From Candidatus Zixiibacteriota bacterium (GTDB lineage: Bacteria > Zixibacteria > MSB-5A5 > GN15 > JACZUZ01), in NCBI GenBank assembly GCA_024280775.1, contig JAJRPM010000012.1, positions 1 to 64,000 on the forward strand: a stretch of 64,000 bases of DNA, read 5' to 3'. Position 1 is the first letter of the stretch; each line of letters begins with the position of its first letter. The notes under the pieces were generated by a model. That model was not told where the DNA came from and made no database searches. It saw only the letters and a program-made list of their open reading frames with translations. A program made the translations under genes and the position numbers. Below are positions 1 to 64,000 of this stretch, in pieces.

Positions 1-105
1 AAGATTGTGCGAAGCTGGAAAACCGAAGATGGTGGCGGTGGTGGCTTGTATGAGAAAACTACTGCTGATAATACAGGCAATTATCAAAAAACAACAACCA
101 TTTAA
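1..105 (+). CDS. C-terminal fragment of an unidentified protein, cut by the window edge
   Basis: A reading frame is open from base 1 to a TAA at 103-105. It encodes 34 residues rich in Gly, Thr and Asn, with a run of four glycines, and shows no recognisable family motif. The next gene begins about 70 bases downstream on the same strand. It may be the tail of a real gene whose body lies upstream, but an open frame this short could also be chance. Confidence 0.3.
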   Translation, partial: KIVRSWKTEDGGGGGLYEKTTADNTGNYQKTTTI

Positions 106-177
106 CCCAAATTACGCTTGACCAACAAGACGGTATCTACTACACTACTACACTTTGCTAAGAAAGAGATTCTGAGA

Positions 178-1317
178 GTGCCTAAAGCCAATTCATATTC
201 ATTTATTTGTACATTGCTTTTTGTTCTAGCTACCATAGCTCCCTGCAAGGGGCAAGATCAAACACACTCTCCGAAAAACAATGAGGGTGAACCCAGTACT
301 ACTCCTCCGAAACAATCAGTAAATATGGAGGGCGCAAAAGAAGCGATTACCTACGGAGCAGGTGACATCGTTACAAGCGGGTTGCTGGATAGGACAGGAA
401 ACTTATGGTTCGGCACTACAACTGAGGGCGTCTATCGGTACGATGGTAAGTCTTTTGCCAACTTTACTGAGCGCGAGGGTTTGTGTAGTAATGAAGTTTG
501 GTCTATGCTAGAAGATACAGATGGCATCATTTGGTTTGGAACTGCCGATGGGCTCTGTAGCTATGACGGGAAGACTTTTACCCATGTGCCCCTTCCTTGG
601 GACGGCGAAAACGATCTTTGGGGCAAATTGTGCAATCCTAATCAGGTTACATCTATGCTGCAGGATAAGAACGGATTCTACTGGCTAGGCACATGCGGCG
701 GGGGAGCTTATCGCTATGATGGAAAAACCTTCATCAGTTTCCTATCGGCTACAGGTCAAATACAATCTGATGGTCTCCATCATAATGTCGTAAAGAGTAT
801 GCTAGAAGATACCGCCGGGAACATTTGGTTCACTTCTCTGACCCACGGGGGGGTAAGCCGCTACGATGGTGAATCTCTTACTCATTTTACAGCAAAGGAC
901 GGACTAAATGATGATATGGTTTTTGCCAGCATTCTAGACCATACAGGAAACATTTGGTTCGGATGTATCCAGAGTAAAGGCGGTGGCTTATACCGCTATG
1001 ACGGAAAAAGTTTTACTAATTTCACAAAAGAAGACGGTCTCTGTGACAATTTTGTCATGAGCTTCTTTGAAGATAGAACCAATAAACTTTGGATTGGCAC
1101 TGGAAGTGGCATTTGTATTTATGACCCATCGGGTTCACACAGTCCAGAAGGAAAAGTGTTTACGCCATTTCTTCCTGCAGATGAGGACTTAGCCTTAGGC
1201 GATATAAGATTCTTTGTAGAGGATAAAGCAAATAACGTTTGGTTCGGAGGTCGGTATGGCGTCTTGTATCGTTATGATGGGAAAACGATAACGGAATTCA
1301 CCCATAAGGGACACTGA
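178..1317 (+). CDS. Secreted seven-bladed Reg_prop beta-propeller protein
   Basis: This is an exported protein made almost entirely of two-component-regulator propeller (Reg_prop) repeats. The core motif (D-x-x-G-N-x-W-F-G, then Y-R-Y-D-G-K-S-F and F-T-x-x-D-G-L) occurs seven times, enough to close one seven-bladed propeller. No transmembrane helix, kinase or DNA-binding domain follows, unlike the hybrid two-component sensors where Reg_prop blades are usually found. The GTG at 178 is preferred over the TTG at 118 because AAAGAGA lies just upstream and a typical signal peptide follows directly, with a hydrophobic FICTLLFVLA core and cleavage near CKGQ. A close paralogue lies at 4183-5292. A periplasmic or surface ligand-binding role is inferred; the ligand is unknown. 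Confidence 0.85.
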   Translation: MPKANSYSFICTLLFVLATIAPCKGQDQTHSPKNNEGEPSTTPPKQSVNMEGAKEAITYGAGDIVTSGLLDRTGNLWFGTTTEGVYRYDGKSFANFTEREGLCSNEVWSMLEDTDGIIWFGTADGLCSYDGKTFTHVPLPWDGENDLWGKLCNPNQVTSMLQDKNGFYWLGTCGGGAYRYDGKTFISFLSATGQIQSDGLHHNVVKSMLEDTAGNIWFTSLTHGGVSRYDGESLTHFTAKDGLNDDMVFASILDHTGNIWFGCIQSKGGGLYRYDGKSFTNFTKEDGLCDNFVMSFFEDRTNKLWIGTGSGICIYDPSGSHSPEGKVFTPFLPADEDLALGDIRFFVEDKANNVWFGGRYGVLYRYDGKTITEFTHKGH

Positions 1318-1528
1318 TGAATTGAGGAATACTTGCAGGAACGTATCCCGGAACCCTTGCGGTTTCGAGGTTACTTGGGGAGAGTTGCTTTGCGCGAAAG
1401 AGAACGACACCGTAAAGGTTTAGACCTACCGGACTAGCCCCCATCTTTGGTCCAGTTTGAATGAGGCGTTTGCGGAGGTTTCGTTTCAAGCGTCTTGTGC
1501 TCTGGGCAACCGCGCTGTTGCTCTAAGG

Positions 1529-2230
1529 TCATATGCTGGTGAATACTTTTTGGTTGTTGGGGATAAATTTTCTTACATACCAGAGTGTGATTAGAGGGGC
1601 CAGGATCATCGGGGTGATGAAACTTACCAGGGATAGAATGCCTGAGAGTTCATCGCCACCTGAGGAGATTAACACAGTTGCTCCAAGGGGTCCTTTTGAA
1701 AAAACACTATTATGAATGACGTTCCAACCTAAGTGGAGTCCGAATGGCAAAAATATCGATTCGGTTTTTGAAAAAGCCAAGGCCCACGCATATCCCATGA
1801 TTCCGGTTCCTAAGAGAATCACTATCATGGGGACTAGATTTCCTATCACGCCATACGAGAACAAATGATAAACACCAAATGCCAAGCTTGAGATAAGGAC
1901 ACTTCTTCGGATACCGATTTTTCTTATTAGAATGTAGAGAAGCGCTCCTCTAAAGAGTAGCTCTTCGGTAAGAACAGATTTTACATCCCACCATATTGAA
2001 TTTAGAAAAAGACTGGCGCTGATTTCTTTGTTGACGCCCCATTGTAGAGATTTCAATGCGACATCGAATGACTGCAAAAGTACAAACAGTATCGCCGAAA
2101 AGAGGAATCCATATATGAATTCTCTAATCCTCTTGTTCTTAGGAGTAAAACCTAAGGCCAAAAGGCTTTTCTTCTCAAAGAGAAAGAGCAAAAGCCAGGA
2201 AACAGCCAAGATCACTATTATTCCTACCAT
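1529..2230 (-). CDS. CPBP family intramembrane metalloprotease (CAAX/Abi type)
   Basis: This is a polytopic membrane protein of 233 residues, a normal length for the CPBP (PF02517) family of Rce1-like intramembrane glutamic or metallo-proteases. The three family motifs are present: EE-x-x-x-R at residues 89-94, F-x-x-x-H at 118-122 and H-x-x-x-N at 166-170, all near predicted helices. The ATG at 2230 has no strong Shine-Dalgarno sequence. It stands alone, convergent with the Reg_prop gene on its left. Relatives process prenylated or secreted peptides or act in bacteriocin self-immunity, but nothing nearby suggests a substrate. Confidence 0.85.
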   Translation of the reverse strand: MVGIIVILAVSWLLLFLFEKKSLLALGFTPKNKRIREFIYGFLFSAILFVLLQSFDVALKSLQWGVNKEISASLFLNSIWWDVKSVLTEELLFRGALLYILIRKIGIRRSVLISSLAFGVYHLFSYGVIGNLVPMIVILLGTGIMGYAWALAFSKTESIFLPFGLHLGWNVIHNSVFSKGPLGATVLISSGGDELSGILSLVSFITPMILAPLITLWYVRKFIPNNQKVFTSI

Positions 2231-2427
2231 TTGTGGTTTCCAGTACTTTCATAAGTGTTTTTGAACACGGAAATGTGTAAGCGAGAATCTTCAATCATTT
2301 GCTGATAAAAGCTATCTCCCAATTGGTTGTATGTCAAACGCAATTGTTGTAGGCTTGTGTTGTGAGTTGCTTCGACCGACTGAACTGCCAAACTCTTCGG
2401 TTCAAAGATAATACTTGATAATAAAAA

Positions 2428-2450
2428 GTCGGGAGCGCAGGGCTCCCGAC
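2428..2450. repeat. Perfect 9-bp-stem hairpin, REP-like or terminator-like
   Basis: GTCGGGAGC at 2428-2436 and GCTCCCGAC at 2442-2450 form a perfect 9-bp stem around a 5-base loop. An A-rich run lies just left of it, so read on the minus strand the stem is followed by TTTTTATTAT, like an intrinsic terminator. No minus-strand gene ends here: the gene to the right is on the plus strand, and the CPBP gene starts 200 bases further left. A dispersed palindromic repeat or insulator is as likely. The rest of the 314-base gap (2231-2544) shows no gene. Confidence 0.55.
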
Positions 2451-2544
2451 CTACTCGGCTCGATTATGAGGAACAAAAATCTGTACATTCCCACAGCAAG
2501 CTGTAGGCGACGAAATCTATTGGTCACGCAAATGAGGAAATAGG

Positions 2545-3267
2545 ATGACGACATTGGTAGTTGGGGCTAGCGGCGCTACTGGTCGCTTGTTGGTTGAAGA
2601 GTTGGTCAATCGCGGAGAGAATATCAAAGTGATTATCAGGGCTCTTGATAGAATACCGGAGTCCATTCGCAGGCATCAGAATGTGTCGGTCATTGAGGCT
2701 AGTGTTCTTGACCTTAGTGCTGATGAATTGTCCCGGCATGTAAAAGAGTGCGGCGCTGTGGCTTCATGTTTGGGGCACAATTTGAGTTTCAAGGGTATGT
2801 ATGGTCAGCCTCGCAGACTGGTTACCGAGACTACGAAACGGTTATGCGCCGCTATCAGAAGTAACAATGCCGCGCAGGCGGTCAAGTTTGTGTTGATGAA
2901 CACAACTGGCAATAGCAACCGTGACCTGCAAGAGCAGATCTCTTTCGGACAAAAACTCGTCATTGGAGCTCTTCGATTGTTGTTGCCTCCACATGTGGAT
3001 AACGAGGAGGCGGCTGACTTTCTCAGAACGGGTATCGGACAGCGCGATAATGAAATCGAATGGGTAGCGGTTCGTCCTGATAATCTATCTGATGAAGATG
3101 TAGTTACCGGCTATGATGTCTGTCCTTCGCCTACAAGAAGCGCAATCTTTGACTCTGGGTCGACCAGCCGTATTAATGTTGGACACTTTATGGCCGACCT
3201 GATTACCGAGGATGATATTTGGAACAAGTGGCAGGGGCAGATGCCAGTGATTTACAATAACGAGTAG
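2545..3267 (+). CDS. NAD(P)-binding Rossmann protein, atypical SDR
   Basis: This 240-residue cytoplasmic protein begins at once with a Rossmann dinucleotide site, GASGATG at residues 7-13, typical of the NmrA/HSCARG-like atypical short-chain dehydrogenases (NAD(P)H-binding, PF13460). The classical catalytic YxxxK is not evident, so it may bind NAD(P) as a sensor or act on an unknown substrate. The start is supported by GAGG about eight bases upstream of the ATG. It is convergent with the DUF3365 lipoprotein gene, with only 30 bases between the stops, and has no operon partner. The fold is certain; the function is open. Confidence 0.8.
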   Translation: MTTLVVGASGATGRLLVEELVNRGENIKVIIRALDRIPESIRRHQNVSVIEASVLDLSADELSRHVKECGAVASCLGHNLSFKGMYGQPRRLVTETTKRLCAAIRSNNAAQAVKFVLMNTTGNSNRDLQEQISFGQKLVIGALRLLLPPHVDNEEAADFLRTGIGQRDNEIEWVAVRPDNLSDEDVVTGYDVCPSPTRSAIFDSGSTSRINVGHFMADLITEDDIWNKWQGQMPVIYNNE

Positions 3268-3297
3268 TCGTATTTATGCATCCTGGTGGCACATGAA

Positions 3298-3930
3298 TTA
3301 CAAACTATCCCGAAGCGCTCGCTGTAGTTGACTGACGTCATCTCCGTTCTCGATTACTACCACAAACATTCCGCGGAGATCTCCGGATTTATAGCCGGTT
3401 GCTTGGTCATCGGGGTATTTGTCTTTTAGGGCCAATGTTACTTTTTCGCCTACCTTCTTGCTGTCGCCGTGACACTTCAGACAAAACTTACCGATTTTGA
3501 TTGGCTGATAATAAGTATAGCCTATCTTGTTATCAGGGTTCGCCCACTCGTCGAAGAACTTGAGTTGCTTGAGAGTATCAGCAAATAGCGCTAGGATTTC
3601 TTGTTGGTGAGTATCAGCTTTGTTGAGTTGGTTTCTTGGCTTTTCTGTTACTCGCTTGATAGACCATTGTTTTGCAGAGAATCCAGCGGCGATTTCTGGC
3701 GCTTTTATTTGACAGGCGCTGATTGCATTTACTGGTCCGCCTTTTTTCATTGCGCTCATTAACTCAGACTTTAAGTCTTTCATGAAACCAGAGACAAGCA
3801 TTTGGGCGGCATCCTGCATTTCAGCCTGGATGGCATTGGTTGGCGTTTCTTGTTTTGTGTTCTCGGGTTTCTCAGATGCGCTACATCCTAACGCAAACAG
3901 GACTAGAGCTGTAATCAGTAATCTATACAT
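3298..3930 (-). CDS. DUF3365 mono-haem c-type cytochrome lipoprotein
   Basis: This exported lipoprotein has a signal ending in FALGC (C16) and a single haem-c motif, CLKCH, at residues 150-154, followed by G-D-x-K and the pattern G-Y-K-x-G-D-L-R-G of the DUF3365/Tll0287-like haem family. Family members are small periplasmic haem proteins thought to sense redox state or gases, or to carry electrons. The ATG at 3930 is chosen over one 15 codons upstream because GAGAGGA precedes it and the lipoprotein signal then begins directly. It is divergent from the second propeller gene and lies about 1.4 kb from the end of the multihaem operon. A link to that operon is speculation. Confidence 0.85.
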   Translation of the reverse strand: MYRLLITALVLFALGCSASEKPENTKQETPTNAIQAEMQDAAQMLVSGFMKDLKSELMSAMKKGGPVNAISACQIKAPEIAAGFSAKQWSIKRVTEKPRNQLNKADTHQQEILALFADTLKQLKFFDEWANPDNKIGYTYYQPIKIGKFCLKCHGDSKKVGEKVTLALKDKYPDDQATGYKSGDLRGMFVVVIENGDDVSQLQRALRDSL

Positions 3931-4182
3931 CAGGAGGTTCCTCTCAAAAAGTGAATTCTCGTTTAAGCTTAACATCTGTATACAGACGCTCCTATCGCGT
4001 ACAGTAACAATAATCGTTGAAGAATGAAAGGAAATGTATTCTGGATTGATATCTGAGCGGGCAGGATTATTTGAACGAATCAGCAGGAACCTTGTATCAT
4101 TTAGTGGCTACGAAACAGTTACATAGTGCAATTGGCCAAGATTTATTAAGTGGAAAATGAACTCGTATTTAAGGGGCGTTTA

Positions 4183-5292
4183 GTGCGTAATCAACTCTAC
4201 TCCATGTTAGTGGCGCTGGTATTAGTTTCTCCAGGATACGGACAAGACAAAACTAACATTCGAAACGACAGCGGAGCTGAAACGGGAACGGCCCCTAAAG
4301 AGACAGAATCACAAGAACGCCAAACCGTTATCGAGTCCATGAAGCCGTCAGAGATTCCGCCTGGTCACAATCCCGCATTGCAGATAAGCAGGTTCGTGCG
4401 CAGGATATTTGAAGATAAGAAAGGAAATCTTTGGTTCGGCACCAATGGAGATGGCGTGTGTCGTTACGATGGAGATTCTCTCACTTTCTTTTCTACCAAG
4501 GAAGGATTAAGTGGAAATGCTGTGCGAGGCATCGTTGAAGACAAAGACGGTTACTTGTGGTTTGCCACTAATGGCGGTGTATCTAGGTATGACGGAAAGT
4601 CTTTCAGGACTTTTACAATGAAAGACGGATTGAGCGATAATGATGTTTGGAGCATTTATGTTGATAGAGCAGGGAGCATTTGGGTCGGCACATTTGGTGG
4701 CGCTTGTCTTTTCGATGCATCATCTGGCGAGTTCAAATCTTTTCCGCTTCCCCCGGCTCCGAAGTTGAATCCATTTAGAGGTGTGACAAGCTTAAAGATA
4801 GTTCACGCGATAACTGAAGATCGGGCGGGCAATATGTGGTTTGGCTCTGAGGGTGGGGCGTATCGCTATGATGGAAAAACATTAACCAATTTTTCAGAGA
4901 AAGACGGACTTCCTGATAATTCGGTGAATTCCCTTTGGGAAGATAACCAAGGGAATATGTGGTTCGCGACACATTTCGGAGGTGTAAGCCGCTATGATGG
5001 AAAGTCGTTTACCAACTTTACCGAAGATGGAGTTGTTAGCGGTGATGAGGTCTGGAGTATCTATGAAGATAGAAGTGGGAACATCTGGTTCCCCTCTGAA
5101 GGATTTGGTGTGTATCGCTACGACGGAAAATCCTTTGCCAATTTTCACAATCAAGAAGGCCTATACAGCCATGCGATACAGTGCGTCTTTGAAGATAAAG
5201 AAGGACGGCTTTGGTGCGGTGGTTGGTTGGGACTTTTTCGCTATGATGGAAAATCGTTCGTCCAGGTTACCAGAGAAGGACCCTGGGAATAG
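4183..5292 (+). CDS. Secreted seven-bladed Reg_prop beta-propeller protein, paralogue
   Basis: This second exported Reg_prop propeller closely resembles the protein at 178-1317. It again has seven copies of the blade motif (D-x-x-G-N-x-W-F-G/A ... Y-D-G-K-S-F) and no output domain. The GTG at 4183, preceded by AAGGGGC, is preferred to the GTG at 4150 because a short signal peptide follows at once (SMLVALVLVSPGYG, cleavage before Q). It is divergent from the DUF3365 gene across about 250 bases. Blades with Y-R-Y-D-G-K and F-T-x-K-D-G-L are nearly identical in wording between the two proteins, which suggests duplication or gene conversion. Ligand binding in the periplasm or at the surface is inferred. 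Confidence 0.85.
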   Translation: MRNQLYSMLVALVLVSPGYGQDKTNIRNDSGAETGTAPKETESQERQTVIESMKPSEIPPGHNPALQISRFVRRIFEDKKGNLWFGTNGDGVCRYDGDSLTFFSTKEGLSGNAVRGIVEDKDGYLWFATNGGVSRYDGKSFRTFTMKDGLSDNDVWSIYVDRAGSIWVGTFGGACLFDASSGEFKSFPLPPAPKLNPFRGVTSLKIVHAITEDRAGNMWFGSEGGAYRYDGKTLTNFSEKDGLPDNSVNSLWEDNQGNMWFATHFGGVSRYDGKSFTNFTEDGVVSGDEVWSIYEDRSGNIWFPSEGFGVYRYDGKSFANFHNQEGLYSHAIQCVFEDKEGRLWCGGWLGLFRYDGKSFVQVTREGPWE

Positions 5293-5349
5293 TGCGTTTT
5301 GAGTCTTAGTACGGTCGTATGATCTTTTAGACCACTGCGGGAAAACGAT

Positions 5350-6972
5350 TTATAGTCTTAGGCCGATTTCGGTGTATAGTTCGGCGGACTGTAGGTTGCT
5401 ATCGAAGTATTGGCGGTAGCTTCCGGTGAAAAAGTAGCGCTTGCCTAGCGGGCGTGAGGCTCCGATGTCCAAGTAGAAGTTTGTTACGGTTGTCGATGCT
5501 GTGTTGTAGGTATAGGCCGATGCTGTGACATTGAGTCTGGTTTGACGTCCGACCGGGAAACGATAGGTGATGTTGGGTCGATAGCCGGTAGTGAATTGTG
5601 TTTTTACATATGATATGTTGAGCGCTAAGGAATGTCCGCGCTTTGGCAAGCGGTTGATGCGCGCGCCGATTGAGCCGAAGGTATTGTTGCCGAATGCGCT
5701 TTGTCTCATACGCACTCCGAGGTTTCCATAGAGGCGGAGGTTCTTTATGGCGTTTAGCCTGAAGCCGCCACGGAATCCGCGATGTGTTGAACCATCGAAG
5801 AGACTATCAGGTGTTTCAGCGTTGTCGTAACGCCGGATGTTTTTTCTGGCGTCATAGGTGAAGTAAACACTGGCGCCAGTCAGTACATTGATGTTTGCTG
5901 TTCCATAGTAATTATTGATGTCGAACCTTTTGCCGGTGACTGCATATCTCCAGCTTCTGTTGAGGTCCACCTCAAATGACTGACTTAGAGATAGCCAACG
6001 ACCTCTTGAGTAGGAGCTTTGCAAATACAGGAAATCCCGGCTGACAGTGAAAGATTCTATTACCGAAGTTAGCGAAGCTGTCACTGACACTTGTTGCTTG
6101 GCATCACCTGCTACATATCGCGCATAGGCCCCGAGTTTTCGCCGGTTAAGTTGAATTGCAGAAGTTTGGGAGTTCGGGGTGGACCCTGCTGCGACACCGA
6201 CATGTAATTGCTCATTGATTCGGCGTATTACATAACCTCCGTCGATGTATCCCATCCCGCGCACATGCGGCGCGAGCATACGTCCTACACCCCATGCGAC
6301 AGAGGAGTTGTCATCACCGTAGCTTACTCCAAATGTGTAGAGATGATGTGACCAATCGTCGGTTGAATTCCCAAAGTTGGACGTGCGTAAGGAGCGCGAG
6401 CGATGATATAGCCTTGAGCGATGTCGCATTTCGAATTGTATGCCACTGCCGCTGATGTTTTTGACTCTTATGCGACTTCGCAGTCCTGCTTGATTTGATG
6501 ATAGTTTGGCGCCGGTTTGGTCTTTACGGTATAAGTTTTCCAGTGAAACTTCACCAGATAACACATTTTTTGCATCGCGCGCCCTTCGTGATATTCTGTT
6601 GCTGCCCTTCGGGGTGTTCGATCCAGCCTTACCTTTGTATGACATCAGCGTTTCGGGTGACTTGGTAAATTTTGCTAGTTGTAATCGATCACCTACTCTT
6701 AACTTCTTTCGCGAATCAACTAGTTTACAAGCTGCTGATGAGCCAGAGACGTTAGTGACCGCAATAAGCGCCAAAGTGTCTGACTTCTTGGTTACCGCTA
6801 GAGTGTCACCAATTGCGATACCGGACTTTGTTCCGGCATTGATGTAAATTGCCTCTGAGGCGATATAGGTTATCTTTGCCTTAAGAGTAGCTGAGGCTAT
6901 CGCAGTAGCGCCCAAGACTGCGGCTAACGATAGCGCAATCGTTATTGACCAATTTATACAGTTTTTTTGCAT
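5350..6972 (-). CDS. Outer-membrane beta-barrel protein of the multihaem redox operon
   Basis: This 540-residue exported protein has a signal peptide (SLAAVLGATAIASA), a small beta domain at residues 32-102 with a G-I-A-I-G-D ... L-R-V-G-D-R-L pattern like the C-terminal domain of FlgT-type proteins, and then about 430 residues of alternating aromatic/polar strands ending in E-I-G-L-R-L, as in outer-membrane barrels. The ATG at 6972 is chosen because GGAGGA lies six bases upstream and the signal follows. It is the last gene of the five-gene operon, 16 bases after the 19-haem cytochrome. By analogy with porin-cytochrome conduits it could house or dock the cytochromes in the outer membrane. No sequence similarity to MtrB/PioB is claimed. 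Confidence 0.75.
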   Translation of the reverse strand: MQKNCINWSITIALSLAAVLGATAIASATLKAKITYIASEAIYINAGTKSGIAIGDTLAVTKKSDTLALIAVTNVSGSSAACKLVDSRKKLRVGDRLQLAKFTKSPETLMSYKGKAGSNTPKGSNRISRRARDAKNVLSGEVSLENLYRKDQTGAKLSSNQAGLRSRIRVKNISGSGIQFEMRHRSRLYHRSRSLRTSNFGNSTDDWSHHLYTFGVSYGDDNSSVAWGVGRMLAPHVRGMGYIDGGYVIRRINEQLHVGVAAGSTPNSQTSAIQLNRRKLGAYARYVAGDAKQQVSVTASLTSVIESFTVSRDFLYLQSSYSRGRWLSLSQSFEVDLNRSWRYAVTGKRFDINNYYGTANINVLTGASVYFTYDARKNIRRYDNAETPDSLFDGSTHRGFRGGFRLNAIKNLRLYGNLGVRMRQSAFGNNTFGSIGARINRLPKRGHSLALNISYVKTQFTTGYRPNITYRFPVGRQTRLNVTASAYTYNTASTTVTNFYLDIGASRPLGKRYFFTGSYRQYFDSNLQSAELYTEIGLRL

Positions 6973-6988
6973 GTGCTTCCTCCGTCCG

Positions 6989-8482
6989 TTACTCTCTGCC
7001 ATCGGGGTGGCAGTTAATACAAGAGGGGCCGTCTGGTGAATAGCCGTTTCTTCCCTTGTGTTTTTTGTTCATCTTAGAAAGACTGTGTTTGTGACAGCCT
7101 TCCAAACAGGTGAAGAATGATCTTTGCTGGGGTTTGGTGTGACAGTCGGCGCAGGCGTCCCATTTGCCTCTATGCTTTCCAGAGAAAATTGGGAAGAAAG
7201 TGGCGTCATGGTCGGTGAATTTTCCTTTTTTCCCATCTGGATGACAGCCATAACAGTTAGAACTGTTAAAGCTGTAACCTGGCATTCCCTGGTGGGTATT
7301 GTCAGTTCCGGGATTAGGATGACAGGTTAGACAATCGAAAACTTTTCTATCGTTTGGATTATCGTGGCACTCAATGCAATCGTTCCATTGATTCGCATGA
7401 GTTCCAGAGAAGATGGGGAAGAACTCTGCGTCATGATTGGCAAAATTCCCTTTCTTGCCGTCCGGATGACAGCTTAGGCAAGATGGACTATCGAAACTAT
7501 ATCCGCTTATCCCTTGATGGATATTATCTGATTTTGGATTTGGGTGACAGGTTAGACAGTCGAATACTTTTCTATCATTGGGGTCGCTATGGCACTCGAC
7601 ACAATCGCTCCAGGTGTTTGCATGCGACCCGGTAAAAATGGGGAAGAACTGGGCGTCATGGTCGCCGAATGAACCAGATTCACCTGTTGGATGGCAAAGG
7701 TAGCAGTCCTGACTATTATATACATAACCTGAAATCCCGCGATGGTCATTGTCTGTATCAGTTTGCGGATGCCCGTGACAATTAAAGCAACTGAAGTCGG
7801 CATTGTTGTCGGGGTTTACATGGCACGTTGCGCATTGATCCCATTGACCTCGGTGCGCTCCTGAATAGATCGGGAAAAACGGTTCATGCTCCACAAGTCC
7901 GGCTGGACGCCAGGTGTTCATCTGGTGACAGTCCTGACATTCGGTGGAGAATCCTCCAGAGACATGATTTGGAGATGACACATTCAAGAAATCCTGCTGG
8001 TGACACTCGACGCAACGAGTTGTGTTGAACGACAGATCTTCCTTGGGTAGTCCGGGGTGGCAGTTTTGGCAATCAATGAGAGCGTGCCTGCCCATTGCGG
8101 GGAAATTTGACTCCATGTGGATAGTTTGGACATCCATAATATTCCAGCCGCGAGTCGAAGAATGGCATTTTTCACAGTCGGAGCCCATTCTTGATTCGTG
8201 AATGTCTTCATGGCAAACTGCGCAATCAGCTTTGGCGCGGCTGAAATCCTCGACGGAGTGACATCCGAGGCAATCGGCCTGGGAGTGATTATCATCGAGC
8301 TGGTAGCCAGTTAGGTTGTGGTCAAAGCGAATGTCGGTGAACGACGCAGCGCTGTGACATTTCTCACAGTCAAACTTCAGTTTCTTGTGAGGGTTTTTCG
8401 GTGTGGCTGCGTGCGCGACCATGAAAGCCACCAAAGATACCACCACTAACGGCAGGCCTATTGACAATAGATTCTTCTTCAT
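6989..8482 (-). CDS. 19-haem c-type cytochrome with tandem tri-haem modules
   Basis: This is a periplasmic or outer-membrane-associated cytochrome of 497 residues with a Sec signal (SIGLPLVVVSLVAFMVAHA). There are 18 CXXCH motifs plus one CX3CH (CLEGCH) near the C terminus, giving 19 predicted haems, one per 26 residues. The C-terminal 60% is four tandem modules of about 74 residues, each beginning with the pattern D-x-x-F-F-P-I-F-x-G-x-H and carrying three haem motifs. Modules two and three are nearly identical and lie exactly 225 bases apart (7341 and 7566). An AGGA motif precedes the ATG. It sits 28 bases after the 20-haem gene. Electron storage or long-range transfer is the expected role. 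Confidence 0.92.
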   Translation of the reverse strand: MKKNLLSIGLPLVVVSLVAFMVAHAATPKNPHKKLKFDCEKCHSAASFTDIRFDHNLTGYQLDDNHSQADCLGCHSVEDFSRAKADCAVCHEDIHESRMGSDCEKCHSSTRGWNIMDVQTIHMESNFPAMGRHALIDCQNCHPGLPKEDLSFNTTRCVECHQQDFLNVSSPNHVSGGFSTECQDCHQMNTWRPAGLVEHEPFFPIYSGAHRGQWDQCATCHVNPDNNADFSCFNCHGHPQTDTDNDHRGISGYVYNSQDCYLCHPTGESGSFGDHDAQFFPIFTGSHANTWSDCVECHSDPNDRKVFDCLTCHPNPKSDNIHQGISGYSFDSPSCLSCHPDGKKGNFANHDAEFFPIFSGTHANQWNDCIECHDNPNDRKVFDCLTCHPNPGTDNTHQGMPGYSFNSSNCYGCHPDGKKGKFTDHDATFFPIFSGKHRGKWDACADCHTKPQQRSFFTCLEGCHKHSLSKMNKKHKGRNGYSPDGPSCINCHPDGRE

Positions 8483-8510
8483 ATTTTGTATCCTATCCGA
8501 CCATGTTCAA

Positions 8511-10280
8511 TTATGGCTTCCCTAGTAACTCCAATGTTTTTAGCGAATGGCAACTCTTGCAGGCGCTATCTAATGGACGATAGCGAACGAAGGCCTTTTT
8601 GCCTTTCTTTTCGGTCTTATGGCAGTTTTGGCACTGCGTGCGGGCATGTGCGCCTTCTAATCTGTATGATGCGTCGCGATTATGATCGAACGCGAGTTTG
8701 TCCCATGCATCTGTGATATGGCAATTGTCACAAGTTTTTTCGGGCTTGGATTTGGTAAACTGTCCGTGATGAATATCTTTGTGACAGGACTCGCAATTGG
8801 TCTTCTCGAATGTGAAACGCATTTCCTTTTTGCCCTTGGAGTTCTTTTTTGTTACATGGCAAATAGGGCATGGTTGTGCCAGGTGCGCTCCGGTCAATAT
8901 GAATGCGCTTTCTGCATTGTGTCTCTTGGTGGTGAACATAGATGGCTTGAAACCCGATTCACTGTGACAGCTTTCGCACAGGCCGCCGTCTTTTCTGTCG
9001 CTGAATTGGCCGTTGTGGGTGTCGGCGTGACAGTCTGCGCAGAATTCTGATTTCAGTTTCCTGGCGTCTTTGACACCGTTCTTATGACAGGCCTGACATT
9101 TCACTTTCAGGTGTTTGCCGAGCAATGGGTATTCGGTTCGTGAATGATCGAAACTACCTTTCTTCACTGATTTCCAGTCATTGGTCTGGTGACAGCTTTT
9201 GCAGTCTGGTCCTAGCTTGGCGTTGTGGACATCTTTGTGACATGACTGGCAGGTTGCAAAGTCCAGCCCTTTGTATGCGGCGAATACGTCGGAAGATTTA
9301 TCATTTTTCCCGCTCTTTGCTACATTGGCCGTACTGTTCTTGTGGCAGCTTTCGCATTTGGCTTTCCTGTGTTTACCGGTTAGTGGAAAGCGCGTAGAGG
9401 CATGATCAAAACCAGAGGCTGGCGACCAGGCTTTTTGGGTGTGACACTTTTGGCAGTCCTCGCCGAGTTTTCCTACGTGCGGATCTGTATGGCAGGGTGC
9501 GCAGTTTTTGAAATCCAGTCCGGTGAATTTTGCAAAGGCGCTATCTGGTTTTCCCTGCGGGGAAATGATAATCTTGCTTTGCTGAGTCGGGTGACATTTT
9601 TTGCATTGAGTGTCTGCGTGTTTTCCAGCTAGCACAAACTTTGTCTTGTTGTGATCGAATCCTCGCGCTGGTATCCAATGGTCTGTTGCGTGGCACTTGG
9701 TACAATCTGCTCCTAATTGATTCCGGTGTTCGTCACGATGACATCCTAAGCAGTCCTCAGTCAGACCAAGAAATGTTGAACTGAAGTTTACCTGTTGATG
9801 CTTTTTTAGAAAGTCGGTTTGCAGAAAATCCGGTTTATGGCAATCTCTGCACACTAGAGTCTCGTGCTTGCCCGAAAGCTCTAAACCTGTCAATTTGTGA
9901 TTGAACTTGTTCATTTCATTTTCCCAGTGAATCAACTGAAAATCTTTACCAGAATGGTCACTATGACATGAAAAGCAGGCTTTCTTTTCTTTGGTCACTA
10001 CTAGGTAATGATACCCTTTTTCGGACTTGATGGCAGCGCTTACGCCTGTATGACACTGCAAACACTTCTTGGCGCTGGGTCCTTTTCCAAATTCATGACA
10101 CTCGGTACAGTTTGTAAGACCTTCCAATCCTTCATGTGGCGCGGCTAAGTCTCCGGGTGATAGTTGCGCTTGTGCAGATGTGGGAGTGATAACCTGAAAT
10201 AAACCAATACATATCGCCAGGGATAGTATCAATGTCCCAATCACTGACCTTGGCGCTGATTTTTCACCCTTCTCTAACAT
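8511..10280 (-). CDS. 20-haem c-type cytochrome, cytochrome c3-like repeats
   Basis: This exported multihaem cytochrome of about 589 residues has a signal peptide (VIGTLILSLAICIGLF ... TSAQA) followed by 20 CXXCH motifs. The motifs recur in a pattern (G-x-D-C-x-x-C-H, W, F-D-H, L-x-G-K-H, C-x-x-C-H-K) typical of doubled-CXXCH/cytochrome-c7-like domains. The ATG at 10280 is preferred over an upstream TTG at 10334, which would overlap the preceding gene by 23 bases and add an unusual leader. Its Shine-Dalgarno sequence is weak. It is gene three of the operon, between the membrane protein and the 19-haem cytochrome, and is well placed to take electrons from the inner membrane across the periplasm. 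Confidence 0.92.
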   Translation of the reverse strand: MLEKGEKSAPRSVIGTLILSLAICIGLFQVITPTSAQAQLSPGDLAAPHEGLEGLTNCTECHEFGKGPSAKKCLQCHTGVSAAIKSEKGYHYLVVTKEKKACFSCHSDHSGKDFQLIHWENEMNKFNHKLTGLELSGKHETLVCRDCHKPDFLQTDFLKKHQQVNFSSTFLGLTEDCLGCHRDEHRNQLGADCTKCHATDHWIPARGFDHNKTKFVLAGKHADTQCKKCHPTQQSKIIISPQGKPDSAFAKFTGLDFKNCAPCHTDPHVGKLGEDCQKCHTQKAWSPASGFDHASTRFPLTGKHRKAKCESCHKNSTANVAKSGKNDKSSDVFAAYKGLDFATCQSCHKDVHNAKLGPDCKSCHQTNDWKSVKKGSFDHSRTEYPLLGKHLKVKCQACHKNGVKDARKLKSEFCADCHADTHNGQFSDRKDGGLCESCHSESGFKPSMFTTKRHNAESAFILTGAHLAQPCPICHVTKKNSKGKKEMRFTFEKTNCESCHKDIHHGQFTKSKPEKTCDNCHITDAWDKLAFDHNRDASYRLEGAHARTQCQNCHKTEKKGKKAFVRYRPLDSACKSCHSLKTLELLGKP

Positions 10281-10311
10281 CTGTCTTATGTAGTTTCCCG
10301 ATGAGCCATGA

Positions 10312-11199
10312 TTAGAATATCCAGCGATAACCAAATAGGACTGCTACGAAAACATGAATAATCATCACTGCTACCATTATGTAGGCAAATGGTTTGTGTA
10401 TTACATGCCAGTAGTGAAACAGTTTTACAAAAGTATCAAGGTATGCCCTTCGTCTTTCCAGGAGCGCTTTTCTTTGCGCAAGCTTCATAGCCTCGGCGAT
10501 GGCCTTCGGCGGTATATCGGGGGTATCCGATAGTATTTGCTTCTTGAGGTTGTAAAAGCGAAAAGGTCGCTTAATATCGTTTAGCGCTATGGCAAACATT
10601 GCTTTCACACCGGTGTTTTTGCCGGCTGAACCTGTCTCTGAGAATGAGCTTATCATCGCCAGCGCTTTGTCTGTTAGTCCGTAGGTTTCTTTCAGTATTA
10701 GCTCTAGTGTTTCACCGGCTGACTGTATATCGCCCAACTCCATTTCCGCTCCCTGCGAGCCTCGCGGGATTTGGATGTATATGTAACGGCCAAAGATTCC
10801 ACTGAACATCACAGCGAGCATCGAGAAGTAGCCTATTGAGACAATTCCATTGAACTTGAATGCTGTGTGTAACGTCACTAATAGCGGTCCGATGATTCCA
10901 AATAGAATGTGCACACTTAGCCATCTGCTGGTTTTACCCCAGCGAATGCCAAATTTTTGTCGTTTGCGCAATGAATATAGAAACAGTAGCAGTATCATGG
11001 CGCTTCCGACTATTCCATACCCATGCCCGATTAGTCCACCGGGTTTGAGCATAGTGTGCATCTCAAGATGCGGACGCTCTGCCAGAGGAGCGCTGTAGTA
11101 GACCCAGCCGGAGACGAACGCAACGAGAATTAGCGTTAGTGACACTGCATAGAGTATCATGAGCGTCGGCCCAAAATAGTTGCGCTTACCGTTCGCCAT
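10312..11199 (-). CDS. Cytochrome-b-like integral membrane subunit
   Basis: This 295-residue inner-membrane protein has four helices near residues 13-33, 58-76, 95-112 and 119-141, a soluble stretch of about 120 residues, and a last helix near 272-291. Histidines in or beside the helices (H59, H97, H111 and one in the last helix, M-I-I-H-V-F) could ligate haem b, as in b561/ferric-reductase-like proteins. The ATG at 11199 is chosen over a TTG six codons upstream; a GAGGTGG lies about 11 bases before it. It overlaps the end of the Fe-S flavoprotein gene by 14 bases. The likely job is to pass electrons from that enzyme to the periplasmic cytochromes. Haem content is inferred. Confidence 0.75.
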   Translation of the reverse strand: MANGKRNYFGPTLMILYAVSLTLILVAFVSGWVYYSAPLAERPHLEMHTMLKPGGLIGHGYGIVGSAMILLLFLYSLRKRQKFGIRWGKTSRWLSVHILFGIIGPLLVTLHTAFKFNGIVSIGYFSMLAVMFSGIFGRYIYIQIPRGSQGAEMELGDIQSAGETLELILKETYGLTDKALAMISSFSETGSAGKNTGVKAMFAIALNDIKRPFRFYNLKKQILSDTPDIPPKAIAEAMKLAQRKALLERRRAYLDTFVKLFHYWHVIHKPFAYIMVAVMIIHVFVAVLFGYRWIF

Positions 11200-12502
11200 A
11201 TTTGGTCGCCACCTCAACGCCTATTTGATTTAGAAAGCCTGTCGGCAAGATTCCTCCGATAAAGGCGAAGATGAATTGGTTTTCTATCGCAATTATCTCT
11301 TTGGAATCATCGAGTTTCTCCAGTATAACGATTTCTTCCTGTATCTCTTTCCCGCCACATTCTGGAATAAACCTTAGCCAGCCTGCATCTATTGCGCGCT
11401 GAACTTTTTCGCGGTTTTCTGCATTAGCCGCCTCCAACGCTTTTCCTCTGCAGGCGAGAGTGACTTCTGTACCCTCTTGCTCACCCAGAGCCAACGCTCC
11501 CTCGGCGGCGCTGTTGCCTCCCCCGACTACGAGCAGTTTCATGCCCTTGTATTGTTCAGGCTCTATTAGTTTGTAGGCAACCTTTGATGAACGCTCTCCA
11601 CTGACTCCGAGTTTTCTTGGTGTGCCACGTCGTCCGATTGCCAACAGCACATTCTTCGCTTGATGCGTCGATTTACTGGTTATTATTTCAAAATGTCCGT
11701 TACTGCGTTTGATGTCCTCGACTTTTTCATCGATATGAACTTTGATTTCTGCTTCGGTTATTACCTTTTCCCATAGTTCGAGCAAATCCTCTTTGATAAT
11801 TTCCTTGAACTTCACTTTTCCATACAGTGGGATTTCCATGGGTTGTGTCATGACCAATTTCTGCCGCGGATAGCTCAACGCCGCGCCACCTACGCCTTCT
11901 TGCTCTATGGTTATGTAGTTCAAACCCAGCTTTTTCGCCTGCAATGTTGCGGCGATTCCTGCGGGACCTGCGCCGACAATTAGTACGTCATGTATTCCAT
12001 TCTCTGAGCGTCTTTCGGCTTTGACAATATACTCCATTGCCTGACAACCTTGTGTCACGGCGTTACGTATTAGTCCCATGCCGCCGAGCTCACCGGCTAT
12101 GTATATTCCCGGGACATTGGTTTCGAATGTTTCTTTGACCATAGGAATATCCACACCTCTCCGCGAGGTGCCGAACACTAACCCTATGGCGCCAACCGGG
12201 CAGGCATCGAGGCAGGCTCCATGACCGATACATTTTGTAGGGGAGACCAATTCCGCTTTTCCATCGACAATTCCGATTATATCTCCCTCAGGGCAGGCAT
12301 CCAAACACGCGCCGGCGCAGATACATCTTTGGGAGTCTATTTCTGGATGAAGTGATACTGGTTCTGTCAATCCATCAGTGACAGCTTTTGCAAGTTTGTT
12401 TTGCGCCACCTGCGCGTTGGTGAAATGCTTTTTCCAATATGACCACACCACCAATGCGCAGAGTGGCAGGGCCAGGGAGTAAATCATTTGTTCGATTGAC
12501 AT
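11186..12502 (-). CDS. Membrane-anchored Fe-S/FAD NAD(P)-binding oxidoreductase
   Basis: This 438-residue protein has an N-terminal helix at residues 3-21, two ferredoxin-like motifs near 60-71 and 91-102, and a thioredoxin-reductase-like flavoprotein with a FAD site G-A-G-P-A-G (177-182) and a second dinucleotide site G-G-G-N-S-A-A. Both cluster motifs are non-standard: the first is C60-x-C62-x3-C66-x3-C70-P, and in the second His94 replaces the usual second cysteine. A segment resembling the C-terminal V-P-G-I-Y-x-A-G-E motif of flavin reductases lies at 131-150, ahead of the FAD site. It is the first gene of the redox operon. It probably oxidises NAD(P)H and feeds the membrane subunit; flow in the reverse direction is equally possible. 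Confidence 0.85.
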   Translation of the reverse strand: MSIEQMIYSLALPLCALVVWSYWKKHFTNAQVAQNKLAKAVTDGLTEPVSLHPEIDSQRCICAGACLDACPEGDIIGIVDGKAELVSPTKCIGHGACLDACPVGAIGLVFGTSRRGVDIPMVKETFETNVPGIYIAGELGGMGLIRNAVTQGCQAMEYIVKAERRSENGIHDVLIVGAGPAGIAATLQAKKLGLNYITIEQEGVGGAALSYPRQKLVMTQPMEIPLYGKVKFKEIIKEDLLELWEKVITEAEIKVHIDEKVEDIKRSNGHFEIITSKSTHQAKNVLLAIGRRGTPRKLGVSGERSSKVAYKLIEPEQYKGMKLLVVGGGNSAAEGALALGEQEGTEVTLACRGKALEAANAENREKVQRAIDAGWLRFIPECGGKEIQEEIVILEKLDDSKEIIAIENQFIFAFIGGILPTGFLNQIGVEVATKYGER

Positions 12503-12959
12503 TAATCTATAACCTCTACCTGGACTATTGGGACATTCTATATCTTATATACTCGTGAGGAGCGTCGCAAAAGTGTTCCGCAGGAACGACCGTCACTGGC
12601 GCTTGTTCCTGCAAGTAACACTTCTTATGGTTAGGTAAGCTTCTCTTAGGTAGGTAATCGGCGCCAGTTGGGCCAAAACTTACATTGGGTGATACACTAT
12701 CTTAGGTGGGAAAGTCAATAAAACAATGGTGAAAAACTTTTCATGATGCGGAAGTTTTTTGTTCGCGGGTAGAGCGTAAATCAGGGGAGCGCGTAGCTCA
12801 GAATTGTTCAATTCACTATATGAATCCTCAATGGTTCATTTGACGCAAATTTTCAATCGCCGTAAGTTTAGTTACAATTACGCAGAGGTGACTGTGCAAC
12901 GAATTGCAACGGTCATGACGAAACAAGCGGATCTATTTGTTCATTGAAACAAAGGCTAC
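12503..12959. other. 457-base gap between two minus-strand operons
   Basis: No coding frame is convincing here. The gap must hold the promoter of the redox operon (reading left from about 12520-12700) and the 3-prime end of the upstream barrel operon. Near the redox gene the sequence turns AT-rich (12535-12555). A long inverted repeat lies at 12571-12623. No clean promoter or intrinsic terminator could be assigned by eye. Confidence 0.6.
12571..12623. promoter_or_regulatory. Large interrupted inverted repeat upstream of the redox operon
   Basis: AAGTGTT (12571-12577) pairs with AACACTT (12617-12623), and GCAGGAAC (12580-12587) pairs with GTTCCTGC (12605-12612). This gives a 7-bp outer and an 8-bp inner stem separated by a small CC/AAGT internal loop, with a 17-base apical loop. 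It lies 70-120 bases ahead of the Fe-S flavoprotein start, where a 5-prime leader structure or protein-binding palindrome would be expected. No T-run follows on either strand, so an intrinsic terminator is unlikely. Its function is unknown. Confidence 0.45.
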
Positions 12960-14723
12960 TTAGAAGGATCTTCGGAGCGCGATGCTACCACTGGTTTCGT
13001 TGAATTCATTCGAGGCGGGGTTGTCGCTGGTGAAGCGAGTGTGATTTATCCCAAGGGTGAGGTTACCGACTTTTTTTATGGGGTATGAGCTTCTGAGACT
13101 TAGACGTAGTGAAGTATTTTCGCTATCATTAGAAATATTAACTGATGCGCTGGAGACCAGGAGGTTTTTTAAGGCTCTATGTCGCGCCGAGCCGCCATAG
13201 GTTCTAGTAGTTCTCCAAGCCCCCCCACCGCGACGGCTCAATACTGTGTTTATGTTTGGGGAAACAGTTACGTTATTACCTATTGCAATCGCGGAGCGGA
13301 GAGTGGTGGTATGTGATTCGAATTCTGACTGTTTGCGTAACGTGTTGTTTTCCTGAGATGCTTGGTAAGTGTAGTCAATGCCTATGTTTCTAAAGGGCCC
13401 GGAACGGAATGAGATGGTGTGGGCGTTTCGCACTATCCAATTGTTGTTATCTAATAGCGCTAGTGAGTCGGTGGCGTCATTGTCGAGGCTAACTAGCGCT
13501 ACACTGGTTGTGATGTTCCAGCGGGAGGTGGGTCTGTTGGTGAGAGCCAGAGTAAAACGATTGCGTTTGGTGGTAAATCTTTTTTGGTCTATTAGGTTGT
13601 CTTCCTGCAACGAACCATTTAGGCGCACTTGCGTTGAGCGACCGCGAAATATCGCGCCAAATCTAACTTGACGGTAGTCCACTGGTAGTGACGCGGCCGC
13701 TAGTGACACGTATCCGGGGCCCAGATAACTGTACCCGCCGCTTAGGGTGATTTTCTTCGTGGGCCTGATTTTGACATCGGTTGTGTAGCTGTAGTCGAAT
13801 GATGTGCTTACCGTTGGTGTCAGTAGATTGTCAACTGCATCAGGGACTTCATCAGCGTTTAGTGTTGAGGATCGCCTGTCTCGCGTGTTGGCGCTTCCTG
13901 CGAGTTCCGATTTCCAGCTGAGCTTGCCGGAGAAAGCAGAAAGGTTAAACACTGTTGCCAGGACGAGATTCTCTTGTGGGGTTACCGCTAGTGGATTCAA
14001 AGTTGTGTCGGTTGTAGTGTCACTAACTATCGCAGAGTCTCCATTGGCAGGTAAAGGCGCGTCATTTATTGAACCAAGTTGATCGCGGGCGTTGAGGGCG
14101 ATGAAGGTGAAGTTAGTTCCCCTTTGGGAGCCGAAACCAAGAGAGACTCCGTAGACTCGTCTTTCATAAGAGCGATTATTATCTGTGGTCGCTACCGCTC
14201 GATTGGTTATGCCACCAATTGCTTTTAGGGTCACTACTTTGGGTGAGAGCGCTATGGAGGCGCCTCGTATTTTGATGCCGTTTAGAGTTAGTGGTGTGTA
14301 GTTTTCGGTGAAGTCACCTGCATGCGCTTCGCCCCAGGACCATTTGGGATTTACGCCTCCTTGATTCAACTGCTGTCTTCCGGTCTCATTTTCAGTGGAG
14401 ATTAGGAAGTTGAATCTAAGGTCCATAGCATTGTATAGTGACACAGTTGGAGAGAAAGACAGTCGTGCGGTTGAGGCGGGTCTGCGCCTTTCGCGGCCGT
14501 CGATGCTGTATAGTTCTCCGAAGAAGTTTAGCGAGCCATGGACTGTGATTGGCTTCGGACCAGAGTTTGAGTTGGCCGGGGTTGTGTTGGTCGTGTCATT
14601 CGTCGGTGTTTGGGCAATTGCGGTCGACACCGAAGATAACAAAGCTAGCGCCACAAGCGCTTGCAGACCGAGGGTGCAAAATGTAAGTGAACGCTTGTTA
14701 TTTTGTGAGGACTTCAATTTCAC
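12960..14723 (-). CDS. Outer-membrane beta-barrel protein, last gene of the giant-protein operon
   Basis: This exported protein of about 587 residues has a signal peptide (LGLQALVALALLSSVSTAIA, cleavage before Q), a short Thr/Asn/Pro linker, and then a long run of amphipathic strands ending S-G-S-I-A-L-R-R-S-F, with a terminal Phe as in outer-membrane barrels. Strand patterns such as R-x-T-L-A-L-T-N-R-P-T-S-R-W-N-I-T-T fit a 20-plus-strand barrel. The GTG at 14723 (GAGGG 11 bases upstream) is chosen; an ATG at 14747 gives an over-long leader without a Shine-Dalgarno. Its start overlaps the FN3 gene, suggesting coupling. It may be an export or anchoring partner for the FN3 or giant protein; no family name can be given. 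Confidence 0.7.
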   Translation of the reverse strand: MKLKSSQNNKRSLTFCTLGLQALVALALLSSVSTAIAQTPTNDTTNTTPANSNSGPKPITVHGSLNFFGELYSIDGRERRRPASTARLSFSPTVSLYNAMDLRFNFLISTENETGRQQLNQGGVNPKWSWGEAHAGDFTENYTPLTLNGIKIRGASIALSPKVVTLKAIGGITNRAVATTDNNRSYERRVYGVSLGFGSQRGTNFTFIALNARDQLGSINDAPLPANGDSAIVSDTTTDTTLNPLAVTPQENLVLATVFNLSAFSGKLSWKSELAGSANTRDRRSSTLNADEVPDAVDNLLTPTVSTSFDYSYTTDVKIRPTKKITLSGGYSYLGPGYVSLAAASLPVDYRQVRFGAIFRGRSTQVRLNGSLQEDNLIDQKRFTTKRNRFTLALTNRPTSRWNITTSVALVSLDNDATDSLALLDNNNWIVRNAHTISFRSGPFRNIGIDYTYQASQENNTLRKQSEFESHTTTLRSAIAIGNNVTVSPNINTVLSRRGGGAWRTTRTYGGSARHRALKNLLVSSASVNISNDSENTSLRLSLRSSYPIKKVGNLTLGINHTRFTSDNPASNEFNETSGSIALRRSF

Positions 14724-16788
14724 GTGAGCGAATTCCCTCGGAACCATTGGCGCCGACTGCTGAGAGTGAGTAGTAATATCTTATTCCAGAGCGAACATCT
14801 TTATCCGGGAACGCTGATTTATCTTTGGCAATGATAGAGCCGGAGATTAGCTTTGCGGCGCCGACGGCAGATCTGCGATATAGTCTATAGCCATCGACAT
14901 TGTCTTGATTGGTGATGTTCCATACTACGCGAATGCTGTCACCGTAATTGAGACAGCGAATACCTCCGGGTGGGAGTAGGGCTCCGATTGCTCTGCTGAT
15001 TGTCACTGGATGTGACGGCTGTCCCTCACGGTTATCTGATGTTACCGAACGGAGCCAGTAGGTGAATGAAGTTGCGGCGCTGGTTGCTGTTGTGTCGGTG
15101 AAGTGTCCAGTCATCGCCATGACAGGCAGGGCGTTGAGTCTAACAGCGTTAGTGTTATCACTCGCAGGCGCTCGATATATATTGTAACCGAAGACAGAGT
15201 TATCTGACGATGGAGTCCAGAACAGGCGATTGCCGTCTATATCAGCATGCCCAAAGAATGATTGTGGCGCTTGCGGGGCTTCATCGGGCTTGGCAAGCGG
15301 TGAACCTGAGACTGCTTCTGTGTAGGGGCTGTATTGATCGCTATAGGTTACCGAACGCATGGCATACATGTAAGTTCCACGCGGTGAGAGGCCGTAGGTT
15401 GTATCTGTCCAGGTGGAATCGTCTCTGATGATTAGCGCTGAGACTTGGGTGAAGTCGCTTCCCCAACTTCTGGCGCGGTAGATATAGTAGCCGCGCACCA
15501 AAGTATCCGGGATTATTTGCCATGAAAGTTTTACTGCGCTTGAGTCTGGCTCAGTTTTTAGTCCGTTTGGCGGGAGCGGACGCACCGGGGTGTGGAACAT
15601 TGCTATTGCCTGCGCGGAGCGGTCGGATTCATTGCCGGCTTTATCTAACGCAGTGACTCTATAGTAGTAGTCACGGTGGAGCGTGGCGGAATAGTCAATG
15701 TAGTAGGCGCTGTCGTTGGGTGTTGGGGCTGTGTTTACCTGGGTGAATTGTGAGTCTGCGTCTATGCTACGGAAGATATTGTAGCCGATGACATCATTGT
15801 CAGGAGATTTTTCCCAGGTGATGCGGATTCCTTCACGTTCACCGATTGCGAGTACATTTTCCGGCTTTGCAGGGGGGCTATTGTCATGCGCGCGGGCTAG
15901 AATTACCTGACGCTCGCTTTCATTGCCTGCATAGTCTGCTGAAACGACTGCGTAGTAGTAGGTGCGCTGGTTGAAGACTGTTGAATCGATGAATTTCATT
16001 TCCGGCGCCTGAGTGTCATCATCTCCAAATCTTAATGCCAGAATCTCCTCGCGGTTTAGACGTTGGTAGAAACTTGCGCTATCGGCGCTACGGTAAACAT
16101 TGAAGCTGAATGCTCCGGAGTCGTCGGGATTGGCTGTCCACTTCAGCGTTACTTGTTTGTCGCCGGTTTCTACTTCAACCAGGTTTGGGCCAAGGAGTGG
16201 AAACATCGGAACTCCAACGGTAACCTCAACTGTATCTGATGGCGCTGATTCTTTTCCGGCGCTATCAACTTGGGCGCAATAGTACACATAGGTTGAATCA
16301 AGTGACACAAGCGTATCTACCAATAGATGTCCCATCAGTTTTCTGAAGGGTTTGAGTAAGAACTCTAATGATTGGATACGTTCGTCACTGGTGACTATCA
16401 TATTCCATAAGTCGGTGGTGTCAGTGGCGCCGATGAAGGTCACCATGCCATCGACACCTTCTTTGCCTATGGCTCTTAGTTCGGAGAATGATCCTATCCT
16501 ACTTAGAGGAGATTCTGTCACCAGCTCCTGGAGAGAGTCACCTTTCTTGTGGCGGTATATATTGTATCCAGTCCAGCCATTGGTTTGCGATGCGCTCGAC
16601 TTGTGCAGCGCCGGGCCTTCAATGACTAACATGACTCCTTTGGGAGCTGATTGTGCATAGACTCTAAAGTCATCGCTTGATTGCGCCAGGCTCTTGTTGG
16701 ATGTGACGCCGATGATTAGTGACAGTACAAGCAAGGTTGCGCCGATTGTTCGTGATATTTTTTTGATATTTGTATTGTACTTATTCAT
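14698..16788 (-). CDS. Secreted fibronectin type III repeat protein
   Basis: This 696-residue exported protein has a signal peptide (TIGATLLVLSLIIGVTS) and a series of FN3-like domains of about 95 residues. Five clear copies start near P-x-x-P/V-x-x-L with the core W-x-x-x-x-D-x-x-x-x-G-Y-x-I-Y-R, plus one degenerate copy at the N terminus (G-W-T-G-Y-N-I-Y-R). There is no enzyme domain, lipobox or recognisable type IX sorting tail. The ATG at 16788 is preferred to a GTG five codons earlier; neither has a strong ribosome site. It lies 45 bases after the giant gene and overlaps the barrel gene. A surface or periplasmic scaffold role is inferred. Confidence 0.85.
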   Translation of the reverse strand: MNKYNTNIKKISRTIGATLLVLSLIIGVTSNKSLAQSSDDFRVYAQSAPKGVMLVIEGPALHKSSASQTNGWTGYNIYRHKKGDSLQELVTESPLSRIGSFSELRAIGKEGVDGMVTFIGATDTTDLWNMIVTSDERIQSLEFLLKPFRKLMGHLLVDTLVSLDSTYVYYCAQVDSAGKESAPSDTVEVTVGVPMFPLLGPNLVEVETGDKQVTLKWTANPDDSGAFSFNVYRSADSASFYQRLNREEILALRFGDDDTQAPEMKFIDSTVFNQRTYYYAVVSADYAGNESERQVILARAHDNSPPAKPENVLAIGEREGIRITWEKSPDNDVIGYNIFRSIDADSQFTQVNTAPTPNDSAYYIDYSATLHRDYYYRVTALDKAGNESDRSAQAIAMFHTPVRPLPPNGLKTEPDSSAVKLSWQIIPDTLVRGYYIYRARSWGSDFTQVSALIIRDDSTWTDTTYGLSPRGTYMYAMRSVTYSDQYSPYTEAVSGSPLAKPDEAPQAPQSFFGHADIDGNRLFWTPSSDNSVFGYNIYRAPASDNTNAVRLNALPVMAMTGHFTDTTATSAATSFTYWLRSVTSDNREGQPSHPVTISRAIGALLPPGGIRCLNYGDSIRVVWNITNQDNVDGYRLYRRSAVGAAKLISGSIIAKDKSAFPDKDVRSGIRYYYSLSAVGANGSEGIRSREIEVLTK

Positions 16789-16833
16789 GATTCTTATATT
16801 CACTTAATAGTGTGTTACACAGTATGTGTTCTG

Positions 16834-19800
16834 TTAGAAACTTGCGCTGACAGATGTGCCGGTTGAGCTTGAGTATTTTACTGACGCATTCAGGTTTAGA
16901 CATACTTTTCCGCCAATACCTCCCCAATAACAGATTCCCCATTTCTTTTTGGAGCAGTAGGTGCATACACTCCAGCAGCTGGCGTTACACCCGCCGACTT
17001 TGGCTTCGAGATTGGCGCGCGCTGTTCCACTGGCGCGGAATCCATAGGAGTCTTTTGCGAGGTTTGCGTTAAGCGAGAATCCGCCGGTGGCTCGTAATTC
17101 GCCAAATACATTGAAATCTACATATCCATAGGCGCTGGCGCTGACACCAACTCCTCCGGCGATTGTTCCGTCCCAACCGCCTATTAGGTAGCCATGCTGA
17201 TTAAGAGAGATTCCCCAACCGACATTTGCCCATTCGCCGTCGAAGGACAGGTTTCGCTGTAGATCTACTATGTATCCGTTTATTGTTCGTGACTCGCCGC
17301 GATAGAAAAAGTCCCAGTTTTCGGCGAAGACTATCAGTCCGTTGGCGGTGAAGAATTGCAGGAAGTTCGCATTGGCGCGTCCGTGCACGAACCAATATTT
17401 ACCGAATTTCGCTCCTATATCGATTTGTCCATTGACTACCAGGGATGCTTTTTCGTAGGCCATTACAATTGATCCATCGAAGCGTGACTTTGGCAGGTCG
17501 AGTTTGAACCATGCATGGCCCAGGGCGATAACTCCGCCGCCTACTGTTGCGTCACCTTCGCCGTAGATTATGATTCCTTCGGGCGTTCGGTATACATCAA
17601 CGAGAATATCAAGCGCGACACTTTTCTCTGAGGTTGCCGGGGCGAATGTTCCACCGAGCGAGAAGCGCCAGGTGTCACCGTCACGTCCTACACCACCGGA
17701 GGCGTTGACCAACACGGCCACGGCGCCTAGCGGGATGCGGGTTCCGCTGGTGACTTTTATCCACCAGTTTTCGCTTCCGCCATAGCGGAATTCTGCTCCG
17801 GCGCTGAATGCGGGACGTACGTTTAGCAGTCCTTCGCCTTCGAAGAGAGTATCTGACCAGCGTATTCTAAACTGCGCTTCGGTTGGGCCGGCGAAAAATC
17901 CGAAACCGATTTCATCAACTGTTACTTTGCCATCGTAGTAGAAGCGTAAGTTACCAGCTTGAGCGTTTAGGCCTTTGATAGCGCCTAGTCGGATTCCACC
18001 GGTTATGCCTACGAATTTGTCGCCGACCTCGCTGGTATCGAAGACTAATTCTTCGAGGGAGAGGGCGAAGACATTTTTCATGGTCATGGTTTGATTGAAA
18101 CCAATTACGCCATAGACTTCGTCCTTCTCGGTGTACTTTAGGTTTTGGAAGGTGACAGGTTTATCGAGCGCTGTCAGGTTTAGCTTTCCTGTGAAGGCGA
18201 AGTAGCGGACATTTGCAACAGCGTCATTATCCCAGTTGTCTGTTCCGAATGCGATTGATTCGATATCGAAACTTTGTCCATAGAGTTCTACGTTTGCATT
18301 GTCGCCCTCGGCGGTGACAGTCACCGAGAGGAAATCACCCTGCGCTGAGATATGCAAGTCTTTTAGGCCAAACTCTCTGCCGCCGAGACGTGTCATCTCT
18401 ATTGAGCCTCGCGCCCAGATGCCGGTGTTGTCCCAGGTGGTGGCGCTGTCATAAACGGTGAACGCATACATGGGTATTTTTACTGCAGGTTCGGTGAGAA
18501 TCGTTATGGCCTTGAGGGCTAAGTTGCCGTTCTCGTCATTACCGATTAGCATGTTTTCCATGCCCAGTTTGAATTTCTCGCCGAACATTAGTGAGCCATA
18601 GAAGTGGAATCCGGCTGTGTCGATGGCGCTCTTGGTGTAGTCGATCGCCAGTGTCACACCTTTGAAAGTTGCTCGCACTTCTGTGTCAGTAGCAGTTATG
18701 CCATATTTTTGCAATCCGCGATTTACACCATCAGACCAGAATGACGGGGCTTTCTTTTTCGGGATAGTCATATCCGAGAGGAAGGTCTCCGGAAAGAGCA
18801 TTGTTGTTTGATCCCAGAGAGTGACAGAGCTGTTTAGTCGTCCGACACCGAGAGAGTCAATCCATTCTAGCTCCAGGCCATTTGAGTCACTCATCACACC
18901 GCGAAAGTTGAAGAGTTTGACTTCAAATTGATTGGTTGCCAGTTGTATCTTTGCTTTTGTTGGCTTAAGGTCTGAACCGAGCTGTAGTTTTTCGAAACGA
19001 AGTTGCGCATTTGGATCCATTGGCGAGAGTCCGAATGTGCTTTTGAGATTTACTATTGAGCCGGTAACATACTTGGCGCTTCCCACAGACCATAATGAAT
19101 CCAGCACAATCGGGAATCCGAACAGTGAATCCAGGGGTGAGGACTCTAATGTGATTTTGACATTTTGGATGTGGTCACCGGCGGTTATCGACCAGTTCTT
19201 GCTCAGACGTCCAACTTTGTAACCGGGCTTGATTGCCACCAGGGTTAATGGCTCTCCGGCGGGGATATTCTTTAGCGTGAATTTCCCGGCCTTATCGGTT
19301 GTGGCTTTCAGGTTTGTTGTTCCCTCGACAGTGATAGCGACTCCGGCGATAGGTTTGGCGCTATCGGCGCTCTTTACTGTTCCACTGAGACGAGCGCCAG
19401 GAACCATCTCCACTACTAGCTCTGCTGTACCTACGCTGCGCTTGACTGTTACAGAAGTTGAATAGGGGACAAAATCTTTGTCGAAGGTTCCAGACTCGGG
19501 GGCTGAAACTGTGAGTGTATGGTGACCAATATCTACTGCGTCAAAGACAACTCTTCCGTTGAAGTCAGTGGTTTTGGAGAGGTCTTTGCCTAGCTTTACA
19601 GTCATGCTCGGCAGGGCTTTGTCGGTTGACTTGTCTATTACACGTACACGGTAGCGACCGGTGAACTTTTCGAGGCTTATGCTCACTTCGGTTGTGTCAT
19701 CGTTGCGCACAATTACAGACGTTGTGTCATCTTGATGATGAAATGCAGAGAAGAACAAGGATAGTTCACCAATGGGGAGATCAGCTATTACGAATGAGCC

Positions 19801-22536
19801 GTCGTTGTTAGTAGTGACAAATATTGGAAGGTCATCGGATTTGATGTAGGCGTTTGGTAGCGGGTCACCATTGGATGATTTGATTACGCCAGTGACGTAC
19901 CCCTTACCTTTTGGCTCGAGTAGTGACACTGTTACTCGTTGGCCGTTGATTACTTCAAATTGTGTACCGCGAATTAGCCGCTTGCTGGGAGTGAGGGCGG
20001 TAATTAAGTACATGCCCGGCGTCACCTCGTCGAATCCATAGGCGCCATCGCCGCCGGTTTCGGCTACTTCTACGGGGTACATGATAGTATCACCGCTTCC
20101 GAAGGGTGATATTTGCCATTTCCATAGAGCGACTTTAACCATCGGAGTTCCCGAACCATCCTGCCCGGAGATAATTCCATGTACAAAACCACCTCGCGGG
20201 GTGAGTTCGAAATCTACTTGCTTCCGCTGACCGTGATTGGTGATTCGCGCCTCGCCCATTGCGCCGTAATAGTATTCAGAAGTAACACGCAAAATATAGT
20301 GTTCGGCTTCCTGTTGGCTGTCATTGACGGGGATATTCGGCATGGTGTAGGCGCCGTTGGGTCCGGTTACTGCTACATCCAGCGGTTCACCATAGATTGC
20401 ATCTGACTCTCCACCCCAGGCGCCGGAGTCTGCGGGCACAGCCGATGTGTCACTAGTTGATGAATCTGCGCTTCCGAGTTTTGTGGTCCAACTGTATAGC
20501 GCAACGCGGGCGCCGACTACTGGTGTATCGTCGCTTGTGATAACACCGGCGATTGTTGCGGTCTTGGCGCTTAGGGTATGTTCTCCGGATTCTGTGAGAG
20601 CGCCGGGAGCGATTGTGAGTTCTTTTGACGCATAGGAGAGGAATCTTCTGTCATTGATAGTAAGGCGGATGGTAGGAGCCCCTGTTGACACTATTGCTTC
20701 GCGACTACGAACGAAGCCGACTCTCACAGTACTCAAATCCAGGTTGATATCAGCCTTAGTTGAAACATCATTGAACTGGAATTGGCCGTCAGCGCCAGAG
20801 TAAACAGATTGCAAGTTAGCGCCTGCAACCGTCACCGTCCGATCTTTGTGACTTTGATGAATCCAACGCCTACCGATCTTGACCTCGAAGGAAGTGCGGA
20901 CAGTCACATCGGTAGTGGCTGTGAGAGCCACGATTGCGCCTTCCACCGGTATTTGACCGCCGCCGAGGACTGAGGTTACCAGATTTCCGTTTATCGATGC
21001 GGTTTTTGGTTTTAGCAGCAATACGAAATCGTCGATGTCACCTTTTTGAAATGCCTGTGCGTTTCTTTCTGCTGTGGCAAAATATTTGTCGTTTGCGGGA
21101 ACTGTAAGTAGAAAATATGCCGAGTCCGCGGCGTTGGTGAATTCGAATCTTCCCTGATCATCAGCCACAGTTTCAAGCGACGGGCCGATTGGTCTCCATA
21201 TTCTCGTGATTCGCGGGACTCCGTAGCGTCCGGTTCTTGTTCGGATTCTTAAGGAACGGGCCTGATAGGTGATGGTAACATTTGGAACCGGCTCATTGGT
21301 TAGCAGGTCACGCACCACTCCGGCTAGGCGCTGATGGCCTGGCGGGGTGCGCGGCAATCTGAATTCTTCGCCACTTATATCTCCAGCTAAGTAATATCTT
21401 GCCCCAATGAACTTGCGGGTATCTCGCCCGGATGCGCTGATTATTAGTTCGTAGAAGGATTCGTCTTTGAGATCGGTGAATGTGAATGCTCCGGTGGATA
21501 GAGACTTTGTGAATGTGGGTGTGGCTGAGCGTTTCCAGGTTGTATCTGTGCCGGAGACTTCCAATTCGATTTCACGATAGGCTATTCTTGCGTTGGCTAC
21601 CGGAGCGCCACTGGCGCTGTCACGGACTATTCCGCTTAGCGAGGCTGGCTCTGGCGGAGTGGTGGTGTCTGCATCATAAACGAAAGTCCAGATTTCACTT
21701 TTGCCATTGTTTGTGGCTGGAGGATAACCATTATCATCGAGAACCTGAACCTGCCAGACATAACGTTTGCTCTTTATCAGCGGAAGCGCATAAATGGGAT
21801 ACTGTATGCTTATACCTGTAACTGCTAGCTCTTCATGTTGTGGCACATTGGCGCTCAATGCTTGCAATGGCGCTTGTCCGGCGAAAACTTCGACTATGCG
21901 CAATGAGTAATGCACTCCGAAACCAACCGGCGCTTGTACAGGTGTCCACTGGAAAGTAGGGAATAGGCCAATTACAGTGTCTTCGTCATTGGGGAAAATA
22001 AGATAGGGCGGGTCGGGAAAGACAATGGTGAAAGTTGCGCAGATGTTTGTGAGAATTACTACGTCATTTTGGTCTCGTAGCTCCAAACAAATAGTGTAAA
22101 CGCCTTCAGGCAAGCGCCCGGTTCGGACAGCGATATCTTCGATACTTGCATCGTAGTCTATCGAACCGTAGTCCAACATGTCCGTTGAGGCGATGTTTTG
22201 AAAACTTCCGGGCGGAAAGGGAAATATGTCACTGTTTCCAGAAGCAAGAACTCCGCGACGGCTCTCGGTTATGGTGATGAAAAACCGCGCTTGTATGATT
22301 ACGTTACTGTCGTTGGTGACAGAAATTGAACCTATCGAGGGATTGGATTCCCAGTCTGATAGATAGGGAGATGGGAACGGGTCTATGAATATACTAGCTG
22401 AGACTCCGGTTTGGGCCTTGACTACAGTTGCGCCCGCCAGGAAAGACAGAATACCTACCAGAGTGGCAATAATCAGAGATGAAAACACAGTAGCTCTGCT
22501 ACTGCGTATTTGAAAAGAGAAAACAGATGCGCTCAC
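16834..22536 (-). CDS. Giant secreted protein: TANFOR-like N-terminal module, carboxypeptidase-regulatory-like repeats, beta-rich C-terminal half
   Basis: This exported protein of about 1,900 residues has three parts after a signal ending VVKAQ. First, a module of about 250 residues (patterns P-F-P-S-P-Y-L-S-D-W, R-T-G-R-L-P-E-G-V-Y, F-P-T-F-Q-W-T-P) resembles, from memory, the start of TANFOR-type giants of gliding Bacteroidetes. Then come about eight CarboxypepD_reg-like beta-sandwich repeats (G-x-V-x-D/S ... P-V-x-N-A-x-I ... G-x-F-x-F/I-x-D/N-L). Last is about 800 residues of beta-rich sequence with a cluster of six cysteines near the end. The ORF opens with TTG at 22572; GTG at 22536 (GGGAG about 11 bases upstream) gives a more usual signal. 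It is the first gene of a three-gene operon. Confidence 0.85.
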   Translation of the reverse strand: MSASVFSFQIRSSRATVFSSLIIATLVGILSFLAGATVVKAQTGVSASIFIDPFPSPYLSDWESNPSIGSISVTNDSNVIIQARFFITITESRRGVLASGNSDIFPFPPGSFQNIASTDMLDYGSIDYDASIEDIAVRTGRLPEGVYTICLELRDQNDVVILTNICATFTIVFPDPPYLIFPNDEDTVIGLFPTFQWTPVQAPVGFGVHYSLRIVEVFAGQAPLQALSANVPQHEELAVTGISIQYPIYALPLIKSKRYVWQVQVLDDNGYPPATNNGKSEIWTFVYDADTTTPPEPASLSGIVRDSASGAPVANARIAYREIELEVSGTDTTWKRSATPTFTKSLSTGAFTFTDLKDESFYELIISASGRDTRKFIGARYYLAGDISGEEFRLPRTPPGHQRLAGVVRDLLTNEPVPNVTITYQARSLRIRTRTGRYGVPRITRIWRPIGPSLETVADDQGRFEFTNAADSAYFLLTVPANDKYFATAERNAQAFQKGDIDDFVLLLKPKTASINGNLVTSVLGGGQIPVEGAIVALTATTDVTVRTSFEVKIGRRWIHQSHKDRTVTVAGANLQSVYSGADGQFQFNDVSTKADINLDLSTVRVGFVRSREAIVSTGAPTIRLTINDRRFLSYASKELTIAPGALTESGEHTLSAKTATIAGVITSDDTPVVGARVALYSWTTKLGSADSSTSDTSAVPADSGAWGGESDAIYGEPLDVAVTGPNGAYTMPNIPVNDSQQEAEHYILRVTSEYYYGAMGEARITNHGQRKQVDFELTPRGGFVHGIISGQDGSGTPMVKVALWKWQISPFGSGDTIMYPVEVAETGGDGAYGFDEVTPGMYLITALTPSKRLIRGTQFEVINGQRVTVSLLEPKGKGYVTGVIKSSNGDPLPNAYIKSDDLPIFVTTNNDGSFVIADLPIGELSLFFSAFHHQDDTTSVIVRNDDTTEVSISLEKFTGRYRVRVIDKSTDKALPSMTVKLGKDLSKTTDFNGRVVFDAVDIGHHTLTVSAPESGTFDKDFVPYSTSVTVKRSVGTAELVVEMVPGARLSGTVKSADSAKPIAGVAITVEGTTNLKATTDKAGKFTLKNIPAGEPLTLVAIKPGYKVGRLSKNWSITAGDHIQNVKITLESSPLDSLFGFPIVLDSLWSVGSAKYVTGSIVNLKSTFGLSPMDPNAQLRFEKLQLGSDLKPTKAKIQLATNQFEVKLFNFRGVMSDSNGLELEWIDSLGVGRLNSSVTLWDQTTMLFPETFLSDMTIPKKKAPSFWSDGVNRGLQKYGITATDTEVRATFKGVTLAIDYTKSAIDTAGFHFYGSLMFGEKFKLGMENMLIGNDENGNLALKAITILTEPAVKIPMYAFTVYDSATTWDNTGIWARGSIEMTRLGGREFGLKDLHISAQGDFLSVTVTAEGDNANVELYGQSFDIESIAFGTDNWDNDAVANVRYFAFTGKLNLTALDKPVTFQNLKYTEKDEVYGVIGFNQTMTMKNVFALSLEELVFDTSEVGDKFVGITGGIRLGAIKGLNAQAGNLRFYYDGKVTVDEIGFGFFAGPTEAQFRIRWSDTLFEGEGLLNVRPAFSAGAEFRYGGSENWWIKVTSGTRIPLGAVAVLVNASGGVGRDGDTWRFSLGGTFAPATSEKSVALDILVDVYRTPEGIIIYGEGDATVGGGVIALGHAWFKLDLPKSRFDGSIVMAYEKASLVVNGQIDIGAKFGKYWFVHGRANANFLQFFTANGLIVFAENWDFFYRGESRTINGYIVDLQRNLSFDGEWANVGWGISLNQHGYLIGGWDGTIAGGVGVSASAYGYVDFNVFGELRATGGFSLNANLAKDSYGFRASGTARANLEAKVGGCNASCWSVCTYCSKKKWGICYWGGIGGKVCLNLNASVKYSSSTGTSVSASF

Positions 22537-22823
22537 GTGTAAGCAAACTCCCGCCTTGAAATTGATATTCAATCGAGCTAAGTCTCGGATCGGTATGATT
22601 AGCGCCTAAATTGGCTTGGGCAAAATGTGGGCTTGATTGGCCTATGTCAAGCGATGTTGCGTTCTTGGAGTCCCTTTGGCCAGAGTTCTTGAACGGAGCT
22701 GAAAAGCTCCGCGCGGAGCTATCACCTTGACTGCGAAACAAAGATAGGCTAAGTTTGCCTAGTTTTACTGAATCTACACAAAATACGCTTAGGCGTCACA
22801 TTCTATACCAAGAGAGATTGCCC
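22537..22823. promoter_or_regulatory. Divergent promoter region between the two giant genes
   Basis: This 287-base stretch separates the start codons of two divergently transcribed giant genes and must carry both promoters. Translations across it (a TTG-initiated extension on each side) lack signal-peptide or domain character, so it is treated as non-coding. A short inverted pair, GGAGCTGAAAAGCTCC at 22693-22708, forms a 6-bp stem with a 4-base loop near the middle and could be an operator. No -35/-10 pair is convincing by eye. Confidence 0.4.
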
Positions 22824-25800
22824 ATGAACCTCACCTGCCCTCGCTTCGCGAAAGCAATATCTAATCTACCATTTTTCGGCCCAATAGTAATCGTTAGTTT
22901 CATAATCCTCGGATCGACTTTGACGTATAACCGTGCGCTGGCACAAACTGACGCTCTTCGAGCTACACTTTCTATCAATCCCTATCCGTCCCCTTATATT
23001 AGTGACTGGGAAACCAGTTCGTCGTTTGGTGAGGCAAGCCTTACCAACACGACAGATACGAATCTGACTTTGCGGGTGTCTGTGCGTGTTGTTAGAGAGC
23101 GGTCTGGTGTAATCGCCACTGCCCAAAGTCAATTGATATCTGTGCCCCCGGGAGATTTTGCGAGGTTTTCCACTGGTGAGTTGACTGGTTACGAATCGTA
23201 TTCCTATGCCAATTCTATTGAGAATCAAATTATCCAGACTGGCCGTCTTCCTGAGGGAGAGTATGAATTCTGTCTGGACTTTGAAGATGAGTTTGGAGGC
23301 GCGCTTCTATCTAATGTGTGCGCTAGTTTCTTTATAGTCGACCCTACTCCGCCTTCACTATTGTTTCCATTCGACGAAGAAATAGTTGAGGGTCAGTTCC
23401 CAAGTTTCCAATGGACACCGGTTCAGGCTCCGGCATCATTTCCAGTTAAATACGATGTAAAGATTGTTGAAATCCTTGACGGTCAGGTTCCAGCACAAGC
23501 TCTGGCGGCGAACATCGCGCATTACCACAGCTCATCGGTGATTGAAAGCAATTTACTATACCCGATTGACGCTATTGAACTGGAGGCCGGACATAAGTAT
23601 GTGTGGCAGGTGCGTGCGCTCGGCGAGAGTGACCAGCCTGCATCAAGTAATAATGGTTACAGTGAAATCTGGACTTTCATTTATTCAAGTAGTGACATCG
23701 AGACTCCTCAATCAACAGACGCCCGCTCCATTGAAATAGCTCCGGCTGGCGGATCTGTCTCTGGTCTGTCACTACCGAGTCTGGATAATTCCACTTTCGA
23801 GGAAGTTCGTGACAAATGGAATTCTTTCAAGTCAGGTGAGGCTGTCACTATTCCTATTCCGGGTATGGGTGATTTTGAAAGATTCAATGTTCCCAATGTA
23901 CAAGTGGCTATCAATGACACTTTGAAGATGATTTCATTTCGTGGCCGGACAGAGCGTTTCAATGAGCCCGCCGCTGATGTTCTTCTCACATTGCGCTGGA
24001 AGGGTCTCAAGTCTGCCGCTACAATTTGCATCAAACTCCCTACTTTTTCATTTGGCGGAGCTTTCGTTGAATTTGCTTCATTAGGGAGATTTGAAGAGTT
24101 GGCTTTAGATTTCTCTCTCATTGGATTTTCCAATAGGAATGAAAAACTCTCGGCGGCGTTTTTCCCCGGGGAGTTTGCTGATTTTTTTGAAGATCAGGAA
24201 GTTGAACTTAAGCCGGGGATGAATTTTCATGGAGTGATTAGCATAGACCGGACACCCTGGTTCCAGCGATTCGTAAGTTTTGCGGGAGTGGAAGACAATC
24301 AGGTGATTCTCAAGGGTTATGGTGGGCCGGTTAGGAATTTACTGACCAAGAAAACCGCTAAGGATTTTGAGCTGTCACTATCAGCTCAACTTCCTGCAAT
24401 TGTTTCTCCGGATTTTAGGCTCTGGCTTAAGTCTCGCCAGTTTGAACTTGAAGGGGGAATTAGGCGCGCGCTCGATTCAATTAAGAGCTCTGATACTCTT
24501 GCAAAGAATGACGCTACCGAGGCCCAATACACACCTTATTTGAAACTGACCGAAACCCTAAAGGGTAGCTTTTTTGATAACCGTGAGTTGACATTCTTTC
24601 GCTCACTTGAGTTATCGCAAACGATAGGTGACACGGTAACTAAAGTCGGAGTGCGGTTTGGCTCGAAGGACACTCTTCATCTTGGTTTGGATTGGCTGAA
24701 TATTCATGACGTTACTCTGGCGCTTGAAGGTGAGGCAGAGAAAACAAGCGTCACGCTCAATGGGGCGATTAGTATCGGCTCGGTAAAACTTGCTGATAGC
24801 GTACTAATAGGAATCGAAACTCAAAGCACAAAGGCTGACACTTCAAAGGGCGTTGAAAACGAAAGCTCCTTCAAAGAAAAATCGGTTGGCGCATCGAAGA
24901 CCAAAGGGAAAACAAAATATCGTCTCAAAGCGGCGCTTAGTGACGATTTCACGCTCGGTGACATCTGGAAAATTGTCAAGGTTATCCACCCGGATCCGTT
25001 TCTGGATGGCGGCGGAGAAAGAGACCTTAGTGGACTTTTCGATCTTTCGGATTTTTCATTTGGGATTAACAATTCTTTGGAGCTTGAGGTTTTCTTTGCC
25101 GGAAAAACTACACTAAGGAATTCCGAAACCGATCTAATGGTTTCTCTCACCAAGGATTTCTACGGCAAGCGCTCATTTACTTTGGGGATAAAACCAATTA
25201 GCTGGAGACTTACCGAGGCTATTCCGGCGCTTTCCAATCCCGTTCTTGATAATCTAGATTTCTCAAATGTTGGTTTTGTAGTCACCAATAAGGAAGCGAG
25301 GTTTGAGTCGTCGGACCTGGGTCCGGACACACATGAATTCTACAGCAAGATATACGCTAGTGATGAATATACTTTGGTGTTGAAGCCGGGGATTAACATG
25401 ATAGCGGTTATCCCGTTTGATAACCTGCAACCTGATGATCCACTTATTACACTAATGGATCATCTGGGGATGCACTCTAAAGGGTTGATGCTTCAGGGGT
25501 CCTTTGGTAATGTTTTCGGTTTGTTAAGTGGTGAGGCAGGTGGAAGCTCTAGCTTGATTAAGGATATATATCTGAAGGCCGGTTTGCCGCCGATGCAACC
25601 TCCGGGGGCTCCGAAGTGGTTTGTTTCGGGTGAATTGGCTCTAGAAGTGACAGGAGCGCCGTCGGTTGGAATGCTTGGGGCTATTACAGTTGATATTAAC
25701 GGTGATATACTGACGTTTTTTGTGCAAGGGAAAATCGCTCGTGACGGCGCCGGGGTAGCGGTCGCAATAGTTGGCGGGCTTGAGGCGGAGAAACCATGGA

Positions 25801-27299
25801 AGGCGCCATTTGGGATTGGATTTCTAACCCTTAACAAGACAGTGGTCAAAGTTTCGGTTAACGCCTATGGAAACATTGGCCTGGGCTTTGCCGGTGATTT
25901 GGTTATTGGTGAAAAGGATATCAAAACTGCGGTAGCAGTTGCTATCAACGCTTACACTGGAGTTCCGACGAATGCAATTTTCGACGGTGAAAGTGATGAA
26001 GGATTGGAGTTATATGATATCGCTACTTTGCAAAACAAGATGGTAGCGGCGGCAAGCGGCGGTGAGCCTCCTATGCTCCCGATTGATGCGCTACCGAATA
26101 TCGCCATAAAGAAAATGGGGTTGAAGTTCGCTCCCAAGAGTGACCCTGATTTGGGTGTTGAGGCGGGGATGGCTATCAAGGGTGATCTTTGGGTTGGGAT
26201 GACACCCGGTGGTGAGATGAGCAACATTGCCGGTGTTGATTGCGCAGTTGGTGTTGAAGGCATCTGGATGAAAGGTCATCTTGCTAGTTTCAAGGTTGGA
26301 CCGCTCACGTGGGAGGATGCTTTACTTGATATACAGATGATACCGGGTGAGTCTCACTTTGTGATTGTAGGTGAAGTGGACATGCTCGGTAGTATGAAGA
26401 TGGTTGATATTTCTTTGAGTCGTGATAGTCTCAAGTTTGAAACTGAGACTAAAATTGACGGTTTGTATACCACCAGCTTTAGAGCCAATGGCGCTTTCAA
26501 TTTGACTAATCCATCTTTTGAGGTTAACGGTGAGTTGCAAAGTGATTTTGGTGATGTTTTGGCGACGCCGCTTTCGGAGGGATTGAAGATCTTTGCTGTT
26601 GCAGGAGCGAAAGTTGTTGATGCGGCTTTGGAGGCGTATGAACATGCGGATTTGGTTCAGGCAAAGAAGCAATCTGCTGTGGATGAACTTGAGCGGAGAT
26701 TGAAATCGGTTCGCGCAGGCGCCAGGCAGGCGACTCTCACTTCCAAGAAAACCAAAGACGCCGCGTATGTGAAATTGAAAAAAGCTATAAGAGCAAAAAA
26801 CTCAACCTACAGGTCTTACCGCGGCATTCCAAAGAGAAAAGTCAAAGCAAAACTTGCGGCGCTTAATAGATATAGAACTGCTTTGGCAGGATATCGAAGG
26901 CAAGTGGTTGCACATGTAGGCGCTAACGCGAAATATGTGAGCAAGCTCACGATTTACAAATCAATCCCTGACCCTGATAACAATCCGGCGTTACTAGGGC
27001 TCAAAGGTCAGGCCGATAAGCTATGGAACGAGTTGCTTGCGCAAAAAGAGAAACTCAAGAAACTTCAAGCCATTTATCGGGAAATAAATGATTTTCTAGC
27101 GGCGGCTTCGGGGCCCCTGGTTGTAATGCAAAAGACTAGCTTCAATTCATCGCTGAATAATTTGGTCAAGGGACAGGGAGTAGATGTTCACCTGGAAATG
27201 CTTGTTTTGGAGCGTTTGCAGGAGATGGATGTCAAGATTAGCTTCGATAATATCGGCGAGGCGGTAAAGACAATCCTGCAAAAGTTGATTAAGGGTTGA
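22824..27299 (+). CDS. Giant secreted protein: TANFOR-like N-terminal module, beta-rich body, C-terminal coiled coil
   Basis: This exported protein of 1,491 residues has a signal core (FFGPIVIVSFIILGSTL, cleavage near ALAQ). Residues 45-300 parallel the N-terminal module of the divergent giant (N-P-Y-P-S-P-Y-I-S-D-W, R-T-G-R-L-P-E-G-E-Y, F-P-S-F-Q-W-T-P-V-Q-A-P). The middle is about 950 residues of beta-rich sequence with no named domain. Near residue 1,270 it changes to a Lys/Arg/Ala-rich helical stretch of about 170 residues that looks like a coiled coil, then a short globular end. The ATG at 22824 (AGAGAG upstream) is chosen over a TTG at 22755. It lacks the carboxypeptidase-regulatory repeats of its partner. 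A surface fibre or adhesin role is inferred. Confidence 0.85.
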   Translation: MNLTCPRFAKAISNLPFFGPIVIVSFIILGSTLTYNRALAQTDALRATLSINPYPSPYISDWETSSSFGEASLTNTTDTNLTLRVSVRVVRERSGVIATAQSQLISVPPGDFARFSTGELTGYESYSYANSIENQIIQTGRLPEGEYEFCLDFEDEFGGALLSNVCASFFIVDPTPPSLLFPFDEEIVEGQFPSFQWTPVQAPASFPVKYDVKIVEILDGQVPAQALAANIAHYHSSSVIESNLLYPIDAIELEAGHKYVWQVRALGESDQPASSNNGYSEIWTFIYSSSDIETPQSTDARSIEIAPAGGSVSGLSLPSLDNSTFEEVRDKWNSFKSGEAVTIPIPGMGDFERFNVPNVQVAINDTLKMISFRGRTERFNEPAADVLLTLRWKGLKSAATICIKLPTFSFGGAFVEFASLGRFEELALDFSLIGFSNRNEKLSAAFFPGEFADFFEDQEVELKPGMNFHGVISIDRTPWFQRFVSFAGVEDNQVILKGYGGPVRNLLTKKTAKDFELSLSAQLPAIVSPDFRLWLKSRQFELEGGIRRALDSIKSSDTLAKNDATEAQYTPYLKLTETLKGSFFDNRELTFFRSLELSQTIGDTVTKVGVRFGSKDTLHLGLDWLNIHDVTLALEGEAEKTSVTLNGAISIGSVKLADSVLIGIETQSTKADTSKGVENESSFKEKSVGASKTKGKTKYRLKAALSDDFTLGDIWKIVKVIHPDPFLDGGGERDLSGLFDLSDFSFGINNSLELEVFFAGKTTLRNSETDLMVSLTKDFYGKRSFTLGIKPISWRLTEAIPALSNPVLDNLDFSNVGFVVTNKEARFESSDLGPDTHEFYSKIYASDEYTLVLKPGINMIAVIPFDNLQPDDPLITLMDHLGMHSKGLMLQGSFGNVFGLLSGEAGGSSSLIKDIYLKAGLPPMQPPGAPKWFVSGELALEVTGAPSVGMLGAITVDINGDILTFFVQGKIARDGAGVAVAIVGGLEAEKPWKAPFGIGFLTLNKTVVKVSVNAYGNIGLGFAGDLVIGEKDIKTAVAVAINAYTGVPTNAIFDGESDEGLELYDIATLQNKMVAAASGGEPPMLPIDALPNIAIKKMGLKFAPKSDPDLGVEAGMAIKGDLWVGMTPGGEMSNIAGVDCAVGVEGIWMKGHLASFKVGPLTWEDALLDIQMIPGESHFVIVGEVDMLGSMKMVDISLSRDSLKFETETKIDGLYTTSFRANGAFNLTNPSFEVNGELQSDFGDVLATPLSEGLKIFAVAGAKVVDAALEAYEHADLVQAKKQSAVDELERRLKSVRAGARQATLTSKKTKDAAYVKLKKAIRAKNSTYRSYRGIPKRKVKAKLAALNRYRTALAGYRRQVVAHVGANAKYVSKLTIYKSIPDPDNNPALLGLKGQADKLWNELLAQKEKLKKLQAIYREINDFLAAASGPLVVMQKTSFNSSLNNLVKGQGVDVHLEMLVLERLQEMDVKISFDNIGEAVKTILQKLIKG

Positions 27300-27573
27300 G
27301 CGTGGTAATTGATACAGTCCTGAGAGTCTCCGTCAATAGCTTTCCTGGCCACAGGTAATGTAACTGTGACAATAAGTCGTTTACGAAGAATTTGAGAAAT
27401 GGCGCCCCCAACTAGACGAGTTTCGTAACTTTTGTGCTATTGGGGAATACTGCATATTACAGAGTATTCTGGAGGAGGTAATTGGCCAAGCTACATTCTG
27501 CCCATTTCGAAATGGGCTAATCTGCGGTAAGGAACATCAGCTCGGGACTACAAACTAAGCAAGTTTTAAATGT

Positions 27574-30500
27574 TCATATATTCTTAAACAAATCTTGTAG
27601 AGAAGAATCTGGGGTCAGGTTTAACTTTTCTTTCATAAGTCGCTCATACTCTCGAAAGCGCTTAAGAGCTTTCAAAGACATGTTCTGTTTCAGCAACACC
27701 CTGATCGATTCTTCGATGCCATCAGCCCAGAGAGGATCAATTCGCAATGCCTTATTGAGAATGGTATCTGCGCGGGCGAAGTCACCCTGTGAGCTATGTG
27801 CTGACGCCAGCGTCAGAACGCCAGAGAGATACAACTCTCTCAAAGACTCACGCCGCTCGACTGTGTAGGACTCGTATCTCCGTTCAGGTAGAAGCTCATC
27901 AACGTACAGACTCAGGGCGCGCTCTAGTGAGTCAATATCCTGAGCAGTCGCCCCGGCTCCTGCGTCATACTCAGCTTGCGCTTTGTCCAATCTGGCCTTG
28001 AACTTGCGGTAGTCAATACTAGATTCGTCCGGCAAGACCAACTCATAGCAGTTGTCTGAGTGTCTCACGTAAGAGACTCCTCGCGGTTCGAAGTATGGGT
28101 CCAGCGACTTTCTCAAATCTGACACAGATGTTTGCAGGTTGATTCGCCCGGATTTACTCTCTTTGTTGGGCCATAGGCGCTCAATTAGCTCTTCCTCGTG
28201 TATGGACGCAGGATAGACGAGGCTAAGCATCTCTAAAATCATTCTAGACTTCTTTCGTGAAATTGTCACCAAGCTCCTGTCGGCATAGACTTCCAAAGCG
28301 CCTAGAACTTTTATTTCTAATGGCGGAAGATTGAATTCTCTGTATTCGTCATAATACTGTGTAACTAACCGCTTTATCTTAGCGTTCTTTGTCACTGATA
28401 GTTTCTTGAAGACATCACGGAGACCTCTTACTTGATTGGCTATTGCGAATTCTAGCAACCTACAAACCTCATCACCAGAGATCACGTCCGCAGAGAACAG
28501 TTTCTGAAATCCTGACACAAAATTTATTCGCTTATCATGGGAAATTAGCCTAGTCGCCTGATTAACATATATGTTTTTCGCAACAGCTATAAGAATAGCT
28601 AATGACGACACTTCATCATTCGGGCAGTGGTATGTGCGCCAATCAATAGCCCCAAAAGCCCGCAATGCTTTTTTCAGATGTGAAACCATCGGTTCATACT
28701 TTCGATAAGTGAAATAGTAATACATCGCATAAAGGTTAACTGTCACGACCCAAGGCTTAACACCCTTCGCGGACGCTATGCTCTCCAGCTCCCTAACGCG
28801 CGATAGTCCCGCCGATTCATTGCACTCCTGAATAGAGCTGTACAATTCGATGACCAATTGTTTAAGTCGATTTGAATTTGTAACGCCTTTGGACGGTCGA
28901 GAATCGTCATTGAGAACAACAATCGGTTTTCCTGCAATGAGACTGTAGAACTCCACATCCAAGGCAGTGTCAATGTAATCTGGAATGCTTTGCTTTTCGA
29001 ATCTGTCACATGCGCTTTGCAGAAGCTTTAACCCTTTCCTAGTCTGCCCTATTTGAAAGAGAGACGCTCCTTCAATGGATTCAATAGTCGCCCTTGCTGT
29101 CTCCAAGGAATGCGGGTGATTGCTTGAGGCTTTGACGAACTCGGCTATGGCGCTGAAGACCATTTCAAACGTGCACTCCAAAAAACATGAGCGTATCAAA
29201 TTTGTGTAAGGCAGATGAATCGCGGCATAAGACTTTGACTTAATACACGCATCTTTCATCTCTGCAAGTATTTCTCGCCCCTTGGAGATCTCTCCCTCCA
29301 TACAATAGGCATAGGCCATGTTGGTATTTGCCGCTACCCGCATTTCGAATTTGCTCTCGGGAATTAGTTTAACGCTTTCTTGCATGTGTTTGATGGATCG
29401 TGCGAACGCCAACTCAAGAAAAGCGGCGTAGAACAAGGGGAAATGCGCTATCGCAATAATATCCTCATCGAAAGGCCCGTGACTCTCCACTAGCGCGTCC
29501 CACTGTTGTAGAATTGAATCATAGCTCAAATCTGCGCCGACAAAGATTCTTGACCATTGATGTTGCACCCATAACTTACCAAGCGATTCACTTCCTTTTG
29601 CAAATCTGTCCGGTTGTAAATGTTCATTGAGAAACAGCTCGAGCGTCTTGTAATCAGCATAGAGAACATACAGGTTGGACTTCAGATTCACGTATGATGG
29701 ATTATGATGCTCTGGCCGAGGCACTCTATCCAGCCATTTCTTTACCACGCCGTGCCCATTTACTTTGAGGATAGCCCACCAATGTTTATTCATCTCGGCA
29801 AGCGCTCGTTCGAATTCTGAAGCGCTCATCAGCAAATCTATCGCTTCCAAAATCTGTCCGGAGTCCACGATGTCCTTGAACATCTCGTTTGTGAATTCGC
29901 TTCTTTGATTCACAGAAAAATATTTCTCGAATTGGCCTGCAAGCGCATCTCGGACGAGCGGGTGAAGCGAGACGGATTCTGTGTCTTCGGAACTTACCAG
30001 CGGGATTCCTGAGTCTCTAACTGTCTCAAGTTGTTCTTGAACATGCTTCTTGTCTTTGAAGAGCGCGCTACAACAGTCAACGGATATGTTCTTCAGGAGT
30101 GAAGTCTTAATGAGAAACTCCACTGTCTCCTGCGGTAAGCCATCTAGGATTTCCTCAATGATGTATTCATTTGCGGTCTGCGAATAGAGCTTGTCGAGTT
30201 CGGTAGTCGAATTGTGGTCAATGCGCTTCAGAATCGAGATCAACAACCCAATTTGAATTCCCCAACCCTTGGATTGTTTCCAAATGTTCTTCAGGACTAG
30301 CTCCGGGAATGACGCCTCTAACCTCTTGTTTGCTATGCCCACAAATTCTTTGTATGTGAATTCAAAATCTTCTTGTTTCAATAAGTCAGCGTTTCCACTT
30401 TCGAGCAGCTTGCCAAGCTTAATCTTGGGTTTAACTCGGGAGGTTAGTATGAACTTGATTTTGCCGTTTGAATAGCGAAGTAGCCGACTGACAAAATCAC

Positions 30501-30930
30501 ATATGCTCTTTTCGTTGTTTACACACTCCCAATTGTCCATGACAAACCAGACAGGAGCTCCCTTGTGCTCCTGGCACAGGAAGCTCAACTCATCGAGTAG
30601 AGCAGATATTGCATTGGGAGTAGAGTGGTCTCCGGCAAGTAATTCTCCAAACATTGTCCTGTTGCATGACGTTAGAGATTTCAAGAACTGCTCAACGAAT
30701 CTCTCAATCGTTGCATCGTTTTCATCAATTGTTAGCCATGCCTTGCTTTTCCGTTGAACATTTTTCAGCGCTTGGTGCGCGAGAACCGTCTTTCCAAAAC
30801 CGGCTGGAGCCCAAAGCACGAAAAGATTGCGCTTCGAGCTTGCAGAGAATCTATCTGTGAGCCTTCTCCTTGGATAGATCATCTCCGGTGGGTTCGGGAT
30901 TTCATTCTTGATTGTCAACAGGCGGGGCAT
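27574..30930 (-). CDS. MalT-like ATPase transcriptional regulator with SARP/BTAD output domain
   Basis: This cytoplasmic regulator of about 1,120 residues has a Walker A site (A-P-A-G-F-G-K-T, residue ~45 onward), a Walker B-like V-W-F-V-M-D-N-W and T-S-R typical of STAND/MalT ATPases. A long helical, TPR-like middle follows (~350-860), then a winged-helix DNA-binding domain of the OmpR/SARP type (L-E-I-K-V-L-G-A-L-E-V ... E-E-L-I-E-R-L-W-P) and a bacterial transcriptional activator (BTAD) domain to the C terminus. Two ATGs compete (30942 and 30930). AGGAG abuts the first, so the second, 12 bases from it, is preferred. It is divergent from the 31073-35805 operon, its most obvious target. Confidence 0.88.
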   Translation of the reverse strand: MPRLLTIKNEIPNPPEMIYPRRRLTDRFSASSKRNLFVLWAPAGFGKTVLAHQALKNVQRKSKAWLTIDENDATIERFVEQFLKSLTSCNRTMFGELLAGDHSTPNAISALLDELSFLCQEHKGAPVWFVMDNWECVNNEKSICDFVSRLLRYSNGKIKFILTSRVKPKIKLGKLLESGNADLLKQEDFEFTYKEFVGIANKRLEASFPELVLKNIWKQSKGWGIQIGLLISILKRIDHNSTTELDKLYSQTANEYIIEEILDGLPQETVEFLIKTSLLKNISVDCCSALFKDKKHVQEQLETVRDSGIPLVSSEDTESVSLHPLVRDALAGQFEKYFSVNQRSEFTNEMFKDIVDSGQILEAIDLLMSASEFERALAEMNKHWWAILKVNGHGVVKKWLDRVPRPEHHNPSYVNLKSNLYVLYADYKTLELFLNEHLQPDRFAKGSESLGKLWVQHQWSRIFVGADLSYDSILQQWDALVESHGPFDEDIIAIAHFPLFYAAFLELAFARSIKHMQESVKLIPESKFEMRVAANTNMAYAYCMEGEISKGREILAEMKDACIKSKSYAAIHLPYTNLIRSCFLECTFEMVFSAIAEFVKASSNHPHSLETARATIESIEGASLFQIGQTRKGLKLLQSACDRFEKQSIPDYIDTALDVEFYSLIAGKPIVVLNDDSRPSKGVTNSNRLKQLVIELYSSIQECNESAGLSRVRELESIASAKGVKPWVVTVNLYAMYYYFTYRKYEPMVSHLKKALRAFGAIDWRTYHCPNDEVSSLAILIAVAKNIYVNQATRLISHDKRINFVSGFQKLFSADVISGDEVCRLLEFAIANQVRGLRDVFKKLSVTKNAKIKRLVTQYYDEYREFNLPPLEIKVLGALEVYADRSLVTISRKKSRMILEMLSLVYPASIHEEELIERLWPNKESKSGRINLQTSVSDLRKSLDPYFEPRGVSYVRHSDNCYELVLPDESSIDYRKFKARLDKAQAEYDAGAGATAQDIDSLERALSLYVDELLPERRYESYTVERRESLRELYLSGVLTLASAHSSQGDFARADTILNKALRIDPLWADGIEESIRVLLKQNMSLKALKRFREYERLMKEKLNLTPDSSLQDLFKNI

Positions 30931-31072
30931 ATAACTGACCATCTCCTACAGAGTTAAGACATTACAGCCAAAAACTACGAGAATTCGCGGATTTTTGCAA
31001 GAAATCTATCAAAAAAGACTAATACAGTCCAAATAGTAAGTCACCAGTAAGTGGAGAATCTATAGTTGGAGT

Positions 31073-31285
31073 ATGAAAAGCAATGAAAACACAGCGGATA
31101 CAGCCAGCACAGAAAACATACACGAGAAAAACACCCGTCCACAAAAAGTCCTCTTGCACATAGCTCGCCGGGAGGGAAAATGGACAGGACGAGCTATTTC
31201 TTATGCGCGTAAAGAAGAGATTCTTTTTGGCAGTCTAGTGGAGTTGATTGATTGGCTTTCAAATGATAATAACAAAACACGATGA
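31073..31285 (+). CDS. Small hypothetical protein, 70 residues, translationally coupled to the lipoprotein
   Basis: This small soluble protein has a polar Asn/Thr/Glu-rich first 25 residues and a compact basic C-terminal half (V-L-L-H-I-A-R-R-E-G-K-W-T-G-R-A ... L-V-E-L-I-D-W-L). There is no signal peptide and no recognised family. Its TGA overlaps the ATG of the next gene as ATGA, a classic coupling junction and the best argument that it is real. A GGAG lies only one base before its ATG and another about 18 bases before, so the start is not ideal. The C-terminal pattern would suit a small helical regulator or anti-factor, but no function is claimed. Confidence 0.6.
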   Translation: MKSNENTADTASTENIHEKNTRPQKVLLHIARREGKWTGRAISYARKEEILFGSLVELIDWLSNDNNKTR

Positions 31286-34266
31286 GGCATATTTTGAGAT
31301 TCTCAAGAAGATCATCACATCACAACAAACGTGGAACACTAAGATTCGGCGTGGCGGCGCTACTGCTGTCCGTAGCGCTACTCTACAGTTATAGTTGTTC
31401 AAAGAAAAACCCGGTTGATAGCGAGCCACCGAAGCCGTCAATCTCGGCGCTAACTCTCACTCCATCACATGGAGCTCCCGGGGCTTCGATTGATATAGGT
31501 GGTCTGATCGTTGACACAGCAATAACTAGCACCTATACGATATTCTTCGGTGAAACGCAGTCCCTGATTTCTATCAGTCCGCTAGGCGGTGTCTCCACTG
31601 TCGCGCCATTGTTTTTCGATGCTGTGACAGCGTGGCACGCTCCACCTGACAGCGCGCTTGATGTTTCGATATTCCGCAATGACACGCTTGTAGGCGAAGT
31701 AAAAGCGGCGTTTATTTCCGATTCACTGATAAAGGCTCCCGGCACAACAGAGAGAGTTTTCACTGACCTCCTAGATCTCGGACAAGCTCTCAAGGAAATG
31801 GTTTCTTCATTCCCGACTACACCCGGTTTTGAAGAACAGGTGTTCTTTGCGGTCGCTCAGGCGATTGATAGCTATTTGGTTTCCGAAGATTTCCAGGGCG
31901 CTCTGGACTCTTTGAGCGCAGAACCGCTAGCGCTTGAACTCGTGGATGCAATCTACGCCTCAGCGGAGTTCGATGAGACTACATCGGCTATCACCGATGC
32001 TTTCCAAGCTCTTGCAACGGCTCTGGCTGTCCCTGGTAATGTAAACAGAAGACTGTCAGGTAGCATTATTGGTGATGTCGAACTTTCAAAGAGAATGCAG
32101 GTTGCAGGAATACTGCAGGAATACACGCAGTCATTTGTGCACGGTAACAATGTTGCATTAGGGCTAATCAACTCGGGCATTTCTGCGGCGGGGATGCTCT
32201 CGTCCACTTTGAATAGACTTCTTACTCTGGCAGGGCCAATAACCAGAGCTCTATCAGCGGCGGGGGCGGTCTACGCCATCCTTGATATAGTTCTTACAAA
32301 AATCATCGTTGCGGCGCTTCCGACAAAGCTTGACTCGATAGTTGTGATTTTTGATCCGGGCGCGGAATCCAATCTCAAAGTTGGTGACACCACGAAAACC
32401 GTCAAACTGATCTTCGCCTCAAATGAGCCTGTCCCAATAACCGCTAACGATTTGATTTCGGTTTTTCTCTCGACTGCCGGGGTTTTCGTTCCTAGCGCTA
32501 ATACACAACGAGAAAGAATACTCGCTTCCGTTAAAACGATGCTTGGTTTCTTGAAAACAGGGCTCGTATCCTACAAGAATGCCCATCCTGACTTCGCCTT
32601 TGATCCTGACATTCTTGACTTCAACAATGGTTTCACTATTCCAAAAATACGTAGTACAGCTTCAATTGAGGATACTGCTCTAGTAGACTTCAATGTCGGT
32701 TCAAACAGCAATGTAGCGCAAGCTCTACCGGGCCAACTTGAATGGAAAGCCATTGAGCCGGGCTCTGCGGATGTCTGGATTGAAGCGCGAGCAGTCGGCG
32801 AATCCGGAATCGCTATTTTCCCCGGAGTTGGGATACCACTCCCCTATGTCTATACAGGTACGACTTTTGGTGTAATAGACACCGGAGAGGTTCCTTTTTC
32901 CAATAAGACGCGAGTTACTGTTTCGGCAAAAATATTTGTTGAAGCAACTCTATTTCCTGAGACCGTCCAAGAAGATTCCGCATCTCAGTTGGTGGTGAGC
33001 GCTGGGCATCTTGGACCCAACGGTGAAACTGTTCACGAAGACGGAATTCTTATTGACATTTTTGTAACTGGCGGAGTAGCAACGCCACAGTCAGGTGTCA
33101 CTGGCGGTCTTTTCAGCAGGGTAACTAGTGACATTGTAGCTAACCCCGGAGAGGACTCTGTCATCATTCGCATCGTCGCCACTGATAATGTCGTGGGCTC
33201 TGACGGGACGTTTGCCACAACAGATACAATCATCGGAGCCGATGCTATTTCTTCGATACCGGCTGGGGATAACGGACCAATACTTTACAGAGAGAGCAAT
33301 GACGAGACTGAATTTATCAACAATATGAATTTTAGGGTGGCTATACCCGGGGTCAGGGGTGGTGCAAGATTTGATTTTCCTCCTCCTTTTGACAAGGCGC
33401 GTTTTGTTAAATCTGCAACGCCATCTACTGACAGGAAATATATCTTGTTAAGCGGCTCTCATAGTTACCGCTGGGAAACCGGAACATACGATAGATTTGA
33501 TTTCGGTCCGCTAATGTCACTCGCGGTAAATAGAGGTTTCAGTGAATTCCGCCCCAGCAAGTATTATGTGATGGGCAAAGAAGCAAATTCTGCCAACAGC
33601 CCCGATAGTTCGACCGTAATCTATACTTATGATTTCATGTCGTTTGCAGTAGAAAAATTTGCGACTTTGGACACCAATTTTTCCCTTTTCCCAAGGGCTT
33701 TTGTTCCATCCCCAGTCGCCGATGAGTTCAGAATCGCGTCTCATACTTCTATCTTCAAAGTAGATTCTTCTGGAGTAGTCACCACAATTTTCGAGAAAGG
33801 TGGAAGCGATCCTTCCTTCAGAAACTTGTTCTGGACGTCAGATGGCCAGGAAATGATAGTTTCACTTGCTAGTGGACCAATTAATGACCCTGCAATAGGT
33901 GTGATACCTAAGGGTGGGGGACAGATGCGCAGGTTTCCGCTAGATACGAGGACAGCTGTAGACTTCATACAATTGCAATATCGTGCAGCGAGTAGGGAAG
34001 TCGCTTATGTGGGCGCATCAAATGGGATATTGCTACTGAATATCGACAATGGTTCGAATCGAACCGTTCCCACAACCTCGAATTCCGCAATCCTAAAGTT
34101 TGTCCTTTCACGAGACGGAAGGTTCGCGGCTGTGTCTGAAGCATTTAAGCCGGGTCCAAGCACGTTCTTCAGGGTAATAGTTGTCAATCTTGACACTGGT
34201 GAGAAGCAGACCGTAGATGGGAACTTCCAGTGGGCATCGGGGAATCTGGAGTTGATGGTCTGGTAA
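31282..34266 (+). CDS. Probable outer-membrane or surface lipoprotein, IPT/TIG-like start and propeller-like C-terminal part
   Basis: This 994-residue exported protein has a basic 22-residue leader, hydrophobic core VAALLLSVALLY and Cys39 in S-Y-S-C-S-K-K-N-P. That resembles FCB-type lipoprotein signals, though the -3 position is not ideal. Residues ~53-150 look like an IPT/TIG immunoglobulin-like domain (L-T-L-T-P-S-H-G-A-P-G). The last ~300 residues contain patterns such as S-D-G-Q-E-M-I-V-S-L and S-R-D-G-R-F-A-A-V-S, suggesting WD40/TolB-like blades. The middle is unrecognised. It is coupled to the preceding small gene and is followed 30 bases later by a secreted coiled-coil protein. The function is unknown; the divergent SARP regulator probably controls it. 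Confidence 0.75.
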   Translation: MRHILRFSRRSSHHNKRGTLRFGVAALLLSVALLYSYSCSKKNPVDSEPPKPSISALTLTPSHGAPGASIDIGGLIVDTAITSTYTIFFGETQSLISISPLGGVSTVAPLFFDAVTAWHAPPDSALDVSIFRNDTLVGEVKAAFISDSLIKAPGTTERVFTDLLDLGQALKEMVSSFPTTPGFEEQVFFAVAQAIDSYLVSEDFQGALDSLSAEPLALELVDAIYASAEFDETTSAITDAFQALATALAVPGNVNRRLSGSIIGDVELSKRMQVAGILQEYTQSFVHGNNVALGLINSGISAAGMLSSTLNRLLTLAGPITRALSAAGAVYAILDIVLTKIIVAALPTKLDSIVVIFDPGAESNLKVGDTTKTVKLIFASNEPVPITANDLISVFLSTAGVFVPSANTQRERILASVKTMLGFLKTGLVSYKNAHPDFAFDPDILDFNNGFTIPKIRSTASIEDTALVDFNVGSNSNVAQALPGQLEWKAIEPGSADVWIEARAVGESGIAIFPGVGIPLPYVYTGTTFGVIDTGEVPFSNKTRVTVSAKIFVEATLFPETVQEDSASQLVVSAGHLGPNGETVHEDGILIDIFVTGGVATPQSGVTGGLFSRVTSDIVANPGEDSVIIRIVATDNVVGSDGTFATTDTIIGADAISSIPAGDNGPILYRESNDETEFINNMNFRVAIPGVRGGARFDFPPPFDKARFVKSATPSTDRKYILLSGSHSYRWETGTYDRFDFGPLMSLAVNRGFSEFRPSKYYVMGKEANSANSPDSSTVIYTYDFMSFAVEKFATLDTNFSLFPRAFVPSPVADEFRIASHTSIFKVDSSGVVTTIFEKGGSDPSFRNLFWTSDGQEMIVSLASGPINDPAIGVIPKGGGQMRRFPLDTRTAVDFIQLQYRAASREVAYVGASNGILLLNIDNGSNRTVPTTSNSAILKFVLSRDGRFAAVSEAFKPGPSTFFRVIVVNLDTGEKQTVDGNFQWASGNLELMVW

Positions 34267-34296
34267 CAAAAAGAAACTCAATCAGGAGATAGAACA

Positions 34297-35805
34297 ATGA
34301 CACGCAAACTTTCAGCGATGATTGCAATCATTCTGGCTCTCGTCGCAGGCTCTGCCTACACAGCGCCAAACACAATCAACTATCAAGGTCGAGTAACCGC
34401 CCCCGACGGAGCGCCGGTTCCCGATGGACAGCAGTTGATGCGTTTCAACATCTATGATGCGCCAACCGATGGAGTGTCTCTCTGGAACAGTGGTTTCCTC
34501 GGGATATCAGTAGTCGGTGGGCTTTTCCAATACAATCTAGGTGATTCAACCACCCTGCCCGACTCGCTTTTTGACGGTGAGCCACGCTGGCTGGGTGTGC
34601 AAGTCGGAGCCGACCCGGAAATAGCGCCGCGAACCGAATTCACTCCGCACGCCTACACGTTTCGCGCGTTCGATGCAAACAATGCCGATTCACTCGGAGA
34701 CAAGCCCGCAACATCATTCCTGCATCAAGGAAAAGACACTCTATCTACTTCACTGCAACTACGCACCAGTGACGGTGAACTGGCATACAACTTCACTTCT
34801 TTCGGTAGACGGTTTTCAGTATCAAAGTCTGGCACAGGATCAGCTGAATTGAGTTCGGATAGTATCAGTGGTGGACAGTTGAGATTGAACGGTGGTAGCG
34901 GAGGAAGTATCTGGGGCTTAGGAGGCGGTAGCCTGTCCAATCCGAACGCGGCTCTGCTTGTTTTGTCGAGCTTGAGCCAGGCGGGAGGAGTATCCTTGGT
35001 AGGCAACCCGGATCATGGGCAACTAGTCATGGGAGATACTTCAGGCTTACCCTCATTATCGATGAGGGGAGTCAATCCATTTACCGGTACCGACAGCCTA
35101 CGTGATGTAAATGTGTTCCTCGGAACCGGCGCTGTCAATCAAACTGAAATTCTGGATGAACCGGGTATCGCCGCTAACAGCACACCCAGCAACATCACCT
35201 GGCCCCTGTTCCCAACACTTTCGGACATTTTGACGGTTACTATTACTATCCCGAACGATGGTTACGTAGTAGTCGAAGGCACGACAGTATTGCGATTCGC
35301 CAACTCCCCGGCGAGTCGCCTGGCTGGACAGATGCAAATCGACACACTTGCAGGAGGATCATTGGAAGGTTCACATACGTCCTGGGCCGGAGTCGCAAGC
35401 GTTCCCTCTTCGCCGTTATATCAGTCCGGTGTCGCAAGGCGCGTGTATTTCTTTTCTGAAGCAGGAACTCACACATTCCGGCTAGAGGCAAGTCAAACTA
35501 CTGGAGATGTTGGCTCCAGCATTCAGTCGATCAACACTTGGCTTCAAGCTACATACTTCCGCACAGGTTATGGATCAGTAACAACCATCACTAACAACCC
35601 GGGCAATAACCCAAGGGCAGAGGCAATAACAGTACGACGTGAAAACGGTTCATCAGATCAGGTGTATAGGGTAGATTTGCGCCATTACGAGCTCAAGGTG
35701 TTGCAAGCCCAACTTGCTGCCGAACGCGCTGAAATGCGAGCATTGAAGGCCGAGATGGAACTCAGACAAGCTCAAAAGAGACAATCAGATGTAAATAAGT
35801 TTTAG
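34297..35805 (+). CDS. Secreted protein with N-terminal beta module and C-terminal coiled coil
   Basis: This 502-residue exported protein has a signal (AMIAIILALVAGSAYT) followed at once by I-N-Y-Q-G-R-V-T-x-P-D-G-x-P-V-P-D-G and, further on, P-H-A-Y-T-F-R-A. This module is common at the start of bacterial surface and tail-fibre-like proteins. The middle is Gly/Ser-rich (G-G-S-G-G-S), then a beta domain, then a C-terminal heptad stretch of about 45 residues (L-K-V-L-Q-A-Q-L-A-A-E-R-A-E-M-R-A-L) likely to form a trimeric coiled coil. AGGAG lies eight bases before the ATG. It is the last gene of the operon starting at 31073. It resembles fibre proteins in layout; intramolecular chaperone activity was not seen. 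Confidence 0.75.
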   Translation: MTRKLSAMIAIILALVAGSAYTAPNTINYQGRVTAPDGAPVPDGQQLMRFNIYDAPTDGVSLWNSGFLGISVVGGLFQYNLGDSTTLPDSLFDGEPRWLGVQVGADPEIAPRTEFTPHAYTFRAFDANNADSLGDKPATSFLHQGKDTLSTSLQLRTSDGELAYNFTSFGRRFSVSKSGTGSAELSSDSISGGQLRLNGGSGGSIWGLGGGSLSNPNAALLVLSSLSQAGGVSLVGNPDHGQLVMGDTSGLPSLSMRGVNPFTGTDSLRDVNVFLGTGAVNQTEILDEPGIAANSTPSNITWPLFPTLSDILTVTITIPNDGYVVVEGTTVLRFANSPASRLAGQMQIDTLAGGSLEGSHTSWAGVASVPSSPLYQSGVARRVYFFSEAGTHTFRLEASQTTGDVGSSIQSINTWLQATYFRTGYGSVTTITNNPGNNPRAEAITVRRENGSSDQVYRVDLRHYELKVLQAQLAAERAEMRALKAEMELRQAQKRQSDVNKF

Positions 35806-35867
35806 CCAAATAGCATCCTTCCAATTGCCCATTGAGTCAATTGCAACGATGGAGGGTGAATCACATA

Positions 35868-35942
35868 TGGCGACCCCAACGGGAATTGAACCCGTGTCTC
35901 AGCCTTGAAAGGGCCGTGTCCTAACCGCTGGACGATGGGGTC
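35868..35942 (-). tRNA. tRNA-Glu (anticodon TTC), CCA encoded
   Basis: On the minus strand the cloverleaf is complete. The acceptor stem GACCCCA/TGGGGTC, D stem GTCC/GGAC, anticodon stem CGGCC/GGCTG around loop CTTTCAA (anticodon TTC), and T stem ACGGG/CCCGT with loop TTCAATT are all present. The discriminator is G and the 3-prime CCA is encoded at 35868-35870. It stands alone in a 427-base gap between protein genes; the remainder of the gap holds a hairpin and a short tandem repeat. Confidence 0.97.
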
Positions 35943-36019
35943 GGCTTTGAAATGCTTGTCCGGTTTGGCCATCGCGGGGCGATGAGAGCCGTGAATCAAT
36001 ATAACAATATTGCGGACAT

Positions 36020-36040
36020 TCGCCCAAAACCAATGGGCGA
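36020..36040. terminator. Hairpin without T-run, possible transcript end
   Basis: TCGCCCA (36020-36026) and TGGGCGA (36034-36040) form a perfect 7-bp stem around a 7-base loop. It lies about 190 bases beyond the stop of the minus-strand SDR gene and about 80 bases upstream of the tRNA on the same strand. No uridine tract follows on either strand, so it may be a Rho-type or processing structure, or chance. Confidence 0.25.
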
Positions 36041-36138
36041 GGCCAAAATAGCCCTCAACGGCTCAAAGTCAAGAGTCTTCTGCTAAGAACGACCAACTTG
36101 GGCGAAGGTTCGAGAACATGGGGTCGATCTCGGACTAT

Positions 36139-36177
36139 ATATATAGTAGCCATATATAGTAGCCATATATAGTAGCC
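36139..36177. repeat. Three perfect tandem copies of a 13-base unit
   Basis: The unit ATATATAGTAGCC is repeated three times without change at 36139-36151, 36152-36164 and 36165-36177, in the non-coding gap downstream of the minus-strand SDR gene. Identical copies indicate recent slippage or a multi-site binding array. There are no spacers, so it is not a CRISPR array. Confidence 0.85.
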
Positions 36178-36232
36178 GGAGCGATGAAGTCAGCCCGCTC
36201 GTTAAGGATGAGCTCAAAGGCCCTTGCCGTCA

Positions 36233-37297
36233 TCAATCGGATACACGATTGTTGAGGTAGAATCCGTTAAAATTCCCTGAATACAGGTCGTCAAGGGTTT
36301 CTGCCGCTGGACGCGGGTTGAAATCTAGCTGGCTTCGAGCTTTGGAATTGTCGTAAACCCAATCATAGTTCAACATTCTAACTACATCGGGATAGAATCG
36401 TAGTTTGCCGCCTTTGTTTTCGCGTCGCAGTCGGCAGGCTATTTGGGCCGCTGTAACTAGCGCTGAAATTGGCGGGGAGAATTGACGAGGTTTTCTGCCG
36501 GTCTGTATTGAGAAAATGTCCAATCCTTCCGCTAGGGATAGGTTGTCTCCGGTCAGCAAATAGCGTTCGCGGTCGCGCCCTTTCTCCATGGCCGACAGAA
36601 TCGCCTGGGATACATCACGAATATCCACGATATTGAATTTGGTTTGAAAATTCGGGATTAAGGCTTTTGACATTAGCTTGTCTATACGTGATTTGTCTGC
36701 GCCATGCCGTGACGGGGCAACTATGATTGAGGGATTGACGGTTATCAATTCCGGCCTTTTTTGATGCTCGTTGTCCTGAGTGTCATCGTCACTTTCTTGA
36801 ACGCTAGCTTGAGATAGTAATTGTTCGGCATGGTGTTTTGAGAGGATGTAGGGGATTCGTAGATGATCGAGATTGAATTTGGCGTCTTCAGTAAGAAGGG
36901 CTGACTCGCGATTGCTATCTCGTAACGTTGCGCCGATAGCGGCGATGGTAGAGACGTGCAGGAATTTTCTTACACGGGCTGAGATTGCGGCCCGGTAGCA
37001 GAACAGGGCGCCGAAGCTGTTTATGCCGGTGAAGAGTGTCAGTTTATCGCCGCGAAAATCTACTAGCGCGGCAGTGTGTATGACAGAATCTATTCCCTGA
37101 AATGCTTCGGTCAGGCTTTCTTGATTGCGCAGGTCTGCGAATCTTTTTTCGAGATTGTGGGAATCAATGAATGTGCAATCGGAAGTTTTGCGCACCATGC
37201 AAATCGGGCGAATGCCTTGTTTTAGGTATTCGTGAATTAGCTGACTTCCCAGCAGGCCGCTCGCGCCGGTTATTAGTATTTTTTGATTGGAGGTCAT
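36233..37297 (-). CDS. Extended SDR, NAD-dependent epimerase/dehydratase family
   Basis: This 354-residue cytoplasmic protein has the Rossmann site G-A-S-G-L-L-G at the start, an H-T-A-A-L-V-D segment and the catalytic Y-I-L-S-K (YxxxK), all typical of extended short-chain dehydrogenases of the dihydroflavonol-reductase/3-beta-HSD-like group. Length is normal. No sugar-nucleotide-specific motif is evident, so the substrate may be a nucleotide sugar or a lipid/ketone. The ATG at 37297 lacks a strong Shine-Dalgarno. It is divergent from the SGNH hydrolase gene and not in an operon. A second, distinct extended SDR lies at 40271-41275. Confidence 0.85.
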   Translation of the reverse strand: MTSNQKILITGASGLLGSQLIHEYLKQGIRPICMVRKTSDCTFIDSHNLEKRFADLRNQESLTEAFQGIDSVIHTAALVDFRGDKLTLFTGINSFGALFCYRAAISARVRKFLHVSTIAAIGATLRDSNRESALLTEDAKFNLDHLRIPYILSKHHAEQLLSQASVQESDDDTQDNEHQKRPELITVNPSIIVAPSRHGADKSRIDKLMSKALIPNFQTKFNIVDIRDVSQAILSAMEKGRDRERYLLTGDNLSLAEGLDIFSIQTGRKPRQFSPPISALVTAAQIACRLRRENKGGKLRFYPDVVRMLNYDWVYDNSKARSQLDFNPRPAAETLDDLYSGNFNGFYLNNRVSD

Positions 37298-37537
37298 AAT
37301 TTGGGTAATTGAACTACTTTTGGTTTTGGAACGCGCTACAGAAAAGTCACGATGCGCCCAGCCTAGCCCACAGCAATGTAGCGACCGCCATTACAAAGTC
37401 AATCGAACTTCAAATCTGAGCCAGGAAATGGAATTGGAACATCTCTTGAAAATTATTTATACTCTGCTGTATCCTTGGATATCTCAAAACAGGATTTAGT
37501 TCGAATAAATACCTTAGAGCGCCACATTGAGTCTACT

Positions 37538-38632
37538 ATGAGTCCACTAGCTGAAGTTACCGATTCCTCCAACGCAAGTTCTGTAAGTAAGAAGGCGCTG
37601 TATGGGCTTTTGGTGTTTTTCTTGTTCCTCCTATTTGCTGAGGGCGCTTTGCGAATACTCCAGGTAAAGCCTGCTTTTGCTAATCGTTTCTTTGTGTTTA
37701 ATCGCAACTATGATTATCCGGAGGTTTTTGAACGTGACGCAGAATTGCTTTGGCGCCTGCGGGGGCCGCAGAGGATTGAGTCACGTTTTTTTGATAGAGG
37801 TGAGTATCTTATCAATTCCCTCGGTATGCGCGGGGAAGAAATCAGCTATGATACTTCGCTGGTTAACATCGCGGCTGTTGGTAATTCATGTACTTTCGGC
37901 TGGCAGGTCTCTGAGGATGACACCTACCTTTTTCAATTGGTTGATTCTTTGAATCATGGTTTAGAAGAGCAATCATTTCAAGCAATTGATGGAGGGATTC
38001 CCGGATATAGCTCCTATCAGGGAAAACTATTTTTTCAAAAATACCTAGCCCCCCTTAATCCAAAGGTGACACTGATTATGTTTGGCTGGAATGATCAGTG
38101 GGCTGCATCGGGAAATATCATTGACAGCGAACAAGAAACACCTTCAGGTTTTTTGTTAAGCGCTTTGAAGGTTGTGAATCGCCTGCGGGTCTATCGTCTT
38201 TTGCGTCAGTTAATCTTGCAGGCCATTGAGCCGGAGATACTGGAAACTGTTGGGCAACGGGACTCACGGCCTCGTGTGCCGTTGAAACAGTTTGGTGAGA
38301 ACCTGATGAGCATAATTGAGCAGGCAAAGGCGATTGGCAGTTACCCCATATTGCTTACATCACCGATTCCATCACTGGAAACTTATTATCCGCCGCATCG
38401 TCGTTCGCCGATGCATGATGCGCACTATCGTTACAATCGTATTATCCGTGGAATAGCATTTGAGAATGATATAGCTCTGGTGGATTTAGCCGCTGAGTTT
38501 AATCTGCATGATGATTTGTTTACTGATGTGACGATGGACCCGATACATTTCAATGCGCGCGGTCATAAGCTGGTCGCCCAGTTGCTCTATCCAGCTATTA
38601 TTGAAGCTTTGGCAGATTCACTGAAACGCTAG
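37538..38632 (+). CDS. Membrane-anchored SGNH/GDSL hydrolase
   Basis: This is a protein of about 364 residues with one N-terminal membrane anchor (LYGLLVFFLFLLFAEGAL) and a C-terminal SGNH hydrolase domain on the outside. Block I is G-N-S-C-T-F-G (nucleophile Ser, with Asn for the usual Asp), block III is G-W-N-D, and block V is D-P-I-H-F-N-A-R-G-H, giving the Asp-His pair. Relatives are esterases or acyltransferase partners that modify polysaccharides or lipids. An upstream TTG at 37475 would add 21 polar residues; the ATG at 37538 is chosen, though neither has a good ribosome site. It is convergent with the aminotransferase gene, four bases between stops. Confidence 0.82.
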   Translation: MSPLAEVTDSSNASSVSKKALYGLLVFFLFLLFAEGALRILQVKPAFANRFFVFNRNYDYPEVFERDAELLWRLRGPQRIESRFFDRGEYLINSLGMRGEEISYDTSLVNIAAVGNSCTFGWQVSEDDTYLFQLVDSLNHGLEEQSFQAIDGGIPGYSSYQGKLFFQKYLAPLNPKVTLIMFGWNDQWAASGNIIDSEQETPSGFLLSALKVVNRLRVYRLLRQLILQAIEPEILETVGQRDSRPRVPLKQFGENLMSIIEQAKAIGSYPILLTSPIPSLETYYPPHRRSPMHDAHYRYNRIIRGIAFENDIALVDLAAEFNLHDDLFTDVTMDPIHFNARGHKLVAQLLYPAIIEALADSLKR

Positions 38633-38636
38633 TGAA

Positions 38637-39779
38637 TTACAAAAACGATATCAGGCGCTCTATATCTGCGCTGTTGCTGTAACAATGCGGGGCTATTCTT
38701 ATTCCACCTTCACGTTGTGCGCAGATTATGTTTTCTTTTTGCAGGTTTTTGAAAAGCTCCAGATAGTTTGAGCAGGTGAAAGATAGAATTGATGAGCGGG
38801 ATTCTTCTGCGAGGGGGCTTAGGATTTCGTAGCGTGAATCGGATTGTAGTTTGTCGATTAGGTTGTTCAACAGAGAGTGAGTGTGTTGTTGGATGTTTTC
38901 AATTCCGATTTCCAGAAGCATCCTCAATGATTCGGCAAAGGCTATTAAGTGTGCGGCGGGGGCGGTTCCGGTTGTGAATCTTCTTGCTCCGCTGAACACC
39001 GGCTTGTCATATTGAAAGAGATCAAAGAAATCCTCCCAATCGACAGAAAGCCAACTTTGCATGATAGGACGCATGGATTCGCGAGCGCGAGGTGAGACGG
39101 CTATCAAACCAACCCCCAAAGGCGAGAGCATCCATTTTTGCGCACCGGCGCTTAGCACATCGATTTCTAATTGGTCGAAGTCAAGCGGCTCTGCTCCCAA
39201 TCCCTGAATTGCATCCACTACAAAGTAGGCGCCAACGGACTTTGCAAGTTCTGAGAGTTTAGCTAGGGGTAGTTTGGCTCCGTTGTAGAATTGTACGAAT
39301 GACACTGCTATTACTTTTGTCTTTGGTGTGACAACTGATGCGTAGTCTTCGATTGTGGGCGCGCTTCCTTCATGATGCACGAAGCGAACTTTCACTCCCT
39401 TATCTTTCAGGGCCATCCAGGGATAAACATTAGCCGGAAACTCTTTAGCGCCTATTACTATTTCGTCGCCGGGCTCCAATTGGAAACCGAAGGCCGCTAC
39501 GTTTACTCCATAGCCGGTGTTGTAACCGTAGGTGACATTTTCTATGTCGGTGTGTAGCAAAGTTGCTGATGATTCTCGCACTGAATGAAATGCGCCGTTT
39601 AGTTCATTGTCGCTTTTCCAGGGTATTCGCTGGGTTACGTCATAGTAGGCATCCAGCGCCGCGCGGGTGCGTTTGGGTAGCGGGCCTACTGATGCGGCAT
39701 TGAGGTAGACGGCGTTATCGGCAAAGTCGAATTCGTTTCTTACATTTTCTATGGAGCTGGATTTGTTTGTCGCGGTCAT
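38637..39779 (-). CDS. Class V aminotransferase / cysteine-desulfurase-like PLP enzyme
   Basis: This is a cytoplasmic fold-type I PLP protein of about 380 residues. It shows Y-L-N-A-A-S-V-G-P-L-P near the start, V-D-A-I-Q-G-L-G for the PLP-nitrogen aspartate, and S-A-G-A-Q-K-W-M with the Schiff-base lysine, all typical of class V (NifS/CsdA-like, isopenicillin-N-epimerase-like) members. The cysteine of true desulfurases is not obvious, so a desulfurase role should not be assumed. The ATG at 39779 is used; a TTG or ATG further upstream would run into the neighbouring gene. It is the last of four minus-strand genes with 28-37-base gaps (42749 down to 38637), a probable operon. Confidence 0.85.
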   Translation of the reverse strand: MTATNKSSSIENVRNEFDFADNAVYLNAASVGPLPKRTRAALDAYYDVTQRIPWKSDNELNGAFHSVRESSATLLHTDIENVTYGYNTGYGVNVAAFGFQLEPGDEIVIGAKEFPANVYPWMALKDKGVKVRFVHHEGSAPTIEDYASVVTPKTKVIAVSFVQFYNGAKLPLAKLSELAKSVGAYFVVDAIQGLGAEPLDFDQLEIDVLSAGAQKWMLSPLGVGLIAVSPRARESMRPIMQSWLSVDWEDFFDLFQYDKPVFSGARRFTTGTAPAAHLIAFAESLRMLLEIGIENIQQHTHSLLNNLIDKLQSDSRYEILSPLAEESRSSILSFTCSNYLELFKNLQKENIICAQREGGIRIAPHCYSNSADIERLISFL

Positions 39780-39816
39780 GTGAGCCTGTTTTCTGCGATG
39801 ATGTTCTGAAGACATT

Positions 39817-40242
39817 TTACAATGAGAAAAGGATTCCAATGATTGCTAGTGTTCCCATGAGTTTGATTAACTGTGAGAACATCAAGAACGCTACGGCTAT
39901 GAAGGGGATTCTGTGACGTTCGCTTACGATTACGGCAAACGGAAGAGCGCCAATGACGACAGTCCATATGGCAATCGCAATACCTGCGCGCGGACCTTCG
40001 AGCGGTAGGAGTAAGTACAGCCAGCTATATAGCCCCATCGGCAGGCCGGCGAATAGGAACCATTGCAGGACGAAATCCCAAAACTTATTTGCTAGTGACG
40101 AATTGACGTCACTTGAAGATACGCTTAGGTGACCTTGGCCCACCAAACGACGTTCAAATGCCGATAGCGCCCAACTCACAACCAGCAGGTAGGCGATAGT
40201 AGCAAGGGCGCAATAGAACATTAGTGTCGGAGGAATTATCAT
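39817..40242 (-). CDS. Hypothetical four-helix membrane protein
   Basis: This 141-residue inner-membrane protein has helices near residues 5-25, 58-78, 85-105 and 115-138, separated by a polar loop at about 30-50. The family is not recognised. The last helix pair contains L-M-F-S-Q-L-I-K-L-M-G-T-L, similar in feel to small subunits that partner ATP synthase (AtpI/AtpZ-like), but that is only a resemblance. It lies between the aminotransferase and the second SDR with 28-37-base gaps, so it is co-transcribed with them. The ATG at 40242 is the only candidate; its Shine-Dalgarno is weak. Confidence 0.7.
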   Translation of the reverse strand: MIIPPTLMFYCALATIAYLLVVSWALSAFERRLVGQGHLSVSSSDVNSSLANKFWDFVLQWFLFAGLPMGLYSWLYLLLPLEGPRAGIAIAIWTVVIGALPFAVIVSERHRIPFIAVAFLMFSQLIKLMGTLAIIGILFSL

Positions 40243-40270
40243 TGTGTTTTCTTAGTTCGGGATTCGCGCT

Positions 40271-41275
40271 CTATAGCCAGCTATGTTCTTTGTACCACTT
40301 GATGGTTTCTTTGGCGCCTACGATGAAGTCTGTTTTTGGTGCGAAATCAAAATGTCTTTTGGCGTGTTCAATTGATATTTCCCAGGGACTGAGAATCTCT
40401 CGCGCTTTCTCTCTGGTCAATATTGGCGTAAAGGGTGTCACCGCACAAGCTAATTCTGACAGCGCTCCGAATATTCTAAATAACCATCCGGGAATCGGCA
40501 GAGGGATGGCGCGCTTGCCCAAGGCCGTGGCCATTGTTTGTGTCAATTCGGCAAAGGTTGAGGCGTTGTTTTCGGCGAGAAAATATCCTTCACCGGAGGG
40601 TAATTCATGTTTGAGCATCTTTGTGATGCCTGCGACCAGGTCTTCTACATAAATCAATTGTATTTTTCTATTGGTATCACCGATTGCGGGGCGAAAACCT
40701 CGCGCCACTGACTGGAAGAAGGTGAATATCTCTTTGTCACCGGGACCATAGACTCCTACGGGTCTGGCGAATTGCAGGTTTATTTTGTCCGCATAGGCGC
40801 TAAGAAGTTTTTCGGCTTCGAGTTTTGAGCGCCCGTAGGTTGTGATAGGCGCGGGTGTGTCATCCTCACAGCGCAAACCGGACGGCGCAGGGCCATAGGC
40901 GGCAAGTGAGGAAACAAATATGAAGCGCTTTACTGAATCTGATTCTACACAGGCTTTGATTAGGGCTTCGGAGCCATGCGTATTTACTTCGAAGAGTCGC
41001 GCTTTGGTTTTGGCTTTGACTAGTCCGGCGTTGTGGATTACGACATCGGCGCCTTGTATCAATCCTGGTAATGACTCAGGTTGTGTGACATCACCGTAGG
41101 CGAATTCAACTTTGAGTCCTTTCAGGAAATCTAAGTTGGCGGATTTGCGGACTCCGGCGATTACAGTGAAGCCGTTTTCCAGCAGAGAACTACAGAGGCG
41201 TGAACCGATAAATCCATTGGCTCCGGTTACTAAGACCCGCTGATACTTATTCTCTATCGCGGGATATTCGGCCAT
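40271..41275 (-). CDS. Extended SDR, NAD-dependent epimerase/dehydratase family (second)
   Basis: This 334-residue cytoplasmic protein has Rossmann site G-A-N-G-F-I-G (residues ~18-24), acidic strand-end D-V-T, V-I-H-N-A-G and the catalytic S-S-L-A-A-Y-G ... Y-G-R-S-K (Ser and YxxxK). It is closer than the 36233 protein to sugar-nucleotide 4-epimerase or hopanoid-associated SDRs, but the substrate cannot be read from sequence. It is the second gene of the four-gene minus-strand group led by the MEMO-AMMECR1 fusion, starting 28 bases after it. No Shine-Dalgarno is visible ahead of the ATG. Confidence 0.87.
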   Translation of the reverse strand: MAEYPAIENKYQRVLVTGANGFIGSRLCSSLLENGFTVIAGVRKSANLDFLKGLKVEFAYGDVTQPESLPGLIQGADVVIHNAGLVKAKTKARLFEVNTHGSEALIKACVESDSVKRFIFVSSLAAYGPAPSGLRCEDDTPAPITTYGRSKLEAEKLLSAYADKINLQFARPVGVYGPGDKEIFTFFQSVARGFRPAIGDTNRKIQLIYVEDLVAGITKMLKHELPSGEGYFLAENNASTFAELTQTMATALGKRAIPLPIPGWLFRIFGALSELACAVTPFTPILTREKAREILSPWEISIEHAKRHFDFAPKTDFIVGAKETIKWYKEHSWL

Positions 41276-41303
41276 TAGTTTTGAATGCTTTTGTTACTGG
41301 AGA

Positions 41304-42749
41304 CTAGAACGATTCGATATCGAAGACATAGACTTCTGCGCCTTCTTCGGTGAAGGCGCTGACAGGTAATTTGGCTTTCAGACAGACCGCGCCTAGCGCA
41401 TCCTCAACTGTGGGTTCGGCGGTATTGCAGGCGCGACTTATTTCATCGGGGAACATGTATGCTGAATTCATCTCAAGTTTGACCATGGCTCCCTGCGTGG
41501 CGGGGTTGAACTCATCGAGGTTATGCAGGCGTTTCAAGGGTGTCAGTAAATGCACCAAGATCTGATATTGTTTTAGCAGGTTTTCATCAACTGAATCGGG
41601 GGTTTGTGAGGAATCAGCGAATGCTGAATTGGCGACTTTGGCTACTGTTTCTGCAAGTGAGGTCTTGGAACGCAGATATCCAGCGCGACCTACGAGTCTG
41701 TTGTCACGATATAGTGATACGAACACACCGCGAGACTCCAATAGTTGACGTTGTGTGTCGACGCCGCCGGGTATTCTATTGGAGGATGTGGCGATACCTT
41801 TTGCAAGAATCGCATCACGGGCTACCGCACTTAAATATGCTTTTACTTCTTCGGTTGTGGCGGGAAGTTCTTTTGTGGCAGAGGCTCGGGTAGGGATGAA
41901 TTCTTTTCTCACTGAGGAGCGGGTTATTACGATACCGCTGTGGCCTATCATTTCATTCTCGGAAACTTCTGAGCGGGTGTAAGCCATCTCGCGCGCTTCG
42001 TCGAAACCAATACGGCGCGCAAAAAACATCGCGGCTATTAAACCGACGATTCCACAAGCTTCTACTTTTTTTGCCAAGAACAAATTGATTAGTCCTTCGG
42101 CATCCATCGACAGGACTGTATCGCGTGTGCGCGAGTCCAGCTTGTCGCAAGAATCGGTATCGTGGTAATGCGACAAGTCAGTCGAGACTACAATTAGCGC
42201 GTTGCGTTTCTTTAGACAGGAATGAATACAATCTCCAAGCGCCCGGGCTGTTGCTATTTCCTGATCACCGGTGACAATCGGGACCAATGAGAATGAACCT
42301 AGCGCAAGTTGCAAATGTGGCAACAAGGCCTCTAGTGAGAACTCATCGGCATAGTCTTTTCCGGCATGCCCCAAAGAGGATTTCTTTACATGCGGACTGA
42401 TAGCGCTTAACTCATCGGCCAGTTGACTATCTACCGGAATATCTCCTAGTGGAGTTTGATAAGCAGAGCCGTCATAGATTGAAGCGCCGGAGAAGAAACC
42501 TCGATGAGTTGGGGCTATGACTACTACCGTGTCATATTGATGTCCCACCAGTTGGCCAATTGCCGAAGCGGCCACGGCTCCGGAGCGTTCGATTTCACTA
42601 TGCGGGGCTATTACTACTAGTGGCGGCATAGGTAGTCGCTGGCCTTTGGACTCGGCGAATAGCTCGGAGAGTCTGCGGGTTAAGATTGCCGGATCCACGG
42701 GGTACAAGGTTCCGGCGGCGGTGGCTTTTCTGGCGTTGAGTTGAGTCAT
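41304..42749 (-). CDS. AmmeMemoRadiSam system protein B-A fusion (MEMO + AMMECR1)
   Basis: This 481-residue protein joins two parts usually encoded separately. Residues 1-275 are a MEMO domain (protein B), with A-P-H50, A-P-T-H82, S-T-D-L-S-H-Y-H and A-C-G-I-V-G matching the metal-site positions of the LigB-like fold. Residues ~300-481 are an AMMECR1 domain (protein A). The hallmark R-G-C-I-G of AMMECR1 reads V-G-R-A-G here, losing its cysteine, and H-A-G-Y of MEMO reads H-S-E-I. The radical SAM third partner is not in the window. The biochemical role of the system is not established. It is first in a four-gene operon with an SDR, a membrane protein and a class V aminotransferase. Confidence 0.87.
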   Translation of the reverse strand: MTQLNARKATAAGTLYPVDPAILTRRLSELFAESKGQRLPMPPLVVIAPHSEIERSGAVAASAIGQLVGHQYDTVVVIAPTHRGFFSGASIYDGSAYQTPLGDIPVDSQLADELSAISPHVKKSSLGHAGKDYADEFSLEALLPHLQLALGSFSLVPIVTGDQEIATARALGDCIHSCLKKRNALIVVSTDLSHYHDTDSCDKLDSRTRDTVLSMDAEGLINLFLAKKVEACGIVGLIAAMFFARRIGFDEAREMAYTRSEVSENEMIGHSGIVITRSSVRKEFIPTRASATKELPATTEEVKAYLSAVARDAILAKGIATSSNRIPGGVDTQRQLLESRGVFVSLYRDNRLVGRAGYLRSKTSLAETVAKVANSAFADSSQTPDSVDENLLKQYQILVHLLTPLKRLHNLDEFNPATQGAMVKLEMNSAYMFPDEISRACNTAEPTVEDALGAVCLKAKLPVSAFTEEGAEVYVFDIESF

Positions 42750-42884
42750 TTGTTTCTCTTGGGAAGTTGGCTGATAACAATAAAGGGGCTTTAGCTCATC
42801 GCATTGGCTATCTAACCCGGGTGAATCTACAGGCAGATTCAGCGATAGTCAAACCTCAATGGTAGGCCACCAGCCAGTACGGGG

Positions 42885-42937
42885 AAAAGAAAAGCTCCAG
42901 GTCCGGCCTTAGTAGAAGCCGCGGCGGAACCTGGAGC
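42885..42937 (-). terminator. Intrinsic terminator of the NfeD-SPFH operon
   Basis: On the minus strand, about 30 bases after the SPFH stop, a strong stem (GCTCCAGGT at 42929-42937 with its complement at 42894-42902, extended by a C-C-G/C-G-G pairing past one bulged base) is followed directly by TTTTCTTTT (42893-42885). This is a textbook Rho-independent terminator. It is the clearest one in the window and sits in the 217-base gap ahead of the MEMO-AMMECR1 operon. Confidence 0.88.
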
Positions 42938-42966
42938 AGTATGATTCGATTATATGCGCCTACCTA

Positions 42967-43929
42967 CTATGCCGCTGGATTGGATGGCGGGTTTTGAGCC
43001 TTTGAATTGCCGGCGCCGAGACCTGCGCCCTCGACTAAGGCGCTGAGGGCTCCCATAGTTCCGATTGCATCCATGGGGATGAACATTTTGTTGGCGGGGT
43101 TTTCCGCAAGGCGAGGTAACATCTCTAAGTATTTTAGCGTGATGAGGGCCTCATTGGGTTTGCCTTCATGAATAGCGTTGAAGACATTCTTGATGGCAGT
43201 CGCTTCACCTTCAGCCACTGCGACTTTGCGATACTTCTCGGCGTCAGCGCGAGTGCGCACAGCCTCGGCTTCGCCTTCGGCGACCAAAATCGCAAACTGC
43301 CTGGCTCCTTCGGCGCGATTGATTTCGGATTGACGAGAGCCCTCGGCATCTAGAATCTGGGCGCGTTTGTCACGTTCGGCTTTCATTTGGCGGCTCATCG
43401 CTTCGGTAATATCTATCGGCGGATCAATTCTTTGCAATTCCACCCTATTGACTTTGACACCCCATTTGTCTGTTGCTTGATCCAGAACATCACGTAGCTG
43501 GGAGTTGATTGTGTCCCGTGATGACAGACATTCATCTAATGACAATTCGCCTAGAACATTACGCAAGTTGGTTTGCGCTAGTTTGGTGGCGGCCATGATG
43601 TAATTCGAGATTTCATAGCGCGAACGCACCGGGTCGGTGATTTGCGCATAGACAATGGCGTCCACTTCTACGTTTACATTATCGCGGGTAATAACCAGTT
43701 GTGATGGGACATCAAGCACCACTTCACGCATATCAACCTTCATTAGGGTTTCAATGAAGGGAATCAGAAGATTCAATCCGGGTTTGAAGGTTTTTTGATA
43801 TTTACCGAGACGTTCCACTAGTCCGACTTCGAAGGGGCGGATGATGCGAATGGTCATTGAACCCACTACGAAGGCAAACACTACAATCACAGCAACAAAA
43901 GCTATACTACCTATATTTGCGTCAAACAT
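42967..43929 (-). CDS. qmcA: SPFH/Band 7 membrane scaffold protein (stomatin/paraslipin type)
   Basis: This 320-residue inner-membrane protein has one N-terminal helix (residues ~8-28), then an SPFH/Band 7 domain (V-P-x-G-x-x-G/V-E-R-L-G-K-Y form, here P-F-E-V-G-L-V-E-R-L-G-K-Y; R-D-N-V-N-V-E-V-D-A) and a long charged helical region rich in Ala/Glu/Arg (A-E-G-E-A-E-A-V-R-T-R-A) that drives oligomerisation. It matches the YbbK/QmcA subgroup that pairs with NfeD proteins. AAAGGAAA lies seven bases before the ATG. The NfeD gene is 24 bases upstream and a strong terminator follows the stop. The role, organising membrane microdomains and protein quality control, is known for the family. Confidence 0.92.
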   Translation of the reverse strand: MFDANIGSIAFVAVIVVFAFVVGSMTIRIIRPFEVGLVERLGKYQKTFKPGLNLLIPFIETLMKVDMREVVLDVPSQLVITRDNVNVEVDAIVYAQITDPVRSRYEISNYIMAATKLAQTNLRNVLGELSLDECLSSRDTINSQLRDVLDQATDKWGVKVNRVELQRIDPPIDITEAMSRQMKAERDKRAQILDAEGSRQSEINRAEGARQFAILVAEGEAEAVRTRADAEKYRKVAVAEGEATAIKNVFNAIHEGKPNEALITLKYLEMLPRLAENPANKMFIPMDAIGTMGALSALVEGAGLGAGNSKAQNPPSNPAA

Positions 43930-43953
43930 GTTTTTTTCCTTTCAATATGTAAA

Positions 43954-44406
43954 TTACTCTGGGGCGTTTTGCTCGGGCAATCCGGGGCGCACTTGCAAGC
44001 GATTTCCGTCGATTCCGATGACTGTTACTTTGCTTCCGTTTGAGATGTTAGAATCCGACTGAGCGCTCCATACCTCTCCCTGTATCCTAACTTGCCCGCG
44101 ACCTTCGAGCGCATCGATATCTTTTACTACAATCGCCGGTTGGTTAATGAGCGCCTCGATATTCGACTTTTGGGCTGAGTCACTTGAAATTTTCTTGGCG
44201 AACTTTCGTGTCAGCGGCACAAGAATAATAGAAATCACGCCAAATATGGCGGTTTGCATCAAGTAGGATTCTGGCGCCATCTGGGCATAGAATGCCGCTC
44301 CAACAGCGCCAATAGCAAAACAGGCGAAAACCAAACCGGGCAATCCTATTTCGACAATCAAAAAAAGCAGGGCCGCGGCCATCCATATCCAAAACATTGT
44401 TTCCAT
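43954..44406 (-). CDS. NfeD family membrane protein
   Basis: This 150-residue inner-membrane protein has three close helices (W-I-W-M-A-A-A-L-L-F-L, A-C-F-A-I-G-A-V-G-A, A-I-F-G-V-I-S-I-I-L-V) followed by a C-terminal OB-fold domain (G-R-G-Q-V-R-I-Q-G-E-V-W-S-A ... G-S-K-V-T-V). This is the short NfeD type without the ClpP-like protease domain. The ATG at 44406 is chosen because AGGAG lies six bases upstream; an in-frame TTG two codons earlier is less likely. It forms a two-gene operon with the SPFH protein, the standard partnership in which the OB domain interacts with the Band 7 oligomer. Confidence 0.92.
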   Translation of the reverse strand: METMFWIWMAAALLFLIVEIGLPGLVFACFAIGAVGAAFYAQMAPESYLMQTAIFGVISIILVPLTRKFAKKISSDSAQKSNIEALINQPAIVVKDIDALEGRGQVRIQGEVWSAQSDSNISNGSKVTVIGIDGNRLQVRPGLPEQNAPE

Positions 44407-44635
44407 AATCAACTCCTTTCTTCCGCCTACAGGATGCGAATGTTAGAGACTGTTCGCCAGTAAAAGTTTCCCTCTTCGGTTACGTGATACTCGGACAGTT
44501 ATCTCTTGTCTCCATAATCAATACTACCCAAACGCAGAGATATTCATTTATTTCCGCATAGTGGTTTAGTAGCGTAGTATTCAGGGGTCCTGAATTATTC
44601 ACGGGAAAACAACTTGGTAAGAAAGTGGAAACGCC

Positions 44636-45451
44636 ATGCGAAAAACAAAGAAGAAAAACCAAGACACTTATGGCGAGTTTGCAGGTTTGTATGACAAAAT
44701 GTCAGCAGATGGACATTCGCTGGAGATGGTTCCTTATGCGCTACGCATTTTCAAACGCTTTCGAGGGACATCAGGCGCCGGATTCCGGAGGGGACTTGAT
44801 TTGTGTTGCGGTACGGGGTCTGCGACACTGGCCTTTGCCGAAGAGGGTTACACCATGATTGGTGTGGATGGTTCAAAGCAAATGTTGCAACATGCCAAGG
44901 CCAAGGGCGCCTCTGTTGCAGGCGCATCTAGAAAACGAGCCACTTTTGTGCATGGAATACTGCCGAATTTTCGTAGTCACAAGGCTCTATCCAAAGCGGA
45001 GAGTTTTGATTTTGTAGTTTCCTTTTATGACAGCTTGAACTATCTGCTAAGCGAGAGAGAGTTGGAGAAAGCTTTCGCTAATGTAGGAGAGCTGGTAAGA
45101 ACCGATGGGTTGTTTGTTTTTGATATGAATGGGGCTGAGGCGCTAAAGGTTATTTGGGGCGGGCAGACTTATGCCGATGCTCAGGAGGATGTGGCCTGGA
45201 TTTGGAAGAATCAGTATTATGCCAAGGCGAAAATGGCTGATGCGCATACTATATTCTTTGCAAAATCAGGCAAAAGCGGTCTTTGGCGCAGATTCGATGA
45301 GACACACACCGAGAAGGCATATACAATAGCCTGCGTGAAACGTTTATTGCGAAAAGCGGGGTTTGAACCGCTGGCGGCATATCGATGTTTTAGCTTTGCA
45401 TCGGCACAGGCCAAAGACTATCGCTTTTGTTTTGTAGCGCGTAAGCGCTAA
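44636..45451 (+). CDS. Class I SAM-dependent methyltransferase
   Basis: This 271-residue cytoplasmic protein has motif I L-D-L-C-C-G-T-G-S-A-T (residues ~58-68), motif II V-D-G-S, a post-II segment S-F-D-F-V-V-S-F-Y-D-S-L-N-Y-L and the C-terminal F-C-F-V-A-R-K-R strand. These mark a Methyltransf_25/11-type small-molecule methyltransferase. The D-S-L-N-Y-L sequence is common in members acting on small acceptors, but the substrate is unknown. It is divergent from the NfeD-SPFH operon and convergent with the DUF302 gene, 16 bases between stops. Shine-Dalgarno evidence is weak (GTGGAAA). Confidence 0.88.
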   Translation: MRKTKKKNQDTYGEFAGLYDKMSADGHSLEMVPYALRIFKRFRGTSGAGFRRGLDLCCGTGSATLAFAEEGYTMIGVDGSKQMLQHAKAKGASVAGASRKRATFVHGILPNFRSHKALSKAESFDFVVSFYDSLNYLLSERELEKAFANVGELVRTDGLFVFDMNGAEALKVIWGGQTYADAQEDVAWIWKNQYYAKAKMADAHTIFFAKSGKSGLWRRFDETHTEKAYTIACVKRLLRKAGFEPLAAYRCFSFASAQAKDYRFCFVARKR

Positions 45452-45467
45452 CGGAAACTACTTAGCT

Positions 45468-45878
45468 CTATAGAACCTGCTTCATGATGCCTATCAGTTT
45501 GTCCTCAACCTCCTGCGCCAGGTCACCAAGACCGCTTTCGGGGAGGACCATGTTTATCATCGAAGGTCTGCCGAGTGTCACTGAGACTTTGCCGTTGTTT
45601 TCGGCTACGACAAATTTGCAGGGCATAAATAGTGACACATGAGCATCCTGATTTAGCGCCTTGTGGGCGAAGCCGGCGTTGCACACTTCAATAATTCTGA
45701 TCGGCTCGCGGTCAAAGCCTTTTTCTTTTAGCGTTTCCTGAACGTCATGAATTGCCAATACGCGGAAATTATTCTGCGGGCTGGTTTCCTCAAGCGCGGA
45801 ACAGACTTCTTCAAATGACTTTTCGGTTTGCATGGTGAAGGCAATGCTATCTACTGGAATTCCGACTTCGGTTGACAT
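45468..45878 (-). CDS. DUF302 domain protein
   Basis: This 136-residue soluble protein matches the DUF302 family over its whole length. It has an N-terminal T-x-x-S-F-E-E-V segment, an I-H-D-V-Q-x-T-L-K-E-K-G-F motif, and E-V-C-N-A-G-F-A-H-K-A-L ... H-V-S-L-F-M-P-C-K-F-V-V with the two conserved cysteine contexts. There is no signal peptide. AAGGAAG lies six bases before the ATG. It is downstream of the DUF255 lipoprotein by position but each reads left, so it is transcribed after that gene at a 56-base gap. Family members are often near redox or sulfur genes; the molecular role is not established. Confidence 0.9.
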   Translation of the reverse strand: MSTEVGIPVDSIAFTMQTEKSFEEVCSALEETSPQNNFRVLAIHDVQETLKEKGFDREPIRIIEVCNAGFAHKALNQDAHVSLFMPCKFVVAENNGKVSVTLGRPSMINMVLPESGLGDLAQEVEDKLIGIMKQVL

Positions 45879-45933
45879 GATTACTTCCTTTCCAAATAAG
45901 TTTGAGTGTGCTTTACAATCTTTGGTTTAGCTA

Positions 45934-48228
45934 CTAATTGTTAAGCCGTAATTCTGCGACTTGTTGTTCGAATTCTTTCGGGTCATTGGTTGGCAATTTG
46001 CAGGTGTAGTTTTGGCAGACATAACCTGTTGCGCCGCTGTTCGAATCGTTGAGCTTTGTTCTGCCGCGCAGTAAGGCAATTCTGTCCTCTGGCGACTCTG
46101 CGGTAGCTACTATTCTATAGGGGAAATAGCGCTCGTAGATGGATTTCAAGAACAGGTCACGACCTTGGGGGTCTCCGATTATTGCGAATTCTGCGCGGGG
46201 GATATATTCGTTATGCAAGACCAATACGGCGCTCATCATTCCGACAGGTGAGCGTTTGATTGAGGTTCCCAGCGCTTCGAGTGAGTTTTTCACTTTTGCG
46301 GCTAATGCTTTGTCATCGGTGAACGCCGCGACTCGTTGGGCCGCTTGCAATAGGATACTTCCCGGAGCGGAGTATGAACCATCGTATACATCACTTGGCC
46401 GAACTAAGTGGTCGCTGTTTCCAGCAGGTGACAGGAAAAGAGAGCCGGAATCATCGGAGAACAAATCCATCGCGCTTTTGGTCAAAGTAGTGGCAAATTC
46501 CAACCATTGGTAGTCATGGTCGGCTTCGTACAGATCTACCATGCCGTTGGCGACATATCCGTAGTCTTCCAAAAACTGTCCTTCGGAGAAAGCGCCTTTG
46601 CGGTATGTATGTCGCAGGACTTCTCCGTCGTACATTGTTTCTTTGAGAAATCTTCCCAATCGGCGCGCGGATTCCAGGAAGCGCTTTTCTCCGGTTACTT
46701 CATAGCCGCGTGCGAATGCGGTGAGCGCCATGCCGTTCCATCCAGTTACTACTTTGTCATCAGTCATCGGGCGAATACGCGGAGCGCGGGCGTCGAAAAG
46801 TTTCTTGTTCAATTTGTTCAGGCGTTCACGGATGTTGGCCTCGTCAGGGTCTTCACGCAGTCCGCGGAAGACGCTTTCATTACGCGCCAGGACATTTGTT
46901 CCGTCTTCGAAATTTCCTGCGTCAGTTACGACATAGTATTGATAGTAAAAGTCTGCATCGGAGCCGAGGATTTTGTCTACATCGGCTTTGCGCCAGGCGT
47001 AGAACTTGCCCTCCTCACCTTCACTATCAGCATCGAGCGCCGAATAGAATCCTCCGGCAGGGTCTGATAGTTCACGGCGCATAAAGTCTAATGTTTCTAT
47101 TGCCGCCTGGCGATAGTCGGGGGAATTGTACACTATTGACGCATCCAGATACACAGGAACCAGCAGAGAATTATCATAGAGCATTTTCTCAAAATGCGGC
47201 ACAGCCCATTTGCGGTCTACTGTGTAGCGATGGAATCCGCCTCCAAGGTGATCATACATTCCATGTGACATCATGGCATCGAGAGTTTGTGTCACTGCCG
47301 CAGAGGATTTTTCAGCTTTGTCAGCTTTCTCGCTGTTGGCGGGATTTGCATCGCCTTTGGCGCTTTCGTCATTCCGGTTTATTGCATAGTAACGAAGCAG
47401 GGCGGCTAATTCTGAGGCGTGTGGGAATTTTTTGTCGTTTCCGAATCCACCAAAAGTAAAATCAACTCTGCCTAGAGATTGATCTATAGCCTCGTCGAAT
47501 ATGTTTTTGCCCAGACTGATTTTTTCGGCGGAGATTTGCAATTGGCGTTTTACTATTGAGGTTAGCTTGTCTGCTTGTAGATTTACATCGCCGCGGTTTT
47601 CTGTGAAGACACGGTTCAGGTTATTCAAGAGCGAAAGAAATCCGGGACGGCCATAGGCGTCATCTCTGGGGAAGTATGTACCTGCAAAGAACGGTTTCAA
47701 GTCCGGTGTCATAAACACAGACATCGGCCATCCGCCCCCGCCGCGAGTGAATGCCTGCACTGCCGTCATATAGATTTGGTCGATGTCGGGACGTTGCTCG
47801 CGGTCTACTTTGATTGAGATGAAATGTTCATTTAGGAAAGCGGCGACACTGTCATCTACGAAAGATTCGTGCTCCATCACATGGCACCAATGGCAGGAGG
47901 CATAGCCGACGGACAGAAAGATTGGTTTGTTTTCATCACGGGCGCGCTTTAGCGCTTCCTCGCCCCAGGGATACCAGTCAACCGGGTTGTCGGCGTGCAT
48001 CAACAGGTAGGGTGAACTTTCGCCGACTAGGTGATTTAGTTTCTTGCTGGGATCATACCACTCCTGTTCTGCAACTTCCTGCTGGGTGGTTTCTTTGTCA
48101 ATGGAATTGTCGTTCATGGTTTCTGATTCTCCGGCGTCACTCTTAGAGGATGAACTTGAGGAACATGAACTGGAGCCTAGAATGGTAAGAAAAGTAATCA
48201 CGGCCACCGTTTCTGCGAGCCCACGCAT
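45934..48228 (-). CDS. DUF255 thioredoxin-domain protein (YyaL/SPATA20 family), lipoprotein form
   Basis: This large protein of about 764 residues has a lipoprotein signal ending G-S-S-S-C followed by a polyserine run. Next comes the thioredoxin-like DUF255 domain with [20 protein letters not shown] (redox CxxC form) and K-V-D-R-E-x-R-P-D-I-D. The rest is an alpha/alpha toroid (N-acylglucosamine-2-epimerase-like) with H-F-E-K-M-L-Y-D-N. Most relatives are cytoplasmic, so export to the envelope is notable. The ATG at 48228 gives a compact 22-residue signal; a TTG at 48258 is the alternative. Its enzymatic activity is unknown. Confidence 0.9.
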
Positions 48229-48381
48229 GCGGTTTATTGATTTTGGGTTAGATTTCAACTGTCACATCGCTTTCCTGTGATATGTATTGTGATGCGTTGT
48301 TCGTAGCGCGCTCGAAAGGCGCCAGTCACTTATACCCCTGTATGGGGAAATGACCAATCAAATAATTATAGCGCTATTGAT

Positions 48382-49884
48382 TCAGTTTAGCTTGATATCG
48401 CCGGCCAAAAAGAGAGAAAAATTCATACGTAGATAAAAGGAGCTTCTATTCGAGTTTTGCAGGTTTCGCTCGTTCTTGAAATCTCTCCAGCCGAGAGTGG
48501 CTTGAAGAAGTCCCTCTCTGCCGATGCCCAGTCCGCTACCGGATAGCAGAGGAACTTTCGCGAGATAGCCTAGCTCAAAGGCAGTTGATTTCTCCACAGT
48601 TCCAGTAGGGAATGGCTCTGAAAAATCTCCGCTGGTAGCCAGCCAGGGCTCACTCCAGGGGTCGGTGATTCTTCCGACTCCGCGTCGCTGAATTATGCTG
48701 GTGAGTCTAAGCAGGCTTTCGGCGCCGAACCAGTGTAGAAAATCCAGCTGGATGGTTTCGAAATCGTTACCCAGCGGATGACCTAGCGGGCGGTTTTGGT
48801 TTAGATATCGATTCCGGGGTAGTTTTTGATTGTAGGTGCGATTTGTTACGCGGCTCCAATTGACTTTGAGGTCGGTGGCCGGAAGAATGTCATTTAGGCG
48901 GGCGCCAAAGATGAAGCCAATTTCGTTTGGCTCTTGATCACCCTGAGTTTTGTTGTCTATTTGGAAATCATCAACCAGGAATTGCCCGAAGAGATTCAGA
49001 TTGTGCATCAGGCGCAGGTCATAGTCCAGCCCAAGGAAGGTGTTGTCGTTATTGTCTTCGTTGAGCTGATTTCCGTGAAAGAACATCAGTGGATTGAGGA
49101 ATTGCAATTCCATGCCGCGACCAGGCCCTGCGAAGAGGGCTGATTCAAAAATCCCGATACGCACATTGTCTGAAAAGCGTAAATCAACTCTGTGCGCCGC
49201 GAGGTAGCGATTGATGAATACTTCAGAACTATCAGTATCGGGAGAAATCGGATCAAGTCGCGCTATTTGATAACTGAAAGTTAGTTTACTTCCGAAGCGA
49301 TAGCGAAATGAGGCGCCATCCAATGGCGCTGCTGTTTGGCTAAGTAATAGATTCGTGTATTGAGGGCCCCAGCTTGCCCGATAGCGACCTGCTAGCGCTG
49401 TTAGTTTATTGTTTTGATAGGATACCAGAGCAGTCTCTACATCACCTGCCAACCCTCGCCAGACTTTTCCGGTGTATGTGGGGTCACGCGCTAGTTCTTC
49501 GTCGAGGACAAACGAGCTCATCGCTGATATGTTATCAGAGAGATGCGCAGTTACCCCCGCTCTGAAGCGCTCCGTAGTGACACTGCGTCGTTGTTGTTCG
49601 CCGTCATATCCCTGCGAGGGCGATACATAGACGCGCATAGCATTTTGGGACTGCGGCCAGTATGACAATGCGCCGGGGGTGTTGTTTGAGGCGCTTGTTG
49701 TTAAGTAGGGCGCTAGTTGATAGTTGGTAATTGCGTTGTCGCCTGCTGTGCGTAGGTGGAGCAGGCGTTGATAGAATAGCTCTGTTCCGGGTTCTCCCAC
49801 AGGTAAGATTTGCGCGTTGAGCGCAGTAGTGACACTCAAGACAACTGCAGAGGCGGTAACAATGTTGAGTAAAACTGTTTTCAT
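48382..49884 (-). CDS. Wzi-like capsule assembly outer-membrane protein
   Basis: This exported beta-barrel protein of 500 residues has a signal (ASAVVLSVTTALNA, cleavage before Q) and the Caps_assemb_Wzi pattern, including G-R-Y-R-A-S-W-G-P, F-A-G-P-G-R-G-M-E-L-Q-F-L-N-P-L and repeated barrel strands. It lacks a terminal aromatic residue. Wzi-type proteins anchor or help assemble group 1-like capsules at the outer membrane, which fits its place at the end of the polysaccharide locus. The ATG at 49884 (AGGA nine bases upstream, signal peptide following) is chosen over an upstream ATG at 49959 that would add 25 Ser/Cys-rich residues. Confidence 0.85.
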   Translation of the reverse strand: MKTVLLNIVTASAVVLSVTTALNAQILPVGEPGTELFYQRLLHLRTAGDNAITNYQLAPYLTTSASNNTPGALSYWPQSQNAMRVYVSPSQGYDGEQQRRSVTTERFRAGVTAHLSDNISAMSSFVLDEELARDPTYTGKVWRGLAGDVETALVSYQNNKLTALAGRYRASWGPQYTNLLLSQTAAPLDGASFRYRFGSKLTFSYQIARLDPISPDTDSSEVFINRYLAAHRVDLRFSDNVRIGIFESALFAGPGRGMELQFLNPLMFFHGNQLNEDNNDNTFLGLDYDLRLMHNLNLFGQFLVDDFQIDNKTQGDQEPNEIGFIFGARLNDILPATDLKVNWSRVTNRTYNQKLPRNRYLNQNRPLGHPLGNDFETIQLDFLHWFGAESLLRLTSIIQRRGVGRITDPWSEPWLATSGDFSEPFPTGTVEKSTAFELGYLAKVPLLSGSGLGIGREGLLQATLGWRDFKNERNLQNSNRSSFYLRMNFSLFLAGDIKLN

Positions 49885-49959
49885 GACGGCTATCCTATGC
49901 CGTGAGTCACAGCTACAATAACTTTTGTTTATGAGTAGTAGCTGTGACAGGTGTCCCAA

Positions 49960-51414
49960 TTAGCAACCGGTCCCTTTTAGGACAGTTGGCGCAGTGCGGG
50001 CGATTATTTTGGCGTCCAGCCATAGTGACCAATTATCTATATACTCAAGGTCGAGCTTCATCCAGTCTTCAAAATCAATGTTGTTGCGTCCGCTGACCTG
50101 CCAGATGCATGTTAATCCGGGTTTGACAGCGAGTTTACGTCTTTGCCAGGGAGCGAATTCAGCTACTTCTTTCGGCAGAGCCGGACGTGGTCCCACTAGT
50201 GACATATCACCTTTTAGCACATTGAAAAGTTGCGGTAGTTCATCAACTGAGTATTTGCGCAATACTTTACCAAGCGGTGTTATGCGCGGGTCATTTTTCA
50301 TTTTGAACATTGGGCCGGACATTTCGTTGTGACCTTGCAAGGATGTTTTCTTTTCCTCGGCGTCAGTGGTCATGGTTCTAAATTTGTACACCTGAAATGG
50401 AGCGCCATTTTGTCCCAGTCGTGTTTGTGCAAAAAACGCCGGGCCTTTGGAGGTGAACTTTACCGCGAGCGCGGTTAGCGCCAGGAATGGAGAAATCACA
50501 ATTAGGCCTACTGCCGCGGCAACTCTGTCGACTGTTTCTTTGAGCAAGGTAGCGGCGCTTTTTGGTTTTGAGGAGCTGTAGACCAAGGCCGGTTGACCGT
50601 TGAAATGCTCCAAGTGGCAGGAACATATCTTTGAATGATATACATGCGGCAGAACACAAACCGGCACACCCATTTTCTCGGCCAGCTCAAATGCTTTGTG
50701 ACTTCCCTGCAAATCTTCCGGTTCGGGGGCCATGAATAATACATCAACTTGGCTTTCAAGCACTATGCGCTCGAATTTGTCCATGCCTCCTATAAGTGGC
50801 ACGTCACGATAACTCCAGAGCCCTTTTCTCTGACAATCAATGAAACCAACAGGTGTTATATCTGACTGCGGATTCTCCGCCAGAGTTTCAACCACACGCT
50901 TGCCATTATCACCTGCTCCATAGACCAAAGCTTTGCGTTCGGCAAGACTGACGCTCTTTGCAGGTTGCAGGATGTTGAATCCCGGGTCACCGATTGATAG
51001 CTTACGACTATTAGCGCTTCCTATCCACTGTCTGAGAATTACCGGTATGTTTTGTAGCGCGGTGTTGAACACTAGAAAAGTTATCAGCTCTGATTTTGAG
51101 AGCGGTGTTTCTACAATAAACGCATAGGCAAGTATACCCAGCGCAAATTTGATTTCTGATTTGAGGTTGTTAAGCAACAAGACTGCGTCATCGGCTGGGC
51201 GCAGGCGATCACGCAGGCCGCATTGCAAATAAATTAGTCCATACAATAGGCCAGTTAGCGCCAGCATTTCTACTAGCTCGCTGAACCTCAACTCCTGAGA
51301 CCATATTGAGGCAGAAAGGCTCAATGCTACTCCCGCTAAGATTAGTCTCAATGGGGCGCCGCTTATCATGCGCGCTAGTTGGCGCGGGGTCGTATGTTTT
51401 CTTGCATGTTCCAT
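49960..51414 (-). CDS. Polyprenyl-phosphate sugar-1-phosphate transferase (initiating PHPT)
   Basis: This 484-residue membrane enzyme starts polysaccharide repeat-unit assembly by moving a sugar-1-phosphate from a nucleotide sugar to undecaprenyl phosphate. The N-terminal half has membrane helices and a Rossmann-like CoA-binding domain (V-Y-G-A-G-D-N-G-K-R-V). The C-terminal ~190 residues are the bacterial sugar transferase domain: one re-entrant helix (V-G-L-I-V-I-S-P-F-L-A-L), K-F-R-T-M, D-E-L-P-Q-L-F-N-V-L-K-G-D-M-S-L-V-G-P-R-P, and W-Q-V-S-G-R-N-N. Which sugar is transferred cannot be told. Shine-Dalgarno evidence is weak. The Wzi-like gene follows it. Confidence 0.92.
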   Translation of the reverse strand: MEHARKHTTPRQLARMISGAPLRLILAGVALSLSASIWSQELRFSELVEMLALTGLLYGLIYLQCGLRDRLRPADDAVLLLNNLKSEIKFALGILAYAFIVETPLSKSELITFLVFNTALQNIPVILRQWIGSANSRKLSIGDPGFNILQPAKSVSLAERKALVYGAGDNGKRVVETLAENPQSDITPVGFIDCQRKGLWSYRDVPLIGGMDKFERIVLESQVDVLFMAPEPEDLQGSHKAFELAEKMGVPVCVLPHVYHSKICSCHLEHFNGQPALVYSSSKPKSAATLLKETVDRVAAAVGLIVISPFLALTALAVKFTSKGPAFFAQTRLGQNGAPFQVYKFRTMTTDAEEKKTSLQGHNEMSGPMFKMKNDPRITPLGKVLRKYSVDELPQLFNVLKGDMSLVGPRPALPKEVAEFAPWQRRKLAVKPGLTCIWQVSGRNNIDFEDWMKLDLEYIDNWSLWLDAKIIARTAPTVLKGTGC

Positions 51415-51479
51415 TTTGTTCGGGCCGTTTTACTGTTGCGGGTTGTTGTGCTATTACAAGTTGTGCTACTCCAATGGGC

Positions 51480-52844
51480 TTAGGATTGTTTTTTGCAGAG
51501 TCCCTGCAATAAGTCGCTGTAATTCTCTGCTAGAGTTTCGCGGCGATTGTTCTTGGTGACGTACTTCCGTCCCTGTTTGCCCAGGGCTCGGGAATGTTCA
51601 CGATTTCCAAAGAGTCTCTCAATACGCTCTACTAATGACTCAACGTTTTCCGGCTCGAATGTTTCTCCGGCTTCTGCTTTTTGCACTAAGCGTTTTGATT
51701 CTCCATTTGCTCCGAGAAGGATTGGACATTCGGCGGCCATTATTTCGTAGAGCTTGGATGGGATGTTTCTCTCAAAGAGGTTGGTTTTTTTCAAGGGCGC
51801 CAGACACACATCAGAAGCGGCATAGTAATTTGGCACTTCATCGGCCGAAGCCTGGGGGGCAAAGGTGATGTTATCCAGATTTTTCTGTTTTGCTCTTGCT
51901 ACGAGCTTGGCTTTTTCTGCGCCTTCGCCGACCATCATGAAACGTATTTTCTTGTTCTCTTTGAGTTTCTCGGCGGCGTCAATTACGGTTTCTAGTTTGT
52001 GCGCCATTCCATGGGTGCCGATATAGCTCACCAAAAATTCGCCATTGAGATTGAATTTGTCGCGAACCTTCTTGCCGTCGGTTTCGTCAAAGCGCTCCAG
52101 AGAAACACCATTGGGAATCAAAGCTATTTTTTCTTTGGGGATACCACGTTCGATAAGAGTGTCAACTGTGCCCTGCGCTACAGCCACTATCAAACTGGCG
52201 CGACGATATAGAAACATTTCGATTGCTTCGAGAGTCCCGATGATGAAACGATTCTTTATTGCTCCCACTGCGACAATTTCTTCGGGCCACAGATCACGGA
52301 CTTCGAAGACGAATTGGGCGCGCTTTGTCAGAGAGATTATCCATGCTGACACTGTAACGAAAAACTGGGGCGATGTGCCTATTACTATATCAGCGGGGCC
52401 GGTTCTCCAACTTGAGCAAAGAATGCTGGAGATCATGAATGATAGATAGTTCGCTATGCGTTTGATGAATCCCTTGTTCGGGGCCGCGTAGATATAGCTT
52501 CTGTGTACGTCAATTCCCTCAATGCTCTCTTTCTGGCTAATTTTCCCACAATATTTCTCGGGAATGACACCTGTTGGATGATTCGGAAATCCGGTGAGGA
52601 TTGTCACTGTGTGGCCGAGGCGCTTCCAGTTTGTTGCCATTTCTGAAACTCTGATGGCCGGCGCATTCACTTCCGGTGGGAAATAATGTGACACATAGTG
52701 AATGTTTAACGAACCGGACTTGGCCCCGGAGAGCAAACTCCCCAGCGTCGAGCTAGTCGACGCTGGAGAACTTGATTCCGATTGGGATGTGGCGCCAGGG
52801 GTCTGACGCTCTTGTTCTGTTACTATCATAGTCATAGCGTTCAT
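51480..52844 (-). CDS. Glycosyltransferase family 4 (WbuB-like, GT-B)
   Basis: This 454-residue enzyme shows the GT-B, retaining family 4 layout. It has I-H-Y-V-S-H-Y-F-P-P-E at residues ~50-60, G-F-P-N-H-P-T-G in the acceptor half, S-Y-I-G-T-H-G and the E-x7-E-like region P-S-K-L-Y-E-I-M-A-A-E-C-P-I-L in the donor half. A Ser/Thr-rich linker of about 45 residues precedes the enzyme core; a long perfect palindrome at 52742-52766 lies in its DNA. It is downstream of the bi-domain oxidoreductase. It probably adds N-acetylated or uronic sugars to the growing repeat unit; the exact donor is unknown. Confidence 0.9.
   Translation of the reverse strand: MNAMTMIVTEQERQTPGATSQSESSSPASTSSTLGSLLSGAKSGSLNIHYVSHYFPPEVNAPAIRVSEMATNWKRLGHTVTILTGFPNHPTGVIPEKYCGKISQKESIEGIDVHRSYIYAAPNKGFIKRIANYLSFMISSILCSSWRTGPADIVIGTSPQFFVTVSAWIISLTKRAQFVFEVRDLWPEEIVAVGAIKNRFIIGTLEAIEMFLYRRASLIVAVAQGTVDTLIERGIPKEKIALIPNGVSLERFDETDGKKVRDKFNLNGEFLVSYIGTHGMAHKLETVIDAAEKLKENKKIRFMMVGEGAEKAKLVARAKQKNLDNITFAPQASADEVPNYYAASDVCLAPLKKTNLFERNIPSKLYEIMAAECPILLGANGESKRLVQKAEAGETFEPENVESLVERIERLFGNREHSRALGKQGRKYVTKNNRRETLAENYSDLLQGLCKKQS
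52742..52766. repeat. Perfect 10-bp-stem palindrome inside a glycosyltransferase linker
   Basis: CCAGCGTCGA (52742-52751) and TCGACGCTGG (52757-52766) form a perfect 10-bp stem around GCTAG. It lies in the low-complexity Ser/Thr-rich linker at the start of the glycosyltransferase, where residues are under little constraint. It could pause transcription or translation early in the gene. No function is shown. Confidence 0.7.
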
Positions 52845-52865
52845 TGTTATAGCGTTTGCCGGGTT

Positions 52866-55037
52866 TTAGTTCTTGTTTAATGATACAAGTTGATTGGTTC
52901 GCAATGATTCTACTACTGCAAGTGTCACATCGGTGGCGCAGAATGCGTCACTGGCTATTTCCTGCGCTTCATTTGAACCACGCGCTAGTGTGGCAAATGT
53001 GTTTAGCTCGGCCTTGTGACCCTTGTCCTGCGCTCCGGACCACAGTTTCTTAGTTTTGCCATTGTTGTACATCACAGCGCTCTTGAAATCATCAATTACG
53101 TATGAGCTTCCGGCGCAATGAACTTCCAGCGCTTCTTTGGCCAATCCAGCGCCTCCGGAAGCAGTGTAGATGATTACTCCTGTTGATCCGTCGGATAGTT
53201 TCATAGTGATGTTTACATTGTCCTCTGTGAGGAACTTGCTGGTTGTGAAACCTACGCCTTCAGCAAAGACCGTCTGGGGCGTTGCGCAGGAGAGATAGTT
53301 AATCAAGTCAATGAAATGACATGCTTCCCCGATGAGTCTTCCTTTTCCAATTGTATCGTCCTGCAGGGGGCTCTCTTTAGGAATAAAGCCGGCGTTGATG
53401 CGATAGATGTACATTGCAGGTGTTTCAGATTGGGCTAGCTGTTTCCTTACGGTCAGCGCGGCTGGTGAATAGCGCCGGTTGAACCCGACCATCAGATTGC
53501 CAGGGTTACTGTTGTAGGACTTGACTACTTCCTCCAACTCAGTCTTGGTGGTTGCTAACGGCTTCTCGACGAAAACATCTTTGCCCGCCTCGAGAGAGGC
53601 AAGAACCTGCTGAGTGTGCACATTATGCGGAGTGGCAATCAACATCGCTGATACTTCCGGGTTTGCAAGAAGTTCATCGAATGATGTTCCGGCATTAGCA
53701 AAGCCGAATTGTTTGGCGGTACTCATTGCATTCACACCATTTGAGGTCACTACTGTGTGTAGCTCCACTTCTTTGATGTTTTGTAATAGCGGATAGAGCA
53801 CACCGGTTGAAAAACCACCAGAGCCGATAGCGCCAAGTTTCATGTGAGTTTTTGCACTGGCGCTTGAAGGCTTGAGCGCTAAAGTCTTGGTATTGGTTGT
53901 GGCTGTTGTAGTGTCATAATTGAGAATCACACCAAGGAAGTCTTTTTCTTCGGAGCGTCCCATGATCATGTCATAGCCTGTGGTGGCATCTGCAATCGGG
54001 AAGCGATGGGTGATAAGGTCACGCACATTAACCGAACCATTGGAGATCATTTGCAGGAAGCATTCCATATTTCTGCCCTCAGTCCAGCGCACATAGGCTA
54101 CCGGGTAGTCATGTCCCTGCTCTTCATACTTGTTGTCATAACGACCCGGGCCATAGGAACGTGAGAGGTTCATCGACAGCTCTTTGTTATAGAATGGACG
54201 TCTATCAAGATCCATTGTCACTGCGCCTACGACGGTGATGTGTCCGCGTTCACGGCAGATTTCTGCGGCCATATTCATTAGCGCAGGTGATGAGCTCGCG
54301 GCGGTTATTATGACTCTGTCGACTCCGCGGCCACCGGTTAGCTCCTGACACAGGCCAGTAGGATCAGCTTCGGTGTTGTTGATAACTGAAGTGCAACCGA
54401 GTTTTTGCGCTAGTTCTAGTTTTGTATTGTCGATGTCCATGCCTACTACTGCACAGCCATTGGCTTTGAGCATTTGTGCAGTCAACTGTCCGAGCAGTCC
54501 CATGCCGATAACAGCGATAGTTTCGCCGAGAACCGGATTGGCCTGACGCACTCCCTGCAGAGCGATTGCTCCGAGAGTCACAAATGACGCTTCTTCCATG
54601 GTGACATTATCTGGAATCACTGCGGTGAGGTTTCGTGGCACAAAGACCATATCGGCATGTGAGGCGTATCCAAAACCCGCGGCAGCTACACGTTGGCCAA
54701 CTGCAAGGTCATTTACTCCGAGAGAGACTTCCGATATAACACCTGCGCAACTGTAACCCAGCGGAGCCGGGGCATCAAGACGGCTTTTCACTTTACGGTA
54801 GGTGTTGAGCGCGCCTTCGGTTCTAACTTTTTGGATTACCTGACGAACCAAATCCGGACGCTCTTTGGCTTTTCCCAGGACTGATTTTTCGGCCATTTGG
54901 ATAATGGCTTTCTCTGTGCCAGCTGATAGTAGTGAGGCGCTGTTTTTGATGACCACGCCACCGGTTTTTAGGGCCGGGGCCGGGACTTCTTCAATTCGTA
55001 ATTCGCCGCGTTTGGGATATTGTAATACCTGCTTCAC
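52866..55037 (-). CDS. Bi-domain oxidoreductase: MDR dehydrogenase + Gfo/Idh/MocA
   Basis: This 723-residue cytoplasmic fusion has an N-terminal zinc-type (MDR) alcohol dehydrogenase fold (residues ~1-360: L-G-Y-S-C-A-G-V-I, G-Q-R-V-A-A-A-G, NAD site G-M-G-L-L-G) and a C-terminal Gfo/Idh/MocA dehydrogenase (A-I-G-S-G-G-F-S, A-T-P-H-N-V-H, E-K-P-L). Such fusions recur in capsule loci and probably make an unusual sugar nucleotide or uronic acid. It starts with GTG at 55037, preceded by GAGGAAA, and this start overlaps the upstream stop by four bases (GTGA), so it is translationally coupled to the lysine-less aminotransferase-fold protein. Confidence 0.92.
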   Translation of the reverse strand: MKQVLQYPKRGELRIEEVPAPALKTGGVVIKNSASLLSAGTEKAIIQMAEKSVLGKAKERPDLVRQVIQKVRTEGALNTYRKVKSRLDAPAPLGYSCAGVISEVSLGVNDLAVGQRVAAAGFGYASHADMVFVPRNLTAVIPDNVTMEEASFVTLGAIALQGVRQANPVLGETIAVIGMGLLGQLTAQMLKANGCAVVGMDIDNTKLELAQKLGCTSVINNTEADPTGLCQELTGGRGVDRVIITAASSSPALMNMAAEICRERGHITVVGAVTMDLDRRPFYNKELSMNLSRSYGPGRYDNKYEEQGHDYPVAYVRWTEGRNMECFLQMISNGSVNVRDLITHRFPIADATTGYDMIMGRSEEKDFLGVILNYDTTTATTNTKTLALKPSSASAKTHMKLGAIGSGGFSTGVLYPLLQNIKEVELHTVVTSNGVNAMSTAKQFGFANAGTSFDELLANPEVSAMLIATPHNVHTQQVLASLEAGKDVFVEKPLATTKTELEEVVKSYNSNPGNLMVGFNRRYSPAALTVRKQLAQSETPAMYIYRINAGFIPKESPLQDDTIGKGRLIGEACHFIDLINYLSCATPQTVFAEGVGFTTSKFLTEDNVNITMKLSDGSTGVIIYTASGGAGLAKEALEVHCAGSSYVIDDFKSAVMYNNGKTKKLWSGAQDKGHKAELNTFATLARGSNEAQEIASDAFCATDVTLAVVESLRTNQLVSLNKN

Positions 55038-56215
55038 CTTTGGATTTCCTCTGTATTAGTAATGTATTGATATTGTGTGTTATTGTGATGTGCTTTATGT
55101 TTGTGTGTGTAATCTGTTTTGGACTTGTTGCGTGACGCAATTGTTGTCTGGTAATATTCGCGTGGACATCTTGTAAGCGCGGCAACTATCGCTCGGCAAT
55201 AGCGATCATTGCCCACTGGTATGCGGAGAAATCCTTGCGATTCCCCTTTGTATTCGAACTCACAAAAAGTTACTCCCTGTGGACTCAGGATTTCCAAAGC
55301 CATTTCGGGGTTGGATATTTTCAAAAGGACAAAGTCTGCGGGAGAGAGAATAATCTCAGCGCCAAGACGTCTCAATAGAGCAGTCAAGTAGATTCGATTC
55401 TCGCAGATAGTGTTTACGATGCGATGCATCACATCCTGCCTTCCAAGGGCTATGGTTGCTGCTATCAAATCGTCACATTCCGTAAGCTCAGGCTGGATAT
55501 GATTGTTAAGGGATTGGATTCGCTCCTTATCTCCTAATGCGTAGGCCACTTGACTGTTCCCTAGGCCGAATGCTTCTGCGAAGGTGCGTAGGATTATGAG
55601 ATTGCTGAACTCTTCAAGTAGTTTTGCGCAAGTTGCGTTGCAGTATTCAAATAGTGATTCATCAACTATCACTAGAGCCGATCCGGCGCCGTTTAGAATT
55701 CGCCTAATCTGTGTTACAGTGTAGACTTCTCCGCTAGTCACGTTTGGACTGGCAAGGTAGAGGACCTGAGTTGACTCTGATAACGCGTCAGATATTTCCT
55801 CGTTTGAGGAATCAACCAAGGAAGGAATGACCTTGATAGGTGTTCTTGTGAGTCTCAACGTATCCTGAGATATTGGACCGACGCAGGTAATAGCATCAAA
55901 GTCCCGCTGGGCATTACAGATGAGTCCAGCCATAATTGTTGCTACATCAGGGGCTATTGCAATGTTCTCTGTCGGTACGCCAGTGTAGCGCCACAAGGCT
56001 TTTAGTAATAACTTGTGTGTATTGCTATGGGTAGACTCTGAGCTACTGTTGAAGCGCTCACGAACAGCCCGAATTATTTCCGGTTGCATCAACTCAACAG
56101 CTACTGAGCGATAATGATTGTGACAGTCTCGCGAGGTTGAAGCAGTAATCACCTCGGTCGCAACTCTCGCGCTTGAAGCGGAATCTCTTTTGGCAGTAGC
56201 AGTGTTCATATTCAT
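55034..56215 (-). CDS. Aminotransferase-fold protein (HisC-like) without the PLP lysine
   Basis: This 393-residue cytoplasmic protein follows the class I/II (histidinol-phosphate-type) aminotransferase fold: S-P-N-V-T-S-G replaces the N-P-N-N-P-T-G motif, V-I-V-D-E-S-L keeps the PLP-nitrogen aspartate, and the R-x-L/F-S-K-A-F site reads R-T-F-A213-E214-A-F. Glu214 sits where the Schiff-base lysine should be, so ordinary transamination is not expected. The last ~30 residues are a basic, His/Asn/Tyr-rich tail from AT/GT-rich DNA. The ATG at 56215 is preferred (AGGAAAGGG upstream, TAATG overlap with the preceding stop); ATG 56209 is an alternative. It may be a pseudoenzyme or a structural or regulatory partner. 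Confidence 0.85.
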   Translation of the reverse strand: MNMNTATAKRDSASSARVATEVITASTSRDCHNHYRSVAVELMQPEIIRAVRERFNSSSESTHSNTHKLLLKALWRYTGVPTENIAIAPDVATIMAGLICNAQRDFDAITCVGPISQDTLRLTRTPIKVIPSLVDSSNEEISDALSESTQVLYLASPNVTSGEVYTVTQIRRILNGAGSALVIVDESLFEYCNATCAKLLEEFSNLIILRTFAEAFGLGNSQVAYALGDKERIQSLNNHIQPELTECDDLIAATIALGRQDVMHRIVNTICENRIYLTALLRRLGAEIILSPADFVLLKISNPEMALEILSPQGVTFCEFEYKGESQGFLRIPVGNDRYCRAIVAALTRCPREYYQTTIASRNKSKTDYTHKHKAHHNNTQYQYITNTEEIQR

Positions 56216-57747
56216 TAGCCCTTTCCTGCTATCGCTGTTGTTCTCTTGCAACCAGCTAGTAATTCACTGTAGCTGGCGGTAATAGTTTCGGCGCTGTGTT
56301 TTTTGATAATTGTGTCACGGTAGCTAGTCGGGACTAGACTCATGCCTTGCTCCAGGAAAGTTTTGAGAGCTGTAACATTCTCTTTGAAGGAATGAGCGCT
56401 TGCGGAGTTCAAAGTCAATGCGCCTGGTCGACTCTGGAAGAACTCTGCAGAGCTATCATTTGCTATAGAGGCGATATTTAGAATTGGCTTGGAAGAGCTT
56501 GCGTATTCGACAACTTTGCTGGGCAATTGATAGGGGCTTGTGTTGCCGATGCTTAGTAGCAAGTCAGCCTGATTCATCGCCGCGATAGTGATGTCTTTGG
56601 GCATTAGGCCATGCATGTGTATGCTAAGATTCTGCTTCTGCAGATACTCGGCAAAAGTCTCTTTGCAATCCTCTGTTGGGCCAAAGAAATGTAGCTCAAT
56701 ATTTTTAGTCGGTAATTCTTCTTTCAAGGCGGCGAACAGACGCAGGAGATATTCCGGGTTACGGATGTCCCGATATAGAGCGCCGGTATACAGCGCCTTT
56801 AGCGCGGGGCTGTTCCCCAAGGGCATGTCGGTGGTCGGTTTGGAAGAGCATGACACCAAGGGAGGTATCACAGTTATCTTTTCTGCGGCTTCCGGGAATA
56901 ATTCGATGTACCTACGTTTAGTCGCTTCGGTGGTAACGCTTACACTGTCACATTCGGTGAATACTTTACTTTCGTAGCGATAATTGTGCGTTCGATACAA
57001 AGTGTGATTGTTGGTCGGAGTGTCATGACGGTAGCAGAAGGGATCACCAATATCGACTACCCACTGCAACTGCGGACTTTGTTTTTTGAGCTCCATACCT
57101 GCTACGTGAGAGGTAAATGGATCTGAGACGGTCAACAAAGTAGTCTCAGTTGAGTCACTCAATAATGAAGTTACTTTATTGATAGCGGGTTTTGACCACA
57201 GTGTTGCATAATCCGGCCAGTAGAGCTTTTTCCAGGTTAGGTCATGTATCAAACGAATAAGCGTTTTCAGAACTCGTTTGAGCTTTGAGACAACTCCTGT
57301 GGCTGGAACCGCTGAAGGTTTAGATGTCACACGCAAATTTCTTTCTTTGGCTCTCAACATCGTTCGGAAGCCTTCGACTATACTCTTGCCGACTCGATGA
57401 ATATGAACACCATTTACACATTCATATTGCTCCAATCCCGACTGCCAGGCGCAAACCACATCAATGCGTCTTCCTTGCTTGGCCCATAGCTCTGCAATTG
57501 CGGTCCAGCGAAATGCGCGGGGGTTTAGCATAGGGGAATAGTTATGGCTGACGATAATGACCCGACTGGAATCTTCTGAGTTTGTTGCCGGCACAGAATT
57601 GGAATTCTCACCTGACCGTCTTAGTGTCAAGACGCCAATCGCTTCTCCACGAGAAACTTTGGACACTGCCGGGTTTGTTTCCAGGTCAACAATACGATTT
57701 GTAGTCTGTTTGCCCGGGTCAATTATCCGGGAATCGATTGCGCTCAT
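56215..57747 (-). CDS. GT-B glycosyltransferase (family 1/4-like)
   Basis: This 510-residue cytoplasmic or membrane-associated enzyme has an N-terminal acceptor domain opening with V-I-I-V-S-H-N-Y-S-P-M-L-N-P-R-A-F-R-W and a donor domain with L-Y-T-G-A-L-Y, E-L-H-F-F-G-P, S-I-G-N-T-S-P-Y-Q-L-P-S-K-V-V-E-Y-A-S-S-S-K-P-I-L, the GT4-type nucleotide-sugar site. A ~50-residue polar N-terminal extension is unusual. GGAGG lies seven bases before the ATG, which overlaps the stop of the polymerase gene as ATGA. It probably adds one sugar of the capsule repeat; the specificity is unknown. Confidence 0.88.
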   Translation of the reverse strand: MSAIDSRIIDPGKQTTNRIVDLETNPAVSKVSRGEAIGVLTLRRSGENSNSVPATNSEDSSRVIIVSHNYSPMLNPRAFRWTAIAELWAKQGRRIDVVCAWQSGLEQYECVNGVHIHRVGKSIVEGFRTMLRAKERNLRVTSKPSAVPATGVVSKLKRVLKTLIRLIHDLTWKKLYWPDYATLWSKPAINKVTSLLSDSTETTLLTVSDPFTSHVAGMELKKQSPQLQWVVDIGDPFCYRHDTPTNNHTLYRTHNYRYESKVFTECDSVSVTTEATKRRYIELFPEAAEKITVIPPLVSCSSKPTTDMPLGNSPALKALYTGALYRDIRNPEYLLRLFAALKEELPTKNIELHFFGPTEDCKETFAEYLQKQNLSIHMHGLMPKDITIAAMNQADLLLSIGNTSPYQLPSKVVEYASSSKPILNIASIANDSSAEFFQSRPGALTLNSASAHSFKENVTALKTFLEQGMSLVPTSYRDTIIKKHSAETITASYSELLAGCKRTTAIAGKG

Positions 57748-59324
57748 CGTAGCCCTCCAGATATTTCGCCGGCTTTCTGGATTGCACTATTCTCTTGGTG
57801 GATACGCCCAATGTTTATCAAGGCTCCTGTTACAAACCAAAAGAAGATTCCTTGTGATCCGGAGAAGGGCAGGTTGATTTGTGCGCAAAGAGCGAAGGCC
57901 ACGACTATTCCACACCCCAGGGCGGTTTGGACTTTCAGATACTTATCTGTGGTTGTTTCCGATATACGTTTCAGCTCGCGGAAGATCATCATTATTATGA
58001 ATCCAAATAGCGCCGCGCCTATCCAGCCGGCTTCCATGGCTTTTTGCATCAACTCGTTATGCGGTTGGGTGAGAAAACCTGAACCGGCTGATTGAGCGGA
58101 GGCGACAGTTTGTGAGCCATAGCCTGCGCCTACACCTAGCGGATTCGCGGCAATTATTCGCAAGGTTGGTTTCCACATTCTATCTACTCTATCCTGAATT
58201 GATGCGGCCTTGGAGGGATCACTCAGCTCGGCTATGCGTTCTAGTTTCGCTACTCCGGTTTGCTCTAGTTGATGTTCAAAAATCGCCAGACCCGTGACAA
58301 TAGCAAATACTACTGCGGCGCTTATCAGGGCTATTCTTGATCTTCTTGCTTTATCTGAACGAATGTACCAGGCTGTCATTAGTCCCGCGAGTATCATCAG
58401 TATGGGTGTGCGTTCCAGCGAAAGTGAAAGCAACACTATCACTGAGATTGCGATTGCAAGACGAAGCGCTTTCCAGCGTTTGGATGCATGTGAGAATCCA
58501 TCACCGATTATCAACACACCCCATAGAGCCAAAGTGAAAGTGAATTCCATGTACCCGAAGAAAGTTGAGAATGTACGAAACTCTATACCTTTGATACCAA
58601 GTGTCAACCAGCCGTCGAGACCTTGTCTTACGAATAGGTCATTGAAGGCTGTGGTTTCGAATCCCCATAGGCCACTTAGCGTGTGTTTCATGCCGTAGAG
58701 AGTCGTTATCAATGCGGTGATTGCAATTACTTTCATGAATGCAATGAAGTCCGCTTTGGAGCGCATTATTTCACCGGCGAGAAAAAACACCGCTACAGTG
58801 GGGAAGATGTTGCGTTCAAAGCCTGCGAGGCCAACTAGCGGGGAATTGTGCGGATTGAATATTGACAGGGCATAGACACCGATGAATACGGCAATCGCCA
58901 AATCAAGTTTGTGTTGCAGTGATTTGCGATTTTCGATTAGACGTCTTGTGATTACAATCAAGCATAATGCTGATAGGTATAGTCCAGCTGAATAGCGAAA
59001 CATATCAACTTGCGGAAGAGTTGCATTTAGAGTGTCAAGATGGTAGGCAAGACGCCATAGTGCAGGTTTAACACAAACGAAAATCAATGAGTAAAAAGTC
59101 GCGTTACGCAGGCTCGTTGAAAGGGCTATTGCGAATCCGACTGCTGTTAGCGCGAAGAAAAGAAAATTGGCGCTAACACCGACTAAGGCTCCATAGGCCG
59201 CCAGCGCTCCAATAGTCAACGCTAATCCAGTCCATACAAATGCAACAAGCGCCGCTCTATCAGTTAGAGCGCGCTGAAGTTTTGCCTGTAAGTCTTGTAG
59301 GGGTGAGGCGACTATCGCAGACAT
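57744..59324 (-). CDS. O-antigen ligase/Wzy-type polymerase
   Basis: This 526-residue polytopic membrane protein has about 12 hydrophobic segments and a large extracytoplasmic loop bearing the Wzy_C/O-antigen-ligase signature: G-A-G-Y-G-S, then Q-P-H-N-E-L-M-Q-K-A-M-E-A-G-W-I-G. Family members polymerise lipid-linked repeat units or ligate them to a carrier in the periplasm; in this locus a capsule polymerase is the better guess. GAGG lies five bases upstream of the ATG. It overlaps the heparinase-like gene by 13 bases and the next glycosyltransferase by four, so it is translationally coupled on both sides. Confidence 0.88.
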   Translation of the reverse strand: MSAIVASPLQDLQAKLQRALTDRAALVAFVWTGLALTIGALAAYGALVGVSANFLFFALTAVGFAIALSTSLRNATFYSLIFVCVKPALWRLAYHLDTLNATLPQVDMFRYSAGLYLSALCLIVITRRLIENRKSLQHKLDLAIAVFIGVYALSIFNPHNSPLVGLAGFERNIFPTVAVFFLAGEIMRSKADFIAFMKVIAITALITTLYGMKHTLSGLWGFETTAFNDLFVRQGLDGWLTLGIKGIEFRTFSTFFGYMEFTFTLALWGVLIIGDGFSHASKRWKALRLAIAISVIVLLSLSLERTPILMILAGLMTAWYIRSDKARRSRIALISAAVVFAIVTGLAIFEHQLEQTGVAKLERIAELSDPSKAASIQDRVDRMWKPTLRIIAANPLGVGAGYGSQTVASAQSAGSGFLTQPHNELMQKAMEAGWIGAALFGFIIMMIFRELKRISETTTDKYLKVQTALGCGIVVAFALCAQINLPFSGSQGIFFWFVTGALINIGRIHQENSAIQKAGEISGGLR

Positions 59325-61522
59325 GGAGCCTCACTGCGCGAAAGGTTGGCTACATTCGGGGACAAGTCCCGGTCTAAGTCAAATCTTACATTGCTCCATT
59401 CGAGCAGGTCGAATTTTGCGCGTAGCAGTTCTTCGCTTTGTTCCTTGTTCTCACCGGCCAGGTTTGGGAAAATTCCCCAAATCATCTCTGTTACACCAGT
59501 GGAGGCAAAAAGCAAGGTCTTGAAACCATTGGCCGGTACGCCATATTCCGGAGCATAGACAAACGGCTCTACCGCAATTGATGAACCAGCGCTGAAGCGT
59601 CTTACTATCAATTCACGTTGTGCTTCGCTGTCTGAATCACTGCCAATACTACATTCAACTTGAGCGGAGGTTTGCTTTCTAGTTTGAGGCCCCGTTATCA
59701 GGGCTGAAGAGAGGCGCCACTTTGCGGAGTGTTTTCCTATCGACTGGCCTTTGGTAAAAGAAACAGTGTCTTTGATTAACCAGAAACGCGCGAGCTTATC
59801 GAAATAGACCGAGCGATTGATTATTGGAGCGCCTGTTAGACGTTGATAACAATTATGTTCGGCCTGTAGGAGGTCCAATTCACGAGTTGACAGCCAGGAG
59901 GTTACTTTAGGCACACCACATTTACGTATGGCAAACAAATATCCCGGCAGAAACCGATTTGTTTCCACTCCATCTATTTGAACCGTCGAATGCGCTTGAA
60001 CTGAGCGCAAGCGGTTTCTTTCGGATTCATTCGCAGTATAGGTCAGAGTCCCTGAGTCAATGATGCACTGAGTGTCACCCCAGCTCATAGTCAGCGCTAG
60101 TTGATCGTTGTGTTTGTGTCCTCCGATACCGCTGACACCAATATCAGATACGTTGACTGTCAACGAGAGATCATCATGAGCCATTTTCACAATGCCGGCG
60201 CTCTTGAAATACTTGGAGTAGCTGGCGTGATGTGACTTGGCGCTGAAACAGTCTTCATTAGTCGATTCGATGTCACGTTGCAGGCGTCGTCCGCCAAAAA
60301 GCCATAGTGATTCAGGGGTGGCGCAAGATTCGGGGTCGAACCCATTCGGCTCTAGCCCTTCCATCAATCCCCAAAACAGCAACCATTCGGGATCGCGGTC
60401 TTTGCGCTCTGCAAGTTTTAGCAAACGGCCGGAGTCGTTATCACCGATATTCGGTAGCGCTCCGGTTGTATCTCGTAGTTCAGAAGTAATATCCAGCCCT
60501 TTTTGCAACGCGCGAACAAATGGCACTGACAGAGCGATTTCATTCTTGCGACAGAAAGTTAAAGTATAGAGATAGAACTCAAGCGTCATCAGGTGGTAAT
60601 TGGCGCTTGATTCATAGCAGAATCCGTCATCGGTTGTCTGCTCCTGTATTTCGATTTCCAATTCTGCTACCGCAAAGCTAACCCATTCCTGTCCATCAGG
60701 GAGTTTATCGAAGAGCGCTCCCAAAGTCAGCAGGCCGATTAGATCTGCCAGGTAATGATTTGAGCTGAGTCCTCTACCGCTGTTTTCAAGATTGGCGCGT
60801 ATGTGACGGCCATGCTGATATAGTGAGGTATATAGCGCCTTTAGAAAGGCCGGGGCCAGCGGTTTTGTTTGGTGGAACAACTCGAGAGCAGTAATGATAT
60901 TGATAGCTCTGAAAGCAAGCTCCATCGCGCAAGTCCAATTCGGGCCCAGCGGATACGGATTTTTTCTCTGCCAATCGTCTATGAGGTTTACAAAAGTCTT
61001 TCTATATGAGGGCTCTCCTGTCAGGATTTCCATTTGTCCCAGCGAAACAGCAAATTGGAAGCGCGATAGCTCCCATACCGTTTTGATATCAGAAACCGAA
61101 TCCGGTTTGATGATTGGAACCCGCAGAAAATGTTCATTAGTCCAAGTGACACCACTTTTGAAATCCTCGGCCCAACGGACACCGCCGAAGCCATCATCGA
61201 CATCTGTATATCCTGAGCCCAATTCTGAAAATTGATTCTTCAATGCGGCGTCAGTTTTTTGACGTAGCGCTTGGAAATGCTCAGGGAATTCATTGTTGAT
61301 ACGTCTGCGGATAAGTTGCGTATGTGCCTTGGCGATGATAAGCGAGCGCGATGACGCTTGCTCTACGAATGAATCAATTTCACCAACATGGTTGGACCTG
61401 AGAATCAGATCAAACATCTCAATATCAATTGAGTCCACAGGAAGATAGGGGCGAACATATTTCTTGATACGAGAAACCGCACCGTTGGCAATTCTCTTTG
61501 ACACTGAAGTTAGATATGACAT
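59312..61522 (-). CDS. Heparinase II/III family protein (alginate-lyase-like)
   Basis: This 736-residue protein has an N-terminal alpha/alpha toroid (W-x-x-x-F, N-P-Y-P-L-G-P-N-W-T-C-A-M-E, G-L-S-S-N-H-Y-L-A-D) and a C-terminal beta-sheet domain opening G-I-G-G-H-K-H-N-D-Q-L-A-L, the catalytic His/Tyr region of heparinase II/III-type polysaccharide lyases. There is no clear signal peptide, which is usual for members in capsule loci, where they may edit lipid-linked or nascent uronate-containing glycans. Its presence implies the capsule contains uronic acid. It overlaps the polymerase gene by 13 bases and follows the WecB gene by 46 bases. Confidence 0.88.
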   Translation of the reverse strand: MSYLTSVSKRIANGAVSRIKKYVRPYLPVDSIDIEMFDLILRSNHVGEIDSFVEQASSRSLIIAKAHTQLIRRRINNEFPEHFQALRQKTDAALKNQFSELGSGYTDVDDGFGGVRWAEDFKSGVTWTNEHFLRVPIIKPDSVSDIKTVWELSRFQFAVSLGQMEILTGEPSYRKTFVNLIDDWQRKNPYPLGPNWTCAMELAFRAINIITALELFHQTKPLAPAFLKALYTSLYQHGRHIRANLENSGRGLSSNHYLADLIGLLTLGALFDKLPDGQEWVSFAVAELEIEIQEQTTDDGFCYESSANYHLMTLEFYLYTLTFCRKNEIALSVPFVRALQKGLDITSELRDTTGALPNIGDNDSGRLLKLAERKDRDPEWLLFWGLMEGLEPNGFDPESCATPESLWLFGGRRLQRDIESTNEDCFSAKSHHASYSKYFKSAGIVKMAHDDLSLTVNVSDIGVSGIGGHKHNDQLALTMSWGDTQCIIDSGTLTYTANESERNRLRSVQAHSTVQIDGVETNRFLPGYLFAIRKCGVPKVTSWLSTRELDLLQAEHNCYQRLTGAPIINRSVYFDKLARFWLIKDTVSFTKGQSIGKHSAKWRLSSALITGPQTRKQTSAQVECSIGSDSDSEAQRELIVRRFSAGSSIAVEPFVYAPEYGVPANGFKTLLFASTGVTEMIWGIFPNLAGENKEQSEELLRAKFDLLEWSNVRFDLDRDLSPNVANLSRSEAPCLR

Positions 61523-61568
61523 TGTCTCTGCATTATTCCTGAGTAATCTTGTTCCTGCTCTAAATTCA

Positions 61569-62828
61569 CTAAACTGTAAGCGCCTTTAGGGCTTCTTCAC
61601 GAGCGGCGACAGTCAGCGCTCTGTGTTCACGCTCTCTACCGGTTCCAAAGAGGAATCTCTCCAGGGAGTCTGCGATGCGCTCGGCTGTGTGTCCATCCCA
61701 AAGCGGCGGAGCTTGATGCGCAACTCTTGGCTCTTGCATGAACCGTCGCGCATGCTCAACCGCTGAGGCGACGTTTAGTCCGATTAGGTGATTTGTGCCG
61801 TGAGTGATGGTGATAGGCCGCTCGGTGTTGGGACGTAGTGTCAAACATGGCACACCAAGGAAGCTAGTTTCCTCCTGTACGCCGCCTGAATCAGTTAGTG
61901 TCACACCTGATTCTTTTTGGAGTTTTAGGAAATCAAAATAGCCCAACGGCTCTGTCATAACCAAATTTTCCAAACCGCCTTCCATGAAACGCTTGGCGCG
62001 TCCACCGCAGGCGACTAGATTTTTTCGGGTGCGCGGATGCGCCGGGAAGACAACTTTGTAGTCCTGAGCTATTTGCTCAATAATATCTAATACTGAGTCA
62101 AGCCCGGCTTGGTCATCGACATTCCCTGGACGGTGCATAGTTAACAAGGCATATTTCTGGGGTTGAAGATCCAGAGTTTCAAGGATGTTCGATTTGTCCG
62201 CTGACGGAAGGAATTTTACAAGAGTATCAATCATGATATTTCCAACTAATTCAATTCTCTCGCGGGGAACGCCTTCTCTTTCGAGGTTGCGATCTGCATC
62301 TTTCGAGGGAGTCAGTAACAAATCAGCCAGGCAGTCAGTCACCAAACGATTTAGCTCTTCGGGCATGGTGCGATCAAATGAACGCAGTCCTGCTTCTACA
62401 TGCGCCACTGCGATACCGCGCTTGGCCGCTGTCACTGAAGCCGCCAGAGTCGAATTGATATCGCCAAAAACTACCACCATATCCGGGCTCTCTTCGGTGA
62501 AGACTTTGTCACACTCTATCATCACCTTGGCGGTTTGCTCAGCGTGTGAACCAGAGCCAACACCTAGATGGATATGCGGGTTGGGAATACCCAGTTCTGT
62601 GAAAAAGATATCGGACATCTTGCTGTCGTAGTGTTGGCCGGTGTGCATAATCAAGGTGTTGAACTTGTTACTACGTGAGGCCAACGCGCTGTATAGTGGC
62701 GCTAGTTTCACAAAATTCGGACGAGCTCCGGCGACTAGAATTACTGTCTTGGGTGTAGAGTTATTTCCCTCTGTGGTCCGAATGTTTATCCGGTTGGAGT
62801 CTGCTAATGACAGTCTTGATGATTTCAT
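61569..62828 (-). CDS. wecB: UDP-N-acetylglucosamine 2-epimerase (non-hydrolysing)
   Basis: This 419-residue cytoplasmic enzyme converts UDP-GlcNAc to UDP-ManNAc, a precursor of ManNAc and ManNAc-uronic acid in capsules. The family signatures are clear: A-G-A-R-P-N-F-V-K-L-A-P-L at residue ~33, G-D-I-N-S-T-L-A, H-V-E-A-G-L-R-S, and D-S-G-G-V-Q-E-E near residue 310. An N-terminal extension of about 25 polar residues is not part of the core. AAGGA lies about eight bases upstream of the ATG. The bi-domain dehydrogenase downstream could oxidise the product to a uronate. The gene lies 15 bases after the chain-length protein. Confidence 0.93.
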   Translation of the reverse strand: MKSSRLSLADSNRINIRTTEGNNSTPKTVILVAGARPNFVKLAPLYSALASRSNKFNTLIMHTGQHYDSKMSDIFFTELGIPNPHIHLGVGSGSHAEQTAKVMIECDKVFTEESPDMVVVFGDINSTLAASVTAAKRGIAVAHVEAGLRSFDRTMPEELNRLVTDCLADLLLTPSKDADRNLEREGVPRERIELVGNIMIDTLVKFLPSADKSNILETLDLQPQKYALLTMHRPGNVDDQAGLDSVLDIIEQIAQDYKVVFPAHPRTRKNLVACGGRAKRFMEGGLENLVMTEPLGYFDFLKLQKESGVTLTDSGGVQEETSFLGVPCLTLRPNTERPITITHGTNHLIGLNVASAVEHARRFMQEPRVAHQAPPLWDGHTAERIADSLERFLFGTGREREHRALTVAAREEALKALTV

Positions 62829-62843
62829 TTGTATATCCTTTTC

Positions 62844-64000
62844 TCAGGAGCTGGTGGAGGTTTCCTGTGAGTGAGCAACAGCTATTGCCGCATCCGGCGC
62901 TTCGGGCGTGACATTGGCAAACCTTTTTGCTAGACGCGGGTAGCTGGTGTTGATATCGTTACTTAGTTTCCGCCAGGAATCTCTCTCTGGGTCGGCTATT
63001 CTGGTCTTCAGCGATTCACGAATAATTATCAACCCGATTCCAAAGACACCTGCGATTAGCATCGCGAAAATGACTGTCAATGTTCTTTGCGGGGCTGATT
63101 TGACAAGCGGTACAGATGGTGTATCCAGAGCCTGAACCACCGGCAGATCTTTGCGTGACTCGCTCTTTGCCAGTTCATATTGCTGGGTTAACAGAGCAAA
63201 AGTTTTGAGCTTAATCTCTAAATCACGTTTGTGAATCAGCAAGCCCTTTTGAAGCGTCGGGTCATTTGATAGCGCCCAGTCACGGTTGACTGTTTGGAAT
63301 TCCTCCAGCGCATTCTCGGCGGATTCTAGTTCAGTTTCACTGACTTCTAATCTTTCACGAAGGAAATTCTCGTATTCGGTGGCGCGAGTTTTTCGTTGGG
63401 TGCGATTGAAGCTGTCGAGTTCATCGATGAACGCCTGACCTACCAGCGCCGACAGCTCGGGGTATTTTGTCGTTACATTCAAAGAAACGACACCGGTTTT
63501 GAATTCCGCGCTTACGCCAACGATTTTTGCCAAAGCTTTACGCGCTTTATCGAGATTCTCTTCCTCAAGGTACTCCTGCATGGTCAGCGAATGTTCCTGA
63601 CCATCAGAGTTGAAGACAAAGCGCTTTAGCAGGATTGTGTTTCGCAAACGTGCGCTGTTAAGCGTGGTGGGGAAAAGCTCCGAGGAACTTTCTCCGCCGC
63701 TACCGATTCCACCGGCTATATCCAGCATGGACATTCCAGTGATACCTTTGAGAGCTGACAGCGCTCCGCCGCTTTTGGAGGGAAGCAATGTTGCATTTGA
63801 AGTGTACTTGTTCGGAATGAACAAGGTGGCTACCGCTGTGACTATTCCGGCAGTCAGCGTTGCGCCGATTAGCCAGCGACGATTTAGAAACATCAGACGC
63901 AGAAATGAGAACATGTCAAAATTGACGGAGTCCGCATGGTTTTCAGATGCAGTTTTCGATGCCGCGATTGGTGATGAGAGAGTTGTTTTGGAACTCCCTT
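62844..64000 (-). CDS. Wzz-type polysaccharide chain-length determinant (partial, runs off the right edge)
   Basis: This inner-membrane polysaccharide co-polymerase has two helices, W-L-I-G-A-T-L-T-A-G-I-V-T-A near the start and L-T-V-I-F-A-M-L-I-A-G-V-F-G-I-G-L-I near the C terminus, with a long periplasmic coiled region (residues ~130-265). The P-x-x-P near the second helix, here T-P-S-V-P-L-V-K-S-A-P-Q-R, matches the Wzz family. The reading frame is open past the ATG at 63914 to the window edge with no stop and no Shine-Dalgarno at that ATG, so the true start probably lies beyond base 64000. It sets chain length during Wzy polymerisation. It lacks a tyrosine-kinase domain. Confidence 0.88.
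   Translation of the reverse strand, partial: GSSKTTLSSPIAASKTASENHADSVNFDMFSFLRLMFLNRRWLIGATLTAGIVTAVATLFIPNKYTSNATLLPSKSGGALSALKGITGMSMLDIAGGIGSGGESSSELFPTTLNSARLRNTILLKRFVFNSDGQEHSLTMQEYLEEENLDKARKALAKIVGVSAEFKTGVVSLNVTTKYPELSALVGQAFIDELDSFNRTQRKTRATEYENFLRERLEVSETELESAENALEEFQTVNRDWALSNDPTLQKGLLIHKRDLEIKLKTFALLTQQYELAKSESRKDLPVVQALDTPSVPLVKSAPQRTLTVIFAMLIAGVFGIGLIIIRESLKTRIADPERDSWRKLSNDINTSYPRLAKRFANVTPEAPDAAIAVAHSQETSTSS

What the first reader, a model, noticed from the sequence alone, without database searches (positions are those of the whole stretch)
5350..12502. Five-gene operon that could move electrons from NAD(P)H to outside the cell through 39 haems
Seen directly: a Fe-S/flavin oxidoreductase with a membrane anchor, a membrane protein with possible haem-b histidines, cytochromes with 20 and 19 haem motifs, and an outer-membrane barrel, in one order on one strand with gaps of 16-31 bases or overlaps. 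Known: porin-cytochrome conduits need these same functional layers. The combination of a soluble-side Fe-S flavoprotein donor with two very long cytochromes and a FlgT-like-domain barrel is not a standard Mtr, Omc or Ext set that I can name. A mineral-reduction or interspecies electron-transfer role is inference.
Basis: partly seen in the sequence, partly recalled or inferred. Interest (0 to 1): 0.78.

Follow-up and report, generated by a model that had tools for sequence, protein, structure and literature searches.

The report
NAD(P)H-fed multihaem porin-cytochrome conduit
Five neighbouring genes in an uncultured bacterium, kept together in distantly related bacterial groups, look like a complete electrical wire from the cell's NAD(P)H through both membranes to the outside; the wire resembles a known but untested type (PCC3), while its built-in NAD(P)H-oxidising input protein appears not to have been described.

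Summary
Window 5350-12502 (minus strand) holds a tight five-gene run: a membrane-anchored Fe-S flavoprotein, a five-helix b-haem protein (IMP), cytochromes with 20 and 19 haem motifs, and a 22-strand outer-membrane barrel. The genome is a Ca. Zixiibacteriota MAG.

The unit is real. All five genes were present in 34 of 34 related loci with enough flanking sequence, from Zixibacteria, KSB1, Calditrichota, Bacteroidota/Ignavibacteria and Acidobacteriota.

Closest known system: PCC3 (He 2017). Its IMP has the same motifs and its two giant cytochromes have comparable haem counts, but PCC3 is described as four genes. New here:
(1) a fifth, obligatory NAD(P)H flavoprotein. It is a YpdA/TrxR-like enzyme, circularly permuted, fused to a ferredoxin domain with an invariant Cys3-His motif;
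(2) the outer cytochrome is a 7-haem cap plus n three-haem modules (n = 3 to 22, 16-73 haems), while the inner one stays at 17, 20 or 23;
(3) distant IMP homologues in Proteobacteria also sit beside NAD(P)H flavoproteins, arguing for NAD(P)H rather than quinol input.

Most likely role: NAD(P)H-driven electron export to extracellular acceptors. Electron direction, acceptor and cytochrome placement are inferred.

Verdict: new variant of a known kind.

The parts
11186..12502 (-). Membrane-anchored Fe-S flavoprotein, 438 aa (proposed NAD(P)H:haem-b oxidoreductase)
   Evidence: Fer4 + Pyr_redox Pfam hits; AlphaFold2 pLDDT 90.3 with a long N-terminal helix at 3-43; YpdA/TrxR homology
12290..12325 (-). 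First Fe-S motif, residues 60-71 (C-x5-C-x3-C-P here; 28 of 60 relatives have the full CxxCxxCxxxCP)
12197..12232 (-). Second Fe-S motif, residues 91-102, C-x2-H-x2-C-x3-C-P; His94 invariant in 60/60
12023..12148 (-). FAD-domain C-terminal segment of TrxR/YpdA, placed BEFORE the Rossmann fold (circular permutation), residues 119-160
11957..11974 (-). FAD-binding GAGPAG motif, residues 177-182 (start of the TrxR-like core)
10312..11199 (-). Inner-membrane protein (IMP), 295 aa, five TM helices, two HX13H haem-b motifs and SGxxG
   Evidence: the motifs match PCC3/PCC4 IMPs
10867..10911 (-). TM3 haem-b ligand pair His98/His112 (alignment A1 numbering)
   Evidence: invariant in 13/13
10354..10398 (-). 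TM5 haem-b ligand pair His269/His283 (alignment A1 numbering)
   Evidence: invariant in 13/13
8511..10280 (-). 20-haem cytochrome c with signal peptide (ORF can extend to TTG 10334); proposed periplasm-spanning wire
   Evidence: 20 CxxCH; 20 haems in 51 of 66 relatives, 17 or 23 in 12 more
6989..8482 (-). 19-haem cytochrome c with signal peptide; 7-haem cap + 4 three-haem modules
7007..7834 (-). Four ~75-aa three-haem modules of the 19-haem cytochrome (spacing about 34/15/26 residues)
5350..6972 (-). Outer-membrane 22-strand beta-barrel with a small N-terminal beta domain (ORF can extend to 7002)
   Evidence: AlphaFold2 pLDDT 84.8; Foldseek hits are outer-membrane barrels

Best explanation
A self-contained trans-envelope electron conduit of the PCC3 kind with its own electron input. 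(1) The flavoprotein, anchored by an N-terminal helix with its body in the cytoplasm, takes hydride from NAD(P)H onto FAD and passes single electrons through two Fe-S clusters. (2) The five-helix IMP accepts them at its cytoplasmic loops and moves them across the inner membrane through two b haems (His98/His269 and His112/His283), as NADPH oxidases and ferric reductases do, without needing quinol. (3) The 20-haem cytochrome carries them across the periplasm as a fixed-length wire. (4) The 22-strand barrel with the modular 16-73-haem cytochrome takes them through and beyond the outer membrane to an extracellular acceptor. Shown: domain content, haem motifs, invariant ligands, gene linkage, permutation, modularity. 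Inferred: NAD(P)H as donor, direction, placement of the two cytochromes, acceptor.
For: Linkage: 34/34 loci with more than 9 kb downstream of the IMP carry flavoprotein, at least 2 multihaem cytochromes and barrel, mostly in four gene orders. In 133 Zixibacteria genomes the full-length flavoprotein is in 29 and the IMP in 26 plus one fragment, and the mismatches examined are contig ends. Distances of the components correlate, r 0.62-0.74. Input: TrxR/YpdA core with GxGxxA-type NAD(P) site, invariant Arg352 and no conserved CxxC, so not a disulfide reductase. Distant IMP homologues sit beside FNR-type FAD/NAD/Fer2 flavoproteins plus a 7-haem cytochrome (L115, L117, L118), or beside a TrxR-cNMP-Fer4 fusion plus a 10-haem cytochrome (L119). 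IMP: four invariant His, cytoplasmic loop with 7 K/R and 0 D/E. Cytochromes: first fixed at 17/20/23 haems, second 7+3n. Barrel: 22 strands.
Against: No biochemical, expression or localisation data. Electron direction cannot be read from sequence. Neither cytochrome has a lipobox, so surface exposure of the 19-haem protein is unproven. The PCC3 authors proposed quinone exchange for the homologous IMP. The window protein has lost Lys/Arg residues that follow the invariant Arg in most relatives, so NADH versus NADPH is open. Barrel lumen occupancy by a cytochrome was not modelled.
Confidence: 0.55

Rival explanations
1. Quinone-linked respiration: the IMP is a quinol dehydrogenase that feeds the cytochrome wire from menaquinol, and the flavoprotein reduces the quinone pool through the IMP or is a side input.
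For: He et al. 2017 proposed quinone-active cytb for the PCC3/PCC4 IMP. Known conduits (Mtr, Omc) are quinol-fed (literature).
Against: The flavoprotein is present in 34/34 testable loci and is the immediate neighbour of the IMP in two of the common gene orders. Distant IMPs also sit with NAD(P)H flavoproteins. No quinone-site signature was tested here.
Confidence: 0.2
2. Electron uptake: electrons flow inward from extracellular Fe(II), Fe(0) or a partner to NAD(P)+.
For: PCC3 is mostly discussed for Fe(II) oxidation. In the order, all 13 carriers also have COX1, against 23 of 47 non-carriers, as an aerobic lithotroph would. Prolixibacter bellariivorans, of a genus discussed in iron-corrosion papers, carries the unit (L097).
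Against: Inward transfer to NAD(P)+ through a NOX-like protein with no ion coupling would run against the membrane potential and uphill from Fe(II) (inference from established energetics). Carriers include Emticicia oligotrophica (L113), which I know as an aerobic heterotroph, not as a lithotroph.
Confidence: 0.15
3. A periplasmic electron store or internal redox system: the barrel is an ordinary porin or secretion channel and neither cytochrome reaches outside.
For: No lipobox or surface signal. The barrel's best PDB fold matches are ushers and porins, not MtrB. Distant IMP systems without a porin exist.
Against: A barrel of the same family is always present and its distances track the other components. 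A 73-haem, 1827-aa cytochrome (L073) is much longer than periplasm spanning would need (inference).
Confidence: 0.1

Closest known systems
PCC3 putative porin-cytochrome complex (He et al. 2017, PMC5566968; Gallionellaceae, PMC10734462, PMC12442390)
   Same: IMP of about 300 aa with five TM helices, two HX13H motifs and SGxxG; periplasmic wire with 21/24/27 haems (here 17/20/23) and a variable outer cytochrome (10-35 or more; here 12-73); porin.
   Different: PCC3 is described as four genes. Here a fifth, NAD(P)H-type Fe-S flavoprotein is always present. Hosts here are Zixibacteria, KSB1, Calditrichota, Bacteroidota and Acidobacteriota rather than mainly Proteobacteria. PCC3 cytochrome and porin sequences could not be compared directly.
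YpdA bacillithiol disulfide reductase / TrxR-type ferredoxin-NADP reductase
   Same: FAD and NAD(P) core (YpdA E=1e-48 by profile).
   Different: Circularly permuted, N-terminal membrane helix, ferredoxin domain fused at the permutation point, no conserved CxxC.
NADPH oxidase / ferric reductase transmembrane domain (FRD)
   Same: Two b haems on paired HX13H motifs next to an NAD(P)H flavoprotein module, moving electrons outward across the membrane.
   Different: Only five helices; the flavoprotein is a separate TrxR-like subunit with Fe-S clusters; electrons pass on to c-type cytochromes.
Mtr/Mto, Omc-Omb-Oma, Ext, Oet conduits
   Same: Porin plus periplasmic and outer multihaem cytochromes.
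   Different: No homology found here to MtrB; cytochromes have about twice the haems; input is not CymA/CbcL-like. The same genome holds a separate DmsE-decahaem/barrel/12-haem-lipoprotein set that looks Mtr-like.

Membership tests
PCC3 | Conserved IMP of about 300 aa, five TM helices, two WX3HX13H (TM3, TM5), SGxxG (TM4) | tested here: met
   295 aa; His98/112/269/283 and Ser134-Gly135-Gly138 invariant in 13/13; the first Trp is not conserved in all members
PCC3 | Extracellular and periplasmic cytochromes with very many haems (median 34 and 21) | tested here: met
   20 fixed and 12-73 variable; location itself not tested
PCC3 | Porin encoded in the same cluster | tested here: met
   22-strand barrel model, present in 34/34 loci
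PCC3 | Four-gene composition without a flavoprotein | tested here: not met
   Fifth gene present in 34/34 loci; published composition
PCC3 | Sequence homology of cytochromes and porin to Sideroxydans/Leptothrix PCC3 proteins | not tested
MtrCAB / MtoAB | Decahaem DmsE-family periplasmic cytochrome and MtrB-family porin | tested here: not met
   Window cytochromes score 37-38 bits against a cut-off of 192 for TIGR03508; no MtrB among the top 50 fold matches
TrxR / YpdA disulfide reductase | Canonical order of FAD and NAD(P) segments | tested here: not met
   C-terminal FAD segment precedes the Rossmann fold; the permuted sequence raises the YpdA scores 81.9 to 88.1 and 77.6 to 87.5 bits and gives one continuous alignment
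TrxR / YpdA disulfide reductase | Active-site CxxC (TrxR) | tested here: not met
   The only invariant Cys in 60 members are the Fe-S ligands
NADPH oxidase / FRD | Two HX13H haem-b pairs in TM helices | tested here: met
NADPH oxidase / FRD | Pfam ferric-reductase-like domain and fused FNR-type dehydrogenase | tested here: not met
   No such Pfam hit; the dehydrogenase is a separate TrxR-type protein
FlgT-domain protein | FlgT C-terminal domain above gathering score | tested here: not met
   18.7 bits over 26 residues, cut-off 27

The most novel reading that the evidence does not exclude
A bacterial, quinone-independent, NADPH-oxidase-like electron exporter: cytosolic NAD(P)H is wired by a dedicated circularly permuted Fe-S flavoprotein through two b haems into a fixed-length periplasmic wire and a modular extracellular antenna of 16-73 haems, conserved as one indivisible unit across many phyla and linked within Zixibacteria to oxygen-respiring lineages.
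Probability: 0.4. Interest if true: 0.8.

Novelty: new variant of a known kind. Interest (0 to 1): 0.64.

Why it matters
Characterised extracellular electron conduits are fed from the quinone pool, and how PCC3-type conduits get their electrons is open. This unit supplies a specific, testable answer: direct NAD(P)H input through a defined flavoprotein. It is present in cultured bacteria (Prolixibacter bellariivorans, Emticicia oligotrophica), so genetics and biochemistry are possible. It also shows how nature lengthens cytochrome wires, by adding three-haem modules to a constant cap while the periplasmic wire stays at a fixed length. And it extends likely extracellular electron transfer to many uncultured groups, whose genes are annotated only as 'hypothetical protein', 'NAD(P)-binding' and 'cytochrome c3'.

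Tried and rejected
Rejected: chance CxxCH clustering (no other ORF in the window has two). Random synteny: the genes upstream (12960-16803) had no match in the sister species' locus, so the unit ends at five genes. FlgT domain as a functional clue: sub-threshold. OetABI identity: OetI is the porin there, a different set. Membership in Mtr by NCBIfam: far below cut-off.

The Foldseek match to YpdA has high rmsd, as Foldseek aligns in sequence order and the two domains can be oriented differently, so the permutation rests on the profile alignments, not the fold search. The PF14522 scan of the own genome did not list the window operon itself, so that scan under-reports.
Full report
CHECK OF THE OBSERVATION. 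The two cytochromes carry 20 CxxCH and 18 CxxCH + 1 CxxxCH, 39 motifs in all; no other ORF of 60 aa or more in the window has even two. Pfam finds Cytochrome_C7/CIII domains in both cytochromes, Fer4 plus Pyr_redox in the first gene product, nothing above threshold in the membrane protein, and only a sub-threshold FlgT_C match in the barrel. The window is contig C15 of a 3.17-Mb, 97% complete genome. The nearest named relative is a Ca. Zixiibacteriota MAG, Dive100_bin1.50; Dive96/Dive100 are Southwest Indian Ridge hydrothermal samples (PMC9769843).

IS IT ONE UNIT? In 60 relatives, full-length flavoprotein homologues occur in 13 genomes counting the window's own. In the 12 others the neighbours are IMP, two multihaem cytochromes and barrel where the contig reaches that far, in two gene orders: flavoprotein first or last. 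All components split the same way between these two types, so the set is inherited together. A scan of 84,980 species genomes with the IMP alignment gave 318 relatives; the best 80 were read. Of the 34 loci with more than 9 kb downstream of the IMP, all 34 have flavoprotein, at least two cytochromes and barrel; the common orders are IFMMB (9), IMMBF (9), FIMMB (7) and IMMMBF (6). Complete sets come from records titled Zixiibacteriota, KSB1, Calditrichota, Ca. Electryonea, Bacteroidota (including Prolixibacter bellariivorans, L097), Ignavibacteriales and Acidobacteria. A further complete set lies on a plasmid of Emticicia oligotrophica (23 and 40 haems). In 133 Zixibacteria genomes the full-length flavoprotein is in 29 and the IMP in 26 plus a fragment. 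The cases of mismatch or split contigs that were opened (G060, G062, G117, G118, G121) are contig breaks through the same unit. Pairwise distances of flavoprotein, IMP, first cytochrome and barrel correlate at r = 0.62-0.74 against permutation maxima of 0.14-0.22; shared species history contributes to this. Limit: the 80 loci are the closest of 318, so the 34/34 speaks for this branch of the IMP family only.

THE FLAVOPROTEIN. It has an N-terminal hydrophobic helix (modelled 3-43), a two-cluster ferredoxin domain (60-102), then a TrxR/YpdA-like core; AlphaFold2 mean pLDDT is 90.3. Profile search against solved structures gives YpdA at E = 1e-48, but in two pieces in swapped order: query 171-434 on YpdA 3-274, and query 123-140 on YpdA 277-297. 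Moving residues 110-167 to the C-terminus turns this into one continuous alignment and raises the single-sequence score from 81.9 to 88.1 and from 77.6 to 87.5 bits; with other TrxRs the alignment then runs nearly to the end. The protein is therefore a circular permutation of the TrxR fold, with the ferredoxin domain joined at the new N-terminal side. In 60 relatives the second Fe-S motif is always C-x2-H-x2-C-x3-C-P, and the second Cys of the first motif is present in only 28, so at least one cluster is expected to be His-ligated or 3Fe-4S (inference). The only invariant Cys are Fe-S ligands, so it is not a thioredoxin-type disulfide reductase. TrxR-type ferredoxin-NADP reductases have FAD potentials near -0.24 to -0.285 V (PMC11121358, PMC9137726), suited to NAD(P)H. 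In two other Zixibacteria (G122, G132) the same permuted core is fused to a membrane polyferredoxin-like domain, so it appears to be a reusable donor cassette.

THE INNER-MEMBRANE PROTEIN. Five hydrophobic segments; a K/R-rich 78-96 loop (7 K/R, 0 D/E) sets the N-terminus and the 120-residue TM4-TM5 loop in the cytoplasm (positive-inside rule). His98, His112, His269, His283 and SGxxG are invariant in 13 sequences. These are the HX13H/HX13H and SGxxG signatures that He et al. published for the PCC3/PCC4 IMP, which they compared with NADPH oxidase and ferric reductase. Distant homologues on proteobacterial plasmids (about 60-84 bits) lie immediately after an FAD/NAD/2Fe-2S reductase and before a 7-haem cytochrome (Salinimonas, Qipengyuania, Methylophaga; in Acetobacter the upstream protein is annotated as 2Fe-2S), or after a TrxR-cNMP-Fer4 fusion and before a 10-haem cytochrome (Sphingobium). 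In G012 a distant IMP sits with a TrxR-FHA-2Fe-2S fusion and 10-haem proteins. Different NAD(P)H flavoproteins paired with the same kind of membrane protein is the best available argument that the input is NAD(P)H rather than quinol.

THE CYTOCHROMES. The first has 20 haems in 51 of 66 complete relatives, 17 in 7 and 23 in 5: steps of three. The second ranges from 12 to 73. Haem spacing shows why: a 7-haem cap (about 32, 16, 16, 35, 19, 25 residues) followed by n repeats of about 34, 15, 26; 29 of 39 sequences fit exactly, with n from 3 to 22; the window has n = 4. The fixed length of the first suits a periplasm-spanning wire and the free length of the second suits reach beyond the cell (inference). 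The same split is reported for Gallionellaceae PCC3, with 21/24/27 periplasmic haems and 10-35 extracellular. Both window proteins have signal peptides and no lipobox.

THE BARREL. The AlphaFold2 model (pLDDT 84.8) has a small N-terminal beta domain and 22 barrel strands. Fold matches are outer-membrane barrels in general, ushers and porins, and not MtrB. By standard barrel geometry 22 strands give a backbone radius near 20 A against about 24 A for the 26 strands of MtrB (own estimate), so a cytochrome could fit; this was not modelled.

MECHANISM AND DIRECTION. NAD(P)H to FAD to two Fe-S clusters to two b haems to the 20-haem wire to barrel plus modular cytochrome to an outside acceptor. Outward flow is favoured by the membrane potential and by redox order; inward flow to NAD(P)+ would be uphill on both counts with no ion coupling (inference). 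The own genome also has alternative-complex-III-like genes and COX1. All 13 carriers among 60 relatives have COX1 against 23 of 47 non-carriers (P = 4e-4; 0.02 among genomes of 90% completeness or more; not corrected for relatedness). This argues against a strictly anaerobic mineral-respiration role and fits redox balancing, or electron disposal at oxic-anoxic boundaries.

WHAT IS KNOWN. PCC3 (2017) is the closest published system; putative new porin-cytochrome clusters in Bacteroidetes have been mentioned without detail (PMC6344600), and large cytochromes in Ignavibacteria (PMC7399161). In the open-access papers that were searched, none describes the flavoprotein component, the permutation or the 7+3n rule. 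Subscription journals were not searchable, so an existing description cannot be excluded.

VERDICT. New variant of a known kind: PCC3-like conduit with an obligatory NAD(P)H input subunit. About 0.8 that it is a trans-envelope electron conduit that includes the flavoprotein; about 0.55 for the full outward NAD(P)H model.

Noticed in passing
L121 (own genome C7:415000-430000), 5168-9978: A separate Mtr-like set: DmsE-type 10-haem cytochrome, 540-aa protein taken as the barrel (no family hit), and a 12-haem protein with a lipobox-like signal.
   Followed up: partly
L122 (own genome C7:455000-465305) and C7:451069-452394: Alternative-complex-III-like genes and a cytochrome c oxidase subunit I: the organism is probably able to respire oxygen.
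   Followed up: partly
L114-L118 (plasmids of Roseomonas, Methylophaga, Acetobacter, Salinimonas, Qipengyuania): Small IMP homologue between a 2Fe-2S flavoprotein reductase and a cytochrome c of up to 7 haems, mostly on plasmids rich in copper and heavy-metal resistance genes: an NAD(P)H-to-periplasm redox module, perhaps for metal detoxification.
   Followed up: partly
L119 5193-16511 (Sphingobium plasmid) and L135 5385-17538 (G012): Distant IMP systems with TrxR fused to cyclic-nucleotide-binding and Fer4 domains, or to FHA and 2Fe-2S domains, plus 10-haem cytochromes; possibly related to PCC4.
   Followed up: no
L128 7908-9947 (G122) and L129 1776-3830 (G132): The same circularly permuted TrxR core fused to a membrane polyferredoxin-like domain.
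   Followed up: no
flavoprotein, window 11186-12502: The conserved 'YRK..F.R' stretch after the NAD(P) motif (possible 2'-phosphate contacts) is 'CRGKALEAA' in the window species and altered likewise in its sister (L032), hinting at a change of nicotinamide specificity in this genus.
   Followed up: no
window 3298-3975 and 2545-3267: Tll0287-like (possible haem sensor) protein next to an NAD(P)H-binding protein.
   Followed up: no
window 118-1317 and 4150-5292: PorZ-like and beta-propeller repeat proteins near the operon; 4150-5292 converges on its 3' end.
   Followed up: no
L113 5890-8976 (Emticicia plasmid): A CcsA-ResB-type cytochrome c maturation fusion directly precedes the conduit genes, as if the haem-attachment machinery travels with them.
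   Followed up: no
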